The notes under the pieces were generated by a model, which made no database searches, was not told where the DNA came from, and worked only from the letters and a program-made list of their open reading frames with translations. The position numbers and the translations under genes are program-made. Of a stretch of 64,000 nucleotides of DNA, positions 1 through 64,000 are shown piece after piece. Positions within the stretch are counted from its first letter, which is position 1. Every line of letters starts with the position of its first letter. This stretch comes from Rhizomicrobium sp. Lineage in GTDB: Bacteria > Pseudomonadota > Alphaproteobacteria > Micropepsales > Micropepsaceae. The stretch spans positions 1,960,756-2,024,755 of the forward strand of contig JBBCGJ010000001.1 in NCBI GenBank assembly GCA_037200985.1, read 5' to 3'.

Positions 1-2
1 CC

Positions 3-1898
3 GACGGCCCGGCGCAGATGCGCGATATCCTGACCGACGTCTTCGCGCAGCAGCGCGCGATCCTGGAACATCGCCTCGGCAAGCCGGCGAACCGGATACC
101 GCAGGTCTTCACGCCCTATAAAGAAGTGCTGCCCGCCTACGACACCGGCCTGAACGTCCCCGACGACGTGACGCTGACCTGGCCGGACGACAATTTCGGC
201 TATATCCGCAGGCTGTCCAACGCGGCGGAGCGGGCGCGCTCCGGCGGATCGGGCGTCTACTACCACATCTCCTATTGGGGCGGGCCGATGAGCTATCTGT
301 GGCTCGCGAGCCAGCACCCGGCGCTGATATGGGAGGAGATGAACAAGGCCTATCGCTTCGGGGCGCGGCGCATCTGGGTGCTGAATGTCGGCGACATCAA
401 GCCGGGCGAGTATCTGACGCAGCTCTTCCTCGACATGGCGTGGGACAATGGCGCCTTCCCCGACATCGCGCATGTCCGCGCCCATCTGCGCGACTTCGCG
501 GCCAGGACGTTCGGCGCCGAGCACGCCGATGAAATCGCCGACCTGCAATGGCGCCATTACGACCTCGCCTTTTCGCGCAAGCCCGAATTCATGGGCTTCA
601 ACGCGCAATATCCGGTGACGACGGCGCCGCGCCGGACCGACTACAACATGGACGATTTCGGCGACGAGAATGCACGGCGGGCCGATGCCTATGGCGAGAT
701 CGCGGCGCGGGCGGAGCATCTGCGCCAGGCGCTGCCGCCCGACCGCCGGGACGCGTTCTTCGAGCTTGTCGCCTATCCGGTTCTCTCCGCCGCCGCCATC
801 AACGAGCGCGCGCTGGATATCGACACGGCGATCGCCTTCGGCCTGCAGCGGCGCGCCAGCGCGACCGCCTATGCCGCCGAGGCGCTCGACGCGCATCGCC
901 GGATCGTTGCGGCGGCGGACTATTACAACGGCGCGCTCGCGGGCGGAAAATGGCGCGGGATGATGGACATCGCGCCGGCGCGGCTGCCGCAATTCTCCGA
1001 GCCCGCCTATCCGGCCTGGGCCGGCGTCGAGGACGAGACCTGCGCCCTGCAAGCCGAGGGCGGCGCCTACGACGACATCGGTGGCGCGACGCCGGCGCTG
1101 CCCGTCTTCCAGCGCGAGGTGCCGCGCGAGCGCTACATCGATCTCTTCCTCAAATCGCCGGCCCAGGTCGCGTGGACGGCGACGCCGGACGCGCCCTGGA
1201 TTCATCTGGACCGCGTGAAAGGCACCTTCGGCGGAAACGCGACGGAGCAGCGCCTGCACGTCTCCGTCGATTGGAAGACCGCGCCGGATGGCGGCCAAGG
1301 CTCCGTCGCGCTCGGATGCGAGGGCACGGCGACGAAATTCCAGGTCACTGTCCGCGTCGCGCCGCGCAATGCCGTGACGGACGTCTCGTTCCTAGAGAGC
1401 GAACGGATTGTTTCCATCTATGCAACCCATGCCGACGCGACGAGCGGCGCCTGGGAGACGCTCGATGGATTGGGCCATACCGGCGCAAGCCTGCGCAGCC
1501 GGCTGGAGAACAAGTCGGTGGACGATCCCGCCGCCGCGCCGAGCGCGACCTATCGCTTCGCCACGACGACGGGCGACGACAAGGCGAGCCTGCGCGTCGT
1601 CGCGCTGCCGACCTTGCCGATCACGTCGGAGAACGGGTTGCGCGTCGCCGCGTCCATCGACGGCGCGGCGCCGGCGATCCTCGACCTGAAGGCGCCGGAG
1701 TTCAGCGCCGCCTGGCGGCAGAACGTGCTGACCAACACCGCCGTCGGCGTCGTGAACAACCTCGTGCTCAAGCCGGGCGCGCATGTGCTGAAGGTCTGGG
1801 CGCTCGACCCGGGCGTGATCCTCGACCGCTACGAGATCGCTTTCGACGGCGCGCCCCGCGCCTATGACCCCGTTCCCGAAACACGGATCGTGAAATGA
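3..1898 (+). CDS. GH115 xylan alpha-1,2-glucuronidase, C-terminal part (5' end outside window)
   Basis: The frame is open to the left edge, so the start and signal peptide lie outside; about 631 residues remain of a family that usually has 800-950. The visible part begins inside the catalytic region (conserved YYHISYWGGP and RIWVLNVGDIKPGEYL segments) and continues through the helical domain into a C-terminal beta-rich domain after about residue 360, as in GH115. The family removes (4-O-methyl)glucuronic acid from internal or terminal xylose of glucuronoxylan. The stop overlaps the start of the xylanase gene by 4 bases (ATGA), which supports one operon with the downstream xylan genes. Family assignment comes from recognised sequence; exact substrate is inferred. 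Confidence 0.88.
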   Translation, partial: DGPAQMRDILTDVFAQQRAILEHRLGKPANRIPQVFTPYKEVLPAYDTGLNVPDDVTLTWPDDNFGYIRRLSNAAERARSGGSGVYYHISYWGGPMSYLWLASQHPALIWEEMNKAYRFGARRIWVLNVGDIKPGEYLTQLFLDMAWDNGAFPDIAHVRAHLRDFAARTFGAEHADEIADLQWRHYDLAFSRKPEFMGFNAQYPVTTAPRRTDYNMDDFGDENARRADAYGEIAARAEHLRQALPPDRRDAFFELVAYPVLSAAAINERALDIDTAIAFGLQRRASATAYAAEALDAHRRIVAAADYYNGALAGGKWRGMMDIAPARLPQFSEPAYPAWAGVEDETCALQAEGGAYDDIGGATPALPVFQREVPRERYIDLFLKSPAQVAWTATPDAPWIHLDRVKGTFGGNATEQRLHVSVDWKTAPDGGQGSVALGCEGTATKFQVTVRVAPRNAVTDVSFLESERIVSIYATHADATSGAWETLDGLGHTGASLRSRLENKSVDDPAAAPSATYRFATTTGDDKASLRVVALPTLPITSENGLRVAASIDGAAPAILDLKAPEFSAAWRQNVLTNTAVGVVNNLVLKPGAHVLKVWALDPGVILDRYEIAFDGAPRAYDPVPETRIVK

Positions 1899-3073
1899 GC
1901 GAACTCTCCCGCCGCCACCTGCTCGCCCTGTCCGCCGCCGCTGCGGCACTTGCCCCCCTGCCCGCCTTCGCAGGCGACGCACCGGATTCGCTGAACGGGC
2001 TGGCCGGCGCCAAGGGCCTGCGCTTCGGAAGCTGCCTCGGCACCGGACCGAGCGGCGCGCCGCATGGCGCCAATTTCGATCCGCGCCGTTCGGCGTCCTA
2101 TGACGATCCGCGGATGCGCGAGCTCTTCGTGCGCGAATGCGGCATCCTGGTGCCGGAGAACGAGCTCAAATGGTACGCGATCCGCCCGACGCCGGAGGTG
2201 TTCGATTTCTCGCGTGCCGACACGCTGATGGATTTCGCCGCCGCGAACGGGCTGTTGGTCCGTGGGCATACCCTTTTGTGGAACAGCCCGAAATGGTTTC
2301 CGAAGTGGTTCGAGACCTATGATTTCGGCAGCCGACCGGCGACCGAGGCCGAGCGGTTGCTGACCGAGCACATCAAGACGGTCTGCGCCCATTGCGGCAA
2401 TCGGATCTTCGCCTGGGACGTCGTCAACGAGACGATCGACCACGACACCGGCCTGATGCGCGACACGCCGTTCACGAAATATCTCGGCCTTGAAACCATC
2501 GACATCGCCTTCCGCGCGGCGCGCGCGGCGGCGCCGAAAGCGCAGCTCGTCTATAATGATTACATGGCCTGGGGCGCGCACAACGCGGCGCATCGCGGCG
2601 GCGTGCTGAAACTGCTGGAGCGCCTGCGCAGGAACGGCGTCCCCATCGACGCCCTCGGCGTGCAGGCCCATATCGGCCCCGGCGCGCCGGAAGGCGATGC
2701 CGTCTTCACCGCCGACGACCAGAAAAGCTGGCGCGGCTTCATCGCGGACGCGACGGCGATGAACCTGGACGTCGTGATCACCGAACTGGACGTGAACGAC
2801 CGCTATCTGCCGGCCGATATCGCTGCGCGCGATGCCGCGATCGCGGCGCTGGCGAAGGATTATCTCTCGCTCATGCTGGACGAAAAACGGCTGCGCTATG
2901 TGATGGCCTGGGGCCTGGTCGACAAATATTCCTGGCTGCAGGACAACACGCCACGCGCCGACGGACTGCCCAAGCGGCCGAGCCCCTATGACAACGACTA
3001 CCAGCCGAAACCGCTGCGCGAAGCCATCGCCGCCGCGTTCCGCGCGGCGCCGCAAAGGAGCTGGCTCCTATGA
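1895..3073 (+). CDS. GH10 endo-1,4-beta-xylanase, Tat-type signal
   Basis: This 392-residue protein opens with a twin-arginine-like export signal (S-R-R-H-L-L then an Ala/Leu-rich stretch ending PAFA). The GH10 barrel follows: the LVPENELKW segment, the acid/base in WDVVNE (Glu179) and the nucleophile in ITELDV (Glu297). It should cut the xylan backbone in the periplasm or outside the cell and supply oligosaccharides for the flanking alpha-glucuronidases. The start overlaps the GH115 stop, and its own stop overlaps the ATG of a tiny downstream ORF, both as ATGA. Length is normal for a single-domain GH10 enzyme without a carbohydrate-binding module. Confidence 0.95.
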   Translation: MSELSRRHLLALSAAAAALAPLPAFAGDAPDSLNGLAGAKGLRFGSCLGTGPSGAPHGANFDPRRSASYDDPRMRELFVRECGILVPENELKWYAIRPTPEVFDFSRADTLMDFAAANGLLVRGHTLLWNSPKWFPKWFETYDFGSRPATEAERLLTEHIKTVCAHCGNRIFAWDVVNETIDHDTGLMRDTPFTKYLGLETIDIAFRAARAAAPKAQLVYNDYMAWGAHNAAHRGGVLKLLERLRRNGVPIDALGVQAHIGPGAPEGDAVFTADDQKSWRGFIADATAMNLDVVITELDVNDRYLPADIAARDAAIAALAKDYLSLMLDEKRLRYVMAWGLVDKYSWLQDNTPRADGLPKRPSPYDNDYQPKPLREAIAAAFRAAPQRSWLL

Positions 3074-3231
3074 CTCCGAACCGGCGCGACGTGATGGGCG
3101 GCCTGGCCGCGATGGGAAGCGCGCTCGCCGGCCCGGCAGGCGCCGCCGCCAAGCCCTGGCGTGTCGGCGACGCGGGGGCGCAGAGCATGCCCGCCCGGCC
3201 CTATCGCGCGCCCTGGACGCATCCGGCATGA
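3070..3231 (+). CDS. 53-residue mini-ORF with twin-arginine-like N-terminus, possible remnant
   Basis: Starting at the ATG that overlaps the xylanase stop, this frame encodes 53 residues: NRRDVMGGLAAMG resembles a Tat signal, and AGAAA is a plausible cleavage region. About 25 residues follow, with no domain I recognise. Its TGA overlaps the ATG of the next lipoprotein gene, so it is coupled on both sides. It may be a short secreted peptide, or the surviving export signal of a hydrolase whose body was deleted. I cannot decide between these from one genome. Confidence 0.45.
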   Translation: MTPNRRDVMGGLAAMGSALAGPAGAAAKPWRVGDAGAQSMPARPYRAPWTHPA

Positions 3232-4514
3232 AACGACCGCTCCTCATCCTCGCCGCCGCCTTGGCGCTGTCCGCGTGCAGCACTTTCGCGACCGCGCCGC
3301 CGCCCGCGACCGCACCGGCCGCGCCGCCGGGCGCCGGCATTGTCGACGACATCGATCCGGCGAAGATCGACACGGTGCTGAAAGGCTTCGTCGACAGCCA
3401 TGCGCTGGTCGGCGTCTCCGCCCTCGTCTTCCAGGACGACCGCGAGGTCTATTTCGGCGCCTTCGGCCAGGCGGACCGCGAGGCCAAGGTGCCGATGGCC
3501 CGCGACACGCTGGTGCAGATCTACTCCATGACCAAGCCGGTGTCCGGCGTCGCGCTGCTGCAGCTCTATGAGCGCGGGCTGTTCAGGCTGGACGACCCGG
3601 TGGCGAAATACATTCCCGAACTCGCCGACGTCAAAGTCCTCGCCGGGCTCGACAAGGACGGCAAGCCGATCCTGGAGACGCCGCACCGGCCGATGACGGT
3701 GCTGGACCTGATGCGCCATACCTCCGGCCTGGCGTCGAGCTATTCGACGGTCGACTACATCAAGAGCGAGGTCGCGCGGCTCGAACCGGGGGACAAGACG
3801 CACACGCTGGCCGAGGAGGCGCGCATCCTCGGGACCATCCCGCTCGCCTTCCATCCCGGCGAGCGCTGGCTTTACGGTCCGTCGGTCGACATGCAGGCGC
3901 TGCTGGTGGAGCGGCTGTCGGGCGAGCCGTTCGACAGATATCTGCAGGCGCACATCTTCGGCCCGCTGAAGATGGCGGACACCGGCTATTATGTCGGGCC
4001 GGAGCGGCGCGCGCGGCTGACGGCGCTCTACGATTGGCAGCCGGACGGATCGATGATGCGCGCGCCGGACGACCGCGCCTTCGCGTTCAACACCGCCCAT
4101 TGGCCGCTGACGCCGGGCACCTTCGGCCTCGTCTCGACCCTAGACGACTACATGCGTTTCGCCCGGATGCTGGAGCATGAGGGCGAGCTCGACGGCGTGC
4201 GCATCCTGCGGCGCGAGACGGTGCGGCTGATGTCGACCAACCAGCTTCCGAACGCGATCACCGACCGCTCCTGGCTGCCGATCAAGGGCCGCGTCGGCTT
4301 CGGCCTCGACGTCGCGGTCCGGCTTGCGCAGCCGCAAGGCGACGAAGCCGCCGGCACGATCGGCGAGTTCTTCTGGGACGGCGCCGCCGACACGCTGTTC
4401 TGGGTCGATCCGGTCAACCGCATCGCGGCGGTGCTGTTCACGCAATACATGACGTTCGGCAAGGTGCCGCTGCATCCGGCGTTCCGCGGCGCGGTCTATG
4501 CCCATTCGCATTGA
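3228..4514 (+). CDS. Serine hydrolase of the beta-lactamase (class C / family VIII esterase) fold, lipoprotein
   Basis: The chosen ATG gives 428 residues with a lipoprotein signal (MKRPLLILAAALALSAC, lipobox L-S-A-C). The nucleophile motif S-M-T-K lies at about residue 100, preceded by IY and followed by PVSG as in penicillin-binding-protein-like esterases; a YGPS tetrad further on is the likely Y-x-N equivalent. Family members include beta-lactamases, D-amino peptidases and EstB-like carboxylesterases. Because it sits between xylanase and alpha-glucuronidase genes, a deacetylating or deglucuronoylating esterase acting on xylan side groups is more likely than antibiotic resistance; that is inference from context. 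The start overlaps the preceding mini-ORF by 4 bases. Confidence 0.82.
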   Translation: MKRPLLILAAALALSACSTFATAPPPATAPAAPPGAGIVDDIDPAKIDTVLKGFVDSHALVGVSALVFQDDREVYFGAFGQADREAKVPMARDTLVQIYSMTKPVSGVALLQLYERGLFRLDDPVAKYIPELADVKVLAGLDKDGKPILETPHRPMTVLDLMRHTSGLASSYSTVDYIKSEVARLEPGDKTHTLAEEARILGTIPLAFHPGERWLYGPSVDMQALLVERLSGEPFDRYLQAHIFGPLKMADTGYYVGPERRARLTALYDWQPDGSMMRAPDDRAFAFNTAHWPLTPGTFGLVSTLDDYMRFARMLEHEGELDGVRILRRETVRLMSTNQLPNAITDRSWLPIKGRVGFGLDVAVRLAQPQGDEAAGTIGEFFWDGAADTLFWVDPVNRIAAVLFTQYMTFGKVPLHPAFRGAVYAHSH

Positions 4515-4524
4515 GGATTCCACC

Positions 4525-6675
4525 ATGAAATCGCTGTCGCGTTGCCTGCTGTTGGCGCTCGCGCTGTTGCTTCCGCAAATCGCGCATGCAGAGGACGGCT
4601 ACGATTTGTGGCTGCGCTATCGGCCGGTGGAACGGCAATGGCTGACGCCCTATCGCGCGAACGTCGCGGCGCTGATGCCGCGCGGCACCTCGCCGACCAT
4701 CCAGGCCGCGACGGACGAGCTTTCGCGCGGGCTGTCCGGCCTGCTCGACAGGCCCGTCCCGGTCGTCGCCGATCTCGCGGCCGACGGCACCATCGTTTAC
4801 GGCACGCCGGGGAATTCGTCCCTGATAAAGGCGCTGGCGCCGTCGCTCGCGAAGCTCGGCGACGAGGGTTATCTGATCCGGAGCCTCGACCGCGGCGGCC
4901 ATAAGGTCACGGTCATCGCGGCCAACAGCGACGCGGGCGTGCTCTACGGCGCATTCGCCTATCTGCGGCTGCTGCAGACGCGCCAGACCGTCGACCAGCT
5001 CGACATTGTGTCCGCACCCCGGCTGAAGGTCCGCATCCTCGATCATTGGGACAATCTCGACCGCACCCAGGAGCGCGGCTATGCCGGCTTCTCGATCTGG
5101 GACTGGCACAAGATGCCGGACTATATGAGCCCGCGCTACACCGACTATGCCCGCGCCGACGCCTCGGTCGGCATCAACGGCGCGGTGCTCAACAACGTGG
5201 CGGCGAACGCGAATGTCCTCACGCCGCTCTATCTCGCCAAGGTCGCGGCGCTGGCCAATGTGCTGCGGCCCTATCACATCCGGGTCTATCTCGCCGCACG
5301 CTGGAGCGCGCCGATCGAGCTCGACCACCTGACGACCGCCGATCCGCTCGACCCCGAGGTCCAGGCGTGGTGGAAGGCCAAGGTCGACGAGATCTACAAA
5401 TACGTGCCCGATTTCGGCGGCTTCCTGGTGAAGGCCAATTCGGAAGGCCAGCCCGGGCCCGGCGACTATCACCGCACCCATGCCGACGGCGCCAATGTGC
5501 TGGCCGACGCGCTGAAGCCCCATGGCGGCATCGTGATGTGGCGCGCCTTCGTCTATGCGGCGGAGAACCCGGAGGACCGCGCCAGGCAGGCCTATAACGA
5601 ATTCGTGCCGCTGGACGGCAAGTTCCGGGACAATGTCGCGGTGCAGGCCAAGAACGGCGCGATCGACTTCCAGCCGCGCGAGCCGTTCCATCCGCTGTTC
5701 GGCGCCCTGCCGCACGGCAACCTGTTCCTGGAAGTGCAGCTCACCAAGGAATATCTCGGGCTCGCCACCAGCCTCACCTATCTGGCGCCGCTCTACGAGG
5801 AAGCGCTGAACAGCGACACCTATGCGAAGGGGCCGGGTTCGACGGTGGCGAAGGTCGTCGACGGCTCGCTGTTCGGCAATACGCTGACCGGCATGGCCGG
5901 CGTCTCCAATGTCGGCGACGACCGAAACTGGACCGGCTCCGAATTCAACCAGGCGAACTGGTATGCCTTCGGGCGCCTGGCGTGGGACCCGTCGCTCGCC
6001 GCGCGCGCCATCGCCGAGGAATGGACGAAGATGACCTTCACCGACGATCCGCGTTTCGTCGCGCCGGTGGTCGACATGATGATGGCCTCGCGCGAGGCGG
6101 TGGTCGACTACATGACGCCGCTGGGCCTGCATCACCTGATGGCGACCGGCCATCACTACGGCCCCGGCCCCTGGGTGGACGACCTGAAGCGTCCGGACTG
6201 GAATCCGGTCTACTATCACAAGGCCGACGCGGCGGGCCTCGGTTTCGACCGTACCTCGACCGGCAGCAACGCCGTGGCGCAATACGCGCCGCCCGTCGCC
6301 AAGGAATTCGAGAACATCGACACGACGCCGGAGAAATTCCTGCTCTGGTTTCACCATGTGCCGTGGGACCGCAAATTGGCTTCGGGGCGGACGCTGTGGG
6401 ACGAGTTGGTCGTGCGCTACGACGAAGGCGTCGCGGCGACCGCGCGGGCCGGGGCGACCTGGGCGAAGATGAAGCCCTTCGTCGATGCCGAACGCTATGA
6501 CGAGGAAGCCGCCTATCTCGCGATCGAGCACAAGGAGGCGCAGTGGTGGCGCGATGCCTGCCTCGCCTATTTCGAGACCTTCTCGAAGAGGCCGTTCCCG
6601 GCGGGCCATGCGGCGCCGCCGCACGACGTCGCCTATTACAAGGCGATCGACTTTCCGTTCGTGCCGGGGCATTGA
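4525..6675 (+). CDS. GH67 alpha-glucuronidase, exported
   Basis: The ATG at 4525 is chosen over an in-frame one 27 bases upstream because it follows a GAGG ribosome site and begins a clear signal peptide (MKSLSRCLLLALALLLPQIAHA). The 716-residue protein matches GH67 length. Catalytic residues are visible: the likely acid Glu307 in KANSEGQPGP, and the paired bases Asp381 (GAIDFQP) and Glu409 (QLTKEYLG), 28 residues apart as in Cellvibrio GlcA67A. GH67 removes glucuronic acid from the non-reducing end of short xylo-oligosaccharides, complementing GH115, which acts on polymer. Released glucuronate fits the fructuronate reductase encoded two genes on. Confidence 0.95.
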   Translation: MKSLSRCLLLALALLLPQIAHAEDGYDLWLRYRPVERQWLTPYRANVAALMPRGTSPTIQAATDELSRGLSGLLDRPVPVVADLAADGTIVYGTPGNSSLIKALAPSLAKLGDEGYLIRSLDRGGHKVTVIAANSDAGVLYGAFAYLRLLQTRQTVDQLDIVSAPRLKVRILDHWDNLDRTQERGYAGFSIWDWHKMPDYMSPRYTDYARADASVGINGAVLNNVAANANVLTPLYLAKVAALANVLRPYHIRVYLAARWSAPIELDHLTTADPLDPEVQAWWKAKVDEIYKYVPDFGGFLVKANSEGQPGPGDYHRTHADGANVLADALKPHGGIVMWRAFVYAAENPEDRARQAYNEFVPLDGKFRDNVAVQAKNGAIDFQPREPFHPLFGALPHGNLFLEVQLTKEYLGLATSLTYLAPLYEEALNSDTYAKGPGSTVAKVVDGSLFGNTLTGMAGVSNVGDDRNWTGSEFNQANWYAFGRLAWDPSLAARAIAEEWTKMTFTDDPRFVAPVVDMMMASREAVVDYMTPLGLHHLMATGHHYGPGPWVDDLKRPDWNPVYYHKADAAGLGFDRTSTGSNAVAQYAPPVAKEFENIDTTPEKFLLWFHHVPWDRKLASGRTLWDELVVRYDEGVAATARAGATWAKMKPFVDAERYDEEAAYLAIEHKEAQWWRDACLAYFETFSKRPFPAGHAAPPHDVAYYKAIDFPFVPGH

Positions 6676-6798
6676 GGAGCATTCATCGCGTGTTCAGCTT
6701 GCCCGCACCTATATTGAAGTATGAGCGCCACGCGTGAACGCCCGGCGCGCCGGCGCGTTCTTGCTGGCATTGCAGGTTCCCAGATGGAGGCCTCACCC

Positions 6799-7152
6799 AT
6801 GAAATCCGCTTACGCCGTATTCGCGTGCCTGCTCGCCGTCGCGCCGGCGATCGCCGCGCCGCCGCCCAAGGGACCGATCTGCATCGATCCGAAGTGGGAC
6901 TATCAGGCGCGCTGGCTCTCGGGCAACGTCATCGTGGCCAAGCAGACGCTCGGACACGATCATCGCGAGCTCAAGCTCTCGACCACCTGCATCGCCCTTC
7001 GGGAATACGACTATTTCCGGCTGGCGTCGGATTTCCACTGCGTCGGCATGGGCGACCATATCGTCGCGGACAAGGTCGGCGGCCGCAGCCAGAGCTGCCG
7101 GATCAGCCATGTCGAGCCTTACGTGCCGGCGCCCGCGGCGACGCGGAATTAG
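6799..7152 (+). CDS. Small secreted cysteine-containing protein, function unknown (DUF6491-like)
   Basis: The start at 6799 has a GGAGG site 8 bases upstream and a signal peptide MKSAYAVFACLLAVAPAIAA; an earlier in-frame ATG at 6721 lacks both. The mature part, about 97 residues, has four cysteines (in ICIDP, TTCIAL, FHCVG and SCRIS) that could form two disulfides, and reads like the DUF6491 group of short periplasmic proteins; that match is tentative. It follows the GH67 gene by about 120 bases and its last 4 bases overlap the 3' end of the convergent uxuB gene. Role in xylan use is unknown. Confidence 0.7.
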   Translation: MKSAYAVFACLLAVAPAIAAPPPKGPICIDPKWDYQARWLSGNVIVAKQTLGHDHRELKLSTTCIALREYDYFRLASDFHCVGMGDHIVADKVGGRSQSCRISHVEPYVPAPAATRN

Positions 7153-8597
7153 GCCGCCAGCGCCGCGTCGAGATCGCCATAGGCCGATATCAGCGCATCG
7201 TTGAACGCGGCATTCGCGGCCAAACCGCGCGGGAAGACCTCGCCGAGCGCCAGGAAGCGCGGCACGTCGTTGGCCGCCGAGCCGTTGCAGCCGGCAGCGG
7301 TCCGCATCAACAGGGGCGCGAGCGGATCGCCGAGCGGATCGCCGCGCCGGACGGCGTCGGCGACGAATCGCATCCATCCCGCCACGGCGGCGGCGGGCCG
7401 CGCCGCCGAACGGCCCTTTGCCAGGATGTCCGCGATCGGCTCCAGCAGGCGATAGGGCAGCTTCAACGAGCCGTCGGACGCGATCTGGATCAGGCGATGG
7501 GCGATCGCCGGATTGCGCAGCCGCTTCAGCAGCGCGCCGATATAGGGCTGTATCTCGAGGCCCTTCGCGGGCGCCAGCGTGGCGGCCATGTCCTCGCGCA
7601 TCATCCGCTCGACGAAGGCGGCGAGCGGCGCATCCGCCATGGCCTCGCCCACCGTCGCGCGGCCGCGCAAGAGGCCGAGATAGGCGAGCGCCGAATGCGC
7701 GCCGTTCAACAGGCGCAGCTTCGCCTGCTCATAGGCGTGCACGTCGCGGGTCAATTGCGCGCCGGCGGCGGCGAGATCTGGCATGCCGGGCCCCAGGCAA
7801 TCCTCGATCACCCATTGCACGAAGCTCTCGCGCTGCACCGGCGCGGCGTCGTCGAGCCCCGTCGTCCGCGCCACCAGCGCCAGCAACGCGTCGTCGCTGG
7901 CCGGCGTGATGCTGTCCACCATGGTGGCGGGAAAGCGGACGTCGCCGCCGATCCAGCGCGCCAGGTCGGACTTGCCGGCCGCCTCGGCGAACGCGATCGC
8001 GGCCCGGCGCAGCTTGGGGCCGTTCGACGCGACATTGTCGCAGCTCATCACGGTCGGCGCCGGCAGGGACTTGCCGCGCCGCCGCTCCAGCGCGGACACG
8101 ATCCATCCGATGAGGCTCGCCGGCGCCGCGGCGCCCGCCACGTCATGCGCGATATCGGGATGGGCGAGATCGAGCTCCCCCTGCGCGTCGAGGCAATAGC
8201 CCTTCTCCGTCACCGTTATCGTGATCAGCCGGACGTCCGGATGTTCGAGATGCGCGAAGACCCGCGCCGGATCGGCCGGTGCGGCGCAGTAATCCTGGAG
8301 CGCGCCGACGATGCGGTAGCGCGGCGCCGCGTCAAGCTCGGCAAGCGTGTAGAGATGATCCTGCGCCGCCAGCGCGGCGGCGAGCGCACCGTGGCGCAGC
8401 GCGATTCCGACGATGCCCCAGCGGGGATCGGTCTTGAGCACCGTCTCGACATAGGACGCCTGATGCGCGCGATGGAAGGCGCCGGGCCCGAAATGGACGA
8501 TGCCGGGACGCACGCGCGACCGATCGTAAGCGGGAACCGCGACGCCGGCGCGGCGGCGGGCGAGAGTCTCTTGCGACAGGCGGGGAAAGGAGGACAT
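7149..8597 (-). CDS. uxuB: D-fructuronate reductase (D-mannonate oxidoreductase), mannitol dehydrogenase family
   Basis: This 482-residue NAD-dependent long-chain polyol dehydrogenase has an N-terminal cofactor domain (RPGIVHFGPGAFHRAHQ), the family segment VMSCDNVASNG, and the catalytic K-x5-N-x2-H pattern in KLRLLNGAHSALAYL. Family members reduce fructuronate or tagaturonate or oxidise mannitol. Placement beside two alpha-glucuronidases makes fructuronate reductase the best call: glucuronate is isomerised to fructuronate and then reduced to mannonate. The isomerase (uxaC) and mannonate dehydratase (uxuA) are not in the window. A start 36 bases further upstream is also open; the one chosen gives the usual N-terminus. 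Confidence 0.85.
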   Translation of the reverse strand: MSSFPRLSQETLARRRAGVAVPAYDRSRVRPGIVHFGPGAFHRAHQASYVETVLKTDPRWGIVGIALRHGALAAALAAQDHLYTLAELDAAPRYRIVGALQDYCAAPADPARVFAHLEHPDVRLITITVTEKGYCLDAQGELDLAHPDIAHDVAGAAAPASLIGWIVSALERRRGKSLPAPTVMSCDNVASNGPKLRRAAIAFAEAAGKSDLARWIGGDVRFPATMVDSITPASDDALLALVARTTGLDDAAPVQRESFVQWVIEDCLGPGMPDLAAAGAQLTRDVHAYEQAKLRLLNGAHSALAYLGLLRGRATVGEAMADAPLAAFVERMMREDMAATLAPAKGLEIQPYIGALLKRLRNPAIAHRLIQIASDGSLKLPYRLLEPIADILAKGRSAARPAAAVAGWMRFVADAVRRGDPLGDPLAPLLMRTAAGCNGSAANDVPRFLALGEVFPRGLAANAAFNDALISAYGDLDAALAA

Positions 8598-8702
8598 GGG
8601 CGGATGCTCATACGGCTTGGCCGCCGCCATCAACCGAAAAATGAGCGACCGTGCCCTTGCGAGGACGGCCGCCCAAGTGTTACCGGGGAATCCAACTCAA
8701 AA

Positions 8703-8732
8703 CCGCCGCCGCATGAAGAAAAACGGCGGCGG
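8703..8732. terminator. GC-rich hairpin between uxuB and the TonB receptor gene
   Basis: An 8-bp stem (CCGCCGCC at 8703 paired with GGCGGCGG at 8725) encloses a 14-base A-rich loop. There is no T-run on either strand, so intrinsic termination is uncertain. The whole 237-base interval 8598-8834 otherwise holds only the larger hairpin at 8788 and the leader of uxuB. Confidence 0.35.
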
Positions 8733-8787
8733 CACTCACATCGCGGACCGCTCAGCCCGCGAATTCATCATCCGCCGACCCGTACCG

Positions 8788-8826
8788 TCCGCGATCCCCT
8801 GCGCCGGCGGCGAAGGGGATCGCGGA
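8788..8826 (-). terminator. Perfect 13-bp inverted repeat just after the TonB receptor gene
   Basis: TCCGCGATCCCCT at 8788-8800 is the exact reverse complement of 8814-8826, with a 13-base GC-rich loop. It begins 8 bases beyond the receptor stop codon on the minus strand, the position expected of a transcript end or an RNA-stabilising hairpin. No T-run follows, so it may be a factor-dependent stop or a repeat of REP type. Confidence 0.55.
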
Positions 8827-8834
8827 GATGACAA

Positions 8835-11800
8835 TCAGAACGAACCGCGGAAGCCGATCAGGAACAGCGTGCCCGGGTTGTAGGAGTAGTTCAGCAGGTT
8901 GGGGAACTGCTTGTACGAGCGCCCGATCTTCGCGCGGGTGAGGTTCTGGATGTCGAAGGTGAACTCCGGATCGCTGGGCAGATCGCCGAAGACGTTCGCC
9001 AAGCGGAAGCTGGAGGAGAAGTCCAGCTGGCCGTAAGGCAGCGAATGCTCCTCCGTGAACGCGGAAAGGCTGCTGATCAGGCCGTACACGCTGGAGTTCG
9101 TGAGCGCCCCGCTCTGGTAGTTGTACGAGCCTCTCAACATCAGGCCGTCATGTTCGTAATAGGCCGTGACGTTGTAAGTCGTCGGCGAAACGCCGAGCAC
9201 GACCGCCGGCGCCGCGCCGGACGACCTGGTCCGGACGAAAGTGCCGTTCGCCTGGAAGCCGAAGCCCGGAAAGCCGACCGGCTCGAGCAGGAAGTCGAGC
9301 GGCTGCACCCAGGTGAGTTCGACGCCGTTGATGGTCTCCAGACCCGTCGCGTTCCGCGCCTGAACGATATTGACGGTGGCGACGTTGGGACCGCCGGCCG
9401 CCGTGATCGCCTGCTGCTGCGTGGTCGACAACGTGTCGTAGGTGATGCCGAACTGGGCGAGATAGCTGAACGGCTGCTGCGTCGTGAAGTTGTTCTGGAA
9501 GCCGCTCATCATCTTGCGGAACACGCCGACGCCGATATAGCCCTCGCCGCCGGTATAGAGTTCGGCGCCGAAATCGATGTTGGTCGAGTAGTAGGGCCTT
9601 AGGTTCGGGTTGCCCAGGTTCCAAGTCGCCGCGTCCGAACCGCCGCCGGAGAGCTGCGGCAGCATGCTGGCCGGATTGGCCCTGGTCAGGGTACGCGATG
9701 CCGCCGCCCTTACCTGGAAATCCTCGGCGATTTCCCAGACGATGTTCGCGGACGGCAGGAAGGCCGAATACGAACCCTTGAGAGTCGCCGCCGTGATGGT
9801 GTTGGGATACCGCGCACCGTCGGGAGCGGCGATGCCCGAACGCGTCGTGCCGGTCGCGCAGCCCGCCGGCGTGAGCGCGATGTAAGGCGCCACGCCGCAG
9901 GTGATCGTCCACAGGTTGCGCGGATCCGCGACCGAGGTATAGCCGGTAAGCGTTTGATCGGTCGTGATGTAGCGGCCGCCGAAATTGTATCGGATATTCT
10001 GGCTGCCGCGGTGCAGGGTTCCGGAGAACTCGATATAGGTGCCGACCGTCGACTCGTCGATGACGCCCGAGCTGATGTTGGTGTTGGTGCCGATGCTGAA
10101 ATTGGTGCGGCCGGGATCCTGCAGATTCGTCGCCGCGCCCGGAGACGGCATGGTGGCGAACGCGTTGTAGTTCGTCACCTTCTTCAGCAAGGCGTAGTTG
10201 GCCGCGACGAACCCGTTGGGACCGGCCATCAGATATTGCGGAATGGCCGAATTCGGGATCGTGGGCGCGCCCAGGGTCGGGAACGGCAGGCCCTGGGTAT
10301 ATCCAAAGCCGTTCAGATCCGTCATGCCCCAGCCGGGAAAGGCCGGAAGCGTCGGCGCCGAGACGCTGCAGCCCGGCGATGTGTTGGGCGTGGGCACATA
10401 GGTGCTCTCATTCGGGCCGCAATTGACTTCCTTGAAGTAGTTGCCGTTGTCGTAGCCGCGGATCAGGCGATAGGCATCGTCATAGGCCGCGCCGACGGCG
10501 ACCTTGAACGCGTCGCCGCCATACTCGACGTCGGCGTGCGCGCCCTGGGTGTGCTGGTAGCGCCGCTCCTGCTGCAAGCGCAGATCGCCCTGGTTCCAGG
10601 TGAAGTTCGCCGGGTTCTGGAGGCCGCCGGAATTCGGCAGGCCGTCCATCGAGAACGTCGGCGACGAGCCGGTGTTGTCGTAATTGACGATGCCGTTCGG
10701 CGTACCGAACAGGAAGGAGGGAGAGTCGCGGAAAAAGTGCGCGCGGCTGTAGTTCAGCTGCGCCTTGACCCTCAGCAGATCCGAAACCTGCCATTCCATC
10801 CCGGGATTGACGCTGAAATAGTCGGATTTTTCCTTGTACGGACGCGCTTCCAGCGCCATGGCCGCGTTCGCGAAATTGCCTTTCACGACCACGTTGTTCG
10901 TATCGACCTGCTCGTTCATGGGAATGCTGTTGCCGTTGCGCGCAACCCAGAACATATCTTCGCGATCGAGGTTGTTGTCGATCACGCCCAGGATGCCGTC
11001 GAAGTAGAAGTGCAGGTCGTCCGTGGGACGGTATTCCAAGGAGAGGATGCCGTTGTACCGGCTGCGGTCGCCGCGTTCGAACATCGGCCGGCCGGTGCGG
11101 GGGACCAAGCCGTTGCTGATCTGGTTCATCGTCAGGCCCGGGTTCAGCGCCAGCAGGCGGTCGCCGGTGATCGTCTGTCCGACATAGGCCGCGGGCACGC
11201 CGGTGTTCGGGAATGTGGCCGGCAGGCTCCAATCCGTGGCGCCGCCCAAGGTGTTGCAGCTGTTTCCATTGTTGACGCCGGGAATCGCGGCGCAGGTCGG
11301 GGCGGGAACCGCCGCCAGCTGCGCGGCGGTGAAGTACTGCGTGGCGTTCAGGTTCGGCGTCGTCAGATTGTTGAAGGCGCCTTCATAGCCCGTCGTCATG
11401 GGATGGTTGACCTGGCCGGACAGGCCGAGCAGCACGCCGAACGCTCCGTCGGTGTAGCTGCCGATCACCGTTCCGCGATAGCCGGGATCGCCGCTCTTCG
11501 AGTAATCGGTTCCCTGGACGTTGTAGGAAAGATGCGTACCGGGATTGTCGAACGGGCGCAGGCTTCGCATCTCGATCGTGCCGGAAGCGCCGCCTTCGAG
11601 CATGCTCGCGGTCGAGGTCTTGGAGACCGTCAATTGCGAGAACAATTCGATCGGAAAGATGTTGAGATCGACTTCGCGGTTGGCGCCGCTCTGGTCCGTG
11701 CCGCCGGTCGAAGCCGTCGAGACGACGGCTCCGTTCAGCGTGATCTTGACGAAGTTCGTGTCGAGGCCGCGCAGCGCGATGCGCAGGCCCTCGCCGTCGT

Positions 11801-12095
11801 TCTCGCGCTGGATGGTGACGCCCGGGATGCGATTGAACGCCTCGGCGATGTTGGTGTCCGGGAACTTTCCGATGTCCTCGGCGAACAGCGTGTCCGTGAA
11901 ATTGGTCGAAGCGCGCTTGGCGTCGGTCGATGCCGCCAAGCTCGCGCGGTAGCCCGTCACGACGACGGTTTCGACGGCGTCGTCGGCATGGGCCGGCGCT
12001 GTCGCGACGAACGCCGCGCCGATGCCGGCCAGCAATGTCGTGCCCCTCAGCACGGTCCTCGCACGATTGTTCAAGATGCGAAAATGCGCACGCAT
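8835..12095 (-). CDS. TonB-dependent receptor, Xanthomonas/Caulobacter large type, probably for xylo-oligosaccharides
   Basis: The 1086-residue outer-membrane receptor has a signal peptide ending TAPAHA, a TonB-box-like stretch (ETVVVTGYR), a plug domain (about residues 60-170, with DTNIAEAFNRIPGV typical of the TonB-Xanth-Caul subfamily) and a long C-terminal beta-barrel ending in Phe (FLIGFRGSF). The start has a strong GGGGAGG site 5 bases upstream. It lies between the xylan hydrolases and the xylose operon, and its upstream region carries two LacI-type operator-like sites. Uptake of (glucurono)xylo-oligosaccharides is therefore the likely job; the substrate is inferred from context. Confidence 0.93.
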   Translation of the reverse strand: MRAHFRILNNRARTVLRGTTLLAGIGAAFVATAPAHADDAVETVVVTGYRASLAASTDAKRASTNFTDTLFAEDIGKFPDTNIAEAFNRIPGVTIQRENDGEGLRIALRGLDTNFVKITLNGAVVSTASTGGTDQSGANREVDLNIFPIELFSQLTVSKTSTASMLEGGASGTIEMRSLRPFDNPGTHLSYNVQGTDYSKSGDPGYRGTVIGSYTDGAFGVLLGLSGQVNHPMTTGYEGAFNNLTTPNLNATQYFTAAQLAAVPAPTCAAIPGVNNGNSCNTLGGATDWSLPATFPNTGVPAAYVGQTITGDRLLALNPGLTMNQISNGLVPRTGRPMFERGDRSRYNGILSLEYRPTDDLHFYFDGILGVIDNNLDREDMFWVARNGNSIPMNEQVDTNNVVVKGNFANAAMALEARPYKEKSDYFSVNPGMEWQVSDLLRVKAQLNYSRAHFFRDSPSFLFGTPNGIVNYDNTGSSPTFSMDGLPNSGGLQNPANFTWNQGDLRLQQERRYQHTQGAHADVEYGGDAFKVAVGAAYDDAYRLIRGYDNGNYFKEVNCGPNESTYVPTPNTSPGCSVSAPTLPAFPGWGMTDLNGFGYTQGLPFPTLGAPTIPNSAIPQYLMAGPNGFVAANYALLKKVTNYNAFATMPSPGAATNLQDPGRTNFSIGTNTNISSGVIDESTVGTYIEFSGTLHRGSQNIRYNFGGRYITTDQTLTGYTSVADPRNLWTITCGVAPYIALTPAGCATGTTRSGIAAPDGARYPNTITAATLKGSYSAFLPSANIVWEIAEDFQVRAAASRTLTRANPASMLPQLSGGGSDAATWNLGNPNLRPYYSTNIDFGAELYTGGEGYIGVGVFRKMMSGFQNNFTTQQPFSYLAQFGITYDTLSTTQQQAITAAGGPNVATVNIVQARNATGLETINGVELTWVQPLDFLLEPVGFPGFGFQANGTFVRTRSSGAAPAVVLGVSPTTYNVTAYYEHDGLMLRGSYNYQSGALTNSSVYGLISSLSAFTEEHSLPYGQLDFSSSFRLANVFGDLPSDPEFTFDIQNLTRAKIGRSYKQFPNLLNYSYNPGTLFLIGFRGSF

Positions 12096-12162
12096 GCAAA
12101 CCTCCCCTAGGCGTGTTCGTCTTCCCGCGGGATCGCTCCGCTTGCTCGGCGGCGCGTCCGTT

Positions 12163-12176
12163 TGTTAGCGGTAGCG
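12163..12176. promoter_or_regulatory. LacI-type operator-like site 1 upstream of the TonB receptor
   Basis: TGTTAGCGGTAGCG fits the pattern TGnTAnCGnTAnCA with one mismatch at the last base. It lies about 70 bases before the receptor start. The same pattern occurs at 12207, 14733 and 20772, all upstream of genes for xylose or xylan use, so XylR binding is a reasonable inference. Confidence 0.45.
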
Positions 12177-12202
12177 AACTTGCGTTTCCTGTTAATCCCC
12201 TC

Positions 12203-12224
12203 GTTATGGTAGCGGTCCCATAAC
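12203..12224. promoter_or_regulatory. LacI-type operator-like palindrome 2, at the predicted start of receptor transcription
   Basis: The arms GTTATGG and CCATAAC are perfect inverted repeats around an 8-base centre containing TAGCGG. The inner 14 bases, TGGTAGCGGTCCCA, fit TGnTAnCGnTAnCA except for one C. It starts just downstream of the -10 element proposed at 12231-12236, a position suited to repression. Confidence 0.55.
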
Positions 12225-12230
12225 ACTGCC

Positions 12231-12259
12231 TGTTTATTCCTCTGTCATGACGCCGTCAA
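12231..12259 (-). promoter_or_regulatory. Putative sigma-70-type promoter for the TonB receptor gene
   Basis: Read on the minus strand, TTGACG (12259-12254) and TAAACA (12236-12231) are separated by 17 bases. Transcription would begin near 12224, at the edge of the palindrome at 12203-12224. The -10 match is moderate, so the call rests partly on its position relative to the operator. Confidence 0.4.
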
Positions 12260-12328
12260 GCGAAATGCACCTCGCTGCACTGCACGCGCTGAAATGTTAT
12301 TCCAAAATGCAACACATCGACCGCACGG

Positions 12329-13183
12329 TCATCCGTATACGGCCAGTTCCATCCACACCGACATCGACCGGCCCGGCGCGATGACGCGAATGTCGCCGGC
12401 CGCGGTCGTGCGGTTGAAGGCATCGGGCATCGCGCTCACCGGCTCGGCGCAGAAGACCGCTTCGTCGCGCGGATTGAAGACGTGAAGATGGTGCAGTGCG
12501 GGGCTCGCGGTCATCTCGATGAACCCGCCGCCCGGCCGGGAAACGGTCGCCCGGCCCGACCATCCGAAGTGGCAGTGATCGACGAAGGGTGCATCCGCGA
12601 GCACGGCGCCCCGCGCCAGATCCACGAAATGGTCGGCGCCGGCCGCGACCGTGGGGATGCAGGTTTCATCGCTCAGCCAGACGCCGGCGACATTCGTGCG
12701 GAGCGTCGTGCCGGGGCCACGAAGGAAATAGGGATGAAAGCCGACGCTGGCCGGCATGTCCCTCGCGCCGCAGTTGGAGAGAATCAGTTCGAGCCGCAGG
12801 GCGCGCGGCGACAGAACGATCCTCTGCTCCGCCCGGTAGTGCCAGGGCCACGACTCAGGCTTGTGTTCGTAAGCGAGGACCGCGCGGTCTCCCGCGAGCG
12901 TCACCACGGTCCAAGGATTCTGCCAACCCTGGCCGTGCAGCGCATGCGGGTGGTCGCCGAAATTGCGCGGCAGCCGCACCCGCCGATTCTCGAAAAGAAA
13001 TTCGCCGTTCGAAATACGATTGGCAAACGGCACCAGCGGGAAGCACGCCGTCTCGAGCGGTTCGCGCGTGCCCGGCACCGCCGGACGCAGCACGTCGATG
13101 CCGTCGACCGTGAAACGGCCGACGGCGCCGCCGACCTGCGGCAACAGATCGAGAACGGCGCCGCCGCTGGCCAGGCCCGGCAT
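12329..13183 (-). CDS. Aldose 1-epimerase (galactose-mutarotase family)
   Basis: The 284-residue product has the mutarotase fold: an early FANRISNGEF segment containing the substrate-binding Arg, HALHGQGW with the conserved His, VGFHPYFL with the catalytic His region, and a late glutamate near AVFCAEPVSAMPDAF. It interconverts alpha and beta anomers of an aldose, here most likely xylose, speeding the supply of the form used by xylose dehydrogenase. The ATG lies 2 bases after the stop of the sugar transporter gene, so they are co-transcribed. The frame continues open far upstream, but that part is antisense-like reading through the transporter and is not used. Confidence 0.88.
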   Translation of the reverse strand: MPGLASGGAVLDLLPQVGGAVGRFTVDGIDVLRPAVPGTREPLETACFPLVPFANRISNGEFLFENRRVRLPRNFGDHPHALHGQGWQNPWTVVTLAGDRAVLAYEHKPESWPWHYRAEQRIVLSPRALRLELILSNCGARDMPASVGFHPYFLRGPGTTLRTNVAGVWLSDETCIPTVAAGADHFVDLARGAVLADAPFVDHCHFGWSGRATVSRPGGGFIEMTASPALHHLHVFNPRDEAVFCAEPVSAMPDAFNRTTAAGDIRVIAPGRSMSVWMELAVYG

Positions 13184-13185
13184 CG

Positions 13186-14652
13186 TCAGGCCGGCTTCTT
13201 GCCCCACATGCCTTCGATCGCCTCGAGGCTGCGCTGCTTGGTCTCCGGCACGAAGCGCAGCACGAACAGCCCCGCGAGGATGGCGCCGATGCCGTAGAGC
13301 CAATAGGCGAAGCCGTGATTGAACGCGGCGTTCAGCGCGGAGCTGCCGTCCAGCATCGGGAAGGTCTGCGAGACGACGAAATTCGCGATCCACTGCGCCG
13401 CGACCGCGATCGACATCGCCGTGCCCTTGATGGAATTGGGGAAGATTTCGGACAGCATGACCCAAGTCACCGGGCCCCAGGAGAAAGAGAAACCGATGAT
13501 GTAGACCACGACCGCCGCGATCGCGACATAGGACGATCCCGTCGACGCCGCGGCGCCCTCGCCGGCCGTGGCGCTCACGGCGTGGATGTTGAACAGCGTG
13601 CCCAGCGTCAGCATCGCCGCCGCCATGATGAAGGCGCCCCACACCAGCAGCGGCTTGCGGCCGAGGCGGTCGACGGTGACCGTCGCCACCAGGGTGAACA
13701 GCGTCATCGTCACGCCGACGAACCAGGCCGATTCGAGATAAGCGTCGTTCTGCGAGGCGCCCATGTTCTGGAACATGTGCGGCGCGAAATAGAGCACCGC
13801 GTTGATGCCGACCACCTGCTGGAACACCGACAGCATGATGCCGACGATCAAGACCAGCCAGCCGAAGCTGAGCAGCGGCCTTGTGTGCTGCACCAGCGTC
13901 GCCTCGATCTCCTTGAGCGTGGTGTCGGGATCGCCGCCGCCCAGCCGCTTGAGCAGCGCCAGCGCCTCCGCGGCGCGGTCCTTGAGCACGAGATAGCGCG
14001 GCGTCTCGGGCACGATCAGCATGAAGACGATCAGCAGCGTCGCAGGGATCGCCGCCGAGGCCAGCATGTAGCGCCAGCCCAGATCGAGCAGGAAATTCCG
14101 GTCGCCCATCGACTGGACGAAATAGTTGACGAAATAGACGAGGTTGATGCCGACGACGATGGCGATCTGCTGGAACGTGACGAGAAGCCCGCGATGCGAG
14201 GGCGGCGCGATCTCCGCGATGTACATCGGCGCCAGCATCGAGGCCATGCCGATCGCGGTGCCGCCCATCAGGCGGTAGAAGATGAAGACCGGCAGCGCGT
14301 CCGGCCCGGTCAGGCCGAGCAGGCTGAAGCCGAATTCGGGAAAGCCCGCGCCGATCGACGACACGAAGAACAGCAGGCCCGCGATCAGCAGCCCGGTGCG
14401 GCGACCCCAGCGGGTGGAGATCGGACCGGCGATGGCCGCGCCGAGCACGCATCCGAGCAGCGCGCAGCCGATGGCGAAGCCCGAGAGGAAATTCGCCGTC
14501 GCTTCCGGCAGGTGGCGGGGCGTGACGAAATTGTAGGTGATGGCGTCGGTCGCGCCGGAGATCACCGCCGTGTCGTAGCCGAACAGAAGACCGCCGAGCG
14601 TCGCGGCGATCGTCAGCATGACGACAAGCGCATAGTTGGGCTTCGTGATCAT
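13186..14652 (-). CDS. Sugar/H+ symporter, MFS sugar porter family (xylose permease-like)
   Basis: The 488-residue, 12-helix transporter begins at an ATG preceded by GGAAGGGG; upstream in-frame codons lack a ribosome site. Sugar-porter signatures are clear: GGLLFGYDTAVISG in helix 1, GRRTG after helix 2, VPETPRYL and a long central loop, QQVVGINAVLYFAP in helix 7, DRLGRKPL, and the terminal PETKQRSLEAIEG. The best inference is D-xylose import across the inner membrane, since genes on both sides encode xylose catabolism. It has its own upstream region with a LacI-type site, so it may be transcribed apart from xylX-D as well as with them. Confidence 0.9.
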   Translation of the reverse strand: MITKPNYALVVMLTIAATLGGLLFGYDTAVISGATDAITYNFVTPRHLPEATANFLSGFAIGCALLGCVLGAAIAGPISTRWGRRTGLLIAGLLFFVSSIGAGFPEFGFSLLGLTGPDALPVFIFYRLMGGTAIGMASMLAPMYIAEIAPPSHRGLLVTFQQIAIVVGINLVYFVNYFVQSMGDRNFLLDLGWRYMLASAAIPATLLIVFMLIVPETPRYLVLKDRAAEALALLKRLGGGDPDTTLKEIEATLVQHTRPLLSFGWLVLIVGIMLSVFQQVVGINAVLYFAPHMFQNMGASQNDAYLESAWFVGVTMTLFTLVATVTVDRLGRKPLLVWGAFIMAAAMLTLGTLFNIHAVSATAGEGAAASTGSSYVAIAAVVVYIIGFSFSWGPVTWVMLSEIFPNSIKGTAMSIAVAAQWIANFVVSQTFPMLDGSSALNAAFNHGFAYWLYGIGAILAGLFVLRFVPETKQRSLEAIEGMWGKKPA

Positions 14653-14732
14653 GAATTCCCCTTCCCTGGCCTCGTCGGCCGCGTTTCCAGATCGCGCGCC
14701 GCTCTGATGGCGACGACGCGACCGTACCGTAA

Positions 14733-14746
14733 TGATAGCGATACCA
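14733..14746. promoter_or_regulatory. LacI-type operator-like site 3 upstream of the sugar symporter
   Basis: TGATAGCGATACCA is a full match to TGnTAnCGnTAnCA. It lies about 80 bases before the transporter start and between a possible -35 (TTGCGG) and -10 (TACGGT) on the minus strand; those promoter boxes are weak. The 117-base interval separates xylD from the transporter. Confidence 0.55.
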
Positions 14747-14769
14747 GTCCGCAAGCGTTGCGGAATATT

Positions 14770-16548
14770 CTAGTGATTGTGCCTCGGCGTCTTCCTGGCG
14801 ATCCGACGGTACTTCAGCGCCGGCTCCATGACCGCACCCGAATCCATTTGCGTGACGGTCGCGCGGAAGATTTCCTGCCACACCGTCGCCGTCTCCGGCA
14901 CCGGCGGCAGGCCGTCTTTCTTGCGGCGCGCGATCTCGTCGTCGGACACCAGCATGTCGCAGGTGCACGCATTGAGGTCGACGCGGATGCGGTCGCCGGT
15001 GCGCAGCCAGGCGAGTCCGCCGCCCGCCGCGCTCTCCGGCGCGGCGTTCAGGATCGAGGGGCTGTCGGAGGTGCCGGACTGCCGCCCGTCGCCCAGCGTC
15101 GGCAGGCTCCCGATACCCTGCTTCAGGAGCGCGTCCGGCGGCTGCATGTTCACGACCTCGGCCGAGCCGGGCCAGCCGAGCGGGCCGGCGCCGCGGATGA
15201 CGAGGATCGTGTTCGCGTCGATGCCGAGCGACGGATCGTTGATCCGGTCGTGATAGTCGTCCGAGCCGTCGAACACCACCGCCCTACCCTCGAATATGTT
15301 TTCCTGTCCCGGGCGCGAGAGATAGCGCTTGCGGAAATCCTCCGAGATCACGCTGGTCTTCATGATGGCGAAGTCGAACAGATTGCCCTTCAGGACCAGG
15401 AAGCCGGCGCGCTCCATCAGCGGCGCGTCATAGGGATGGATCATCTCGCGGTCCTGCGTCTCGCGGCCCTCGATGTTCTTCGTCAGCGTCGCGCCGGTGC
15501 AGGTCGGCGCGCCGCCGTCGATGCGGCCGGCCTTCAGGAGTTCGCACAGGATCGCCGGCACGCCGCCGGCCCGGTGGAAGCGCTCGCCGAGATATTTTCC
15601 CGACGGCTGCATGTTGAGCAGCAGCGGGATGTCATGCGCATGGCTCCAATCCGCCGCATCCAGCTCCACGCCGGCATGGCGCGCCATCGCCACGATATGC
15701 GGCTGCGCATTGGTCGAGCCGCCGATGGCGGCGACCGTCGCGATGGCGTTCAGGAAAGAGGCGCGCGTCAGGATGTCGGATGGCTTGAGGTCCTCATAAG
15801 CCATGCCGACGATGCGCTTGCCGGTCTCATAGGCCATCTGGCCGCGCTCCCGGTACGGCGCGGGAATCGCCGAGCAGCCCGGCAGGGAGAGGCCGAGCGC
15901 CTCCGCCACCGCATTCATCGTCGAGGCCGTGCCCATCGTGTTGCAATGGCCGGCCGACGGCGCGCTGTCGCACGCCGCCTGCATGAACTCCTCTTCGGTG
16001 ATCTCGCCCGCCGCAAGCTTGCGGCGGCTGCGCCAGATGACGGTCCCGGAGCCTACCAGCTCGCCGTCGTGCCAGCCGTCGAGCATCGGCCCGCCCGAGA
16101 GCACGATGGCCGGGATGTCGACCGCCGAGGCGGCCATGATCGCCGATGGCGTGGTCTTGTCGCAACCGGTGGTCAGCACCACCGCGTCGATGGGATAGCC
16201 GTAGAGCAGCTCGACCAGCGTCATATAGGCGAGGTTGCGGTCGATGGCCGCGGTCGGGCGGCGGCAATTCTCGAAGATCGGATGGGTGGGGAATTCGATG
16301 GGGATGCCGCCGGCGTCGCGGATGCCCGCGCGCACGCGCTTGGCGAGTTCGAGATGATGCCGGTTGCAGGGATTGAGATCGCTGCCCGATTGCGCGATGC
16401 CGACGATCGGCCGGCCGGAGAGCAATTCCTGCGGCGTCATGCCGTAATTCATGAACCGCTCGATATAGAGCGCCGCCATGTCCTCGCGGCCGGGCGCCGC
16501 GAACCAGTCCCGGGAGCGAAACCGCTTCGCGGGTTTGCGCTCTGTCAT
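14770..16548 (-). CDS. xylD: D-xylonate dehydratase (IlvD/Edd family)
   Basis: The 592-residue protein starts at an ATG 8 bases after AAGGAG; the GTG 9 bases upstream sits on the ribosome site itself. The three cysteines expected to bind the iron-sulfur cluster of this family are visible: Cys61 (NPCNRH), Cys129 (TGCDKTTP) and Cys202 (GHCNTMGTAST). It removes water from D-xylonate to give 2-keto-3-deoxy-xylonate, step 3 of the Weimberg pathway. The sequence belongs to the sugar-acid branch (xylonate, arabinonate, gluconate) rather than to IlvD proper; the operon fixes xylonate as the likely substrate. It follows xylC by 12 bases. Confidence 0.92.
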   Translation of the reverse strand: MTERKPAKRFRSRDWFAAPGREDMAALYIERFMNYGMTPQELLSGRPIVGIAQSGSDLNPCNRHHLELAKRVRAGIRDAGGIPIEFPTHPIFENCRRPTAAIDRNLAYMTLVELLYGYPIDAVVLTTGCDKTTPSAIMAASAVDIPAIVLSGGPMLDGWHDGELVGSGTVIWRSRRKLAAGEITEEEFMQAACDSAPSAGHCNTMGTASTMNAVAEALGLSLPGCSAIPAPYRERGQMAYETGKRIVGMAYEDLKPSDILTRASFLNAIATVAAIGGSTNAQPHIVAMARHAGVELDAADWSHAHDIPLLLNMQPSGKYLGERFHRAGGVPAILCELLKAGRIDGGAPTCTGATLTKNIEGRETQDREMIHPYDAPLMERAGFLVLKGNLFDFAIMKTSVISEDFRKRYLSRPGQENIFEGRAVVFDGSDDYHDRINDPSLGIDANTILVIRGAGPLGWPGSAEVVNMQPPDALLKQGIGSLPTLGDGRQSGTSDSPSILNAAPESAAGGGLAWLRTGDRIRVDLNACTCDMLVSDDEIARRKKDGLPPVPETATVWQEIFRATVTQMDSGAVMEPALKYRRIARKTPRHNH

Positions 16549-16560
16549 GGCGTGCACTCC

Positions 16561-17391
16561 TTATCCGGCGGCATCGCTCTCGAAGCGGAACAGCCCGCCG
16601 GCGAGCGGCTGTCCGGCGCGCGCCGCCGCGTCCAGCCCCTTCCACGCCGTTGTGGCGTAGACGGTGGTGGGGCCGGCGAAGGCGAGCTTGGTGATATTGG
16701 CACAGGCAAAGCGCACGGTGGAGATCAGCTTTCCGTCCGGAGAATAGCGGCGCGCCGCCCAGCCGCCGAACAGCCCGACCCAGAGGCAGCCTTCGGCATC
16801 TATGATCGAGCCGTCGGGATGGCCGGCGCCATCCTCGATCGTCGCGAAGACCCGCTTGTTCGACAGCGCGCCGTCGGCGCCGAGGTCGTAGGCGTAGATC
16901 GTCTTCTTCAGCGTATCGGTGTGATAGAACACCTTGCCGTCGGGGCTCGAGCACGGACCGTTGGTGATGCAGATGCCGGTCTCGACCGCCCTGGGCCCGT
17001 CGGCATCCAGGCGATAGAGCCCGCCGGTTTCGGCTTCCTCGGCATTATCCATGGTGCCGAACCACAGCCTTCCGGCCGCGTCGCGCGCGCCGTCGTTGAT
17101 CCGGTTGCCGGGCTTGTCGACGTCGACGCGGTGCAGCAGCGCAAAGCTCCCGTCGCGCGGATCGAAGCGGTAGAGCCCGTCCCGGAGACCGACGATGAAC
17201 CCGTCGCCCTCCGGCGCCAGGAAGCCGGGGCTCGACGGCGCGTCATAGGTCCGCCGCGCGCCGGTCGCCGGCGTGTAGCGGTGGATGTGGTTTTTCTTGA
17301 TGTCGACGAACCACAGCGCCTGCTCGGCAGCGGACCATAGCGGTCCTTCGCCCAGCATCGCCGCGACGGGCCAAACGCATTCAGGAGTCAT
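16561..17391 (-). CDS. xylC: Xylonolactonase, SMP-30/gluconolactonase family
   Basis: The 276-residue six-bladed beta-propeller has the four expected metal and substrate positions: Glu in LGEGPLW near the N-terminus, Asn in GNRINDG, Asn in ICITNGPC and Asp in HPDGSIID. It hydrolyses xylono-lactone made by XylB to xylonate. The start overlaps the xylB stop by 4 bases (ATGA) and xylD follows 12 bases after its end. The order xylB-xylC-xylD is that of the Caulobacter operon. Related enzymes act on glucono- and arabino-lactones, so some breadth is possible. Confidence 0.92.
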   Translation of the reverse strand: MTPECVWPVAAMLGEGPLWSAAEQALWFVDIKKNHIHRYTPATGARRTYDAPSSPGFLAPEGDGFIVGLRDGLYRFDPRDGSFALLHRVDVDKPGNRINDGARDAAGRLWFGTMDNAEEAETGGLYRLDADGPRAVETGICITNGPCSSPDGKVFYHTDTLKKTIYAYDLGADGALSNKRVFATIEDGAGHPDGSIIDAEGCLWVGLFGGWAARRYSPDGKLISTVRFACANITKLAFAGPTTVYATTAWKGLDAAARAGQPLAGGLFRFESDAAG

Positions 17392-18134
17392 CGCCAGCCG
17401 GCATCGATCCAGTATTCGTGTCCCGTGCACATCTTGCCGTCGTCGGACGCCAGGAACAATACCAGCGAGGCGACATGCCCGGGCTCGACGCGCGCCTTCA
17501 GCGACTGCTGGTCGACGATCTCCTGCTCGCCTTCCGGCGTGTACCATTTCATCTGGCGCGGCGTCTTGACGTTGCCGGGCACCACCGCGGTGACGCGGAT
17601 ATTGTCGGGCCCAAGCTCGCGGGCGAGCGCCCGCGTCATGCCCTCGATGCCGGCCTTGGCGGTCTCGTAGATCACCAGATCGGGAAGGCCGAGGTGCCAG
17701 GAGATCGAGCCGAAATTGATGATCGCCCCGCCGCCGCGCTTCTTCATGCCGGGCGCCGCCTCCTTGGCGCAGAACAGCATATGGCGCAGATTGACCGCGA
17801 TGCGCTCGTCCCAATAGTCGGGCGTGACGTCGGCGAGCTTGTGGCGGTCGTCGTTGCCGGCATTGTTCACCAGCACGTCGATCGGGCCGACGTCCTTGAA
17901 GAACGTGCCGACGGCCGCAAGGTCCTTCAGGTCGCAGCGCCGGAACACCGGGGCATGCTCGCAATCGGAGAGCGACTTGATGAGGGCCGCGCTTTCGTTC
18001 TCGAGGATGTCGATGAAGATGACCTTGGAGCCCTGCCGCGCGAACGCCGCGACAATGCCGGCCCCGATGCCGGATCCGCCCCCGGTCACGACGACGCGCT
18101 TGCCCTTGAGGCTCGGATAGACGGCTGACGACAT
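17388..18134 (-). CDS. xylB: D-xylose 1-dehydrogenase, short-chain dehydrogenase
   Basis: This 248-residue SDR looks very close to Caulobacter crescentus XylB from memory, including the N-terminal SSAxYPSLKGKRVV, the NNAGNDDRHKLADVT segment, GSISWHLGL and the C-terminal CTGHEYWIDAGWR. Standard features are the cofactor motif TGGGSGIG, the NNAG motif and the Ser / Tyr-x3-Lys catalytic set (GSISW, YETAK). It oxidises D-xylose to D-xylono-lactone with NAD+. A GGGGAG ribosome site precedes the ATG. It begins 8 bases after xylA ends. Confidence 0.96.
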   Translation of the reverse strand: MSSAVYPSLKGKRVVVTGGGSGIGAGIVAAFARQGSKVIFIDILENESAALIKSLSDCEHAPVFRRCDLKDLAAVGTFFKDVGPIDVLVNNAGNDDRHKLADVTPDYWDERIAVNLRHMLFCAKEAAPGMKKRGGGAIINFGSISWHLGLPDLVIYETAKAGIEGMTRALARELGPDNIRVTAVVPGNVKTPRQMKWYTPEGEQEIVDQQSLKARVEPGHVASLVLFLASDDGKMCTGHEYWIDAGWR

Positions 18135-18142
18135 GGCTCCCC

Positions 18143-19579
18143 TCAGGCCCAGGAATAGGCCGTTTTGGTCTGTGTGTAGAATTCGACCGCCGCGAAGCCC
18201 TGCTCGCGCGCGCCGTAGCTCGACTTGCGGCTGCCGCCGAAGGGCACGTGATAGTCGACGCCGGCGGTCGGCAGGTTCACCATCACCATGCCGGCGCGCA
18301 CCGCGCGCTGGAAATGACGGGCATATTTGAGCGACGAGGTGCAGATGCCGGCCGACAGGCCGAACTCGCCGGCATTGGCGACGGCGAGCGCTTCGTCATA
18401 GTCCTTCACGCGCAGGATCGACGCGACGGGGCCGAACACCTCCTCGCCGTTGATGCGCATGCCTTGGCTGGTATCGGCGATCACCGCCGGGCTCATGTAA
18501 TAGCCGGGCTTGGCGAGGCTGAGGCGCTGGCCGCCGCCGGTCAGCCGGCCGCCTTCCTTCACCGCGATATCGACATAAGAGAGGTTCTGCTCGAGCTGCT
18601 GCTGGCTGACCGCCGGACCCATCTTCGATGCCGGATCGAGCGCGTCGCCGACCGTGAGCGCCAGCGTCTTCTCGGTCAGGGCCTCGACGAATTTCTGGTA
18701 GATGCCGTCGGTCACGATGATGCGGCTGGACGCGGTGCAGCGCTGGCCGGTGGCGAAGAAGGCGCCATCCAGGGCGCACATCACGGCGCGGTCGAAATCG
18801 GCATCGTCGAGCACGACGAGCGGATTCTTGCCGCCCATTTCGAGCTGCACGCGGGCCTGATGCGACAGCGCCGATTGCGCCACCTGGGTGCCGACCGCCT
18901 GCGAGCCTGTGAACGACACGCCGTCGACGTCCGGATGCTTGGCGAGGGCGTCGCCGACGACGCCGCGGCCGATCACCATGTTGAACACGCCGGCCGGGGC
19001 GCCGGCCTCGAAGATGATGTCGGCCAATGCCGCCGCGGTCGCCGGCGTCGGGCCGGCGGGCTTGATCACCACCGTGTTGCCGAAAGCCAGCGCCGGCGCC
19101 GTCTTCCAGGCCGGGATCGCGATCGGAAAATTCCAGGGCGTGATCAGGCCGAATACACCTACGGCTTCACGGAACGTGTTGATCTCCACGCCGGGACGCA
19201 CCGAGTCGAGATTCTGGCCGTGGCGGCGCACCGCCTCGCCGGCGAAATATTTGAAGATGCGGCCGGCGCGCGTCACCTCGCCGATGCCTTCGGGCAGCGT
19301 CTTGCCCTCTTCGCGCGACAGCAGCTTGCCGAGATCGGCGCGGCGCTGAAGGATCATCTCGCCGACCTTGTCGAGCACGTCGGCGCGCACTTCCGGCGAG
19401 GCGCCGGACCAGCCGGGGAACGCCTTGCGCGCGGCGCCGACCGCGGCGTCGACCTCGGCCTTGCCGCCGTCGGGAAAGCGCGCCACGACCTCGCGCGTGT
19501 CGGAGGGATTGAGACTCTCATGCGGCGTGTCGGCCTTGACGCGCTCGCCGGCGATGTAGTGGGTCAGGGTCAGGCTCAT
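18143..19579 (-). CDS. xylA: 2-oxoglutarate semialdehyde dehydrogenase (aldehyde dehydrogenase family)
   Basis: The 478-residue enzyme has the ALDH hallmarks: TPWNFP, the glutamate in QLEMGGKNPLV, and the nucleophilic Cys in GQRCTASSRI. In the Weimberg pathway it oxidises 2-oxoglutarate semialdehyde to 2-oxoglutarate with NAD(P)+. The start is fixed by the ATGA overlap with the xylX stop; the reading frame runs on upstream inside xylX but that part is not coding. Here xylA follows the Caulobacter naming and is not xylose isomerase. Confidence 0.93.
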   Translation of the reverse strand: MSLTLTHYIAGERVKADTPHESLNPSDTREVVARFPDGGKAEVDAAVGAARKAFPGWSGASPEVRADVLDKVGEMILQRRADLGKLLSREEGKTLPEGIGEVTRAGRIFKYFAGEAVRRHGQNLDSVRPGVEINTFREAVGVFGLITPWNFPIAIPAWKTAPALAFGNTVVIKPAGPTPATAAALADIIFEAGAPAGVFNMVIGRGVVGDALAKHPDVDGVSFTGSQAVGTQVAQSALSHQARVQLEMGGKNPLVVLDDADFDRAVMCALDGAFFATGQRCTASSRIIVTDGIYQKFVEALTEKTLALTVGDALDPASKMGPAVSQQQLEQNLSYVDIAVKEGGRLTGGGQRLSLAKPGYYMSPAVIADTSQGMRINGEEVFGPVASILRVKDYDEALAVANAGEFGLSAGICTSSLKYARHFQRAVRAGMVMVNLPTAGVDYHVPFGGSRKSSYGAREQGFAAVEFYTQTKTAYSWA

Positions 19580-20703
19580 AGAAGTCCTCGCCGCGCCAGG
19601 TTGCGCATCAGATCCCCCACGCCGAAATTCCACGGCGGCGCTTCTTTGGAGGTCGTCACCTTGTTCTCGAGCACGCCGAGCCTGGGCGTGGAAACCCGCA
19701 CGACGTCGCCGACCTTGTGCGTGAAGCCGCGACCGGGCGTATCGCGGTCCTGGGTCGGCGCGAACAGCGTGCCAAGAAATAGCGCGAAGCCGTCGGGATA
19801 TTGATGCTCGCTCATCGCCTGGCGGCAGAGATCGAGCGGATCGCGGCTGATCTCGGCCATCGTGCTCCTGCCTTCCAGCCGGTAATTGTCTTCGCCCTGG
19901 ATTTCGAGCTCCAGGACGGCATTGCGCACATCGTCCATCGTGAAGCGGTCGTCGAACAGGCGCAGGAACGGCCCGATGGCGCAGGAGGCATTGTTGTCCT
20001 TGGCCTTGCCGAGGAGGAGCGCGCTGCGCCCTTCGAAATCGCGCAGATTGACGTCGTTGCCGAGGCTGGCGCCGACCGCCTTGCCATTCCTGTCGCAGAC
20101 GATGACGATTTCCGGCTCGGGATTGTTCCAGTCGGAGTCGGAGCGGATGCCGATATAATCGCCCCAGCCGACCGAGGCGAGCAGCGGGCCCTTGGTGAAG
20201 ATCTCGGCGTCCGGACCGATCGCGACTTCGAGATATTGCGACCACAGTCCGTCGGCGATGAGCGCCGATTTGAGCTTGACCGCTTGCGGCGAGCCCGGCT
20301 TCACCGCGCGCAAATCCGAGCCGACGCGCTCCTTCAGGGCCTCGCGGATGGCGAGCGCCTTGCCGGCATCGCCGCGGGCGCGTTCCTCGATCACCCGCTC
20401 GACGGCGGAAACCGCGAAGGTCACGCCGGCCGCCTTGACGCATTGCAGGTCGATAGGGGCGAGAAGCTTGGCTTTGCTCTGGCCCTTCCAGGCCTCGGTC
20501 AGTCCGAGATCGGCGAATTCGCCCAGATCGCGGCCGCCGGCCGCGCCGGTCCAGCCGTCCAGCAGGGCCGCCATGGTCGGCGCCGCGCGGGAGACGTCCA
20601 GGACATGTCCATCGCGGACGAGCACCGGAGTCGGGCCCTCGCCGAAATCCAGGCGGCCGGCCAGCGTCGCTTCCCGCCAGTCGCGCGGCAGAAAATCAGT
20701 CAT
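19576..20703 (-). CDS. xylX: 2-keto-3-deoxy-D-xylonate dehydratase (fumarylacetoacetate hydrolase family)
   Basis: The 375-residue product has the FAH-fold C-terminal domain with metal-binding acidic residues (EIFTKGPLL, NNPEPEIVIVCDRNGKAVG, GNDVNLRDFEGRS) and the length of Caulobacter XylX. It dehydrates 2-keto-3-deoxy-xylonate to 2-oxoglutarate semialdehyde, step 4 of the Weimberg route. It is the first gene of the operon; a LacI-type palindrome and a TTGACA hexamer lie 65-110 bases upstream, in the gap that separates it from the regulator gene. Confidence 0.92.
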   Translation of the reverse strand: MTDFLPRDWREATLAGRLDFGEGPTPVLVRDGHVLDVSRAAPTMAALLDGWTGAAGGRDLGEFADLGLTEAWKGQSKAKLLAPIDLQCVKAAGVTFAVSAVERVIEERARGDAGKALAIREALKERVGSDLRAVKPGSPQAVKLKSALIADGLWSQYLEVAIGPDAEIFTKGPLLASVGWGDYIGIRSDSDWNNPEPEIVIVCDRNGKAVGASLGNDVNLRDFEGRSALLLGKAKDNNASCAIGPFLRLFDDRFTMDDVRNAVLELEIQGEDNYRLEGRSTMAEISRDPLDLCRQAMSEHQYPDGFALFLGTLFAPTQDRDTPGRGFTHKVGDVVRVSTPRLGVLENKVTTSKEAPPWNFGVGDLMRNLARRGLL

Positions 20704-20769
20704 TTCCCGGACCTTGAACCATCCCGATCATCACAGCGTCCCAAGCGGCGCCCGGCCGGCGCTCTCGAA

Positions 20770-20787
20770 ATTGGTTGCGCTACCAAT
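20770..20787. promoter_or_regulatory. LacI-type operator-like palindrome 4 upstream of xylX
   Basis: ATTGGTTGCGCTACCAAT is an 18-base near-perfect palindrome (one mismatched pair) with the CG centre usual for LacI-family operators. It overlaps the proposed -10 element of the xylX promoter, as expected for repression relieved by xylose. It is the most symmetrical of the four sites in the window. Confidence 0.7.
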
Positions 20788-20810
20788 AAGGGGCCGCAAC
20801 GGCCTGTCAA
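20783..20810 (-). promoter_or_regulatory. Putative sigma-70-type promoter of the xylXABCD operon
   Basis: On the minus strand a consensus -35 TTGACA (20810-20805) is followed after 16 bases by TATTGG (20788-20783), a partial -10 that overlaps the operator. The leader would be about 70 bases. The gap 20704-20828 holds nothing else that I recognise. Confidence 0.5.
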
Positions 20811-20828
20811 GGGCGCTCACGCCCACGC

Positions 20829-21887
20829 TCAGGTCGACGAGGCGTCGGCCCGGCCGGTGGATTCGCGTGGGATGAGGGTGAATTCCAGCAGTTTCTGGAC
20901 CGGTTCGGGCTCGGCCCCGGCGCGCTTGCGGCGAATCTGCTCCAGCAGGAGTTTGACCGCTTCGCGCGCCATGTCGGCGATCGGCTGGCGGACGGTGGTG
21001 AGCGCCGGCCACACCGTGGTGGCGAGCGGGGTGTCGTCGAACCCGGCGATGGTCACGTCGCGCGGCACGTCCAGTCCCATCCGGTGGGCAACCGCCACCG
21101 TGGCCGCCGCCATGTCGTCATTGCTCGCGAAGATCGCGGTCGGCCGCTTGGGCGCCCGCAGCAGCTTTTCCGCCGCTTCGAGCCCCGAGCGGTAGGTGAA
21201 ATAGCCCTGCGTCACCAGGCGCGGGTCGGGTTTGAGGCCGGCCTCCTCCATGCCCGCGACGAAGCCCCTGTAGCGCTGCTCGCTGGCCGTCTGGTTGGGG
21301 TGGCCCATGATGAAGCCGATGCGGCTATGGCCGAGGCCGATCAGCCGCCGCGTCATCGAATGGGCCGCCTCGAAATCGTCGATGCTGACGGCCGAGAGGC
21401 CGGGCGCCGGACGACCGGTGGCGACCACCACGGCGGGAATTTCGACGTCGGCGACGGCGCGCAGCGCTTCCTCCGAATCGCAGAGCGGCGGCGGCAGGAT
21501 CACGCCGTCGGCGCCGGTGCGCACCAGTTTCTCGATCGCCGCCCGCTCGGTGTTCGGGCCGTCGCATTTCTCGATCACGAGCTGGCAGCCGGAGAGGCTG
21601 GACTGCTCCAGGCTGCCGACCAGGAATTCGCTCAGATAGGCCGAGGATGGGTTCGAATAGAGCAGCCCGATCCGTACCGCATTGGCGCTGGCCAGGCTCC
21701 GCGCCGCCAGATTGGGCGAATAGTGCAGCGTCTTGATCGAGGCGGCGACCTTGGCGCGCGTCGATTCGCGCACATTGCTCTCGCCGTTGACCACCCGGCT
21801 CACCGTCATCGGCGACACGCCGGCATGGCGCGCCACTTCATGAATCGTCACGACATTGTTGCCGCGCCGGCCGCTCTTCTGGGCCAA
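20829..21887 (-). CDS. xylR: LacI-family transcriptional regulator, probable xylose repressor
   Basis: The 352-residue regulator has an N-terminal helix-turn-helix (TIHEVARHAGVSPMTVSRVVNG), a hinge helix (NLAARSLAS) and a periplasmic-binding-protein-like sensor domain. The start is a TTG with GGAGAG 5 bases upstream; no ATG fits the usual N-terminus. It lies immediately upstream of, and in the same direction as, xylXABCD. Four palindromes of LacI type in this region are candidate targets. D-xylose as inducer is inferred from the operon and from the known Caulobacter system. Confidence 0.88.
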   Translation of the reverse strand: MAQKSGRRGNNVVTIHEVARHAGVSPMTVSRVVNGESNVRESTRAKVAASIKTLHYSPNLAARSLASANAVRIGLLYSNPSSAYLSEFLVGSLEQSSLSGCQLVIEKCDGPNTERAAIEKLVRTGADGVILPPPLCDSEEALRAVADVEIPAVVVATGRPAPGLSAVSIDDFEAAHSMTRRLIGLGHSRIGFIMGHPNQTASEQRYRGFVAGMEEAGLKPDPRLVTQGYFTYRSGLEAAEKLLRAPKRPTAIFASNDDMAAATVAVAHRMGLDVPRDVTIAGFDDTPLATTVWPALTTVRQPIADMAREAVKLLLEQIRRKRAGAEPEPVQKLLEFTLIPRESTGRADASST

Positions 21888-21983
21888 CTCGTCTCTCCGG
21901 TTGAGGCGGACCGTCCCCTACCAGACTATTGCGGTCAGGCAAAGCTCTCGGCGGCGCGCCACGGAGGCCGGGCCCAAAGAAAA

Positions 21984-22011
21984 GGCCGGCCGGGCTTTCG
22001 CCCGGCCGGCC
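21984..22011 (-). terminator. Rho-independent terminator after the second TonB receptor gene
   Basis: A perfect 11-bp stem (GGCCGGCCGGG and its complement) with a 6-base loop is followed on the minus strand by TTTTCTTT. It starts 26 bases past the receptor stop and separates it from the regulator gene. The remaining interval 21888-21983 is the regulator's leader. Confidence 0.85.
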
Positions 22012-22036
22012 CGATTTCGGCCAAGGATCGCAGCGG

Positions 22037-24637
22037 CTAGTAACGCGCCGTCAGCGAGACCTGGTAGATGCGCGGCGAACCCAGATAGGCGTAAGGGAAG
22101 CTGGTGCAGCCGCTGGTCGTCGGCGCGACCGGCGTCCAGCAGGTCTGGGTCCCGAGGCTGGTGAAGTAGTGCTTGTCGAGCACGTTGTCGACGTTGAAGC
22201 GGATGGAGGAATTGTCCATTCCGAGCGCGTCGAGATCGTAGGAAATGTCGGCGTTGATCGTGAAGTAGTCCGGAACGAAGGCGTTGTTGTCTTCGGTCTG
22301 GTTGCGGCTGCTGACATATTTGCCTTCGACGCCCAGCCGCAGGTCCGGCAACACCGCATACTGCGTGCGGCCCGAGAAGGTCCATTTCGGGGTCTCGGAC
22401 AGCTGCTTGTTGAGCGTGTTCGCGAAGCCGCCGCCGACCGGGATGTTGGAGGTGATGCGGGCGCGGTCGAAGCCAGCATTGGCATAGAGGCTGAGCTGCT
22501 CGGTCGGGAACCAGTTGGCTTCCGCGTCGAAGCCCCAGAAGTTCACGCCCGGCACGTTGTGGTCGAAATAGGTGTTGGTGTTCAGGTCGAACGAACTGAC
22601 GATGCGGTTCTTGACCTGCGAGTTCCAGTAGACCAGCGAGCCCTGCAGATCGCTCGTGAGATAGCGATAGCCGACCTGATAGGTCGTCGAGGTCTCCGGC
22701 TTGGTGCGCGCGAAGGTCATCCAGGCGGAGGCCGGATTGCTCGGGTCCGACAGGGCGCTGGTGTAGAGATTGTCGGTGCGCGGCGCCGCGATTTCCTGGG
22801 TGTAGGAGCCGAAGAACTGGTGCGTATCGCCGAACGGCAGATAGCTCAGTCCCAGATGCGGCAGGAAGCGGCTGTAGCGCTTCACCGTGCTTCCGCCCGG
22901 CACGTAATGCGTCGAGCTGCCCGCGAAGGTCACCGTGTTGTTGGCGAAGGTCGCGTTCGGCACCTGCGAGGTGCAGTAGGCGTTGCTGCTGCCGAGCGCC
23001 TCGTAGCAGTACTGGTTGAGGTCGCGCTCGAAGAACGGCATGCGGAAGCCGAGCGAGACGCGCACCGCGTTGTCGAAATACTTGCCTTCATAGTCGAACG
23101 AGGCCTGGTTCATGATCGCCTTGGACTTGCGATCGCGATAGCGCAGCGGCACGCCGTTGGCGTCGAGCACTTCGTGCGCCTTGTCCTTCAACCCGGCGAA
23201 CGGATCGGCCGGGCCGTCGACCGGGTCGAAGAAGGTCGTCGTGCCCGTCTGACGGTGCAGGCCGTAATCCAGCGTGTAGGCGGCCTGGATCGTGTTGTCC
23301 TCGTCGAACTGGTAGATCACCGAGGTGTTGAAGCCCCAGCGGCGCGTGTTGGTCGTGCTGGGCTGGTAGAGGTCGACGGTGTCCATCACGTCGCCGTCGC
23401 CGTTCAGGTCGCAGCCCTGGCCGGGAATGCAATGATACGGCGTGGTGGACGTGCCGACGCCCGTGGTGCTGCCGATCAGCTGGGCGCTGTTCTCCTTGAA
23501 CGAGAAGGCGCCGCCGCCATTGGCCAGAACATATTGAAGATTGGTATCGGCCGTGACCGTCAACGCGTCGGTCAGGTGCCACAGCGACTGCAGGCGGATA
23601 TTGCCGGTGTCGGACGGGTTGATCTTCACCTTGTAGAAATTGCCGCAGGTCGTCATCGTGTTGTCGGCATGGCCGGCGACCGGCGTGGTGTAGGCGCAGG
23701 TGGTCTGGTAGTCGCGGTCCCAGCCCGTGCCGCTGAAATTGGCGCCGGTGGTGTTCGCGGGGTTGGCGATATAGCCGTCTGGCCCCTTGATCAGGTCGAT
23801 GGTGCCGGCCAGCGTTCCGGAGAAGTTGGTCGTGTTCGGCGCATAGTCTTCGGCGTAGTAGGAATTGTTGCGGTTGCTGTTCCAATGGCCGGCGAGCGTG
23901 ATCCAGCCCAGGTCGCCGAATTCCTGCAGGAACTTGACGTTGGCCTGCCACTTCTTCAGGTCGCCCGGACCCTTGAACTTGTCGTAGTCCTGCCAGGAGA
24001 GCGAGGCGAACGCCTTGGTGTCCCACGGCCCGAACGAACCGGAATCGACGCGGCCGAAATAGCGCTGGTCGCTGTACGAGCCGCCGGTGAGGACGGCCTC
24101 GGCGCCGAAATCGTCGTGCGGACGGTCGGAGATGATGGCGATGACGCCGCCGGTCGCCGCCGCGGTCGGGCTGTCGACGTCGGTCGAGCCCTGGTTGGCG
24201 CTGACGCGGTCGACCACTTCGGGGTCGAGCTGCTGGTTGGTGTAGATCGCGTAGTTGCCCGTGTCGTTGAGCGGCATGCCGTCGAGCGTCAGGGAGATAT
24301 GGTTGCCGTCCTGTCCGTGCATGCGGATGTTGCCGCCGCTCGAGCCGTAAGGATCGTTGTTCGTGAAGTTCACGCCCGGCATGTAGTTGAGCGCCTGGAA
24401 CACCGTCTGGCCGGCGGTCTGGGTCTGCAGGAATTCGCTGGTGATCGTCGAGCGCTCCTTGGAGATCGGCGCGGCGTTCATCAGTCCGTCGCTCTGGGTC
24501 CGCTCGGCGGTGACGACGACGGTTTCGACCTCTTGCGTGCCCGTCGATTGCGCGTGGGCGGCAACGGTCAGCAGCGGCGTCGCCAGCGTCAGCGCGGTCG
24601 CGCCCAGCATCAGCGATTTTAGATTACGCATGTTCAT
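22037..24637 (-). CDS. TonB-dependent receptor, substrate unknown
   Basis: The start at 24637 follows AGGGGA and begins a signal peptide (MNMRNLKSLMLGATALTLATPLLTVAAHAQ); a longer open frame to 24787 has no such features. The 866-residue protein has a TonB-box-like ETVVVTAERT, a plug (FQALNYMPGVNFTNNDPYG, GNIRMHGQDGNHISLTLDGMPLNDTGNY) and a beta-barrel ending in aromatic-Arg-Tyr (SLTARY). It stands between the xylose regulator and the nucleoside genes, transcribed away from neither block clearly. Substrate could be a sugar or a nucleoside; no operator of the xylose type is seen upstream. Confidence 0.9.
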   Translation of the reverse strand: MNMRNLKSLMLGATALTLATPLLTVAAHAQSTGTQEVETVVVTAERTQSDGLMNAAPISKERSTITSEFLQTQTAGQTVFQALNYMPGVNFTNNDPYGSSGGNIRMHGQDGNHISLTLDGMPLNDTGNYAIYTNQQLDPEVVDRVSANQGSTDVDSPTAAATGGVIAIISDRPHDDFGAEAVLTGGSYSDQRYFGRVDSGSFGPWDTKAFASLSWQDYDKFKGPGDLKKWQANVKFLQEFGDLGWITLAGHWNSNRNNSYYAEDYAPNTTNFSGTLAGTIDLIKGPDGYIANPANTTGANFSGTGWDRDYQTTCAYTTPVAGHADNTMTTCGNFYKVKINPSDTGNIRLQSLWHLTDALTVTADTNLQYVLANGGGAFSFKENSAQLIGSTTGVGTSTTPYHCIPGQGCDLNGDGDVMDTVDLYQPSTTNTRRWGFNTSVIYQFDEDNTIQAAYTLDYGLHRQTGTTTFFDPVDGPADPFAGLKDKAHEVLDANGVPLRYRDRKSKAIMNQASFDYEGKYFDNAVRVSLGFRMPFFERDLNQYCYEALGSSNAYCTSQVPNATFANNTVTFAGSSTHYVPGGSTVKRYSRFLPHLGLSYLPFGDTHQFFGSYTQEIAAPRTDNLYTSALSDPSNPASAWMTFARTKPETSTTYQVGYRYLTSDLQGSLVYWNSQVKNRIVSSFDLNTNTYFDHNVPGVNFWGFDAEANWFPTEQLSLYANAGFDRARITSNIPVGGGFANTLNKQLSETPKWTFSGRTQYAVLPDLRLGVEGKYVSSRNQTEDNNAFVPDYFTINADISYDLDALGMDNSSIRFNVDNVLDKHYFTSLGTQTCWTPVAPTTSGCTSFPYAYLGSPRIYQVSLTARY

Positions 24638-25221
24638 TTGGCATTCCCCTGATTTTTCATTCGACAAAACGGCTTCGACTGCGCGGCGCATTCGCGCCGA
24701 CAGGTTTCGACCGCCAATTTTTCGATTCCCAACGTCGCGACGCGCCGTTTCACGGCGCACGCGCTCTCGCGCGTCCGAGCCGGGCAATCTACGCAGCGCC
24801 GTGATTTAGATTTGCGCGGAACGTTTCGCGGAGTTGCGATCCGGCGCGCGGAGGCGCGCAGTCCCGCCCGAAGGCGGCGACCTCACGTCAGACTTCTTCA
24901 TGACTTCCCCTCATAAAACGGAATCTCGGAACGGTGCGCGTCACCATTGATGCGCCGCCGCCGGCACTCTTCGATCCCGGGCGTCCTGCCCTCGAATGCG
25001 CTTGCGCCGGTCTGACCCAACCGAGCGCCCGCATTTCTTATTCGCAATGTAAGTGTCGTCGTTTGCAGATTTGCGACTGCGTGCGTGTGCATTTTGCCAC
25101 GTCGCGCTCGATCGCGAAGATCGGCGACATTTCATTCGCATGTCGCGCAAGTGAATTGCACGCACGCGTCGGATCGCGAAACTTTTCGCAATGCGTATTG
25201 CGACGAAAATAAAAAGTTTTT
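24638..25221. other. 584-base non-coding interval
   Basis: I find no convincing gene: short open frames on both strands lack ribosome sites and family resemblance. It must contain the leader and promoter of the TonB receptor. Its right half is richer in A+T than the surroundings. A 7-bp palindrome with a 4-base loop (TCGCAAT at 25186, ATTGCGA at 25197) lies 19 bases past the end of the phosphorylase gene and may be its transcript end, although no T-run follows. Confidence 0.5.
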
Positions 25222-26043
25222 CTATTCCGACAGTGCGCCGAAAAAAGACAGCAGCAACTTCTCGACGCGGTCATAAGCCTTCGCGGCTTCCGCCAGCGTT
25301 TCCTGATGCGTCAGCGGAACCGTGCTGAAGCCGGCGGCGAGATTCGTGATTACCGACAGCGCCGCGACGCGAATGCCGCAATGAACCGCCGCGATGCATT
25401 CGGGAACTGTCGACATTCCCACCGCATCGGCGCCGAGGCTGGCGAACATCCGGATTTCCGCCGGCGTCTCGAAGCTCGGTCCAAGGACGTAGACATAGAC
25501 GCCGCTTTCGAGCGTCACGCCGGACCGGCGCGCCGCCGCTTCGAACTGCGCGCGCAGGCCGGGATCGTAGGCATGCGACAGGTCCGGGAAGCGCGGGCCG
25601 AAGCTCTCGTCGTTCGGCCCCACCAGCGGATTCTGGCCCGAGAAATTGATGTGGTCTTCCACCAGCATCAGCGTGCCCGCGGGCAGATGCGGTTTCAGGC
25701 CGCCCGAGGCATTGGTGAGGATCAGCCGCTCCACGCCCAGGCGCCTCAGGATGCGGATCGGCACGGCGATGGCCTGGGCCGGATGGCCCTCATAGGCGTG
25801 CAGCCTGCCCTGCATGCAGGCGATCCCGTGGCCCGCCAGCGTGCCGATGCGCAGCCGGCCCTGGTGGCCGGCGACGGTCGGGACCGGAAAGCCCGGAATA
25901 TCGCCATAGGGAATGTCGGTCGCGTCCGCGATCCTGTCCGCGAGCGGGCCGAGGCCGCTGCCGAGGATCAGCGCGGTTTTCGGGAACGCGCCGGCCATCG
26001 CAGCCTGGATGGCGGCGGCGCCGCGCTCGATCTGCTTTGCCAT
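25222..26043 (-). CDS. Purine-nucleoside phosphorylase
   Basis: The 273-residue enzyme is of the trimeric PNP/MTAP family: ILGSGLG with the phosphate site, [65 protein letters not shown] and [12 protein letters not shown], all conserved substrate-site segments. It splits inosine, guanosine and the deoxy forms with phosphate into base and (deoxy)ribose-1-phosphate. The chosen ATG has GGAG 6 bases upstream; one 12 bases earlier does not. It is divergent from the phosphopentomutase gene, which converts the sugar phosphate it makes. Confidence 0.93.
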
Positions 26044-26137
26044 GCCCGTCTCCATCGGCTATGCCGCCCAAAGCAACTATATATTTCCGTGTCCGGCGAC
26101 AATCTGTACGCTGGCCCAAAGAGACGGACCATTCGAT

Positions 26138-27346
26138 TTGCGAGCCATTGTCGGCGTTCTGGATTCCTTCGGCCTGGGTGCCGCGCCCGACGCGGCGCGC
26201 TTCGGCGACACGGGCGCCAACACGTTCGGTCATATTGCGAAAGCCTGTGCCCAGGGCCTGAAGCGGCCTTCGGGCAAGAGCGGCCCGCTCGACATTCCGA
26301 ACTTCCTCGCGCTCGGGCTCGGCGAAGCCGCGAAGGGCGCCGATCCCGAGGTTGCGATCCCGGCGCCGAAGCGGATCGTCGGCCGCTACGGCTATGCCGC
26401 GGAACTCGGCCGCGGCAAGGATACGCCGAGCGGCCATTGGGAGATGATGGGCCTGCCGGTCGACCACGACTGGGGCTATTTCCCCAGGACCGTGCCGACC
26501 TTTCCGGCGGCGCTGACGAAAGACTTCATCGCGAAGACCGGCGTCCCCGGCATCCTGGGGGACTGCCACGCCTCGGGCACCGTGATCATCGACAGGCTCG
26601 GCGCGGAGCACATCCGCACCGGCAAGCCGATCGTCTATACCAGCGCGGATTCGGTCTACCAGATCGCGGCGCATGAGACGCATTTCGGGCTCGAGCGGCT
26701 CTACGAGTGCTGCCATGTCGCGCGCAAGCTGGTCGATGCCTACAATATCGGCCGCGTCATCGCGCGGCCCTTCGTCGGCGAGGCGCCCGGCGCCTTCAAG
26801 CGCACCGGCAACCGCCACGACTACGCCATGCCGCCCACCGCGCCGACGCTGCTCGACCGCTACGCCGCCACCGGCCGGCAGGTCGTCGGCATCGGCAAGA
26901 TCTCCGACATCTTCGCCGCCAAGGGGATCACGAAATACGTCAAGGCCTTCGGCAATGACGAGGTGTTCGACCGGATGCTGGACGAGGTGAAGGACGGTCC
27001 CGAAGACGCGATCATCTTCGCGAACTTCGTCGATTTCGATACGCTCTTCGGCCATCGCCGCGACGTCGCGGGCTATGCCGGCGCGCTCGAGGCGTTCGAC
27101 GCGCGCATCCCGGAGCTGCGCGCGGCGCTGCGCAAGGACGATCTGGTGGTCTTCTCCGCCGATCACGGCTGCGATCCGACCTGGCCGGGCACCGACCACA
27201 CCCGCGAATTCGTGCCCGTCATCGCCTTCGGGCCCGGCGTGACGCCGGGGCCGATCGGCCGGCGCGGCACCTTCGCCGATATCGGCCAGTCCTGCGCCCG
27301 CCATCTCGGCATCGCGCCGCTCTCCGTCGGGACGTCTTTCCTGTGA
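26138..27346 (+). CDS. deoB: Phosphopentomutase
   Basis: The alkaline-phosphatase-fold enzyme interconverts ribose- or deoxyribose-1-phosphate and the 5-phosphate, feeding PNP and DeoA products to central metabolism or to DeoC. Metal sites are visible: [22 protein letters not shown], the SGHWEMMG segment with the phosphorylated-residue region, and SADHGCDPT with [10 protein letters not shown]. The start is placed at a TTG that gives 402 residues and the family N-terminus ([12 protein letters not shown]); no ATG or GTG fits, and the ribosome site is weak. Its stop overlaps the amn start by 4 bases. Confidence 0.9.
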
Positions 27347-28797
27347 CCCCGGGACCGAAATTCGGCAATTTCCCCGGCACCGAGCCCAGGCGCTGCGGCA
27401 GCGTCGATGCGGTCGTGGAGCGCCTGATCGAGCTCTATGACGACGCCATCGCGCAGATCGAGAAGAATTTCGAGGCCTTCGCCAAGGGCGACCGCAAGCC
27501 GATCAGGCATCCCGTCTATCCCTATCTCGGCATCGAGGTGGAGCAGGTGCCGCGTTCCACGCCGCTCGCCTTCGGCAAGGTGCCCAAGCCTGGCTTCTAC
27601 GGCACCACGATCACCGCGCCGCGCCTGTTCAAGGGCTATCTCATCGAGCAGATCACGCTGCTGACGCAGAACTGCAAGGCGGAGATGTTCGTCGGCAAGA
27701 GCCGCACCCGGATCCCGCTGACCTTCGCGGTGGAGCGCGCCGCCGCCGCGATGTCGGCGGAGCAGCGCGCCGAGCTGGCGCAGCACTTCCCCCTGCCCCG
27801 CCTCGACGCGGCGCACGACACCATCGTCGACGGCGGCCGCTGGGACGGGGTCGAGGACGGGCCGCTGTCGCTGTTTCCGGCGGAGCGCGTCGACTATTCG
27901 CTGCACCGGCTCAGGCACTACACCGGGACCGCGCCCGAGACCTTCCAGAGCTTCGTCCTGTTCACGAACTACCAGCGCTATATCGACGAATTCGTCGGCT
28001 ATGGCCTGGCCGAGATCGATGCGGGCCGCGCCCTGCGTTTCATCGAGCCGGGCATGCGCATCACCGAGAAGGGCAAGGAGCCGACGGCGCCGCCGCTCGC
28101 CAAGATGCCGCAAATGCCGGCCTATCACCTGGTGCAGCCGAACGGCGAAGGCATCACGCTGATCAATATCGGCGTCGGGCCCTCGAACGCCAAGACGGTG
28201 ACGGATCACCTGGCCGTGCTGCGCCCGCATGTGTGGCTGATGGTCGGCCATTGCGGCGGCCTGCGCGCCAGCCAGCGGCTGGGCGATTACGTGCTCGCCA
28301 ATGCCTATCTGCGCGACGATCATGTGCTGGACAGCGCGCTGCCGCTCGCCATTCCGGTGCCGACCATCGCGGAGGTGCAGCTTGCGCTCGCCCGCGCGGT
28401 GACGGCGGTGACCGGGCTGGCCGGCACGGTGCTGAAGGAGCGGCTGCGCACCGGCACGGTGGTGACGACCGACGACCGCAATTGGGAGCTTCGCTTCGCC
28501 GAGCTCGCCATGCGCTTCAACCAGTCGCGCGCCATCGCCATCGACATGGAATCGGCGACCATCGCCGCCAACGGCTACCGCTTCCGCGTGCCCTACGGCA
28601 CGCTGCTCTGCGTCTCGGACCGGCCGCTGCACGGCGAGATCAAGCTGCCCGGCATGGCGGACGCCTTCTATGAGGAGCGCGTCGGCCAGCACCTGCAGAT
28701 CGGCATCAAGGCGCTGGAATATATGCGCGAGGAAGCCCGCGCCGGCACGCTGCATTCGCGCAAGCTGCGCAGCTTCACCGAGCCGGCGTTCCGGTAA
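27343..28797 (+). CDS. amn: AMP nucleosidase
   Basis: At 484 residues this equals the Escherichia coli Amn length. An N-terminal regulatory domain ([30 protein letters not shown]) precedes a nucleoside-phosphorylase-like catalytic domain ([70 protein letters not shown]). It hydrolyses AMP to adenine and ribose-5-phosphate. The GTG start overlaps the deoB stop (GTGA). Adenine would pass to the adenine deaminase encoded nearby, giving a route from AMP to hypoxanthine that avoids inosine. Confidence 0.93.
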
Positions 28798-28851
28798 CGA
28801 CCGTCGCCCCGGCTGCGCATTGCGCGGCCATGCAAGCGATCGGGCCGGCAT

Positions 28852-29015
28852 GAAATATTTCCGCGCAATAAAATATCGTTTGCCGCGACGCGCCCGAAAA
28901 CTTGTCCCCGCCGCAATCGCGGAATCTCCGCGCCTCCCGCGGCTCCGCGCGAGGCCGGTGTCGGATAAGTCCGTCTACGGATTTATTTCGGCGCACGCCT
29001 TGAACCGAGTCGGTC
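28852..29015 (-). repeat. Dispersed intergenic repeat, copy A
   Basis: Read on the minus strand, this about 164-base stretch aligns along its whole length with 53309-53482. Identical blocks include 17 bases beginning GACCGACTCGG, TTATCCGACA, GCGGAGATT and ACGATATTTT, in the same order and similar spacing. It fills most of the 359-base gap between the convergent amn and adenine deaminase genes; the rest of that gap shows nothing I recognise. It has no open frame of note. Confidence 0.8.
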
Positions 29016-29156
29016 CAAACGCCATCTGTCCCAAATCACGACCATTGCATCCAGGCCGCAGATGCGGCGGCATAGCGCGGCCGCCTATCCATGCACAAAG
29101 CCGAGGCGCGTCAACCGATTAGCTGACGTCCGCCGGATTCGAACCGCCTTTTCGGA

Positions 29157-30173
29157 TCAAATGCCCTGCGCCGCATAGGCATCGACGGCCGCGACATGCC
29201 TCGCCTTGTCGGCGTCGTCCAGGAACGAGCCCAGGAAGCTGTTCTTCGCCAGCGTGACGATGTCGTCGCGCGTCAGCGCCAGCGCATCGGCGACCGCGTT
29301 GTAATTGTCGTTCAGATAGCCGCCGAAATAGGCCGGATCGTCGGAATTCACCGTCGCGCGCAGGCCGGCGTTCAACATTCGCTTCAGAGGATGCCGCTTC
29401 ATGTCGTTCACGACGCAAAGCTTGAGATTCGACAGCGGACACACCGTCAGCGTCATCCGCTCGCGGACAAGGCGCGCCACCAGCGCGGGATCTTCGAGCG
29501 ACCGATTGCCGTGGTCGAGCCGGTCGACATGCAGGAGATCGAGCGCCTCATGGACATATTCCGGCGGCCCCTCCTCGCCGGCATGGGCGACGCGCTTCAG
29601 GCCGCGCTCGCCCGCCGCCTGGAACACACGCGCGAATTTCGACGGCGGATGGCCGAGCTCGGAGGAATCGAGACCCACCGCGGCGATGCGGTCGAGAAAA
29701 GGCCCGGCCGATTTGAGCGTCGCCAGCGCGTCATCCTCGTCTAGATGGCGCAGGAAACAGAGGATGAGCTTGGACGTGATGCCGCGTTCGGCCTCCGCCG
29801 CGCGCAGCGCCCGCGACATGCCGCCGGCGACGACACCGAACGGGATGCCCCGCGCGGTATGGGTCTGCGGATCGAAGAACACTTCGACATGCCGCGCCCC
29901 GTCGGCCGCGACGCGCGCGAGATAGGCGGCGGCGAGGTCGAAGAAATCCTCCTCGGTGCGCAGCACGCCGGCGCCTTGGTAGTAGATGTCGAGGAAGTCC
30001 TGGAGGTTGGAGAAGGAATAAGCGGCCCGCACCTCTTCCACGCTCCGGAACGGGATCTCCACGCGATTGCGCCGCGCCAGCGCGAACATCAGCTCGGGCT
30101 CCAGGCTGCCTTCGAGGTGGAGATGGAGTTCGGCCTTCGGCAGGCCGGCGATGAATCGGCTCAGGTCTGTCAT
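29157..30173 (-). CDS. Adenine deaminase of the adenosine-deaminase family
   Basis: The 338-residue metal-dependent hydrolase has the HxH site in ELHLHLEGSLEPELM, VAHAGEEGPPEY with the zinc His and catalytic Glu, LDHGNRS and NSDDPAYFGGY. Segments such as DIYYQGAGVLRTEEDFFDLA, VFFDPQTHTARG and GHPPSKFARVF are typical of the bacterial/fungal adenine deaminase subgroup rather than true adenosine deaminases. It would turn adenine (from AMP nucleosidase) into hypoxanthine and ammonia. It is divergent from ureD with a 121-base gap. Adenosine as substrate cannot be excluded. Confidence 0.88.
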   Translation of the reverse strand: MTDLSRFIAGLPKAELHLHLEGSLEPELMFALARRNRVEIPFRSVEEVRAAYSFSNLQDFLDIYYQGAGVLRTEEDFFDLAAAYLARVAADGARHVEVFFDPQTHTARGIPFGVVAGGMSRALRAAEAERGITSKLILCFLRHLDEDDALATLKSAGPFLDRIAAVGLDSSELGHPPSKFARVFQAAGERGLKRVAHAGEEGPPEYVHEALDLLHVDRLDHGNRSLEDPALVARLVRERMTLTVCPLSNLKLCVVNDMKRHPLKRMLNAGLRATVNSDDPAYFGGYLNDNYNAVADALALTRDDIVTLAKNSFLGSFLDDADKARHVAAVDAYAAQGI

Positions 30174-30294
30174 CGGGGTCTGTTAAGGCGCGGAAAGCCG
30201 CTTGTCGAGAGTGCGCAAAGTTCGGCCAGTCTGGACGATTCTTCGGCAAGGCCCGGCGTTGTAAGGCTGGGCGCCCTCCACTACCGTTGAGGAG

Positions 30295-31182
30295 ATGCGC
30301 GCAAGCGAAAAACCGGCCAGCAACGTCGCCTACGGTCCGTGGACGAAGGCGGCGGCGCCGCGACGCGGCGGAGAAATCCGCCTCGAACTGAAGCGGGCAG
30401 CGGACGGCGCCACGGCGCTCGCCGATCTCTACCAGGCGCAGCCGCTGCGGGCCCTGTTCCCGCTGCCGGAACGCGGCGACGTCTTCCAGGCGGCCATCAC
30501 CTGCGTCTCCGGCGGCCTCGTCGGCGGCGACCGGCTGGACATGGCGGTGCGGCTCGGCGACGGCGCACGCGCCCTGGTGATCGGCCAGGCGGCGGAGAAG
30601 GTCTATCGCTCGCTCGGACCCGATTGCGTCGTCGAGAGCGAGCTTCGCGCCGGGCGGGAAAGCTGGCTCGAATACCTGCCGCAGGAAACGATCCTGTTCG
30701 ACGGGTCGAGGCTGCGCCGGCGCACGCAGATTCAACTCGACGATGGCGCGCGCTGCCTGACCGGCGGCATCCTCGTCTTCGGCCGCGCCGCGCGCGGCGA
30801 GACGCTGCGGCACGGCCTGGTGCATGACGTATGGGAGTTCCGCGATGCCGACGGGCGCCTGACGTGGAAAGACGCGCTGCATCTCGACGGCGACATCGAA
30901 ACCCTGCTCGGCCGCGCCGCGACCTTCGGCGGCGCCGTGGCCTATGGTTCGCTGATCTATGCCGGCGACGATGCCGCGAAGCATCTGCAGACGGTGCGCG
31001 ACATCGCGGTGGGCGGCGACGGCCTGCGCCTCGGCGCGACGTCATTCCGCGACCTGCTGATCGTGCGGCTTCTGAGTGCCAATGCGCTTGCACTGCGTGA
31101 CGCCTTCGGAAAAATCTGGAAAACGTTGCGCGCGGAAGCCGGTGGATTGCCGCCCAGCCTACCGCGCCTCTGGGGCATCTGA
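30295..31182 (+). CDS. ureD: Urease accessory protein UreD
   Basis: The 295-residue protein shows the UreD core: [60 protein letters not shown]. With UreF and UreG it forms the complex that loads nickel into apo-urease. It is first in a seven-gene operon ureDABCEFG whose members overlap by 1-11 bases or are 2-8 bases apart. GAGGAG directly abuts the ATG, which is closer than ideal, but no other start in frame gives the family N-terminus. The 121-base divergent gap to the adenine deaminase gene should hold the promoters; I see no convincing sigma-54 site. Confidence 0.93.
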
Positions 31183-31484
31183 TGCATCTGACGCCGCGCG
31201 AGAAGGACAAGCTGCTGATCGCCATGGCCGCGATGGTCGCGCGCCGCCGCCGCGAGCGGAACGTCAAGCTCAACTATCCGGAGGCCATCGCGCTGATCGC
31301 CGATCACGTCGTGGAGGGCGCGCGCGACGGCAAGTCCGTGGCGGCGCTGATGCAGGAGGGCGCGACCGTCCTCACGAAGGCCGAGGTGATGGACGGCGTC
31401 GCCGAGATGATCGACGAGGTCCAGGTCGAGGCGACCTTTCCCGACGGGACCAAGCTGGTCACCGTCCACAACCCGATCCGATAG
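31182..31484 (+). CDS. ureA: Urease gamma subunit
   Basis: The 100-residue subunit starts [13 protein letters not shown] and contains [21 protein letters not shown] and the terminal [11 protein letters not shown], all standard UreA. It is one of three structural subunits of urease, which hydrolyses urea to ammonia and CO2. Its ATG shares one base with the ureD stop. Length is exactly that of separate bacterial gamma subunits, with no fusion to beta. Confidence 0.97.
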
Positions 31485-31492
31485 AGGCGCGC

Positions 31493-31797
31493 ATGATCCC
31501 CGGCGAAATCCTGCCCGCACACGGCAGCATCGTTCTGAACGAGGGCCAGGCGACCTTGACGATCCGCGTCGCCAACAGCGGGGACCGCCCGATCCAGATC
31601 GGGTCCCACTACCATTTCTACGAGGTCAACGACGCGCTGGTGTTCGAGCGCGAGCGGACCAGGGGCTGGCGGCTCGACATCCCCGCCGGCACCGCGGTGC
31701 GCTTCGAACCGGGACTGGAGCGCGATGTGACCCTTGTGCCCTATCGCGGCGGACGCCTGGTCTACGGTTTCCGCAACAAGGTGAATGGACCCGTCTG

Positions 31798-31798
<1 letters not shown>
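31493..31798 (+). CDS. ureB: Urease beta subunit
   Basis: The 101-residue beta subunit begins [18 protein letters not shown] and contains [13 protein letters not shown] and [14 protein letters not shown], diagnostic of UreB. It starts 8 bases after ureA and its stop shares one base with the ureC ATG. Longer frames through this region are not used, because this ATG gives the exact family N-terminus. Confidence 0.97.
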
Positions 31799-33528
<1,730 letters not shown>

Positions 33529-33530
33529 CC

Positions 33531-34007
33531 ATGCGGCGCGCGACAAAAATCCTTCCCGCCGGTTCCTGGCAAAAGAGCGTGGGCGTGGTGAAACTCGCCT
33601 TCGACGACCGCTATCGCCGCCGCATCACCCTGACCGACACGGCGGGCGAGGCCTTCCTGCTCGATCTCGACAAGCCGCGCACGCTCCAGCATGGCGAAGG
33701 CCTGGCGCTGGAAGGCGGCGGCGTGATCCAGGTCGTGGCGGCGGACGAGCCCGTCGCGGACATCCACACCCATTCGGTCGCCGAGGCCGCGCGCATCGCT
33801 TGGCATATCGGCAACCGCCATATCCCGGTGCAGGTGCTGAAAGACGGCTCCTTGCGCATCCGCGACGATCACGTGCTGGTCGAGATGATCGAGGGGCTGG
33901 GCGCCCATGTCCATCGCCACAGCGCGCCCTTCGCACCGGAGAGCGGCGCCTATAGCGTGGAGAGCACTGCGCATCACCATCATGACGGCCACGGCCATGA
34001 CCACTGA
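33531..34007 (+). CDS. ureE: Urease accessory protein UreE, histidine-rich tail
   Basis: The 158-residue nickel chaperone has an N-terminal peptide-binding domain (RRRITLTDTAGEAFLLDLDKPRTLQHGEGL), a metal-binding domain (WHIGNRHIPVQV, IRDDHVLVEMIEGLGAHVH) and a tail with [11 protein letters not shown], eight His in 11 residues. The tail suggests nickel storage as in Klebsiella UreE. It begins 2 bases after ureC; its last 11 bases overlap ureF. Confidence 0.94.
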   Translation: MRRATKILPAGSWQKSVGVVKLAFDDRYRRRITLTDTAGEAFLLDLDKPRTLQHGEGLALEGGGVIQVVAADEPVADIHTHSVAEAARIAWHIGNRHIPVQVLKDGSLRIRDDHVLVEMIEGLGAHVHRHSAPFAPESGAYSVESTAHHHHDGHGHDH

Positions 34008-34689
34008 CGCCGACGCGCTCTACCGGCTGATGAGTTGGCTGTCGCCGGGCTTTCCGGTCGGCGCCTTCAGCTATTCGCACGGCATCGAATATGCCGTGGA
34101 GGCAGGATTGGTCCGCGACGAGGAAGGCTTGCGCGACTGGATCGACGCCGGCCTCGCGCACGAATTCGGCCCGGTCAATGGCTGGATGCTGCGCACGGCC
34201 TATGACGCCGTGCGGCGGTTCGACCGCGTGGGATTGGCGGCAGCCTTGGAAGAAGCGCGCGCCTTCGTGCCGACGCTGGAGTTCGAACTGGAACACCGCG
34301 CCCAGGGCCAAGCCTTCGTCACCGCGTTCCGCGCGGCCTGGCACAATGCCGAGGCGAGCGGCCATCTGGGGCGTATCCTGGATGCCGGTTGGGTACCCTA
34401 TCCGTCCGCCATCGGCATCGCCGCGGCGTATGGCGCGATTCCACTCGAACAGGCCATGGTCGCATTCTTTCATTCGGTCGCGAGCAATATGGTATCCGCC
34501 GGTATCAGGCTCGTGCCCCTCGGCCAGACGAGCGGCCAGCGCATCATCGCGAGCCTTCAGCCCGCGGCGATCGCCACGGCGCGCGCCGCGCTGCGCCGTG
34601 ATCCCGCCGACATCGGCACCGCCGCGCCTGTCGTCGAATGGGCCTCCATCGCCCACGAAACCCAGTACACGAGGCTGTTCCGCTCATGA
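33997..34689 (+). CDS. ureF: Urease accessory protein UreF
   Basis: The 230-residue protein begins with [30 protein letters not shown], the UreF signature, and contains a run of helices. It acts with UreD and UreG in nickel insertion. The ATG lies inside the last codons of ureE in another frame (11-base overlap); an alternative ATG 15 bases upstream is possible. Confidence 0.94.
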
Positions 34690-35303
34690 CCACCGCATTG
34701 CGCATCGGGGTAGGCGGGCCGGTCGGCTCGGGAAAGACGGCACTGATGGACAGGCTCTGCAAGGCGATGCGGGAGCGCTACAACATCGCCGCGATCACCA
34801 ACGACATCTATACCCGCGAGGACGCCGAGTTCCTGACCCGGTCCGGCGCGCTGGCGCCCGAGCGCATCCTCGGCGTGGAGACCGGTGGCTGTCCGCACAC
34901 CGCGATCCGCGAGGACGCCTCGATCAACCTCGCGGCGGTCGCCGACATGAGCGTGCGGTTTCCCGGCCTGGATGCGATCTTCATCGAGAGCGGCGGCGAC
35001 AACCTCGCCGCCACCTTCTCCCCCGAACTGGCCGATATAACTCTCTATGTCATCGACGTCGCCGCCGGCGACAAGATTCCGCGCAAAGGCGGTCCAGGCA
35101 TCACGCGGTCGGACCTCCTGATCATCAACAAGATCGACCTGGCGCCCTATGTGGGCGCGGACCTCTCGGTGATGGACCGTGACGCGAAGAGGATGCGCGG
35201 CGAGCGGCCTTTCGTGTTCACGAACCTGAAGACCGGCCAGGGGCTCGATACGGTGGTGAGCTTCATCCGCGAGCGCGGCGGGCTGGATGTGAAACGCGAT
35301 TAG
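34686..35303 (+). CDS. ureG: Urease accessory GTPase UreG
   Basis: The 205-residue GTPase has the P-loop GGPVGSGKT, the [13 protein letters not shown] and [19 protein letters not shown] segments with the nickel-binding Cys-Pro-His, and [13 protein letters not shown] as guanine-recognition motif. It supplies GTP hydrolysis for urease maturation. The start overlaps the ureF stop (ATGA). Its stop overlaps the end of the convergent guanine deaminase gene by 4 bases, leaving no room for a terminator between them. Confidence 0.97.
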
Positions 35304-36592
35304 CGGCGATAGGCCCGCCTGCCCATCACATAGGTCTCGCGCACCGCACGGTCGTCACCCAACATCGCGAGGACGAACAGCGCCTCCGCCGGCGATCTCG
35401 CATGGCCAATCCGCCGCTCCAGCAGCGGCGCGGCGGCGGTGTCGAGCACCACGAAATCCGCTTCCTTGCCGGGCACGAAATTTCCGATCCTGTCGTCCAT
35501 GCGCAGGGCCTTCGCGCCGCCCAGCGTGGCCAGATAGAAGAGCTGGAACGCGTCGAGCGATTGCCGCTGCATCTGGCCGACCTTGTAAGCCTCGTTCATG
35601 GTCTGGAGCTGCGACAGCGAAGTACCGGCGCCGATATCGGTGCCCAGGCCGACGGAGACACCCGCGCGCGCCGCTGCGGCAAGATCGAACAAGCCGCTGC
35701 CGAGGAACAGGTTCGATGTCGGACAGAACGCCGCAGCCGAGCCGTGCACCCCCATCCGCCGCCATTCGTCCGGCGAGAGATGGATGCAATGGGCGAAAAC
35801 CGAGCGTTCCGTCGCCAGGCCGAACTCCTCGTAGACGTCCAGATAGTCGGTGCATCCGGGATAGGTGCGCAGGACAAGCGCGACCTCGTCGGTGTTCTCG
35901 GACAGATGCGTCTGCAACAGGACGCCCGGATTTTCGGCAACCAGCCGGGCCGACAGTTCGAGTTGTCGCTCGGTCGACGAGGCCGCGAAGCGGGGTGTCA
36001 CCGCATAGGTCAGCCGGCCCTTGCCGTGATAGGCATGGATCAGCGCCGCGCTTTCCGCGTAGCCCGTTTCCGCCGTGTCGCACAGATCAGCCGGCACGTC
36101 GCGGTCCATCAAGACCTTGCCGGCGGCGAGGCGCATGTTGCGCGCGAGCGCCGCTTCGAACAGCGCTTCGACGGACCCTTTGTGCACTGTCGCGAAAACG
36201 AGCGCCGTCGTCGTACCGTTGCGTAAAAGCTGGTCGAGGAAGAACGACGCGGTATCGGCGGCGACCGCCTTGTCGGCAAACCGCTTTTCCGACGGGAATG
36301 TGTAGGCCTCAAGCCAGTCGAGGAGTCGGCCGCCGGGCGACGCGATCATGTCGATCTGCGGGTAGTGTACATGCGCATCGACGAACCCCGGCACGATCAG
36401 CGCGTTCTCGAAGCGCGTCACGGCGACACCGGCGTCCAGCGTCGGGCCGATATCGTTCCAGGCGCCGGCCTGGACGACACGACCGTCCTCGATGACCAGC
36501 GCGCCATCGGAAAAATAGGTCGCGAGCGGGTCGGTCGCCGACGGATCCCCGAGCAGGTGGAAGACGCACGCGCGATAGGCCTGCCGCGCCAT
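35300..36592 (-). CDS. guaD: Guanine deaminase
   Basis: The 430-residue amidohydrolase converts guanine to xanthine and ammonia. Zinc-site and substrate motifs are [50 protein letters not shown] and [13 protein letters not shown], which match bacterial GuaD. The ATG shares one base with the stop of the ureidoglycolate lyase gene (TGATG). It is last in a minus-strand operon running xdhA-xdhB-xdhC-puuD-allA-guaD. Confidence 0.94.
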
Positions 36593-37089
36593 CACGGCAG
36601 CTCCGGCGCGGCGAGCAGGATCGAGCCGTCGAGCGCGACCTCTTCGCAATTCTCGCCTAGGCCCTCGCGGTCGACGACGAGGAAATCGCTGACGCCGACG
36701 AGCGCGAGATTGAAATGGTGCCACACGCCGGGCGCAAGATTCACGCCCTGCCCCGGACCGGCGACGAAGGCGCGTATCGCCTCCGGATCGAACGGCCCCG
36801 GCGGCGCGACGACCACTAGATAGGGCCGGCCGGACAGCGGCATGAACAGCTGGCTGCCGAGCGGATGGTTCTCCATCACCCGCAGTGAGAAGGGAAAGAC
36901 GGGCGTCGTCGAGCGATAGAGATGCACTGCGGCGCGGCCGCTATCACGCAGATCGATGTGTGCGAGATCGGCGAATTTCTGCGTCGCGCCATAGTTGATG
37001 GACTGTGGGGCACCCTCGGTCGAGACGATATCGCCGAAGGGCACGAAGGCTTCGGCCGTCAGCGGAACTGGATGTAGCGTGCGAGTCAT
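36592..37089 (-). CDS. allA: Ureidoglycolate lyase
   Basis: The 165-residue cupin-like enzyme splits ureidoglycolate to glyoxylate and urea. Recognisable segments are FVPFGDIVSTEGAPQSINYGATQKF, HPLGSQLFMPLSGRPYLVVVAPPG and LAPGVWHHFNLALVGVSDFLVVDREG. Its ATG overlaps the puuD stop by 4 bases. Placement in the urate operon and beside urease fits the last carbon-nitrogen step before urea hydrolysis. Confidence 0.93.
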   Translation of the reverse strand: MTRTLHPVPLTAEAFVPFGDIVSTEGAPQSINYGATQKFADLAHIDLRDSGRAAVHLYRSTTPVFPFSLRVMENHPLGSQLFMPLSGRPYLVVVAPPGPFDPEAIRAFVAGPGQGVNLAPGVWHHFNLALVGVSDFLVVDREGLGENCEEVALDGSILLAAPELP

Positions 37090-38276
37090 CTTATATGTGC
37101 CCCTTGACGGATCCAGGCGCCGAGCGTGGCGCGCTCCGCATCCGTCATGCCGGTCTCGTTGCCGAGCGGCATGGCCTTGGTGGTGACAGCCTGCATGAGC
37201 ACGCGCGCTGCGTTGTCGTGCAGGACAGCGTCGCGGGTGAAATCGAGACCGGCCGGGGCCGTGGAAATTCCGGCATGCGTCGGATGCGCGGCGTGGCACA
37301 TGATGCAATTCCGATCGACGACGGCGCGGACCATGGCGAAGGGCATAGCGGCGGTCAGCGCCTGTCCGGCGCGGTGCTGCACGGCGATGGCTATCCCCGC
37401 GGCGAAAACGAACACAGCGGCGCTGGCGGCGGCGAGGCCGTAGCTGATCTGGCCCTTGTGCCGCAGGTTGAAGAAATGACGGATCATAATGCCGCAGACG
37501 CTGAGCGCGGCGAGCAGCAGCCAGTTGATCGGGCTGCCCGTCAGCATCGGAAAATGGACGCTGATCATCGCCAGCAGAACCGGCAGGGTCATGTAGTTGT
37601 TGTGCAGCGAGCGCTGCTTGGCCTGAAGACCCAGCCGCGCATCGGGCGTCTCGCCCGCCAGCATGGAGTCGACGACCTTCTTCTGGTTCGGGATGATCAC
37701 AAAGAACACGTTGGCGACCATCGCGGTACCGACAACGGCGCCGATATGCAGGAAGGCGGCACGATCGCTGAAGATGCGGGTCAGCGCGCAGCCGGCTGCG
37801 GTCAGGATCAGAAACCAGACCGCGCCGAACAGCAAGCCGTTCCTGCCCAACGGCGAGCGGCACAATCCGTCATAGACGATCCAGCCGCCGGCCATGAAGG
37901 CGAGGGAAATGGCGATGGCCTCGGGCGCGGTGAGCGCCAGCTTGGCGCGGTCGATCAGGTAGATGTCGGCGCCGATATAGTAGATCACCGCCAGCAGCAG
38001 GAAGCCACTGATCCAGGTGAAATAGGCCTCGTATTTGAACCAGTGCAGATGCGGCGGAAGATGTTCGGGCGCCACGAGATATTTCTGATTGTGATAGAAG
38101 CCGCCGCCGTGAACGGCCCAAAGCTCACCGGCGACCAGCGGATTGCCGCCCTCCACCTTGCGGATGTTGCCGTCGAGCCAGACGAAATAGAACGAGGCGC
38201 CTATCCAGGCGATGCCCGTGACGATGTGCAGCCAGCGGATCGCCAGTTCGATCCAGGGAACGATATCAGCGAACAT
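37086..38276 (-). CDS. puuD: Membrane-bound urate oxidase PuuD with C-terminal cytochrome c domain
   Basis: The 396-residue protein has an N-terminal region with about eight membrane helices (WIELAIRWLHIVTGIAWIGASFYFVWLD at the start) and a C-terminal c-type haem domain with CIMCH near residue 324. This is the PuuD/COG3748 architecture known to oxidise urate to 5-hydroxyisourate, passing electrons to the respiratory chain in place of making H2O2. It shares 11 bases with the end of xdhC. No soluble uricase or FAD-type HpxO is seen, so this should be the urate step here. Confidence 0.92.
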   Translation of the reverse strand: MFADIVPWIELAIRWLHIVTGIAWIGASFYFVWLDGNIRKVEGGNPLVAGELWAVHGGGFYHNQKYLVAPEHLPPHLHWFKYEAYFTWISGFLLLAVIYYIGADIYLIDRAKLALTAPEAIAISLAFMAGGWIVYDGLCRSPLGRNGLLFGAVWFLILTAAGCALTRIFSDRAAFLHIGAVVGTAMVANVFFVIIPNQKKVVDSMLAGETPDARLGLQAKQRSLHNNYMTLPVLLAMISVHFPMLTGSPINWLLLAALSVCGIMIRHFFNLRHKGQISYGLAAASAAVFVFAAGIAIAVQHRAGQALTAAMPFAMVRAVVDRNCIMCHAAHPTHAGISTAPAGLDFTRDAVLHDNAARVLMQAVTTKAMPLGNETGMTDAERATLGAWIRQGAHIR

Positions 38277-39291
38277 GGACGGCCTTGAGTGAACGCGCGA
38301 CGGCCCGGGCTTCTATCGTGAACATGAGTTCGGCAGCAACCGCCACGGCGAGCACGGCGGGATCCTTCGAGGCAAGCCCGATATTGCCGATCGGACAAAT
38401 CAGACGCGGCAGCATTGCGTGCGCGATGCCGTCGGCGAGCAGACGCTTCTCGAACCGCGCCCGCTTGGTTGCCGAGCCGATCAGGCCGCAATAGAGAAAA
38501 TCGCCCCGCGCCAGGACGGCCCGGGTCAGATCGTAGTCGAGCGCGTGGCTCTGGGTGAAGACCAGGTACAGGGCGCCGGCCGGTGCGGCCGTCGCCTGCG
38601 CCACGAGATCGTCGGCGATGACGGGCTGGAGCGCGCCCTCGACGGCGCCGAATTCCAGCCGCGTGTCGTACCAGCGCGTGCGCAACGGCAGGCTGGCGGC
38701 GATGGGCGCCAGGCCGCGTCCGACATGGCCGGCGCCGAACATCAGGAGCAGTGGGCGCGGATCAATACGCTCGACGATGGAAAGGCCGTCAGTGGCGATT
38801 TTCGCGGCGGCGGGATCGACGCGCGCACCGTCGCGGGCGGTGAGCACGACGGCGTCCGCCGGCAACGCTCTCACATCGTTGCGGCCGAGGACTCGCTTCG
38901 CGACGCGGCCGGGTTCAAGCACCGAATGGACCGCATAGGCTTCGCCGCTGTCTTCGGCAGCGCCGATCTGTGCCAGCCAAGAGGTGGTGCCAGCGTCGAT
39001 CCGCTCAAGCAGCATGCCGACGCGCCCGCCGCAGCATTGGCCGAGCAGCGGGCCGAGCGGATAGCTTTGGAAGCGATGCGCGGCCTCGCCCGCCAGCATC
39101 TTGCGCGCCTGGTCCAGGACGACATATTCGAGATTGCCGCCGCCGATCGTGCCGTGCTGGCCATCTCGCCAGACCAGCATCTTGGTTCCGGCTTCGCGCG
39201 GCGCCGAGCCCGCGACGGAACAGACGGTGACCAGCACGCTCGCCTCGCCGCGTGTGGCGTGCTCGCCTGCGATGATCCACCAACCGGTCAT
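38266..39291 (-). CDS. xdhC: Xanthine dehydrogenase accessory protein XdhC
   Basis: The 341-residue protein has the two XdhC/CoxI regions: SVAGSAPREAGTKMLVW with GTIGGGNLEYVVLDQAR and the QCCGGRVGMLLE cysteine motif near the N-terminus, then a Rossmann-like part with MFGAGHVGRGLAPIA and YCGLIGSATKRARF. It binds molybdenum cofactor, helps its sulfuration and inserts it into XdhB. The ATG overlaps the xdhB stop by 4 bases. Confidence 0.95.
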   Translation of the reverse strand: MTGWWIIAGEHATRGEASVLVTVCSVAGSAPREAGTKMLVWRDGQHGTIGGGNLEYVVLDQARKMLAGEAAHRFQSYPLGPLLGQCCGGRVGMLLERIDAGTTSWLAQIGAAEDSGEAYAVHSVLEPGRVAKRVLGRNDVRALPADAVVLTARDGARVDPAAAKIATDGLSIVERIDPRPLLLMFGAGHVGRGLAPIAASLPLRTRWYDTRLEFGAVEGALQPVIADDLVAQATAAPAGALYLVFTQSHALDYDLTRAVLARGDFLYCGLIGSATKRARFEKRLLADGIAHAMLPRLICPIGNIGLASKDPAVLAVAVAAELMFTIEARAVARSLKAVHVR

Positions 39292-41585
39292 GCGCGCAGC
39301 TTCTCTATCGCCAGCAGGATGCGCTCCGGCGTCGCCGGTGCGTCCAGCTCGGGCAGGACGCGGTAATCGGCGACGCTCGCCACCGCGTCGGTCAGCGCCG
39401 AGAACACCGAGATCGCCAGCATCAGCGGCGGCTCACCCACCGCCTTGGAGCGATGCACCGTCTCCTCGCGGTTGTCGTGCGGCCACAATTCCATGTTGAA
39501 CGCCGATGGCCGGTCGCTGCAGGCCGGTATCTTGTAGGTCGAGGGCGCGTGCGTGCGCAGGTGTCCCTCGGCATCGAACACCAGTTCCTCGGTCGTCAGC
39601 CAGCCCATGCCCTGCACGAATCCACCCTCGATCTGACCAAGATCGATCGCGGGATTGAGCGAGCGGCCGACATCGTGGATCAGATCGACGCGCAGGACGC
39701 GGTTCTCGCCCGTCAGCGTGTCGATTGCGACCTCCGACACGGCGGCGCCATAGGCGAAATAGAAGAACGGATGACCCTGATGGCGCGATCGGTCGTAGTG
39801 GATCTTCGGCGTCTTGTAGAAGCCCGTCGAAGACAACGACACGCGCCCGATCTGCGCCGCGCGCGTCAGCTCGGAGAAGCGCATGTGGAGCGTGCCGGCG
39901 GTGACATGGTTGTCGCGGAACACGACCTCCTCCGGTTTGCAGCCGAATTCGCCGGCGGCGAAGGCAACCAGCCGGTCCTTGATCGTGCGTGCCGCGGCCT
40001 GCGCCGCCATGCCGTTGAGGTCGGCCCCGGCCGAGGCCGCGGTGGCGGAGGTGTTGGGCACCTTGCCGGTCGTGGTCGCGGTGATCTTCACTTGCTCGAC
40101 ATCTATCTGGAATTCCTCGGCGACGATCTGGGCCACTTTGGTCATGAGGCCCTGGCCCATCTCGGTGCCGCCGTGGTTCATATGCACGCTGCCGTCGGCA
40201 TAGACATGCACCAGCGCGCCCGCCTGGTTCAGATGGGTCGTGGTGAAGGAGATGCCGAACTTTACGGGTGTCAGCGCGAGTCCGCGCTTGAGCAGCTTGT
40301 TCGCTGCGTTGAACGCCTCGACCGCCTTGCGACGGGCGCGGTAGTTCGCCTTATTTTCCAATGCGTCCACGATCTCGGGGGCGACATTGTCCGACAGCGT
40401 CTGGTGATAAGGCGTGACGTTGCGCGGCGCGGCGCCGTAAAGATTGGCCTTGCGGACGTCGAGCGGGTCCTTGCCGAGGTTCCAGGCAATCGCGTCCATC
40501 GCGCGCTCGATCCCCATCATGCCCTGCGGACCCCCGAAACCGCGGAAGGCGGTGTTGGAGACGGTGTTGGTCCTGTAGCGGTGGGATTCGATGGTGACGT
40601 TGCTGAGGAAATAGGCGTTGTCGGCGTGGAACATGGCGCGGTCGCCGATGGCGAGCGAGAGGTCCGTGGAATAGCCGCAACGCGATTCCTGCACGAACGC
40701 AATGCCCTGGATGCGGCCTTCGTCGTCGAAGCCGACGTCATAGGCGATCTGGAAGTCGTGGCGCTTGCCGGTCAGCGTCATGTCGTCGTCGCGGTCGAGG
40801 CACAGCTTGGCCGGGCGGCGCAGCGTCGCCGCCGCGAGCGCAGCGACGGCGGCGGGCAGCGCGGCCTGCGTTTCCTTGCCGCCGAAGGCGCCGCCCATGC
40901 GCCGAACCTCGACCGTCACGGCGTTGCTCGGCACGTCCAGCATGCTCGCGATCAGGTGCTGAACCTCCGACGGATGCTGCGTCGAGGAATAGACAAGAAC
41001 GTCGCGGTCCTCCTGCGGCACCGCGAGCGCGATCTGGCCTTCGAGGTAGAAGTGATCCTGCCCACCGATGACGATGCGGCCCGAGAGGCGGTTGCGCGCC
41101 TTGGCCAGACCCGCCGCGCCGTCGCCGAGCGCCATGCGCTGGGGCCGCTCGAGTTCGCTGCCGGCCGCGCGGGCCGCGTCGATGTCGAGGATCGCCGGCA
41201 GGTCTTCGTATTCGATCCTCGCAAGCCGCGCCGCGCGGCGCGCGAGCTCGACCGTTTCGGCGGCCACGGCGAACAGCGACTGGCCGGCATATTCGACCAG
41301 GCCGTCGGCAAAGATCGGATCGTCGTGCACCACGGGACCGACATCGTTCTTGCCCGGAATGTCCCGCGCCGTGAACACAGCGATCACGCCGGGCGCCGCG
41401 CGCACCGGGGAAAGATCGAGCGCCAGGATTTTAGCATGCGCCCGCGTGCTTTGGCCGATGGCGAGATGGACCAGGCCCCGCGGCTCCGGCATGTCGTCGA
41501 TATAAATGGCGCTGCCGGCGACGTGTTTCTCGGCGCTGTCATGATGGCGGGCGGCCCCGGCCCGAATGCCGCCGCGTTCACCCAC
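39288..41585 (-). CDS. xdhB: Xanthine dehydrogenase, molybdopterin-binding subunit
   Basis: The 765-residue large subunit oxidises hypoxanthine to xanthine and xanthine to urate. Molybdenum-cofactor contacts include GGAFGGKETQA, AFRGFGGPQGM, NHGGTEMGQGL and the catalytic glutamate in AVGEPPLMLAISVF near the C-terminus. Its first 8 bases overlap xdhA. Length and order match Rhodobacter-type XdhABC. Confidence 0.96.
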   Translation of the reverse strand: MGERGGIRAGAARHHDSAEKHVAGSAIYIDDMPEPRGLVHLAIGQSTRAHAKILALDLSPVRAAPGVIAVFTARDIPGKNDVGPVVHDDPIFADGLVEYAGQSLFAVAAETVELARRAARLARIEYEDLPAILDIDAARAAGSELERPQRMALGDGAAGLAKARNRLSGRIVIGGQDHFYLEGQIALAVPQEDRDVLVYSSTQHPSEVQHLIASMLDVPSNAVTVEVRRMGGAFGGKETQAALPAAVAALAAATLRRPAKLCLDRDDDMTLTGKRHDFQIAYDVGFDDEGRIQGIAFVQESRCGYSTDLSLAIGDRAMFHADNAYFLSNVTIESHRYRTNTVSNTAFRGFGGPQGMMGIERAMDAIAWNLGKDPLDVRKANLYGAAPRNVTPYHQTLSDNVAPEIVDALENKANYRARRKAVEAFNAANKLLKRGLALTPVKFGISFTTTHLNQAGALVHVYADGSVHMNHGGTEMGQGLMTKVAQIVAEEFQIDVEQVKITATTTGKVPNTSATAASAGADLNGMAAQAAARTIKDRLVAFAAGEFGCKPEEVVFRDNHVTAGTLHMRFSELTRAAQIGRVSLSSTGFYKTPKIHYDRSRHQGHPFFYFAYGAAVSEVAIDTLTGENRVLRVDLIHDVGRSLNPAIDLGQIEGGFVQGMGWLTTEELVFDAEGHLRTHAPSTYKIPACSDRPSAFNMELWPHDNREETVHRSKAVGEPPLMLAISVFSALTDAVASVADYRVLPELDAPATPERILLAIEKLRA

Positions 41586-43011
41586 GGAGCGCTTCCAGCT
41601 CGAGGATGCGAGTCGCAGGGGCGCCCTCGATTTCGTGGAATGCCCGCAGAAGAAGATTCCGCGCGGCCGTCAGGCGATAAACCGCCGAGGCGCGCATATC
41701 GCCGATCGGCTGGAAGTCGTCGGCGAGGACGGCCATCGCATCGCGGATGGCGGCTTCGTTCCAGGGGCGGCCGACGAGTTCGGCCTCCGCGACGCGGGCA
41801 CGCTTGGGCGTCGCCGCCATTCCACCGAAGGCGATGCGCACCGCGCGGATCGTGTCGCCGTCGCGGCGGAACAGGAATGCGCCGCAGACCGCCGAGATAT
41901 CCTGGTCGAAACGCTTGGAGAGCTTGTAGACGCGGAACGTGTCCGACGCGGCAGGTTTGGGAACGATGACCCTCTCGACAAACTCGCCCGGCTCGCGATC
42001 TTGTTTGCCATAGGCGAGGAAGTAGTCTTCGAGCGGCAGGCGGCGCCGCTCATCGCCCTTGCGCAGAACAAGCGTCGCGCCCAGCGCGATCAACGGCGGC
42101 ATGGAATCGCCGATGGGCGAGCCGTTGGCGATGTTGCCGCCGATGGTCCCCGCATTGCGCACCTGGACCGAGCCCAGCCGGCGCAGCAACTCGCCGAAAT
42201 CCGGATGCAGGCGGGCCAGTGCGTCATAGGCTCCCGTATAGGTGACGCTGGCGCCGATCTCGATTGCGGTTTCGCTCTCGACCACTTGTGTCAAATCCGC
42301 GACCGAGGCGGTGGAAATGATCGTCGGCAAGCTCCGGTTCTGCTTGGTCACCCAGAGGCCGACATCAGTGGCGCCGGCGAGCAAGGTGGCATCGGGATGT
42401 TCGAGAAGCAGACTCGCGAGTTCGTCGACGCCGCGCGGCGCGAAGAACCGCCTGCGCGCGCCGACGCCGACATGGTCGATAGCGAGGCTTTCATCGGTTC
42501 GGGGCGGTGCCGCGTCCGTCGGCTCGACGCGCGGATACTCGCTCATCCGCTTCGCCGCCTCGACGATCGGGCCGTAGCCGGTGCAGCGGCAGAGATTGCC
42601 GGCGAGCACGTTGCGGATCGTGGGGGCATCGCAGGCACCGCGGTTGAGATAATGCGCGTAGAGCGACATCACGAAGCCGGGCGTGCAGAAGCCGCATTGC
42701 GAGGCGTTGGTGTCGACCATCGCCTGCTGTACGGGATGCGGCGCGCCGCCCGGCGGGCTGAGGCTCTCAACCGTGAACAGCGTTTTGCCGTCGAGCATGG
42801 GCAGGAAAAGGATGCAGGCGTTGACGGCCCGCCAGGCCTCGCCATCGCCGACGACCACGGTGCAGGCGCCGCAATCGCCCTCGCCGCAGCCTTCCTTGGT
42901 GCCGGTGCGCGCCGCGCGCGTGCGCAGCCAGCGCAGCACCGTCTCGGTCGGGTCGGGATTGCGGATCTCGTGCACCGTGCCGTCGAGCCGGAAGCGGACC
43001 GTGTCGCGCAT
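41578..43011 (-). CDS. xdhA: Xanthine dehydrogenase, FeS/FAD subunit
   Basis: The 477-residue small subunit has an N-terminal plant-ferredoxin [2Fe-2S] domain (GCGEGDCGACTV), a second [2Fe-2S] helical domain (CGFCTPGFVMSL, NLCRCTGYGPI) and a FAD domain (LLAGATDVGLWVTK, IGGNIANGSPIGDS). It takes electrons from the molybdenum site to NAD+. It starts 2 bases after the HIU hydrolase gene and leads the rest of the minus-strand urate operon. Confidence 0.96.
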   Translation of the reverse strand: MRDTVRFRLDGTVHEIRNPDPTETVLRWLRTRAARTGTKEGCGEGDCGACTVVVGDGEAWRAVNACILFLPMLDGKTLFTVESLSPPGGAPHPVQQAMVDTNASQCGFCTPGFVMSLYAHYLNRGACDAPTIRNVLAGNLCRCTGYGPIVEAAKRMSEYPRVEPTDAAPPRTDESLAIDHVGVGARRRFFAPRGVDELASLLLEHPDATLLAGATDVGLWVTKQNRSLPTIISTASVADLTQVVESETAIEIGASVTYTGAYDALARLHPDFGELLRRLGSVQVRNAGTIGGNIANGSPIGDSMPPLIALGATLVLRKGDERRRLPLEDYFLAYGKQDREPGEFVERVIVPKPAASDTFRVYKLSKRFDQDISAVCGAFLFRRDGDTIRAVRIAFGGMAATPKRARVAEAELVGRPWNEAAIRDAMAVLADDFQPIGDMRASAVYRLTAARNLLLRAFHEIEGAPATRILELEALRG

Positions 43012-43013
43012 CG

Positions 43014-43385
43014 CTAGCCGCCGCGATAGGTGGAGTAGCCGTAGGGCGAAATCAACAGCGGCACGTGATAATGCGCCGACGCGTCGGCGATGCCGAAGGC
43101 GACGCGCACGACATCCAGGAAGGCGGGCTCGGCCAGCACCGCGCCTTTACGGCGAAAATAATCGCCGGCCTCGAACGCCAGGACATAGCGTCCCGGCTTC
43201 ATCGTGGGGCCTTCCAGGAGCGGCGCGTCGCAGCGGCCTTCGGCATTCGTCGTCGCCTCGGCTATGGGACCGAAGCCATCGTCCGTGTACAGACGCACGG
43301 CGATCCCCGCGCCGGGGCAGCCATGCGCCGTATCCAAGACATGCGTCGTCAACCGTCCCACGAAGCAACCTTTCGTCTCGTGCAT
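43014..43385 (-). CDS. uraH: 5-hydroxyisourate hydrolase (transthyretin-like)
   Basis: The 123-residue protein has the transthyretin-family signatures: LTTHVLDTAHGCPG at the N-terminus, the conserved Arg-Leu-Tyr strand, HYHVPLLISPYGYSTYRG at the end. It hydrolyses the product of PuuD to OHCU. The ATG at 43385 gives a normal N-terminus; a longer open frame runs into the divergent promoter region. It is the first gene of the operon, divergent from puuE across 71 bases. Confidence 0.95.
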   Translation of the reverse strand: MHETKGCFVGRLTTHVLDTAHGCPGAGIAVRLYTDDGFGPIAEATTNAEGRCDAPLLEGPTMKPGRYVLAFEAGDYFRRKGAVLAEPAFLDVVRVAFGIADASAHYHVPLLISPYGYSTYRGG

Positions 43386-43456
43386 GATGGTGCCGTGCTG
43401 CTTGGGCTGTAAAGCGCCTTGTGTATAGTGGGATTGCCAAGACGAGAGTGCCGCAC

Positions 43457-44368
43457 GTGTCTGCCCAATATCCGCGCGATCTGATCGGTTACGGCGCAAC
43501 TCCGCCCCATCCGCGCTGGCCGGGCGGCGCGCGGATCGCGGTGCAGGTGGTGCTGAACTACGAAGAGGGCGGCGAGAACTCGGTGCTGCATGGCGACGAG
43601 GGCGCCGAGACGTTCCTGTCCGAGATCATCAACGCCGCGCCTGTGCCGGGCGCGCGGCATATGAGCATGGAGTCGATCTACGAATATGGCTCCCGCGCGG
43701 GGGTATGGCGGCTGCTGCGGCTGTTCCGCAGATACGATCTGCCGGTCACGATCTTCGCCGTCGCCGCCGCGCTGGAGCGCTATCCGGCGATGGCGGAGGC
43801 ATTCCTGAAGGACGGCCATGAGATTTGTTCGCATGGTTATCGCTGGATCAACTATCAATATGTCGACGAAGCGACCGAGCGGGCACATGTCGCCAAGGCG
43901 GTGCAGGTTCTGCGCGGTCTGACGGGCGAAGCGCCGCTCGGCTGGTACACGGGACGCACCAGCCCGAATACGCGCCGGCTGGTGGTCGAGCATGGCGGCT
44001 TCCTCTACGACGCCGACGACTACAACGACGACCTGCCCTTCTGGGTGAACGAAGGCGGCAAGCCGCATCTCGTCGTGCCTTATACGCTGGACGCCAACGA
44101 CATGCGCTTCGCTGCTGCGCAGGGGTTCAATTCGGGCGATCAGTTCTTCGCCTATCTGAAGGACACGTTCGATGTGCTCTATGCCGAGGGCGAAACGGCG
44201 CCCAAGATGATGTCGGTCGGGCTGCACTGCCGGATCGCGGGGCGGCCGGGGCGGCTCGCCGCGCTGGAGCGCTTCCTGCGCTATGCGAAGGAACACAAGG
44301 ACGTCTGGTTCTGTCGCCGCATCGACGTCGCACGGCACTGGCGCGAGCATCATCCCCATGCCGGCTGA
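43457..44368 (+). CDS. puuE: Allantoinase of the polysaccharide-deacetylase fold
   Basis: The 303-residue metal-independent allantoinase starts, on this GTG, with SAQYPRDLIGYGATPPHPRWPGGARIAVQ, the PuuE N-terminus; a GAGAG lies 9 bases upstream, whereas the earlier GTG at 43421 lacks one. Conserved parts are VLNYEEGGENSVLHGD, GHEICSHGYRW and GWYTGRTSPNTRRLV. It opens allantoin to allantoate. It heads a plus-strand operon with uraD and alc. Confidence 0.93.
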   Translation: MSAQYPRDLIGYGATPPHPRWPGGARIAVQVVLNYEEGGENSVLHGDEGAETFLSEIINAAPVPGARHMSMESIYEYGSRAGVWRLLRLFRRYDLPVTIFAVAAALERYPAMAEAFLKDGHEICSHGYRWINYQYVDEATERAHVAKAVQVLRGLTGEAPLGWYTGRTSPNTRRLVVEHGGFLYDADDYNDDLPFWVNEGGKPHLVVPYTLDANDMRFAAAQGFNSGDQFFAYLKDTFDVLYAEGETAPKMMSVGLHCRIAGRPGRLAALERFLRYAKEHKDVWFCRRIDVARHWREHHPHAG

Positions 44369-44867
44369 CCGTTTCCGCAGCCCCCCGAGCACGCTGAGCG
44401 AACACGAATTCGTGCGGATATATGGCGGCGTCTACGAGCATTCGCCCTGGTTCGCGGCGGAGGCGTGGCGGACCGAGCCTCACGACGCGCTCGACACGCT
44501 GGACGGCCTCGCGGCCGCGCTGCGACGCGCGGTGGAGAGCGCCGACGACAAGGCCAAGCTGGCGCTGATCGGCGTGCATCCCAGCCTGGCCGGGCGGGTG
44601 AAGATGTCGGCGGAATCGACTTCGGAGCAGGCCAGCGCCGGGCTCGACAATTGCTCGCGCGAGGAACTCGCGGAATTCCGCCGGCTCAATGAGGACTATG
44701 CGGCGCGGTTCGACTTTCCCTTCATCAAGGCGGTGCGCGGCTTCACGCGGCAGGAAATCCTCACCGAATTCCGCGCAAGGCTGAACAACGATCCGAAGAC
44801 CGAGTTTCGCACCGCGCTCGACGAGATCCACAAGATCGCGCGGCTGCGCCTTGGCGACCTGACCTAG
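44358..44867 (+). CDS. uraD: OHCU decarboxylase
   Basis: The 169-residue all-helical enzyme decarboxylates 2-oxo-4-hydroxy-4-carboxy-5-ureidoimidazoline to S-allantoin. Active-site segments are IYGGVYEHSPW (catalytic His), IGVHPSLAGR, STSEQASAGLD and RFDFPFIKAVRG. The ATG overlaps puuE by 11 bases. Allantoicase follows 9 bases downstream. Confidence 0.94.
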   Translation: MPADRFRSPPSTLSEHEFVRIYGGVYEHSPWFAAEAWRTEPHDALDTLDGLAAALRRAVESADDKAKLALIGVHPSLAGRVKMSAESTSEQASAGLDNCSREELAEFRRLNEDYAARFDFPFIKAVRGFTRQEILTEFRARLNNDPKTEFRTALDEIHKIARLRLGDLT

Positions 44868-44876
44868 AGAGACGGC

Positions 44877-45842
44877 ATGGAAGACTTCGCAAAGACCTGG
44901 GTGGATCTGGCGCAGCCGCGGCTGGGCGCCGAGGTCGTGTTCGCGACCGACGAATTCTTCGCCGCCAAGGAGCGGCTGATCGATCCCGCCGAGCCGGTGT
45001 TCATCCCGGGCAAGTACGATGCGAACGGCAAGTGGATGGACGGCTGGGAAAGCCGCCGCCGCCGCGATACCGGCCACGATGCCTGTATCGTACGGCTGGG
45101 CAGGCCCGGCGTCGTGCGCGGCATCGAGATCGACACGCGGAATTTCACCGGCAATTACCCGCCGGTGGCGTCCATCGAGTGGTGTCGCTCGGCCGAACGC
45201 ATCCCATCGGGCGCGTGGGCAAACCTGGTGGCGGCGGTGCCGCTTAAGGGCAATGACCGCCTCTTCCTTCCCACTGCCGGTGCCGAGGTCGCGACCCATG
45301 TGCGGCTGAACATCTTTCCCGATGGCGGCGTGGCGCGGCTGCGCGTCTATGGCCAGGTCGTGCGCGACTGGACGGCGGGCGAGCGAGCCGATCTTGCGGC
45401 GATGGAGAACGGCGCGCTGCCGGTGGCGGCGAATGACGAGCATTTCGGCAAAGTCTCCAACCTGCTGGCGCCGGGCAAGGCGCGCGACATGGGCGACGGC
45501 TGGGAGACGCGGCGGCGGCGCGAGCCGGGGCATGACTGGTCCATCGTGAAGCTGGCGCGACCGGGTCGGATCGAGGAGATCGTCGTCGACACCGCGCATT
45601 TCAAGGGAAACTTTCCCGACCGCTGTTTCATCCAGGCCATCGGACCGAGTTCGCTTCCGAAAGAGTCGCTGATCGCGCAGTCGATATATTGGCCGATCCT
45701 GCTGCCCGAGCAGAAGCTGTCCGCCGACCGCGAGCATAGATTTTCGGCCGAGATCGCGAGCCATGAGCCGGTGCAGTTCGTACGCCTCAACATTGTCCCG
45801 GATGGTGGGGTGGCGCGGCTCCGCATGTGGGGAACGGTCTAA
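44877..45842 (+). CDS. alc: Allantoicase
   Basis: The 321-residue enzyme consists of two jelly-roll repeats: GKWMDGWESRRRRDTGHDACIVRLG and NLLAPGKARDMGDGWETRRRREPGHDWSIVKLA are the matching halves, each followed by a D-T-x-x-F-x-G-N segment and a final PDGGVARLR. It hydrolyses allantoate to ureidoglycolate and urea. AllA (ureidoglycolate lyase) and urease in the window complete the route. It is the last gene of the puuE operon, convergent with deoA. Confidence 0.95.
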   Translation: MEDFAKTWVDLAQPRLGAEVVFATDEFFAAKERLIDPAEPVFIPGKYDANGKWMDGWESRRRRDTGHDACIVRLGRPGVVRGIEIDTRNFTGNYPPVASIEWCRSAERIPSGAWANLVAAVPLKGNDRLFLPTAGAEVATHVRLNIFPDGGVARLRVYGQVVRDWTAGERADLAAMENGALPVAANDEHFGKVSNLLAPGKARDMGDGWETRRRREPGHDWSIVKLARPGRIEEIVVDTAHFKGNFPDRCFIQAIGPSSLPKESLIAQSIYWPILLPEQKLSADREHRFSAEIASHEPVQFVRLNIVPDGGVARLRMWGTV

Positions 45843-45862
45843 CGGGCCGCAAAAGAAATATG

Positions 45863-45907
45863 CACGCGGAGCCGCGGAGATTCGATTTACCTCCGCGGCT
45901 CCGCGTG
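45863..45907. terminator. Perfect 17-bp hairpin between convergent alc and deoA; relative of the dispersed repeat (copy C)
   Basis: CACGCGGAGCCGCGGAG at 45863-45879 is the exact reverse complement of 45891-45907, with an 11-base loop. It lies centrally in the 108-base convergent gap, so it can end transcripts from both sides. The left arm and loop resemble the central part of the repeats at 28852 and 53309 (CACGCGG-GCCGCGG ... GGAGATT). Confidence 0.7.
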
Positions 45908-45950
45908 AAATTTGTCTTGCGCTTCGCGCGACGGTCGGAGCCCGCTCCCT

Positions 45951-47267
45951 TTATATCCGCGCCACCACGACAGGTCTTGCCGCGGGTTCGGGGTCGTCGA
46001 TGTGGACGATGCGGCCGAGGACCGCAACCGCCGAATTCGCGGAGGCTTCGTCGGCGGCATGGACCAGCGCCAGGGTATCGCCCTTGGAGACTTTCGCACC
46101 AGCCTGAACGAATTGGGAGAAGCCGACGGCGAGGTCGATCTTATCGGACGTTCTGCGGCGGCCGCCGCCGAGGTCGATGAGTTCGATGCCGATCTGGCGC
46201 GTGTTCATGGGCTGGACGTAGCCCGTCCGCCTCGCGACCACGGACTTTACGACCGGAGCTTTCGGCAAATAAATGTCGGACCTCTCGACGAAATCGGCGG
46301 GACCGCCGAGAGCCGCAACCATGCGGGCGAACACCTCGACGGCGCGGCCAGAGTCGAGCGCCTGCTGCGCCTCGTCCCGGCCTTCTTCGAGATTGGGCAC
46401 GAGCCTGCCGAGCAGCAGCATCTCCGCCGCCAGCACGATGGTGACTTCGTGCAGCCGCGCGTCGCGCGTGCCCTTGCCGGTGAGATAGTCGATGGCCTCG
46501 ATCATCTCCAGCGCGTGGCCGGCGGTTGTTCCGAGGACAGAGTCCATGTCGGTGATGAGCGCGGCGATCGGAAGGCCGGCGCCCTGCCCGATCGAGACGA
46601 GCGCCTCGGCGAGCGCCCGGGCCTGTGCCGGTTCGGCCATGAATGCCCCGGAGCCCGTCTTGACATCCATCGCGAGGCCTTCGAGCCCGGCGGCCAGTTT
46701 CTTGGACAGGATCGAGGCGGAGATCAGCGGGATGGATTCGACTGTCGCGGTCACGTCGCGCACCGCGTAGAGCCGACGGTCGGCGGGGGCGAGATCGGCG
46801 GTCTGGCCGATGATCGCGCAGCCGATCTCGCGCGTCACGCGCTGAAAGGTCTCGATGTCGGGATCGCAAGCGTAGCCGGGGATGGCCCCCATCTTGTCGA
46901 GCGTGCCGCCGGTGTGGCCGAGGCCGCGGCCGGAGATCATCGGCACCACGCCGCCGCACGCCGCGACGATGGGCGCCAGCATGATCGAAACCTTGTCGCC
47001 GACGCCGCCGGTGGAATGCTTGTCGAGCACCGGGCCGCCCAGCGCGTGATCGTCCCAGGAAAGGACGCGACCCGAATGCGTCATCGCGCGGGTGAAGGCG
47101 ACGCGCTCCGCCCCGGTCATGCCCTGGAAATAGACCGCCATGGCGAAGGCGGAGACTTGGGCCTCCGAGAATCCGCCATCGGCGATGCCTTTCACCGCGA
47201 AGGCGATCTCGTCGTCGTTCAGCGCGAGCCCGTCGCGCTTCTTGCGGATGATCTCCTGCGGCAGCAC
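45951..47267 (-). CDS. deoA: Thymidine phosphorylase
   Basis: The 438-residue enzyme has the class II pyrimidine-nucleoside phosphorylase signature: KHSTGGVGDKVSIMLAPIVAACGG, MISGRGLGHTGGTLDKM, DVKTGSGAFM. It cleaves thymidine and deoxyuridine with phosphate to base and deoxyribose-1-phosphate, which DeoB and DeoC degrade. It is last in a minus-strand operon upp-deoC-ALDH-cdd-deoA and begins 7 bases after cdd. Confidence 0.95.
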   Translation of the reverse strand: MLPQEIIRKKRDGLALNDDEIAFAVKGIADGGFSEAQVSAFAMAVYFQGMTGAERVAFTRAMTHSGRVLSWDDHALGGPVLDKHSTGGVGDKVSIMLAPIVAACGGVVPMISGRGLGHTGGTLDKMGAIPGYACDPDIETFQRVTREIGCAIIGQTADLAPADRRLYAVRDVTATVESIPLISASILSKKLAAGLEGLAMDVKTGSGAFMAEPAQARALAEALVSIGQGAGLPIAALITDMDSVLGTTAGHALEMIEAIDYLTGKGTRDARLHEVTIVLAAEMLLLGRLVPNLEEGRDEAQQALDSGRAVEVFARMVAALGGPADFVERSDIYLPKAPVVKSVVARRTGYVQPMNTRQIGIELIDLGGGRRRTSDKIDLAVGFSQFVQAGAKVSKGDTLALVHAADEASANSAVAVLGRIVHIDDPEPAARPVVVARI

Positions 47268-47274
47268 GGCGCCG

Positions 47275-47781
47275 CTATACCTTGCTGGGGTCGAAGTCGA
47301 AGGCGTCCGGCAGCAGGTCGGCGACGGTCTTCACCATCGCGTCGCCTGAGAGGTTCGTGCAGATCACCTGCGTCCCGCCGCCGAACTCGCCCAGCACCTG
47401 GCGGCACATGCCGCAAGGTGTGATCGGCTTGGGGAGGTCGGCGATGACGGCGATCGCCTTGAATTTCGTGTGGCCGGCCGCGACCGCCTGGAGCACCGCA
47501 TTGCGCTCGGCGCAGATGGTTGCGCCGTAGGAGAGGTTCTCGACATTGCAGCCCTTGAAGACCGTTCCGTCTTCGGTCTCGAGCGCCGCGCCGACGTGGA
47601 ATTTGGAATAAGGCGCATAGGCCTTGTCGCGCACCTGCCGCGCCGCGGCGACAAGCGCCTGCTGTGCCTGCGTGAGCGACATCGATCCTCCCCTGGCAGA
47701 ATCCGCCGAAGCCGTGCCCGCGACGAGTGCGCCGCCTGCCAGCAAGACCGTGGTTCTGCGTGTCATATCCATCGCCATCAT
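47275..47781 (-). CDS. cdd: Cytidine deaminase, possibly with an N-terminal export signal
   Basis: The catalytic part (about 135 residues from MSLTQAQQALV) is a normal tetrameric-type cytidine deaminase: GCNVENLSYGATICAERNAV with the catalytic Glu and zinc Cys, and TPCGMCRQVL with the other two. The frame extends 33 residues upstream to an ATG overlapping the stop of the aldehyde dehydrogenase gene (ATGA). That extension reads MTRRTTVLLAGGALVAGTASA, a Tat-like signal with an AxA site. However, AGGGGAGG stands 4 bases before the internal ATG at 47682, so a cytosolic short form is at least as likely; both may be made. Confidence 0.85.
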   Translation of the reverse strand: MMAMDMTRRTTVLLAGGALVAGTASADSARGGSMSLTQAQQALVAAARQVRDKAYAPYSKFHVGAALETEDGTVFKGCNVENLSYGATICAERNAVLQAVAAGHTKFKAIAVIADLPKPITPCGMCRQVLGEFGGGTQVICTNLSGDAMVKTVADLLPDAFDFDPSKV

Positions 47782-50129
47782 GCCCCGTAGGGAATCCAAA
47801 TGTTCTTGACCTGGGTGGCGTGCGCCAAGAAGTGCCGGCCTTCGCCTTCGCGGCTGTCGAACCAGGGAATTGCGCCTTCGCACCAGGTGCGCTTGAGGTC
47901 GCCGGCCGAGGCGGCTTCGATCCTCGGCACAGCGCTGCCGCCGAAATACCACACCGCGTCGACATTGCCGTGCTCGGCGAGCACCAGGGCGAGGCTGTCG
48001 CGCGCGCCGGTGACGATGTTCACCACGCCGTCCGGCACGTCTGAGGTCTCTAGCACCTGGTAGAAATCCGTCGCGGCGAGCGGGTGACGCTCAGACGGAA
48101 TCATCACCACGCGGTTGCCCATGGCGACGGCCGGCGCCATCAGCGAGACAAGGCCAAGCAGCGGCGCCTCATCCGGACAGGCGATCCCGATCACGCCGAG
48201 CGGCTCGTTCATCGCCAGCACCACGCCGCGCAAGGGCGGATCGTGGATCGCGCCGTCGAACTTGTCGGCCCAGGCGGCATAGGTGAAAAGGCGACGGATC
48301 GAGGCTTCCACCTCGCGCGCCGCGGCGGCGCTGGACACGGCGGTCATCTGGCGCAGGCGCGCGGCGAATTCGCCGGCACGGGCCGACAGGTTTTCGGCGC
48401 AGTAGTAGAGAATCTGCGCGCGAACGTGGCCGCTGGCGGAGGCCCAGCCTTCGGCCTTGGCCGCCGCCTCGACGGCGTTGCGGATGTCCTTGCGGTTGCC
48501 GTCGCCGACAAGCCCGATCTGCGCGCCCGAGGGCGAGCGCACGGCGCGGCTGTAGCCGCTGTCGGGGCGCGCCTGCCTGCCGCCGATCAAGAGCTTGGCG
48601 GTGCGGTCGATGGTGTCGACGGCCGGCGGAACGTCCGTATGCGGAGCGGCCGCCAAGGATTTCTCGGGTTTCCCGACGTGCTTGCGCTTGAGGTACTCGT
48701 ACATACCCTCACGGCCGCCTTCGCGGCCGAAGCCGGATTCGCGGTAGCCGCCGAAACCCGACGAGGCGTCGAACTGGTTGGTGCAGTTCACCCACACCAC
48801 GCCGGCCTTGACCTTCGGCGCAAGGTCGAGCGCGACGTTGATGTTCTCGCTCCAGATGCTGGCGGCGAGGCCGTAGCGCGTGTTGTTGGCAAGCTGGACG
48901 GCTTCCGCCGGGGTGCGGAACGTCATCGCGACGAGGACGGGTCCGAAGATCTCGACCTGCGTCACCATCGAGGACGATTCGACGCCGGTGAGAAGCGTCG
49001 GCGGATAGAAGCAGCCTTCGGGGCAGCCCTTGGTCTGGAAGAGCGTCGCGCCATCGGCGACGCCCTGCTTGACGAGACTATCGATCTGGGCCCGCTGCTT
49101 CGGCGAGACGATGGCGCCGATGTCGGTGTTCTTGTCGAGCGGATCGCCGACGCGCAGCGTTTCCATCCGAGCGCGGAGCTTGGCGTAGAGCGTCTCGGCA
49201 ACGCTTTCCTGCACCAGGAGACGCGAGCCGGCGCAGCAGACCTGGCCCTGGTTGAACCAGATCGCGTCCACCGCACCTTCGACCGCGGCGTCGAGATCGG
49301 CATCCTCGAACACCACGAAAGGCGATTTGCCGCCGAGCTCCAGGGTGAGCTTCTTGCCTGTGCCGGCGGTGGCAATGCGGATGAGGCGGCCGACCTCGGT
49401 CGAACCGGTGAAGGCGATCTTATCGATGCCGGGATGCTCGACCACCGCTTTGCCGGTCTCGCCGGCGCCGGTGACGATGTTGACCACGCCTTTGGGCAGG
49501 CCGGCTTCTTCGCAAATCTCGGCGAACAGCAGCGCGGTGAGCGAGGTGTCCTCGGCGGGCTTCAGCACGACGGTGTTTCCGGCCGCCAGCGCGGGCGCGA
49601 TCTTCCACGCCAGCATCAGCAGCGGGAAATTCCACGGGATCACCTGGCCGACGACGCCGAGCGGCTCGTGGTCGGCGAACTCGCTCTCGATAAGCTGGGC
49701 CCAGCCGGCGTGATGGTAGAAGTGCCGCGCCACCAGCGGGATATCGACGTCGCGGCTTTCGCGGATCGGCTTGCCGTTGTCCATCGTCTCGAGCACGGCG
49801 AAGAGACGCGCATGCTTCTGCACCAGCCGCGCCAGCGCATAGAGAAAGCGCGCGCGGCCATGGCCGCCGAGCTTCGCCCAGGCCGGTTGCGCGGCGCGCG
49901 CGGCCCGGACGGCGGCATCGACGTCCGCCGGCGCGCCGTCACCGATGGCGGCGAGCCTTTTGCCGGTCGCCGGGTTGACGCTGTCGAAATGCGACGCGGC
50001 CGGGACCCACTGGCCGTCGATGAAGAAACCGAACGTGCCGCCATGGCGCTTGAGCCAGGCCTCCGCCGGGCCGGCGCCTTCCGGGGCGACGCCGTAATCC
50101 ATCGTCTGGAAGGCAGTCTGGACGTTCAT
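47778..50129 (-). CDS. Tandem two-domain aldehyde dehydrogenase (ALDH16-like)
   Basis: The 783-residue protein has two ALDH modules. The first (about residues 30-500) is complete: VIPWNFPLLMLAWK, LELGGKSPFVV with the general base and FNQGQVCCAGSRLLV with the nucleophilic Cys. The second (about 520-780) is shortened, has NEPLGVIGIACPDEAPLL in place of the PWNFP segment and no GQxC nucleophile. This layout resembles ALDH16. Between deoC and cdd it most likely oxidises acetaldehyde formed by DeoC to acetate; that substrate is inferred. It begins 4 bases after deoC. Confidence 0.87.
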   Translation of the reverse strand: MNVQTAFQTMDYGVAPEGAGPAEAWLKRHGGTFGFFIDGQWVPAASHFDSVNPATGKRLAAIGDGAPADVDAAVRAARAAQPAWAKLGGHGRARFLYALARLVQKHARLFAVLETMDNGKPIRESRDVDIPLVARHFYHHAGWAQLIESEFADHEPLGVVGQVIPWNFPLLMLAWKIAPALAAGNTVVLKPAEDTSLTALLFAEICEEAGLPKGVVNIVTGAGETGKAVVEHPGIDKIAFTGSTEVGRLIRIATAGTGKKLTLELGGKSPFVVFEDADLDAAVEGAVDAIWFNQGQVCCAGSRLLVQESVAETLYAKLRARMETLRVGDPLDKNTDIGAIVSPKQRAQIDSLVKQGVADGATLFQTKGCPEGCFYPPTLLTGVESSSMVTQVEIFGPVLVAMTFRTPAEAVQLANNTRYGLAASIWSENINVALDLAPKVKAGVVWVNCTNQFDASSGFGGYRESGFGREGGREGMYEYLKRKHVGKPEKSLAAAPHTDVPPAVDTIDRTAKLLIGGRQARPDSGYSRAVRSPSGAQIGLVGDGNRKDIRNAVEAAAKAEGWASASGHVRAQILYYCAENLSARAGEFAARLRQMTAVSSAAAAREVEASIRRLFTYAAWADKFDGAIHDPPLRGVVLAMNEPLGVIGIACPDEAPLLGLVSLMAPAVAMGNRVVMIPSERHPLAATDFYQVLETSDVPDGVVNIVTGARDSLALVLAEHGNVDAVWYFGGSAVPRIEAASAGDLKRTWCEGAIPWFDSREGEGRHFLAHATQVKNIWIPYGA

Positions 50130-50133
50130 GGGA

Positions 50134-51135
50134 TCAACCCATCGGATGGCGGTGCGCGGCCGAATAGCGGCCGGTGACGAAATGCTCGAGCTGGCGCTCG
50201 ATGTCGGTGAGCAGGCTGGAGGCGCCGATGCGGAAGAGGTCCGGCTGAAGCCAGGGCAGACCGAGTTCCTCCCTCATGACGATCTGGTAGTCCAGCACGT
50301 CCTTCGCCGTGGAGATGCCGCCGGCCGGCTTGAAGCCGATCCGCTGGCCGGTCATCTCATGATAGGCGCGGATCATGCGGGCCATGATAAGCGCGAAGGG
50401 CAGTGTGGCGTTGACCGGCTCCTTGCCCGTCGATGTCTTGATGAAATCCGCCCCCGCCATCATGCAGGCCATGGACGCGCGCGCGACATTGGTCAGCGTG
50501 CCCAGATCGCCGGCGCCGACGATCGCCTTCACATGCGCAGGGCCGCAGGCCTCGCGGAACAGCTTCATCTCGTCATAGACCGCCCGAGTGTTGCCGGTCA
50601 GGACATGGCCGCGGTCGATCACGATGTCGATCTCGCGCGCGCCGGCGGCGACGGAAGCCTCGATCTCCTTGATGCGCAGCGGCAGCGGCGAGAGGCCGGC
50701 CGGAAAGCCGGTGGAGACCGCGGCGACCGGGATGGCGGTGCCTTCGAGCGCCTTCACCGCGGTTTCGACCATATTGTGATAGACGCAGACCGCGCCGGTT
50801 GTGATGTTCGCCTCGCCCATGCCCATGGCATCGAGCAGGTCCTGGCGCACCGGGCGGCGCGCCTTGGCACAGAACCGCCGCACGCGGCCGGGCGTGTCGT
50901 CGCCGGAAAGCGTGGTCAGATCGATGCAGGTCACGGCCTTGAGCAGCCAGGCGGCCTGCCATTCCCTCTTCACGCTGCGGCGGCCGGGGAGCGACGCGAC
51001 CCGCCGCTCCGCCGCGCTGCGGTTCACGCGGATGGAATCGATGACGTCGGCGGCGTAGGCGATGCCGGGATTGCGGGCGTGCGTCGCGGGTTCCATCTCG
51101 CGGGCGCGGGCAATGATAGGTTGGACATTGGACAT
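50134..51135 (-). CDS. deoC: Deoxyribose-phosphate aldolase
   Basis: The 333-residue class I aldolase is of the longer, eukaryote-like DeoC group. The Schiff-base lysine is in ADFIKTSTGK, and other active-site segments are CIDLTTLSGDDT, EIDIVIDRGHV and KPAGGIST. It splits deoxyribose-5-phosphate to glyceraldehyde-3-phosphate and acetaldehyde. The ATG at 51135 begins MSNVQPIIARA; a GTG 36 bases upstream is also in frame and neither has a strong ribosome site. A tandem ALDH gene follows after 4 bases. Confidence 0.94.
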   Translation of the reverse strand: MSNVQPIIARAREMEPATHARNPGIAYAADVIDSIRVNRSAAERRVASLPGRRSVKREWQAAWLLKAVTCIDLTTLSGDDTPGRVRRFCAKARRPVRQDLLDAMGMGEANITTGAVCVYHNMVETAVKALEGTAIPVAAVSTGFPAGLSPLPLRIKEIEASVAAGAREIDIVIDRGHVLTGNTRAVYDEMKLFREACGPAHVKAIVGAGDLGTLTNVARASMACMMAGADFIKTSTGKEPVNATLPFALIMARMIRAYHEMTGQRIGFKPAGGISTAKDVLDYQIVMREELGLPWLQPDLFRIGASSLLTDIERQLEHFVTGRYSAAHRHPMG

Positions 51136-51177
51136 GGTTCGAAGGTACCCCGCCGGAGCCTCTACCCGCAACGCCGG

Positions 51178-51807
51178 CTACTTCGTCCCGAACATACGGT
51201 CGCCGGCGTCGCCGAGGCCGGGGATGATGTAGCCGTGATCGTTCAGGTGGCTGTCGATCGCGGCCGTCCAGATGTGTACGTCGGGATGGGCTTTCACGAA
51301 GGTCTCGATGCCTTCGGGCGCCGAGAGCAAGGTCATCAGGCGGATGTTCCTGGCGCCATGCGCCTTCAGCCGCGTCACCGCGGCCGTGACCGAGTTCCCG
51401 GTCGCCAGCATCGGGTCCATCACGATCACCAGGCGCTCGGCGATGTCGTGCGGCGCCTTGAAATAATACTCGACCGATTGCAGCGTCTTAGGGTCCCGGT
51501 AGAGACCGATGTGGGCGACGCGGGCCGAGGGCACGAGATTCAGCATGCCTTCCAGAAAGCCGGTGCCCGCCCGAAGGATGGGCGCAAAGACCAGTTTCTT
51601 GCCGGCGATTGCCGGGGCTTTCATCGGCGCGACGGGCGTTTCGATGTCGATGAGCTCGAGCGGCAGGTCGCGCGTGACCTCGTAGCAGATCAGCATGCCG
51701 ATCTCGTTGAGCAGCTCGCGGAAGTTCTTGGTGCTGCGGTTCTTGTCGCGCATCAGCGTCAGCTTGTGCTGGATCAGCGGATGATCGACCACGGTCACGC
51801 CCTGCAT
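51178..51807 (-). CDS. upp: Uracil phosphoribosyltransferase
   Basis: The 209-residue enzyme makes UMP from uracil and PRPP. It has the type I PRTase loop [14 protein letters not shown], the YYFKAP segment and the C-terminal uracil site [23 protein letters not shown] lies 8 bases before the ATG; longer in-frame starts overlap the divergent aminotransferase. It heads the deoxynucleoside operon and salvages uracil released by it. Confidence 0.96.
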
Positions 51808-51880
51808 GCGCGTTTCTCCCCTGCGGCGACCACAAACCGGTGGCCAAGCTAGCCCGAGGCGCTTTATTGTGGCAACGGCG

Positions 51881-53206
51881 ATGGACAAGCAACCCGACAA
51901 AAAGAACGACCTCGAAGCCTACTGGATGCCGTTCACGGCGCAGCGCCAGTTCAAGGCCAATCCGCGCCTGTTCGCCTCCGCCGACGGGATGTATTTCAAG
52001 ACGACCGACGGCCGCGACGTGCTGGACGGCGTCTCGTCCATGTGGTGCTGCAACGCCGGGCACAACCGGCCGCGCATCGTGGAGGCGATCCGCGCCCAGG
52101 CGGGCGAACTCGACTATTCGCCGGCGTTCCAGATCGGCCATCACAAGGCGTTCGAGCTGGCGAACCGGCTGGTGGCGCTGATGCCGGGCACGCTGAACCA
52201 TGTGTTCTTCACCAATTCCGGCTCGGAGTCGGTGGAGACGGCGCTCAAGATGGCGATCGCCTATCATCGGGTGCGCGGCGAGGGCAGCCGGGTGCGGCTG
52301 ATCGGGCGCGAGAAGGGCTATCACGGCGTCAATTTCGGCGGCATGAGCGTCGGCGGCATGGTCGCCAACCGCAAGATGTTCGGCACGCTGGTCGCCGGCG
52401 TCGATCACCTGCGCCACACCCATGGCGATCCGCGCAATGCCTTCGCCAGGGGCGAGCCGGAATACGGCGTCGAACTGGCCGACGATCTGGAGCGGCTGGT
52501 GCAGCTGCACGATGCGTCCACCATCGCGGCGGTGATCGTGGAGCCGGTGCAGGGCTCGGCCGGCGTGATCGTGCCGCCCAGGGGTTATCTGAAGCGGCTG
52601 CGCGAAATCTGCGACAGGCATGGCATCCTCCTGATCTTCGACGAGGTCATCACCGGCTATGGCCGCCTCGGCACGCCGTTCGCGGTCGATTTCTTCGGCG
52701 TCGAGCCCGATCTCGTCACGACGGCCAAGGGCCTGACCAACGGCGTGATCCCGATGGGCGCGGTGTTCGCGCAGGCGAAGATCTATGAGGCCTTCCTGCA
52801 AGGGCCGCCGAACGCCATCGAGTTCTTCCACGGCTACACCTATTCGGGAAATCCGATAGCCTGCGCCGCGGCGCTCGGCACGCTCGATACGTATGGCGAA
52901 GAGGGCCTGCTGACGCGGGCCGCGACGCTGGCGCCCTATTGGGAGACCGCGCTGCATTCGCTCAAGGGCGCGCGCAATGTGATCGACATCCGCAATCTGG
53001 GATTCATGGGCGCCGTCGAGATGGCTCCGGCGCAGGGCGAGGCAGGCCGGCGCGGCTTCGCGGCCTTCCTCAAACTCTACGAAGCGGGCCTGCTCTGCCG
53101 CAGCACGGGCGACACCGTCGCCTTCGCGCCGCCGCTGATCGCCGAGCACAAGCATATCGACTTCCTGGTGGACACGCTCGGCAAGGTCATCGCGTCCATC
53201 GACTGA
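51881..53206 (+). CDS. Omega-amino acid:pyruvate-type aminotransferase (class III)
   Basis: The 441-residue PLP enzyme has the class III features: [62 protein letters not shown] and the PLP lysine in [15 protein letters not shown]. It resembles beta-alanine:pyruvate transaminases. Beside pyrimidine-nucleoside genes, a role in beta-alanine removal after uracil breakdown is plausible, but no reductive pyrimidine genes are in the window, so the substrate stays open. It is divergent from upp; the two starts are 73 bases apart. Confidence 0.85.
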
Positions 53207-53308
53207 CTTCCGGCCAGGCAAGCGCAGACGGCGGCGGAAACGCGGGGCTCGCCACGCGGTGAATTCCTTTCGGATGCAATTGTCGGGATATGAGGGATTT
53301 GGTGCGTA

Positions 53309-53482
53309 GACCGACTCGGTTCAAGAGGCGGGCGGAAATTTTTTACGCGGCGGTGTGGCAGGCGGTTATCCGACAGAGGATTCACGCGGGGCCGCGGATG
53401 ACGCGGAGATTTTCAATTTGCTGCGAGGATAAGTTTTTTCGTTGCGATGCGGCGGACGATATTTTGTTGCCGGGAAATTTTC
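53309..53482 (+). repeat. Dispersed intergenic repeat, copy B
   Basis: This 174-base stretch aligns end to end with the reverse complement of 28852-29015; it shares an identical 17-base block (GACCGACTCGGTTCAAG) at one end and ACGATATTTT near the other. A-rich and T-rich tracts alternate with a GC-rich core containing CACGCGGGGCCGCGG. It lies in the 343-base gap between the convergent aminotransferase and xanthine phosphoribosyltransferase genes. No gene is evident in the rest of that gap. Confidence 0.8.
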
Positions 53483-53549
53483 GAGAGGCCGCGAGCAGGC
53501 CCTCAACGTCGCTTTGCACCGTTCGACCTCTCACGCCGCGCGGGAGAGG

Positions 53550-54086
53550 TTATTCCTTCTCCGCGCCGCTGATCGGATCGACGATTTCGGGGTCGCCGTC
53601 GCGGGCGTCCCAGGGGAAGACGATCCAGGAATTCTGCGGCGCCTGGAGGAAGCGCATGTCGACCACGTCCTCGCCCTCGGGCTTGGAATAGATCGTCGTA
53701 TAGAGCGCATTCGGCCAGATCTTGCGCAGCTCCCGGAAGGTACCGCCGGTGTCGACCAGATCGTCGAGGATGATCATGTTCTCGCCGCCGTTGCGGATCT
53801 TGGCCTTCACGTCGGGGTGGATGTCCTTGATGATCTTGGCGCCGGTCACCTGCCGCTCGCCGCGATAGGAGGAAACGCCGATGGTCTCGATGTTCTCGCG
53901 GATGTTGAGCTCGCGGGCGAGCACCGCGGCGAAAGGCAGGCCACCGCGCGACACGCCGACCACGATGTCGATCTTGCGGCCGTCGAGGATGAGGTCATGG
54001 ACCCAGCCCGCCATCTCGCGCATCTGGCGGTGAATCTCGTTCCAGCTCACGCGCACATACAGGCGCCGCTTGTTTTCCAGCCGCAT
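53550..54086 (-). CDS. gpt: Xanthine phosphoribosyltransferase (Gpt type)
   Basis: The 178-residue PRTase salvages xanthine and probably guanine to the nucleotide. It has VSWNEIHRQMREMAGWV near the N-terminus, VGVSRGGLPFAAVLARELNI, and the PRPP loop MIILDDLVDTGGTFREL. GGAGG stands 5 bases before the chosen ATG. It is somewhat longer than Escherichia coli Gpt (152) but has the same layout. It gives a salvage option for the xanthine otherwise oxidised by XdhAB. Confidence 0.9.
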   Translation of the reverse strand: MRLENKRRLYVRVSWNEIHRQMREMAGWVHDLILDGRKIDIVVGVSRGGLPFAAVLARELNIRENIETIGVSSYRGERQVTGAKIIKDIHPDVKAKIRNGGENMIILDDLVDTGGTFRELRKIWPNALYTTIYSKPEGEDVVDMRFLQAPQNSWIVFPWDARDGDPEIVDPISGAEKE

Positions 54087-54165
54087 GACGTCCTCCGTTG
54101 GATCGACTATCGCCGCGATCGGCTGAGAATAAAACCGCGGGCGGCGCTTTGCCCACAGCGCAGGT

Positions 54166-54858
54166 TCACGGATTGGCCGCGCGGTCGACGAACCAGCGCA
54201 GCTCGCCCCGCGGCTTGAGCCGGGCGGCGGGCAGCGCGGCATCGCCTCCGAGCACGCGGGCCAGGATGTCGCGCTTGGCGGCGCCGTCGACCAGGAAGGC
54301 GACGTGGCGGCTGTTCTCCAGCGCGGGATAGGTGAGCGTGATGCGGGGCTCGGCGCCGGCGCCGGGCGCGACCCAGCGCTCGCGTTCTTCGAGCACCGCG
54401 CTGCCGGGAAAGAGCGATGCGGTATGGCCGTCGGGTCCCAGGCCCAAAAGCGTCACGTCGAACAGGGGCGAATCCGGATCGGCACGGTGGAAGCCGCGCA
54501 GGACGCGCTCATAGCGCTGCGCGGCATCGTCGGGCGACAGGCCTTGGGTCGGGATGGGCCGCACATTCGCGGCCGGAATGTCCACGCGCGACAGCAGGGC
54601 CTCGCGCACCATGCGGTAATTGCTGCGCGGATCGTCCGGCGGCACGAAGCGCTCGTCGCCCCAGAAGAGATGCGTGCGGGACCAGGGAAAGCTGTCGCGG
54701 AAGGGCGGCTCGCCCAGGAGCTCATAGAGGCGGCGCGGCGTCGCGCCGCCGGAGAGGCAGAGCGCGAAAGCGCCGTCCTTGGCGCGCACCAGATCGAACA
54801 GCCAGTCGGCGACATGGCGCGCGAGCGCCGCGGGATCCGGCAGCGTCTCGACGGTCAC
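54166..54858 (-). CDS. pgl: 6-phosphogluconolactonase
   Basis: The 230-residue DevB-type lactonase has FALCLSGGATPRRLYELL, THLFWGDERFVPPDDPRSNYRM and LLGLGPDGHTASLFPGS. It hydrolyses 6-phosphogluconolactone from Zwf. Its ATG overlaps the zwf stop by 4 bases; order gnd-zwf-pgl on the minus strand. No edd is adjacent. Confidence 0.95.
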   Translation of the reverse strand: MTVETLPDPAALARHVADWLFDLVRAKDGAFALCLSGGATPRRLYELLGEPPFRDSFPWSRTHLFWGDERFVPPDDPRSNYRMVREALLSRVDIPAANVRPIPTQGLSPDDAAQRYERVLRGFHRADPDSPLFDVTLLGLGPDGHTASLFPGSAVLEERERWVAPGAGAEPRITLTYPALENSRHVAFLVDGAAKRDILARVLGGDAALPAARLKPRGELRWFVDRAANP

Positions 54859-56426
54859 CGCGTCTTGCCCGCGGGCGACGAGACCGGCCGCCAGACGCGG
54901 TGCGGACCGGAGCCGATCAGATCGCCGGCCGCCTTGGGGCCGTCGCCGCCGGATTCATAGAGCGCCGGGGCGTTCGCCGAGGCGGCGTCGAGGACGGGCT
55001 GCACGACACGCCAGGCCTGCTCGACCATGTCGGCGCGCATGAAAAGCGTCGGATCGCCCAGGATGACGTCATGGATCAGCGTCTCGTATCCCACATTCGG
55101 CTCCTTCGCGAACCAGTCGTCGTAGCGGAAATCCATCTTCACCGGGGCAAGGTCGACCGCGGGACCGCGGCGCTTGACCTCGAATTGCAGCGAGATGCCT
55201 TCGTTGGGCTGGATGCGCAGCACCAGCCAGTTGGGGCGCAGGCTCTCGACCGGCGTGTGCTGGAAGGCGGTGTAGGGGGCAGGCTTGAAGCAGATCGCGA
55301 TCTCGGTGTTGCGCGCCGACAGGTGCTTGCCGGTGCGTACGTAGAACGGCACGCCGGCCCAGCGCCAATTGTCGATCTCCAGCTTCATCGCGACATAGGT
55401 CTCCACCGTCGAGTCGGGCGAGACGTTGGGCTCGTCGCGATAGGCCTTCACCGGCTTGCCCGAGACGGCGCCGGCGCCGTACTGGCCGCGCACGACGTTC
55501 TTCGGATCGACCGGCGGCATGGCGGCGAAGACGTCGGCCTTCTTGGAACGGATCGAAGCCTCGTCGAAGCCGACCGGCGGCTCCATCGCCACCATCGAGA
55601 CCAGCGCCAGGACGTGGTTGGGCACCATGTCGCGCAAAGCGCCGGTCTGTTCGTAGAACTCGCCGCGCGTCTCGACGCCGACGGTCTCGGCGACGGTGAT
55701 CTGCACATGATCGATTCGGTCGCGGTTCCAGATCGGCTCGAACAGCCCGTTGGCGAAGCGGAACGCGGTGATGCTCTGCACCGAATCCTTGCCGAGGAAA
55801 TGGTCGATGCGGAAGACCTGGTTCTCGCGCAGCGTGCGCAGGATGCGCTTGTCCAGCTCGCGCGCCGACTCGTAGCTGTGGCCGAACGGCTTCTCGACGA
55901 CGACGCGGCGCCAATAATGCTTGCCGTCGACGCCCTCCTCCGTCAGCTTGGCGCGGCCGAGGCGGTCGACGATCGGTCCGAAGAACTTGTCGGCGACGGC
56001 GAGATAGAAGATCGCGTTGCCGGCGGTGCCGCGGTCGCGGGCCGCTTCATCGAGGACGTCGCGCAACCTGTCATAGAGCGCCGGATCGTTGGCGTCGCCG
56101 CGCACAAAGCACATCGCCTGGGCCAGCCTGGACCACACGGCCTCGTCGACCTGGCCGATCGACTGTCCGAGGAAGTCGTGCAGGTCGCGCCGCCAGGCTT
56201 CGGTCGTCAGATCGCCGCGCGCCACGCCGATCAGGACGAATTTCTCCGGCAGGCAGTTGGTGCGGCAGAGATTGTAGAGCGCCGGCACGAGGAGGCGCTT
56301 GGTCAGGTCGCCGCTCGCGCCGAAGATCACCATGGCGCAGGGCTCCACCGGATCGGGGCAGTGCGGCGCGGCCGCCATGTCGGTCTCGGCAGCGCTGGAT
56401 ATCCGGATGGGTTCTTCCTGGGGCAT
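54855..56426 (-). CDS. zwf: Glucose-6-phosphate 1-dehydrogenase
   Basis: The 523-residue enzyme has the coenzyme motif FGASGDLTKRLLVPALY, the substrate and catalytic segment RIDHFLGKDSVQ, and KPFGHS. It oxidises glucose-6-phosphate to the lactone and makes NADPH. It starts 2 bases after gnd ends. Length is typical with a slightly extended N-terminus. Confidence 0.97.
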   Translation of the reverse strand: MPQEEPIRISSAAETDMAAAPHCPDPVEPCAMVIFGASGDLTKRLLVPALYNLCRTNCLPEKFVLIGVARGDLTTEAWRRDLHDFLGQSIGQVDEAVWSRLAQAMCFVRGDANDPALYDRLRDVLDEAARDRGTAGNAIFYLAVADKFFGPIVDRLGRAKLTEEGVDGKHYWRRVVVEKPFGHSYESARELDKRILRTLRENQVFRIDHFLGKDSVQSITAFRFANGLFEPIWNRDRIDHVQITVAETVGVETRGEFYEQTGALRDMVPNHVLALVSMVAMEPPVGFDEASIRSKKADVFAAMPPVDPKNVVRGQYGAGAVSGKPVKAYRDEPNVSPDSTVETYVAMKLEIDNWRWAGVPFYVRTGKHLSARNTEIAICFKPAPYTAFQHTPVESLRPNWLVLRIQPNEGISLQFEVKRRGPAVDLAPVKMDFRYDDWFAKEPNVGYETLIHDVILGDPTLFMRADMVEQAWRVVQPVLDAASANAPALYESGGDGPKAAGDLIGSGPHRVWRPVSSPAGKTR

Positions 56427-56428
56427 GG

Positions 56429-57427
56429 CTATTTCGACTTTCCGCCTTCGAGCGCGCCTTCGATATGGCCGCCGAAGCCGAAGCGCATGGCAGACAGCAT
56501 CTTGTCGGCGAAGCTGTGCTCCTGACGCGAGCGGAATCGGGCATAGAGAGAAGAGGAGAGGACGGCGGCGGGCACCGCTTCCTCGATCGCCGCTTCCACG
56601 GTCCAGCGGCCTTCCCCGGAATCGTCGACGAAGCCCGAATAGCCGTCGAGGCCGGCATCCCTTGCCAGGGCGGCGGCGCTCAGGTCGAGCAGCCAGGACG
56701 AGATCACGCTGCCGCGGCGCCAGACCTCGGCAATGTCGGGAAGGTTCAGCTCGAAGCGCTCGTCCTGCGGCAGCGCCGCGTCGGCGCGGTGGCGCAGGAT
56801 GTCGAAGCCTTCGGCATAGGCCTGCATCAGGCCGTATTCGATACCGTTGTGCACCATCTTGACGAAGCGGCCGGCGCCGGACGGACCGGCATAGATGTAG
56901 CCGCGCTCGGCGCGGCTGTCCGCGCCCTGCCGGCCGGGGGTGCGGGGGATATCACCGATGCCGGGGGACAAGGTCGCAAAGATCGGATCGAGATGATCGA
57001 CCGCGTCCTTCGGCCCACCGATCATCATGCAATAGCCGCGCTCGAGGCCCCACACCCCGCCGGAGGTGCCGCAATCGATATAGCGGATGCCTTTCGTGGC
57101 CAGCGCCTTGGCGCGGCGGATATCGTCTTTGTAATACGCGTTGCCGCCGTCGATCAGGATGTCGTCCTTGCCGAGCAGGCCGGCCGTCTGGCTGACGGCG
57201 TCTTCGGTGATCTTTCCGGCCGGCAGCATCAGCCACACCGCGCGGGGCGCGCCGCCGAGCTTGCCGACCATCTCGGCGAGGGACTGCGCAGCGACGGCCC
57301 CGTCTTCCGCAAGCGCCTCGCCGGCCTTGGGGTTGACGTCGAACACCACGCAGGAATGACCGGCCTTCATCAGGCGCCGCGCGATGTTGCCACCCATGCG
57401 ACCCAGTCCGACCACGCCGATCTGCAT
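56429..57427 (-). CDS. gnd: 6-phosphogluconate dehydrogenase, short (decarboxylating) form
   Basis: The 332-residue protein begins [19 protein letters not shown] with GAGGAG 9 bases upstream, and contains [33 protein letters not shown] and [18 protein letters not shown]. It is the short, Gram-positive/archaeal-like type (about 300-330 residues rather than about 470). It decarboxylates 6-phosphogluconate to ribulose-5-phosphate. It leads the gnd-zwf-pgl operon. Confidence 0.94.
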
Positions 57428-57554
57428 TCGCTGGGACTCCTCGCCTTGAAGCCGAATGTCCTTCTCGGCGTCGTTTGTCAAACGTGAAGGCTATCGAACC
57501 GTTCCTGCGGCGGGCTGACAGGAGGGCAAGCGGCAGGCCGCCGGCATTCGCGCG

Positions 57555-57572
57555 GTCGTCGGTCGCGACGAC
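57555..57572 (-). terminator. Small hairpin after tRNA-Phe
   Basis: A perfect 7-bp stem (GTCGTCG with its complement) and 4-base loop lie 14 bases beyond the encoded CCA on the minus strand. No T-run follows, so it could be a processing or termination signal only. The interval 57428-57585 otherwise shows nothing I recognise apart from the gnd leader. Confidence 0.3.
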
Positions 57573-57585
57573 GCCGAGGGATTGA

Positions 57586-57661
57586 TGGTGCCCGGGGACA
57601 GAATCGAACTGCCGACACGTGGATTTTCAATCCACTGCTCTACCGACTGAGCTACCCGGGC
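57586..57661 (-). tRNA. tRNA-Phe (anticodon GAA), CCA encoded
   Basis: On the minus strand the 76-base cloverleaf is complete: acceptor GCCCGGG pairing with CCCGGGC, D-arm AGCTCAGTCGGTAGAGC, anticodon stem GTGGA/TCCAC around the loop TTGAAAA, T-arm with TTCGATT, discriminator A and a genomic CCA. Confidence 0.97.
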
Positions 57662-57728
57662 GACCGGCCGTGCCGGAAAAGGCCCGGCTTTCTAGAAGAG
57701 ACCGGCCGCCCTGTCCAGCGGGCGATTT

Positions 57729-59060
57729 CTACCGCAGGACGAGCTGCAGACCGACCAGAGTCGCCTGGGAATCGGTCGTTCCGTCCAGGCTGCCGCGTGC
57801 GACATTGGCCGGATCGACCAGCGTCTGGTCGACATGGCTGTGGGGCGACAGCAGGTGCGAGACCGAGACGTTGACGTCAGTGTTGTCGTTCCAGCGATAG
57901 CCGACGCCGGCCGACACCCAGTAGCGGTCGGCGTCGGGGATGCGCGGCTCCAGCGTCGAGGGGGGCGCCGCCGCTTCGTCATAGGCGATGCCGCCGCGCA
58001 GCGTCCAGGTCTCGTCCGGGCGATATTCCGCGCCGAGCGACCCGAACCAGGTGTCCTTCCAGTTGAGGTGCGTCAGGCTCGGGCTGTTGAGCGGATTGTC
58101 CGACATCACCAGCAGCTGCTTGAGCGAACTCCAATTGGTGTATTCGACGGTGCCGAGCGCGGTCCACTGGTCCGAGACCGCCCAGCGCGCGCCGACATTG
58201 ACGACGGCGGGCGTCGGCAGGTCCACCTTGCCGCCGGAATTGGTAAATGCGCCGCTGACCGCGTGCAGCGTGGCGCCGATGCCGGCGCTGTCGAAGGTGA
58301 ACTGCTCCTGCCCGCTGAGCGCATGGGGAATCTCGGAGCGGTAGGACACGCCGATGTTGAGATCGGGAAGCGCCTGCCAGGCGAGGCCCGCGACATAGCC
58401 GACGCCCCAATCGTGACCGTGCAGACGGGCGCGGCCGTCGTCGGCGCCGGGCACCGCGCCCGGAATGCCGAATCCGGCACCGATGGTGCCGAAATCGATC
58501 GCCTGGGTGAGGTTGCCGCGCGTGTACTGGACCTGCGGGCCGGCGGCGAGCGTGAGCTCGGGCGTGATCTGATAGGACACCGTCGCGGTCGCGTTATAGG
58601 CCGTCAGGCCCGTCGTCTGCGCGTAGTAGCGCCCGGTCCAGTTTGCCGGATAATGCGTGGTTTCGCCCCAGGGCACGGTGAGGGAGAGGCCGACCGCCCA
58701 TTGATCGTTCAGCCGATAGCGCAAGGCGCCCGAGGGCACGGCGGCGGAGCCGATGAAGGAACTGACCCGGCCCGCCCCACCCGTCGGCGTTCCCGCCGCG
58801 GTGCGGCCTTCGAAGGTTCCGCCCGATCCCGGCAGGATGCCGATCACATCGAGCGACAGATCATGGTCCACCACGCCGGCCGTAGCGGCAGGGTTGTAGA
58901 ACATGTAGCTCGGGTCGCTGTTGGTCGCGGCGGCGCCGGCATAGGCGGTGCCCATGGCACCCGTGCTCGCTTCGCGGAGTGCGAAGCCCGACGCCTGCGC
59001 GGCGGTGTTGAAGATGACGAAAGGCGCAGTGACTGCAAGTGCAGCAAATTTAAAACGCAT
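57729..59060 (-). CDS. OmpP1/FadL-family outer-membrane transport protein
   Basis: The ATG at 59060 begins a signal peptide (MRFKFAALAVTAPFVIFNTAAQA) with AGAGG upstream. The 443-residue product starts, once mature, with SGFALREASTGAMGTAYAGAAA..DPSYMFYNPAA, the FadL hatch signature, and ends in a beta-barrel strand closing LVGLQLVLR. Family members take up long-chain fatty acids or other hydrophobic compounds. No lipid genes are nearby, so the substrate is not shown by context. Confidence 0.92.
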   Translation of the reverse strand: MRFKFAALAVTAPFVIFNTAAQASGFALREASTGAMGTAYAGAAATNSDPSYMFYNPAATAGVVDHDLSLDVIGILPGSGGTFEGRTAAGTPTGGAGRVSSFIGSAAVPSGALRYRLNDQWAVGLSLTVPWGETTHYPANWTGRYYAQTTGLTAYNATATVSYQITPELTLAAGPQVQYTRGNLTQAIDFGTIGAGFGIPGAVPGADDGRARLHGHDWGVGYVAGLAWQALPDLNIGVSYRSEIPHALSGQEQFTFDSAGIGATLHAVSGAFTNSGGKVDLPTPAVVNVGARWAVSDQWTALGTVEYTNWSSLKQLLVMSDNPLNSPSLTHLNWKDTWFGSLGAEYRPDETWTLRGGIAYDEAAAPPSTLEPRIPDADRYWVSAGVGYRWNDNTDVNVSVSHLLSPHSHVDQTLVDPANVARGSLDGTTDSQATLVGLQLVLR

Positions 59061-59116
59061 ATCGGGCCTCTGGAAAACGGTGGCCCCCCCGACGCGCACA
59101 TCCCGTGCGTGCGCCG

Positions 59117-59144
59117 GATATAAGTCGTTGCGCGGGCGATGCAA
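59117..59144 (-). promoter_or_regulatory. Putative promoter of the FadL-family gene
   Basis: On the minus strand, TTGCAT (59144-59139) and TATATC (59122-59117) are 16 bases apart, with a leader of about 50 bases to the ATG. Both boxes are partial matches. Confidence 0.4.
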
Positions 59145-59157
59145 GGGCGGACGCCAA

Positions 59158-59352
59158 CTAACCGGCGTCATCATCCTCATACGGATCGTTAATGTTTTCG
59201 TCGCTGGCCGGCGCGCCCGGTATCGTGTACTCGCCCTTAAGCCAGTGCATCAGATCGATATCGGCGCAACGTTTGGAACAAAACGGGCGGAATTGGACAT
59301 CGCGCGGCCTGCCGCAGATCGGGCATTGTCCGCCGTCAAGCGGTCGAGACAT
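59158..59352 (-). CDS. yacG: DNA gyrase inhibitor YacG (zinc-binding)
   Basis: The 64-residue protein has the four-cysteine zinc site C-P-I-C-G ... F-C-S-K-R-C and the acidic tail usual in YacG. In Escherichia coli it binds GyrB and inhibits gyrase. The ATG at 59352 has GAGGG 5 bases upstream and overlaps the RNase gene by 17 bases; an ATG 18 bases earlier is also in frame. Confidence 0.9.
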   Translation of the reverse strand: MSRPLDGGQCPICGRPRDVQFRPFCSKRCADIDLMHWLKGEYTIPGAPASDENINDPYEDDDAG

Positions 59353-60859
59353 CGAATCCCTCGCGGGCAAAGGCGTCGTTGGCCTCGAAGGCGACGCGCG
59401 CGGCGCCGCGGCGCGCGAGCGCGGCGCGCACTTCCTCGCCGTGATCGTCGAGCCATTTCACCACTTCGGCGGCGGCGCGCACGACGATCGGCTTGCCGGG
59501 CGCCAAGGCGGCGGTGCGCTCCACGCTGCGCAGCACTTCGAGCGCCACGCTGTCGCGCGTGCGCTTGCGGCCATGGCCGGAGCAGGAGCGGCAGCACTCG
59601 CTCATCAGCTTGACGAGCGGATCGCGGATGCGCTTGCGGGTGATCTCGACGAGGCCGAACTCGGACATCGGGGAAATCTGCGTCGGGGTATGATCCTTCG
59701 ACAGGCTTTCCGCCAGCGTGTCGAGAACCTTCTCGATGTTCTTCGCGTCGCCCAGATGGATGAAGTCGACGACGATCAGACCGCCGATGCCGCGCAGGCG
59801 GACCTGGCGGCCGATCTCGTCGGCGGCTTCGAGATTGACGTGGTAGCTCGTCTCTTCGAGCCCGGTGGAGGCGGTAAAGCTTCCGGAATTGACATCGACC
59901 GCGGTCAGCGCCTCGGTGCCTTCGATGGTGATCCAGCCGCCGGAGGGCAGCGGGACTTTGGGCACGGTCAGCCGCGCGATCTCGTCCTCGATGTCGTAGG
60001 CGTCGAACAGCGCGCCCGGGCCTTTGAACAGCTCGACCTTGGATTCGGCTTCCGGCATGGCGCGGCGGCAATAGGCGCGCGCCGCTTCCGCCGCGGCGGC
60101 ATCGTCGATCACGACCTTGGTCGTATAGCTGCGGACGGTGTCGCGCATGGTGCGCTCCACCGGATCGAGATCGTGATAGAGCGTCGCCGGCGCCCGGGCC
60201 AATTGGCGCTTGGCGAGAACCGGCCGCCACGCCTCTGCGAGGCGCTCGGCATCTTCCTTCAGGTCGGCGAGACTCGCTTCGCCGGCGGCGGTGCGCAGGA
60301 TGTAGCCCGCGCCCGGAACGAGACGGTCGCCGCCTTCGGCGATCATCGCCTCGCCCAGCGCCAAGAGGCGCGCGCGTTCGCCCTCCTCCTCGATGCGGCG
60401 CGACAGCGCCACGCCGGGCGTGTTGGGCACCAGCACTGCGAGGCGGCCGGGAATGGTGATATTGGCGGAAAGCCGCGCGCCCTTCTCGCCGATCGGGTCC
60501 TTCACGACCTGGACCAGGATCTCCTGCCCTTCGTGGACGCATTCGCCGATCTTCGGCATGCGTTCTTCATCGAAGCCCGGCAAGTCCGCCAAGCAGCGCG
60601 CCTCGCGCGCGCCGAGAAAACCGGCGCGCTCCAGCCCGACATCGACGAAGGCCGCCTGCATGCCGGGCAGCACGCGCTGCACCCGGCCGAGGATGATATT
60701 GCCGATGAGGCTGTGGCCGGTGCGGCCGTCGCTCTTCCTGCGCGGGCCGTCCTCCAGGCCGAGCGTGCGCTCCAGCATGAGATCCTGCAGGCGCCCATCC
60801 TCGACGACGGCGACGCGAATCTCCCCGGCTCCTGCGTTGATCAGGACGTCCTTTTGCAT
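59336..60859 (-). CDS. rng: Ribonuclease E/G family protein (RNase G-like)
   Basis: The 507-residue endoribonuclease has an S1 domain split by an insertion (GNIILGRVQRVLPGMQAAFVDVGLERAGFL), the DNase-I-like metal site VDVNSGSF, FIHLGD, and the zinc-link cysteines CCRSCSGHGRK. It lacks the long C-terminal scaffold of RNase E, so RNase G is the better name. The ATG is preferred to a TTG 15 bases upstream. It works in rRNA and mRNA processing. Confidence 0.92.
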   Translation of the reverse strand: MQKDVLINAGAGEIRVAVVEDGRLQDLMLERTLGLEDGPRRKSDGRTGHSLIGNIILGRVQRVLPGMQAAFVDVGLERAGFLGAREARCLADLPGFDEERMPKIGECVHEGQEILVQVVKDPIGEKGARLSANITIPGRLAVLVPNTPGVALSRRIEEEGERARLLALGEAMIAEGGDRLVPGAGYILRTAAGEASLADLKEDAERLAEAWRPVLAKRQLARAPATLYHDLDPVERTMRDTVRSYTTKVVIDDAAAAEAARAYCRRAMPEAESKVELFKGPGALFDAYDIEDEIARLTVPKVPLPSGGWITIEGTEALTAVDVNSGSFTASTGLEETSYHVNLEAADEIGRQVRLRGIGGLIVVDFIHLGDAKNIEKVLDTLAESLSKDHTPTQISPMSEFGLVEITRKRIRDPLVKLMSECCRSCSGHGRKRTRDSVALEVLRSVERTAALAPGKPIVVRAAAEVVKWLDDHGEEVRAALARRGAARVAFEANDAFAREGFDVSTA

Positions 60860-60889
60860 GCTGTGCTCAGACAATAGCGACGCCGAACG

Positions 60890-61507
60890 CTAACACGGAT
60901 AGTCGCAGCTTCGAAGCAGGGAGATTGTCTCGCGCAAGGGAAGCCCCACGACATTGGAATAGGAGCCGCCCAGGCGGCGGACGAAGGCCTCCGCGCGGCC
61001 CTGCACCGCGTAGCCGCCGGCCTTGCCGAGCCCTTCGCCGCAGCGCACATAGGATTCGACCGCCGGGCCGTCGAGCCGGTCGAAGATCAGCCGCGTCTCG
61101 ACCGTCCGTGTGCGGATTTTCCCCATGATGGGCAGCACGGCGATGGCGGTCGTCACGCGGTGGGCGCGGCCGGAGAGCAGCGCGAGGCAGGCCCGCACCT
61201 CGTCGTCGGTTTCGGCCTTGGGCAGGATGCGGCGGCCGACCGAAACGGCGGTGTCGGCGGCGAGGAAAACGGCCGGCGCGCCGTCCCAGGCGTCCGCGAC
61301 GGCGCGGGCTTTCGCCTCGGCCAGCCGGCGCGCATAGGGCGCGGGGAGTTCCTGCCTGTGGATGGATTCGTCGATGGCGGCAGCCCGGACGGCGTCGGGC
61401 ACAAGTCCCGCCTGGGCGAGCAGCGCCAGGCGGCGCGGACTTTCGCTGGCGAGGACGAGGAGCGGCTTACTTGAAGCGATAGGTGATGCGCCCCTTGGTG
61501 AGATCAT
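60890..61507 (-). CDS. maf: Maf-family nucleotide pyrophosphatase
   Basis: The 205-residue protein has the Maf signatures [36 protein letters not shown] and [31 protein letters not shown]. These enzymes hydrolyse non-canonical or methylated NTPs. The only usable start, an ATG, lies 41 bases inside infA in another frame. The order infA-maf-rng-yacG is standard in alphaproteobacteria. Confidence 0.93.
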
Positions 61508-61685
61508 AAGGCGTCATCTCCACCATGACTTTATCCCCGGTCAGCACGCTGATCCGGTTCTTGCGCATCTTGCCCGCGGTGTGGGCGATGATCTCGTGGC
61601 CGTTCTGCAGCATGACGCGGAACGTCGCGTTGGGCAGGCGTTCCGACACGGTACCTTCGAATTCGAGCAGTTCTTCTTTCGCCAT
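61467..61685 (-). CDS. infA: Translation initiation factor IF-1
   Basis: The 72-residue S1/OB-fold protein ([24 protein letters not shown] ... [17 protein letters not shown] ... [16 protein letters not shown]) is complete and of exact IF-1 length. AGAGGA precedes the ATG. A longer frame to 61724 has no ribosome site. Confidence 0.98.
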
Positions 61686-61771
61686 TCGTCCTCTGGGTGG
61701 CTGGCTGGGAGCGGGAAATGCCACTGAAACCGGCCAAAAGCAAGGTATTCCACCCCCGCCGCGGGGACGAG

Positions 61772-62233
61772 TCAGGTATCGGATGCCTGTTTTTCCGAGA
61801 AACGGTCCTTGATCCGCTTGAGGATGCCGTCGCGGACGGCGCGATAGGCCTCCAGGCGCTGGTCGCGGGTGCCCTCCACCATGGTCGGATCGAAGGTCGG
61901 CCAGTATTCGATCTCGATGGCGCTGGTATGCGCCAGATCGACGGCGCGGTGCTGCGCCTCGGGCGAGAGCGTGACGCAGAGGTCGAACATGGAACTGTCC
62001 TCCATGTCCTCGAAGGTCTTGGGATGGTATTTGCCGATTCCGATGCCGATCTCCTCCATCACCTCGATGGTCATGGGATCGAGTTCGCCGGCCTTCACCC
62101 CGGCGGCGTCGACATAGACGAACTTTCCGAACAGATGCTTCATGATGGCGTAGGCCATCACGCTGCGCACCGAATTCATCGTGCAGGCGAAGAGGATGGC
62201 GCCCGGCAGCTCCTCGCCATGCGGCCCCCGCAT
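61772..62233 (-). CDS. Low-molecular-weight protein tyrosine phosphatase / arsenate reductase-fold protein
   Basis: The 153-residue protein has the phosphate loop Cys-x5-Arg in [14 protein letters not shown] and ends with an acidic Asp-Pro ([10 protein letters not shown]) that could be the general acid. This is the LMW-PTP/ArsC fold. It always-looking position between UPF0262 and infA suggests a core alphaproteobacterial function, not arsenic defence; the substrate is not known to me. It starts 4 bases after UPF0262 ends. Confidence 0.85.
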
Positions 62234-62237
62234 CGCT

Positions 62238-62717
62238 TCAGCCCTTCAGATGCAGGACGCAGATCAGGGTGAAGATGCGGCGCGCCGTGTCGTGGTCGAT
62301 GTCGATCTTGCCCTTCAGCCGGTCCTGCAGGAGCGCCGAGCCTTCGTCGTGCAGACTGCGCCGGCCCATGTCGAGCGCCTCGATCTGCGACGGCGGCGCG
62401 GTACGGATCGCCTTGAAATAGCTGTCGCAGATCAGGAAATAGTCCTTGATCACGCGGCGGAACGGCGTCAGCGACAGCATGATCTTGCCGTGCGGCACCC
62501 CGTCCTCCAGGCTGATGTCGAAGGTGAGCCGGTTCTCCTCGACGCCGAGGACGAGATTGTAGGGCCCGCCATGCGAGCCCTCCGGGCGGAAGCTGTTGGC
62601 TTCCAGGAGGTCGTAGATCGCGATGTCGCGTTCCTGCTCGATCTCGCGGGTGCGGCGCACGATGCTGCGCTCGTCCAGCGTGATGGCGGCGAGGCGGTAG
62701 ACCGACGCGTCCGCCAT
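62238..62717 (-). CDS. UPF0262 family protein, function unknown
   Basis: The 159-residue soluble protein matches the UPF0262 family, found next to hisD in alphaproteobacteria: RLAAITLDERSIVRRTREIEQERDIAIYDLLEANSF, LTPFRRVIKDYFLICDSYF, DEGSALLQDRLKGKIDIDHDTARRIFTLICVLH. No catalytic motif is apparent. It begins 3 bases after hisD ends, so it is co-transcribed with hisD and the phosphatase gene. Confidence 0.9.
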   Translation of the reverse strand: MADASVYRLAAITLDERSIVRRTREIEQERDIAIYDLLEANSFRPEGSHGGPYNLVLGVEENRLTFDISLEDGVPHGKIMLSLTPFRRVIKDYFLICDSYFKAIRTAPPSQIEALDMGRRSLHDEGSALLQDRLKGKIDIDHDTARRIFTLICVLHLKG

Positions 62718-62720
62718 GCC

Positions 62721-64000
62721 TCAGCGGGCCTTGTTCAGGCGCGCCGCTATGGAGCGGGCATGGGCGTCGAGGCCTTCCGCCTCGGCGAGAACGATGGCGG
62801 CCGGACCGATCTCGGCAATCGTGCCGGGCTCGCAGGCGAGCAGCGTGGTACGCTTGAGGAAATCGAGCACCGAGAGGCCGGAGGAGAACCGCGCGGTGCG
62901 CGAGGTCGGCAGGACGTGGTTGGGGCCTGCGATGTAATCGCCCATCGCTTCGGGCGTGTAACGGCCGAGGAAGATCGCGCCGGCGTGGCGGACCTGCTTG
63001 AGGATGCGATCGGGATCGGCGGTGGCGATCTCCAGATGCTCGGGCGCGAGGCGATCGACCAGGGCGGCGGCATCGTCCAGCTTCGCGACGACGATCACCG
63101 CGCCGTAGTCGTTCCAGCTCGCGCGGGCGATCTTCTCGCGCGGCAGAAGCGCCAGGGCACGCTCGACCGCTGCTTCGACCTGCGTCGCAAAACCAGCGTC
63201 GTCGGTGATGAGGATGCTTTGGGAGGAGGCGTCGTGCTCGGCCTGGCTGAGCAGGTCGGCGGCGATCCAGTCCGGGTTGTTCGCGCCGTCGGCGACGACC
63301 AGGATTTCGGAGGGGCCGGCGACGGAATCGATGCCGATCTTGCCGAACACGTCGCGCTTGGCGGCAGCGACATAGGCGTTGCCGGGACCGACGATCTTGT
63401 CGACGGCTAAGATGGTGGCCGTGCCGAAGGCCAGCGCGGCGACGGCCTGGGCGCCACCGACGCGGTAGATCTCGCTCACCCCGGCGCGCTTGGCCGCGGC
63501 CAGCACCAGCGGATTGATCGCGCCGCCGCTGGCCGGCGTGACCATGACGACGCGGCCGACGCCCGCGACGCGCGCCGGCACCGCATTCATCAGGACGGAG
63601 CTGGGATAGGCGGCGGTGCCGCCGGGCACGTAGAGGCCGACGCTGTCGAGCGCCGTCCAGCGCCAGCCGAGCTTCGCGCCCGTCGCATCCTCGAACCATG
63701 CGTCCGTGGGGATCTGGCGGCAGTGATAATCCTCGATGCGCTTCGCCGCAACGCCGAGGGCATCCAGCGCCGGCCTGGCGCATTTGGCCTCCGCGGCGTC
63801 GATCTCGTCCTGTGTCAGGCGCAGGGTCGCGGCCGTCACGCCGGCATGATCGAATTTGTTCGTCAGTTCGATGAGCGCCGCGTCGCCACGCTTGCGGACA
63901 TCGGCGATGATGCCGCGCACGGCGGCCGCCACGTCTTCCTCTTCTTCCCGCTTGGCGTTCAGCAGCGCGTCGAAGGCGCCGGCGAAATCGGGCGCGCTCG
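62721..64000 (-). CDS. hisD: Histidinol dehydrogenase, 5' end cut by window edge
   Basis: About 426 residues are visible; the frame is open to the right edge. Conserved parts include VGLYVPGGTAAYPSSVLMNAVPARVAGV, KIVGPGNAYVAAAKRDVFGKIGIDSVAGPSEI and LSQAEHDASSQSILIT, with the zinc-binding His of EHD and the catalytic APEHLEIA. It oxidises histidinol to histidine, the last two steps of the pathway. Only a few N-terminal residues are missing. Confidence 0.97.
   Translation of the reverse strand, partial: SAPDFAGAFDALLNAKREEEEDVAAAVRGIIADVRKRGDAALIELTNKFDHAGVTAATLRLTQDEIDAAEAKCARPALDALGVAAKRIEDYHCRQIPTDAWFEDATGAKLGWRWTALDSVGLYVPGGTAAYPSSVLMNAVPARVAGVGRVVMVTPASGGAINPLVLAAAKRAGVSEIYRVGGAQAVAALAFGTATILAVDKIVGPGNAYVAAAKRDVFGKIGIDSVAGPSEILVVADGANNPDWIAADLLSQAEHDASSQSILITDDAGFATQVEAAVERALALLPREKIARASWNDYGAVIVVAKLDDAAALVDRLAPEHLEIATADPDRILKQVRHAGAIFLGRYTPEAMGDYIAGPNHVLPTSRTARFSSGLSVLDFLKRTTLLACEPGTIAEIGPAAIVLAEAEGLDAHARSIAARLNKAR

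Follow-up and report, generated by a model that had tools for sequence, protein, structure and literature searches.

The hairpin between the convergent genes alc and deoA of a Rhizomicrobium genome is a copy of a dispersed repeat, probably an untagged REP-like family

A hairpin that stands between the 3′ ends of two convergent genes raises the question of whether it is a terminator belonging to those genes or one copy of a sequence that is spread over the genome. We examined such a case between alc and deoA (Table 1) in a window of 64,000 nucleotides of Rhizomicrobium sp. (contig JBBCGJ010000001.1, positions 1,960,756 to 2,024,755), which is part of a single-contig genome of 4,640,907 bp referred to here as G000. 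The hairpin is a perfect inverted repeat with a 17-bp stem and an 11-nt loop (45863–45907), and the inverted-repeat list of the window holds no longer perfect pair of arms. That the stem is exact over 17 bp had been proposed in a preliminary description and was confirmed; it is longer than anything obtained when the whole window was shuffled 60 times at the dinucleotide level, where perfect inverted repeats (loop of 3–30 nt) extended to 14 bp and never to 15. The same description placed the hairpin symmetrically between the two genes, which is wrong, because it starts 20 bp past the alc stop codon and ends 43 bp before that of deoA. Folding of positions 45840–45935 gives −50.6 kcal/mol (z = −5.28), and for the two strands of the 108-nt gap folded by itself z is −5.44 and −5.15. 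A search of Rfam at gathering thresholds assigned neither the hairpin nor the two longer repeats of the window, described below as family B, to any family. Elsewhere in the window, the minus strand matches the Rfam family 5_ureB_sRNA at 31962–32239 (RF02514, 75 bits), antisense to a 576-aa open reading frame at 31798–33528, and there may be only coding conservation behind this match.

Table 1. Features of the alc–deoA junction and of the two other long convergent gaps, in window coordinates
Feature	Position	Strand	Description
alc, allantoicase, convergent neighbour	44877..45842	+	TIGR02961, E = 1.9e-126
Stretch from alc stop to last shared deoA codon	45843..45953		111 bp in G000, 5 bp in G044, the nearest relative found (G044 alignment and ORF ends)
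Hairpin, left arm	45863..45879	+	Two octad units CACGCGGAG-C-CGCGGAG; exact 17-nt inverted repeat
Hairpin, loop	45880..45890		11 nt; with 45879 contains GATTC, a GANTC site
Hairpin, right arm	45891..45907	-	Inverse of left arm; 100% complementary over 17 nt
Companion mini-hairpin	45919..45929		GCGC-TTC-GCGC; read from sequence
deoA, thymidine phosphorylase, convergent neighbour	45951..47267	-	TIGR02643, E = 1.1e-192
Family B element (~200 bp), AMP nucleosidase / adenosine deaminase gap	28854..29052	+	Family A half-unit near 28926-28951, minus strand
Family B element, third convergent gap	53272..53481	-	Family A half-unit near 53383-53408

The sequence of the hairpin recurs across the genome. 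A search of G000 with positions 45850–45920 returned 81 matches at E ≤ 10, many of which are the two arms of one place; 40 places were examined with their flanks, and two more were added later. They form a dispersed palindromic repeat, family A, made of 8-bp units (CGCGGAG plus a linker) set as an inverted pair. In alignment the repeat reads TTCACGCGGAG-C-CGCGGAG-AA-CGCGGAG, then a short spacer and then the inverse. Each half-site has one to three octads (CACGCGGAG-n-CGCGGAG-nn-CGCGGAG), and the alc–deoA copy has two units per arm (parsed as L2 C / R2 C). Half-units, counted with at most one mismatch, fall into 32 clusters in the examined stretches of G000 and 53 in those of G044; these counts include the half-units within family B elements and exclude the weak places L145, L148, L151 and L159 and fragments that hold only the right end of B, and since L249 and L261 overlap (one G044 site listed twice), the 53 clusters are 52 places. 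Clusters with both orientations (15 of the 32 in G000 and 40 of the 53 in G044) are always ordered +− and never −+, and the remainder are single or tandem halves. Spacers range from 0 to about 190 bp and some contain other repeats (L165 and L171); at 2419964–2420166 and 3287948–3288152 the halves stand about 150–190 bp apart, with other palindromic sequence between them. A single plus half-unit (G000 C1:1185190) is separated by about 7.5 kb from a single minus half-unit (1192659), and their order is the one that a split A element would show (L149, L150 and L311). Another inverted repeat of the window, which is not a member of family A, is terminator-like: it is 19 nt long (8788–8826; 95% complementary, 1-nt gap) and lies just beyond the end of a minus-strand gene at 8835–12053.

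The two arms of a copy tend to agree. Among 61 copies from G000 and G044, with the doubled G044 site counted once, most are imperfect palindromes: whole arms are identical in only 11, compared with 4.1 when arms are dealt randomly (3 of 20,000 shuffles as high); the linker letters of both arms agree in 16, compared with a shuffled mean of 6.1 (none of 20,000 shuffles reached 16), and unit number agrees in 43, compared with 37.6 (570 of 20,000). G000 and G044 share copies, so the copies in these statistics are not independent, and in G044 alone the agreement is lower (linkers, 10 versus 5.6, 174 of 20,000 shuffles; unit number, 30 versus 29.2). Between orthologous copies, one octad is different in both arms at 1015189, and the linkers carry matching changes at 2440187. 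Either selection on pairing or correction of the palindrome during replication would produce such agreement. A GCGC mini-hairpin occurs within 45 bp of an end in 36 of the 61 copies compared with 27 of 953 A-free intergenic blocks of 45 bp, a comparison in which each copy offers two flanks and each block is single.

Copies were also sought in other genomes. A covariance model (E ≤ 1, both strands counted) gave 68 matches in G000, 112 in G044 and 12 in G062. The exact half-unit is present in 23 of 60 genomes of the genus, at 1 to 192 sites each (192 in G050), with none for a reversed-pattern control, and a longer query of 72 nt found matches in 10 of 41 relatives, all within the genus. When the octad pattern was relaxed to accept CACAGAG and CACGGAG as well, 15 of the 385 genomes searched in the class had matches, other families included, and the control had none in any genome; the number of sites went up to 27, and facing pairs were seen again. 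The octad repeats in those other families (L293–L302) are either A-rich (CACAGAG) or G-rich (CGCGGAG), G146 having both, and the two forms suggest a wide, patchy repeat superfamily. A search of open-access paper texts for exact octad strings returned no match to those strings.

By comparison with published systems, family A is best read as an untagged REP-like family; the observation that drew attention to this locus was true and its explanation is ordinary. GTAG/CGTC REPs are short intergenic palindromes found mostly in convergent or co-directional gaps, near stop codons, and the CGTC families of alphaproteobacteria are described in that text as having no dedicated transposase (PMC3733652). 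Family A, with tens of copies in G000, is likewise a short, dispersed, intergenic palindrome that is placed in convergent or co-directional and rarely in divergent gaps and is uneven between species, but it lacks a GTAG or CGTC tag: its arms are tandem octads with ends of the form ...CACGCGG / CCGCGTG... and GATT/AATC-like flanks (61 copies, judged by eye). CGTC-like REPs occur beside it in G000 as separate families. REPINs, which are tied to RAYT transposases (PMC3116915), share with family A the inverted pair of half-sites that forms a hairpin, and single halves look like remnants; unlike them, family A has no RAYT beside it in G000. The PF01797 (Y1_Tnp) transposase is absent from G000 and shows no association with family A across the 60 genomes of the genus (A in 8 of 18 positive versus 15 of 42 negative genomes; Fisher P = 0.57), which rules out a RAYT as the mobiliser of family A in G000. 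The nearest published parallel found is Br-REP1 of Bradyrhizobium. Br-REP1 and Br-REP2 are dispersed palindromes of about 200 copies with the consensus CCGGAATCTCGAGATTCCGG, and RNA data show Br-REP1 where the 3′ UTRs of convergent genes overlap (PMC5082802). Like family A, they are alphaproteobacterial dispersed palindromes with companion palindromes and a copy number that is very uneven between related species; however, the consensus given there does not resemble the octad arms. The CIRs of Caulobacter and Brucella, which are alphaproteobacterial intergenic inverted repeats with GANTC methylation sites (PMC2229807), are called to mind by the GANTC that many A copies carry at an end. They are about 110 bp long with two arms, whereas GANTC is found at the left end of 31 and the right end of 27 of the 61 A copies (at both ends in 13; background 0.9% per 9-bp window), and in the alc–deoA copy at the loop.

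By our own gene caller the window has five convergent pairs, two of which overlap by 4 bp and three of which are separated by gaps of 359, 108 and 343 bp. The preliminary description had stated that every convergent gap of more than 100 bases has related sequence and that the other pairs overlap without any, and this was right: family A or B is present in all three gaps. The two longer repeats belong to family B (about 200 bp), which is different from family A and carries one A half-unit in mid-element; the link that had been drawn between the three gaps therefore holds, but what they share is a half-unit, the elements themselves being different. The further claim that the left arm and loop match the core of the longer repeats was borne out over a short length: alignment to the longer copies, which might have revealed no similarity, yielded a real match of 16–19 nt (89–94% identity of the alc–deoA arm to 53380–53398 and 28922–28952). 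Ten full copies of family B were aligned, besides which there are a few right-end fragments, and they have in common a conserved right end CTTGAACCGAGTCGGTCYA, a TTATCC...GGATAA pair and AAAATATCGTTCGCCGC, all strongly conserved. All ten lie between 1.09 and 3.09 Mb (1092976–3091885) of the 4.64-Mb contig. A conserved RNA in family B was considered and rejected: RNAalifold gave a covariation term of +0.66 for the ten elements, and both sides change in only 2 of 21 pairs, a covariation so weak that it provides no evidence for such an RNA. Both B elements of the window are common to G044 at the same gaps, with a conserved interior and much unalignable flanking spacer, and the copy at 53272–53481 has one internal module exchanged between the two genomes.

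The placement of family A is biased towards the 3′ ends of genes. With genes called by our own codon-usage caller, which was trained on five NCBIfam-verified genes and is not a curated annotation, the 32 clusters of G000 lie in 14 convergent, 16 co-directional and 2 divergent gaps, compared with 18, 66 and 35, respectively, of the 119 unoccupied gaps of at least 60 bp in the same stretches. The clusters of G044 lie in 17 convergent, 33 co-directional and 2 divergent gaps, with 1 within a called gene, compared with 20, 114 and 62 of 196 unoccupied gaps of at least 60 bp. Convergent gaps are thus enriched in A (14/32 versus 18/119, P = 0.0011 in G000; 17/52 versus 20/196, P = 0.00025 in G044) and divergent gaps are depleted (2/32 versus 35/119, P = 0.005; 2/52 versus 62/196, P = 1 × 10−5; Fisher tests, which omit the G044 cluster inside a called gene). 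We also surveyed eight stretches of G000 that were not chosen for A in G000, six of them placed by synteny to G044 A sites. No motif of family A, family B or the CGTC type occurs in any of the 13 convergent gaps shorter than 60 bp; one does occur in 9 of the 11 convergent gaps of at least 60 bp and, among gaps of 60–600 bp, in 11 of 43 between co-directional and 5 of 21 between divergent genes. A length-matched coding control contained such a motif in 401 of 2,000 samples, a value that is not low because the CGTC-type motif has only six letters. This survey supports the proposal that the three long convergent gaps have a sequence family in common which the tight pairs lack. A repeat explains which convergent pairs of G000 are wide and which overlap, in that the long gaps sampled nearly always hold a dispersed repeat and the short ones never do.

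The history of the alc–deoA copy can be approached through relatives. Among the 60 genomes searched, alc adjoins deoA only in G000, G044 and G006. In G044, where alc is 88% and deoA 90% identical, the two reading frames overlap by 4 bp, an arrangement also seen in the window's two tight convergent pairs, and in G006 they are 1 bp apart; from the alignment and the reading-frame ends, deoA ends two codons earlier in G000 than in G044. The sister species keeps alc and deoA overlapping with nothing between them, which makes the hairpin a genomic repeat of an ordinary kind that is intrinsic to neither gene. On the simplest reading of these alignments, about 106 bp would have entered in the G000 lineage and made the gap, with the borders of the repeat approximate. 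A deletion in both G044 and G006 is possible but needs two events, and the apparent direction of change (gain in G000 and not loss in G044) is drawn from two relatives only. The A copy between alc and deoA and the two B copies of the window are different elements and differ in history, the B copies being common to G044 and the A copy not. Neither this empty site nor six sites occupied only in G044 have a clean target duplication; inverted ends are present.

Family A is dispersed, its unit is an inverted pair, its copies take 3′ positions genome-wide and the alc–deoA junction is empty in two relatives. We think it likely that the hairpin is a copy of this untagged REP-like palindrome that inserted here, is tolerated at the 3′ ends of the two genes and would form a stem-loop in their transcripts. 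As a non-autonomous REP-like insertion, an A copy would have entered the G000 lineage between alc and deoA while these overlapped by 4 bp, moving the deoA stop codon by two codons and making the 108-bp gap. Such repeats may persist where they are least harmful, downstream of stop codons. The transcribed stem would place a 3′ stem-loop on each convergent mRNA, where it could block 3′–5′ exonucleases and slow transcription running on into the facing gene. The hairpin would probably act as a terminal stem-loop of both the alc and the deoA transcripts; the element would be tolerated and not required, and is possibly useful. The fixed +− order of the half-sites, the variable spacers with other repeats inside some of them, presence/absence polymorphism and the patchy spread over families would also fit a MITE-like spread of family A, which we regard as rather unlikely given that no target duplication was seen and that the arms vary in unit number, which is unusual for terminal repeats.

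Copies of family A turn over between the two genomes. Twelve A places were aligned as shared by the flanks of both genomes, one of them a mere remnant in G000, and flanks indicate two more (L309/L285 and L310/L283); with at least 14 places common to G044, many copies are old. The G044 stretches were mostly picked for holding A, so the numbers of shared and unshared copies are biased and are not rates. G044 also lacks the G000 copy at 1872360, where it has an insertion whose gene, judged by eye, resembles a transposase, and the copy at 2103605 is at a rearranged end. Near G044 C2:1058130–1059335 (L248), the site of a G000 A copy is taken by about 1.2 kb of inserted DNA that contains a transposase-like reading frame and begins inside a TGTCATGGCCCGCG-type palindrome. 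Conversely, comparison of flanks identified six G044 copies without A in G000, and in five of these six gaps G000 has another palindrome or half: CGTC-type palindromes (L303 and L308), a half (L307), a CCTCCCCC-type (L304) and a CCCTCTCTC-type (L160) palindrome. Three of these sequences begin CGTCAT/TGTCAT, as CGTC-type REPs do.

These differences between the genomes, together with the co-variation of arms within copies, could mean that stems are selected at 3′ ends whatever their sequence and that unrelated palindromes replace one another in a stabiliser or RNA-processing role. We hold this to be unlikely: the G000 sequences of the six gaps fold with z = −9.0, −6.7, −4.5, −1.6, −1.3 and −1.1, so that only three surpass shuffles with |z| above 4, G044 has nothing at the alc–deoA junction, the same pattern would follow from a permissive landing zone, and palindrome correction during replication explains the agreement of arms. 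A wider scheme, in which transposase-independent octad-armed palindromes, patchy over alphaproteobacterial families, fill the convergent 3′ slot, with A, B and CGTC-type families competing and swapping between sister species, the stem being kept and not the sequence and the arms being rewritten together, seems quite improbable. That the hairpin is a dedicated bidirectional intrinsic terminator of alc and deoA, conserved for that role, is very doubtful: a very stable stem does follow the alc stop codon closely, the minus strand (the deoA direction) continues with CATATTTCTT and was flagged as terminator-like, and A copies favour convergent gaps, but the plus strand was not flagged, at least six T in 12 nt occur in only 10 of the 122 flanks of the 61 copies, so that a stem followed by a U-tract does not characterize family A as a class, the same sequence stands at many unrelated places, and the hairpin is absent from both G044 and G006, which leaves the suggestion of a conserved terminator belonging to the two genes unsupported.

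The genomes G000 and G044, between which the coordinates of shared, gained and swapped copies are known, form a ready system for studying the spread of palindromes without a known transposase, and are also suited to asking whether such palindromes alter mRNA 3′ ends. The CGTC/TGTC-AT...ATCCA palindromes (CGTC-type REPs; L303, L308 and 2419964–2420166) are a second repeat that occupies gaps like those of family A and are also found nested between A halves.
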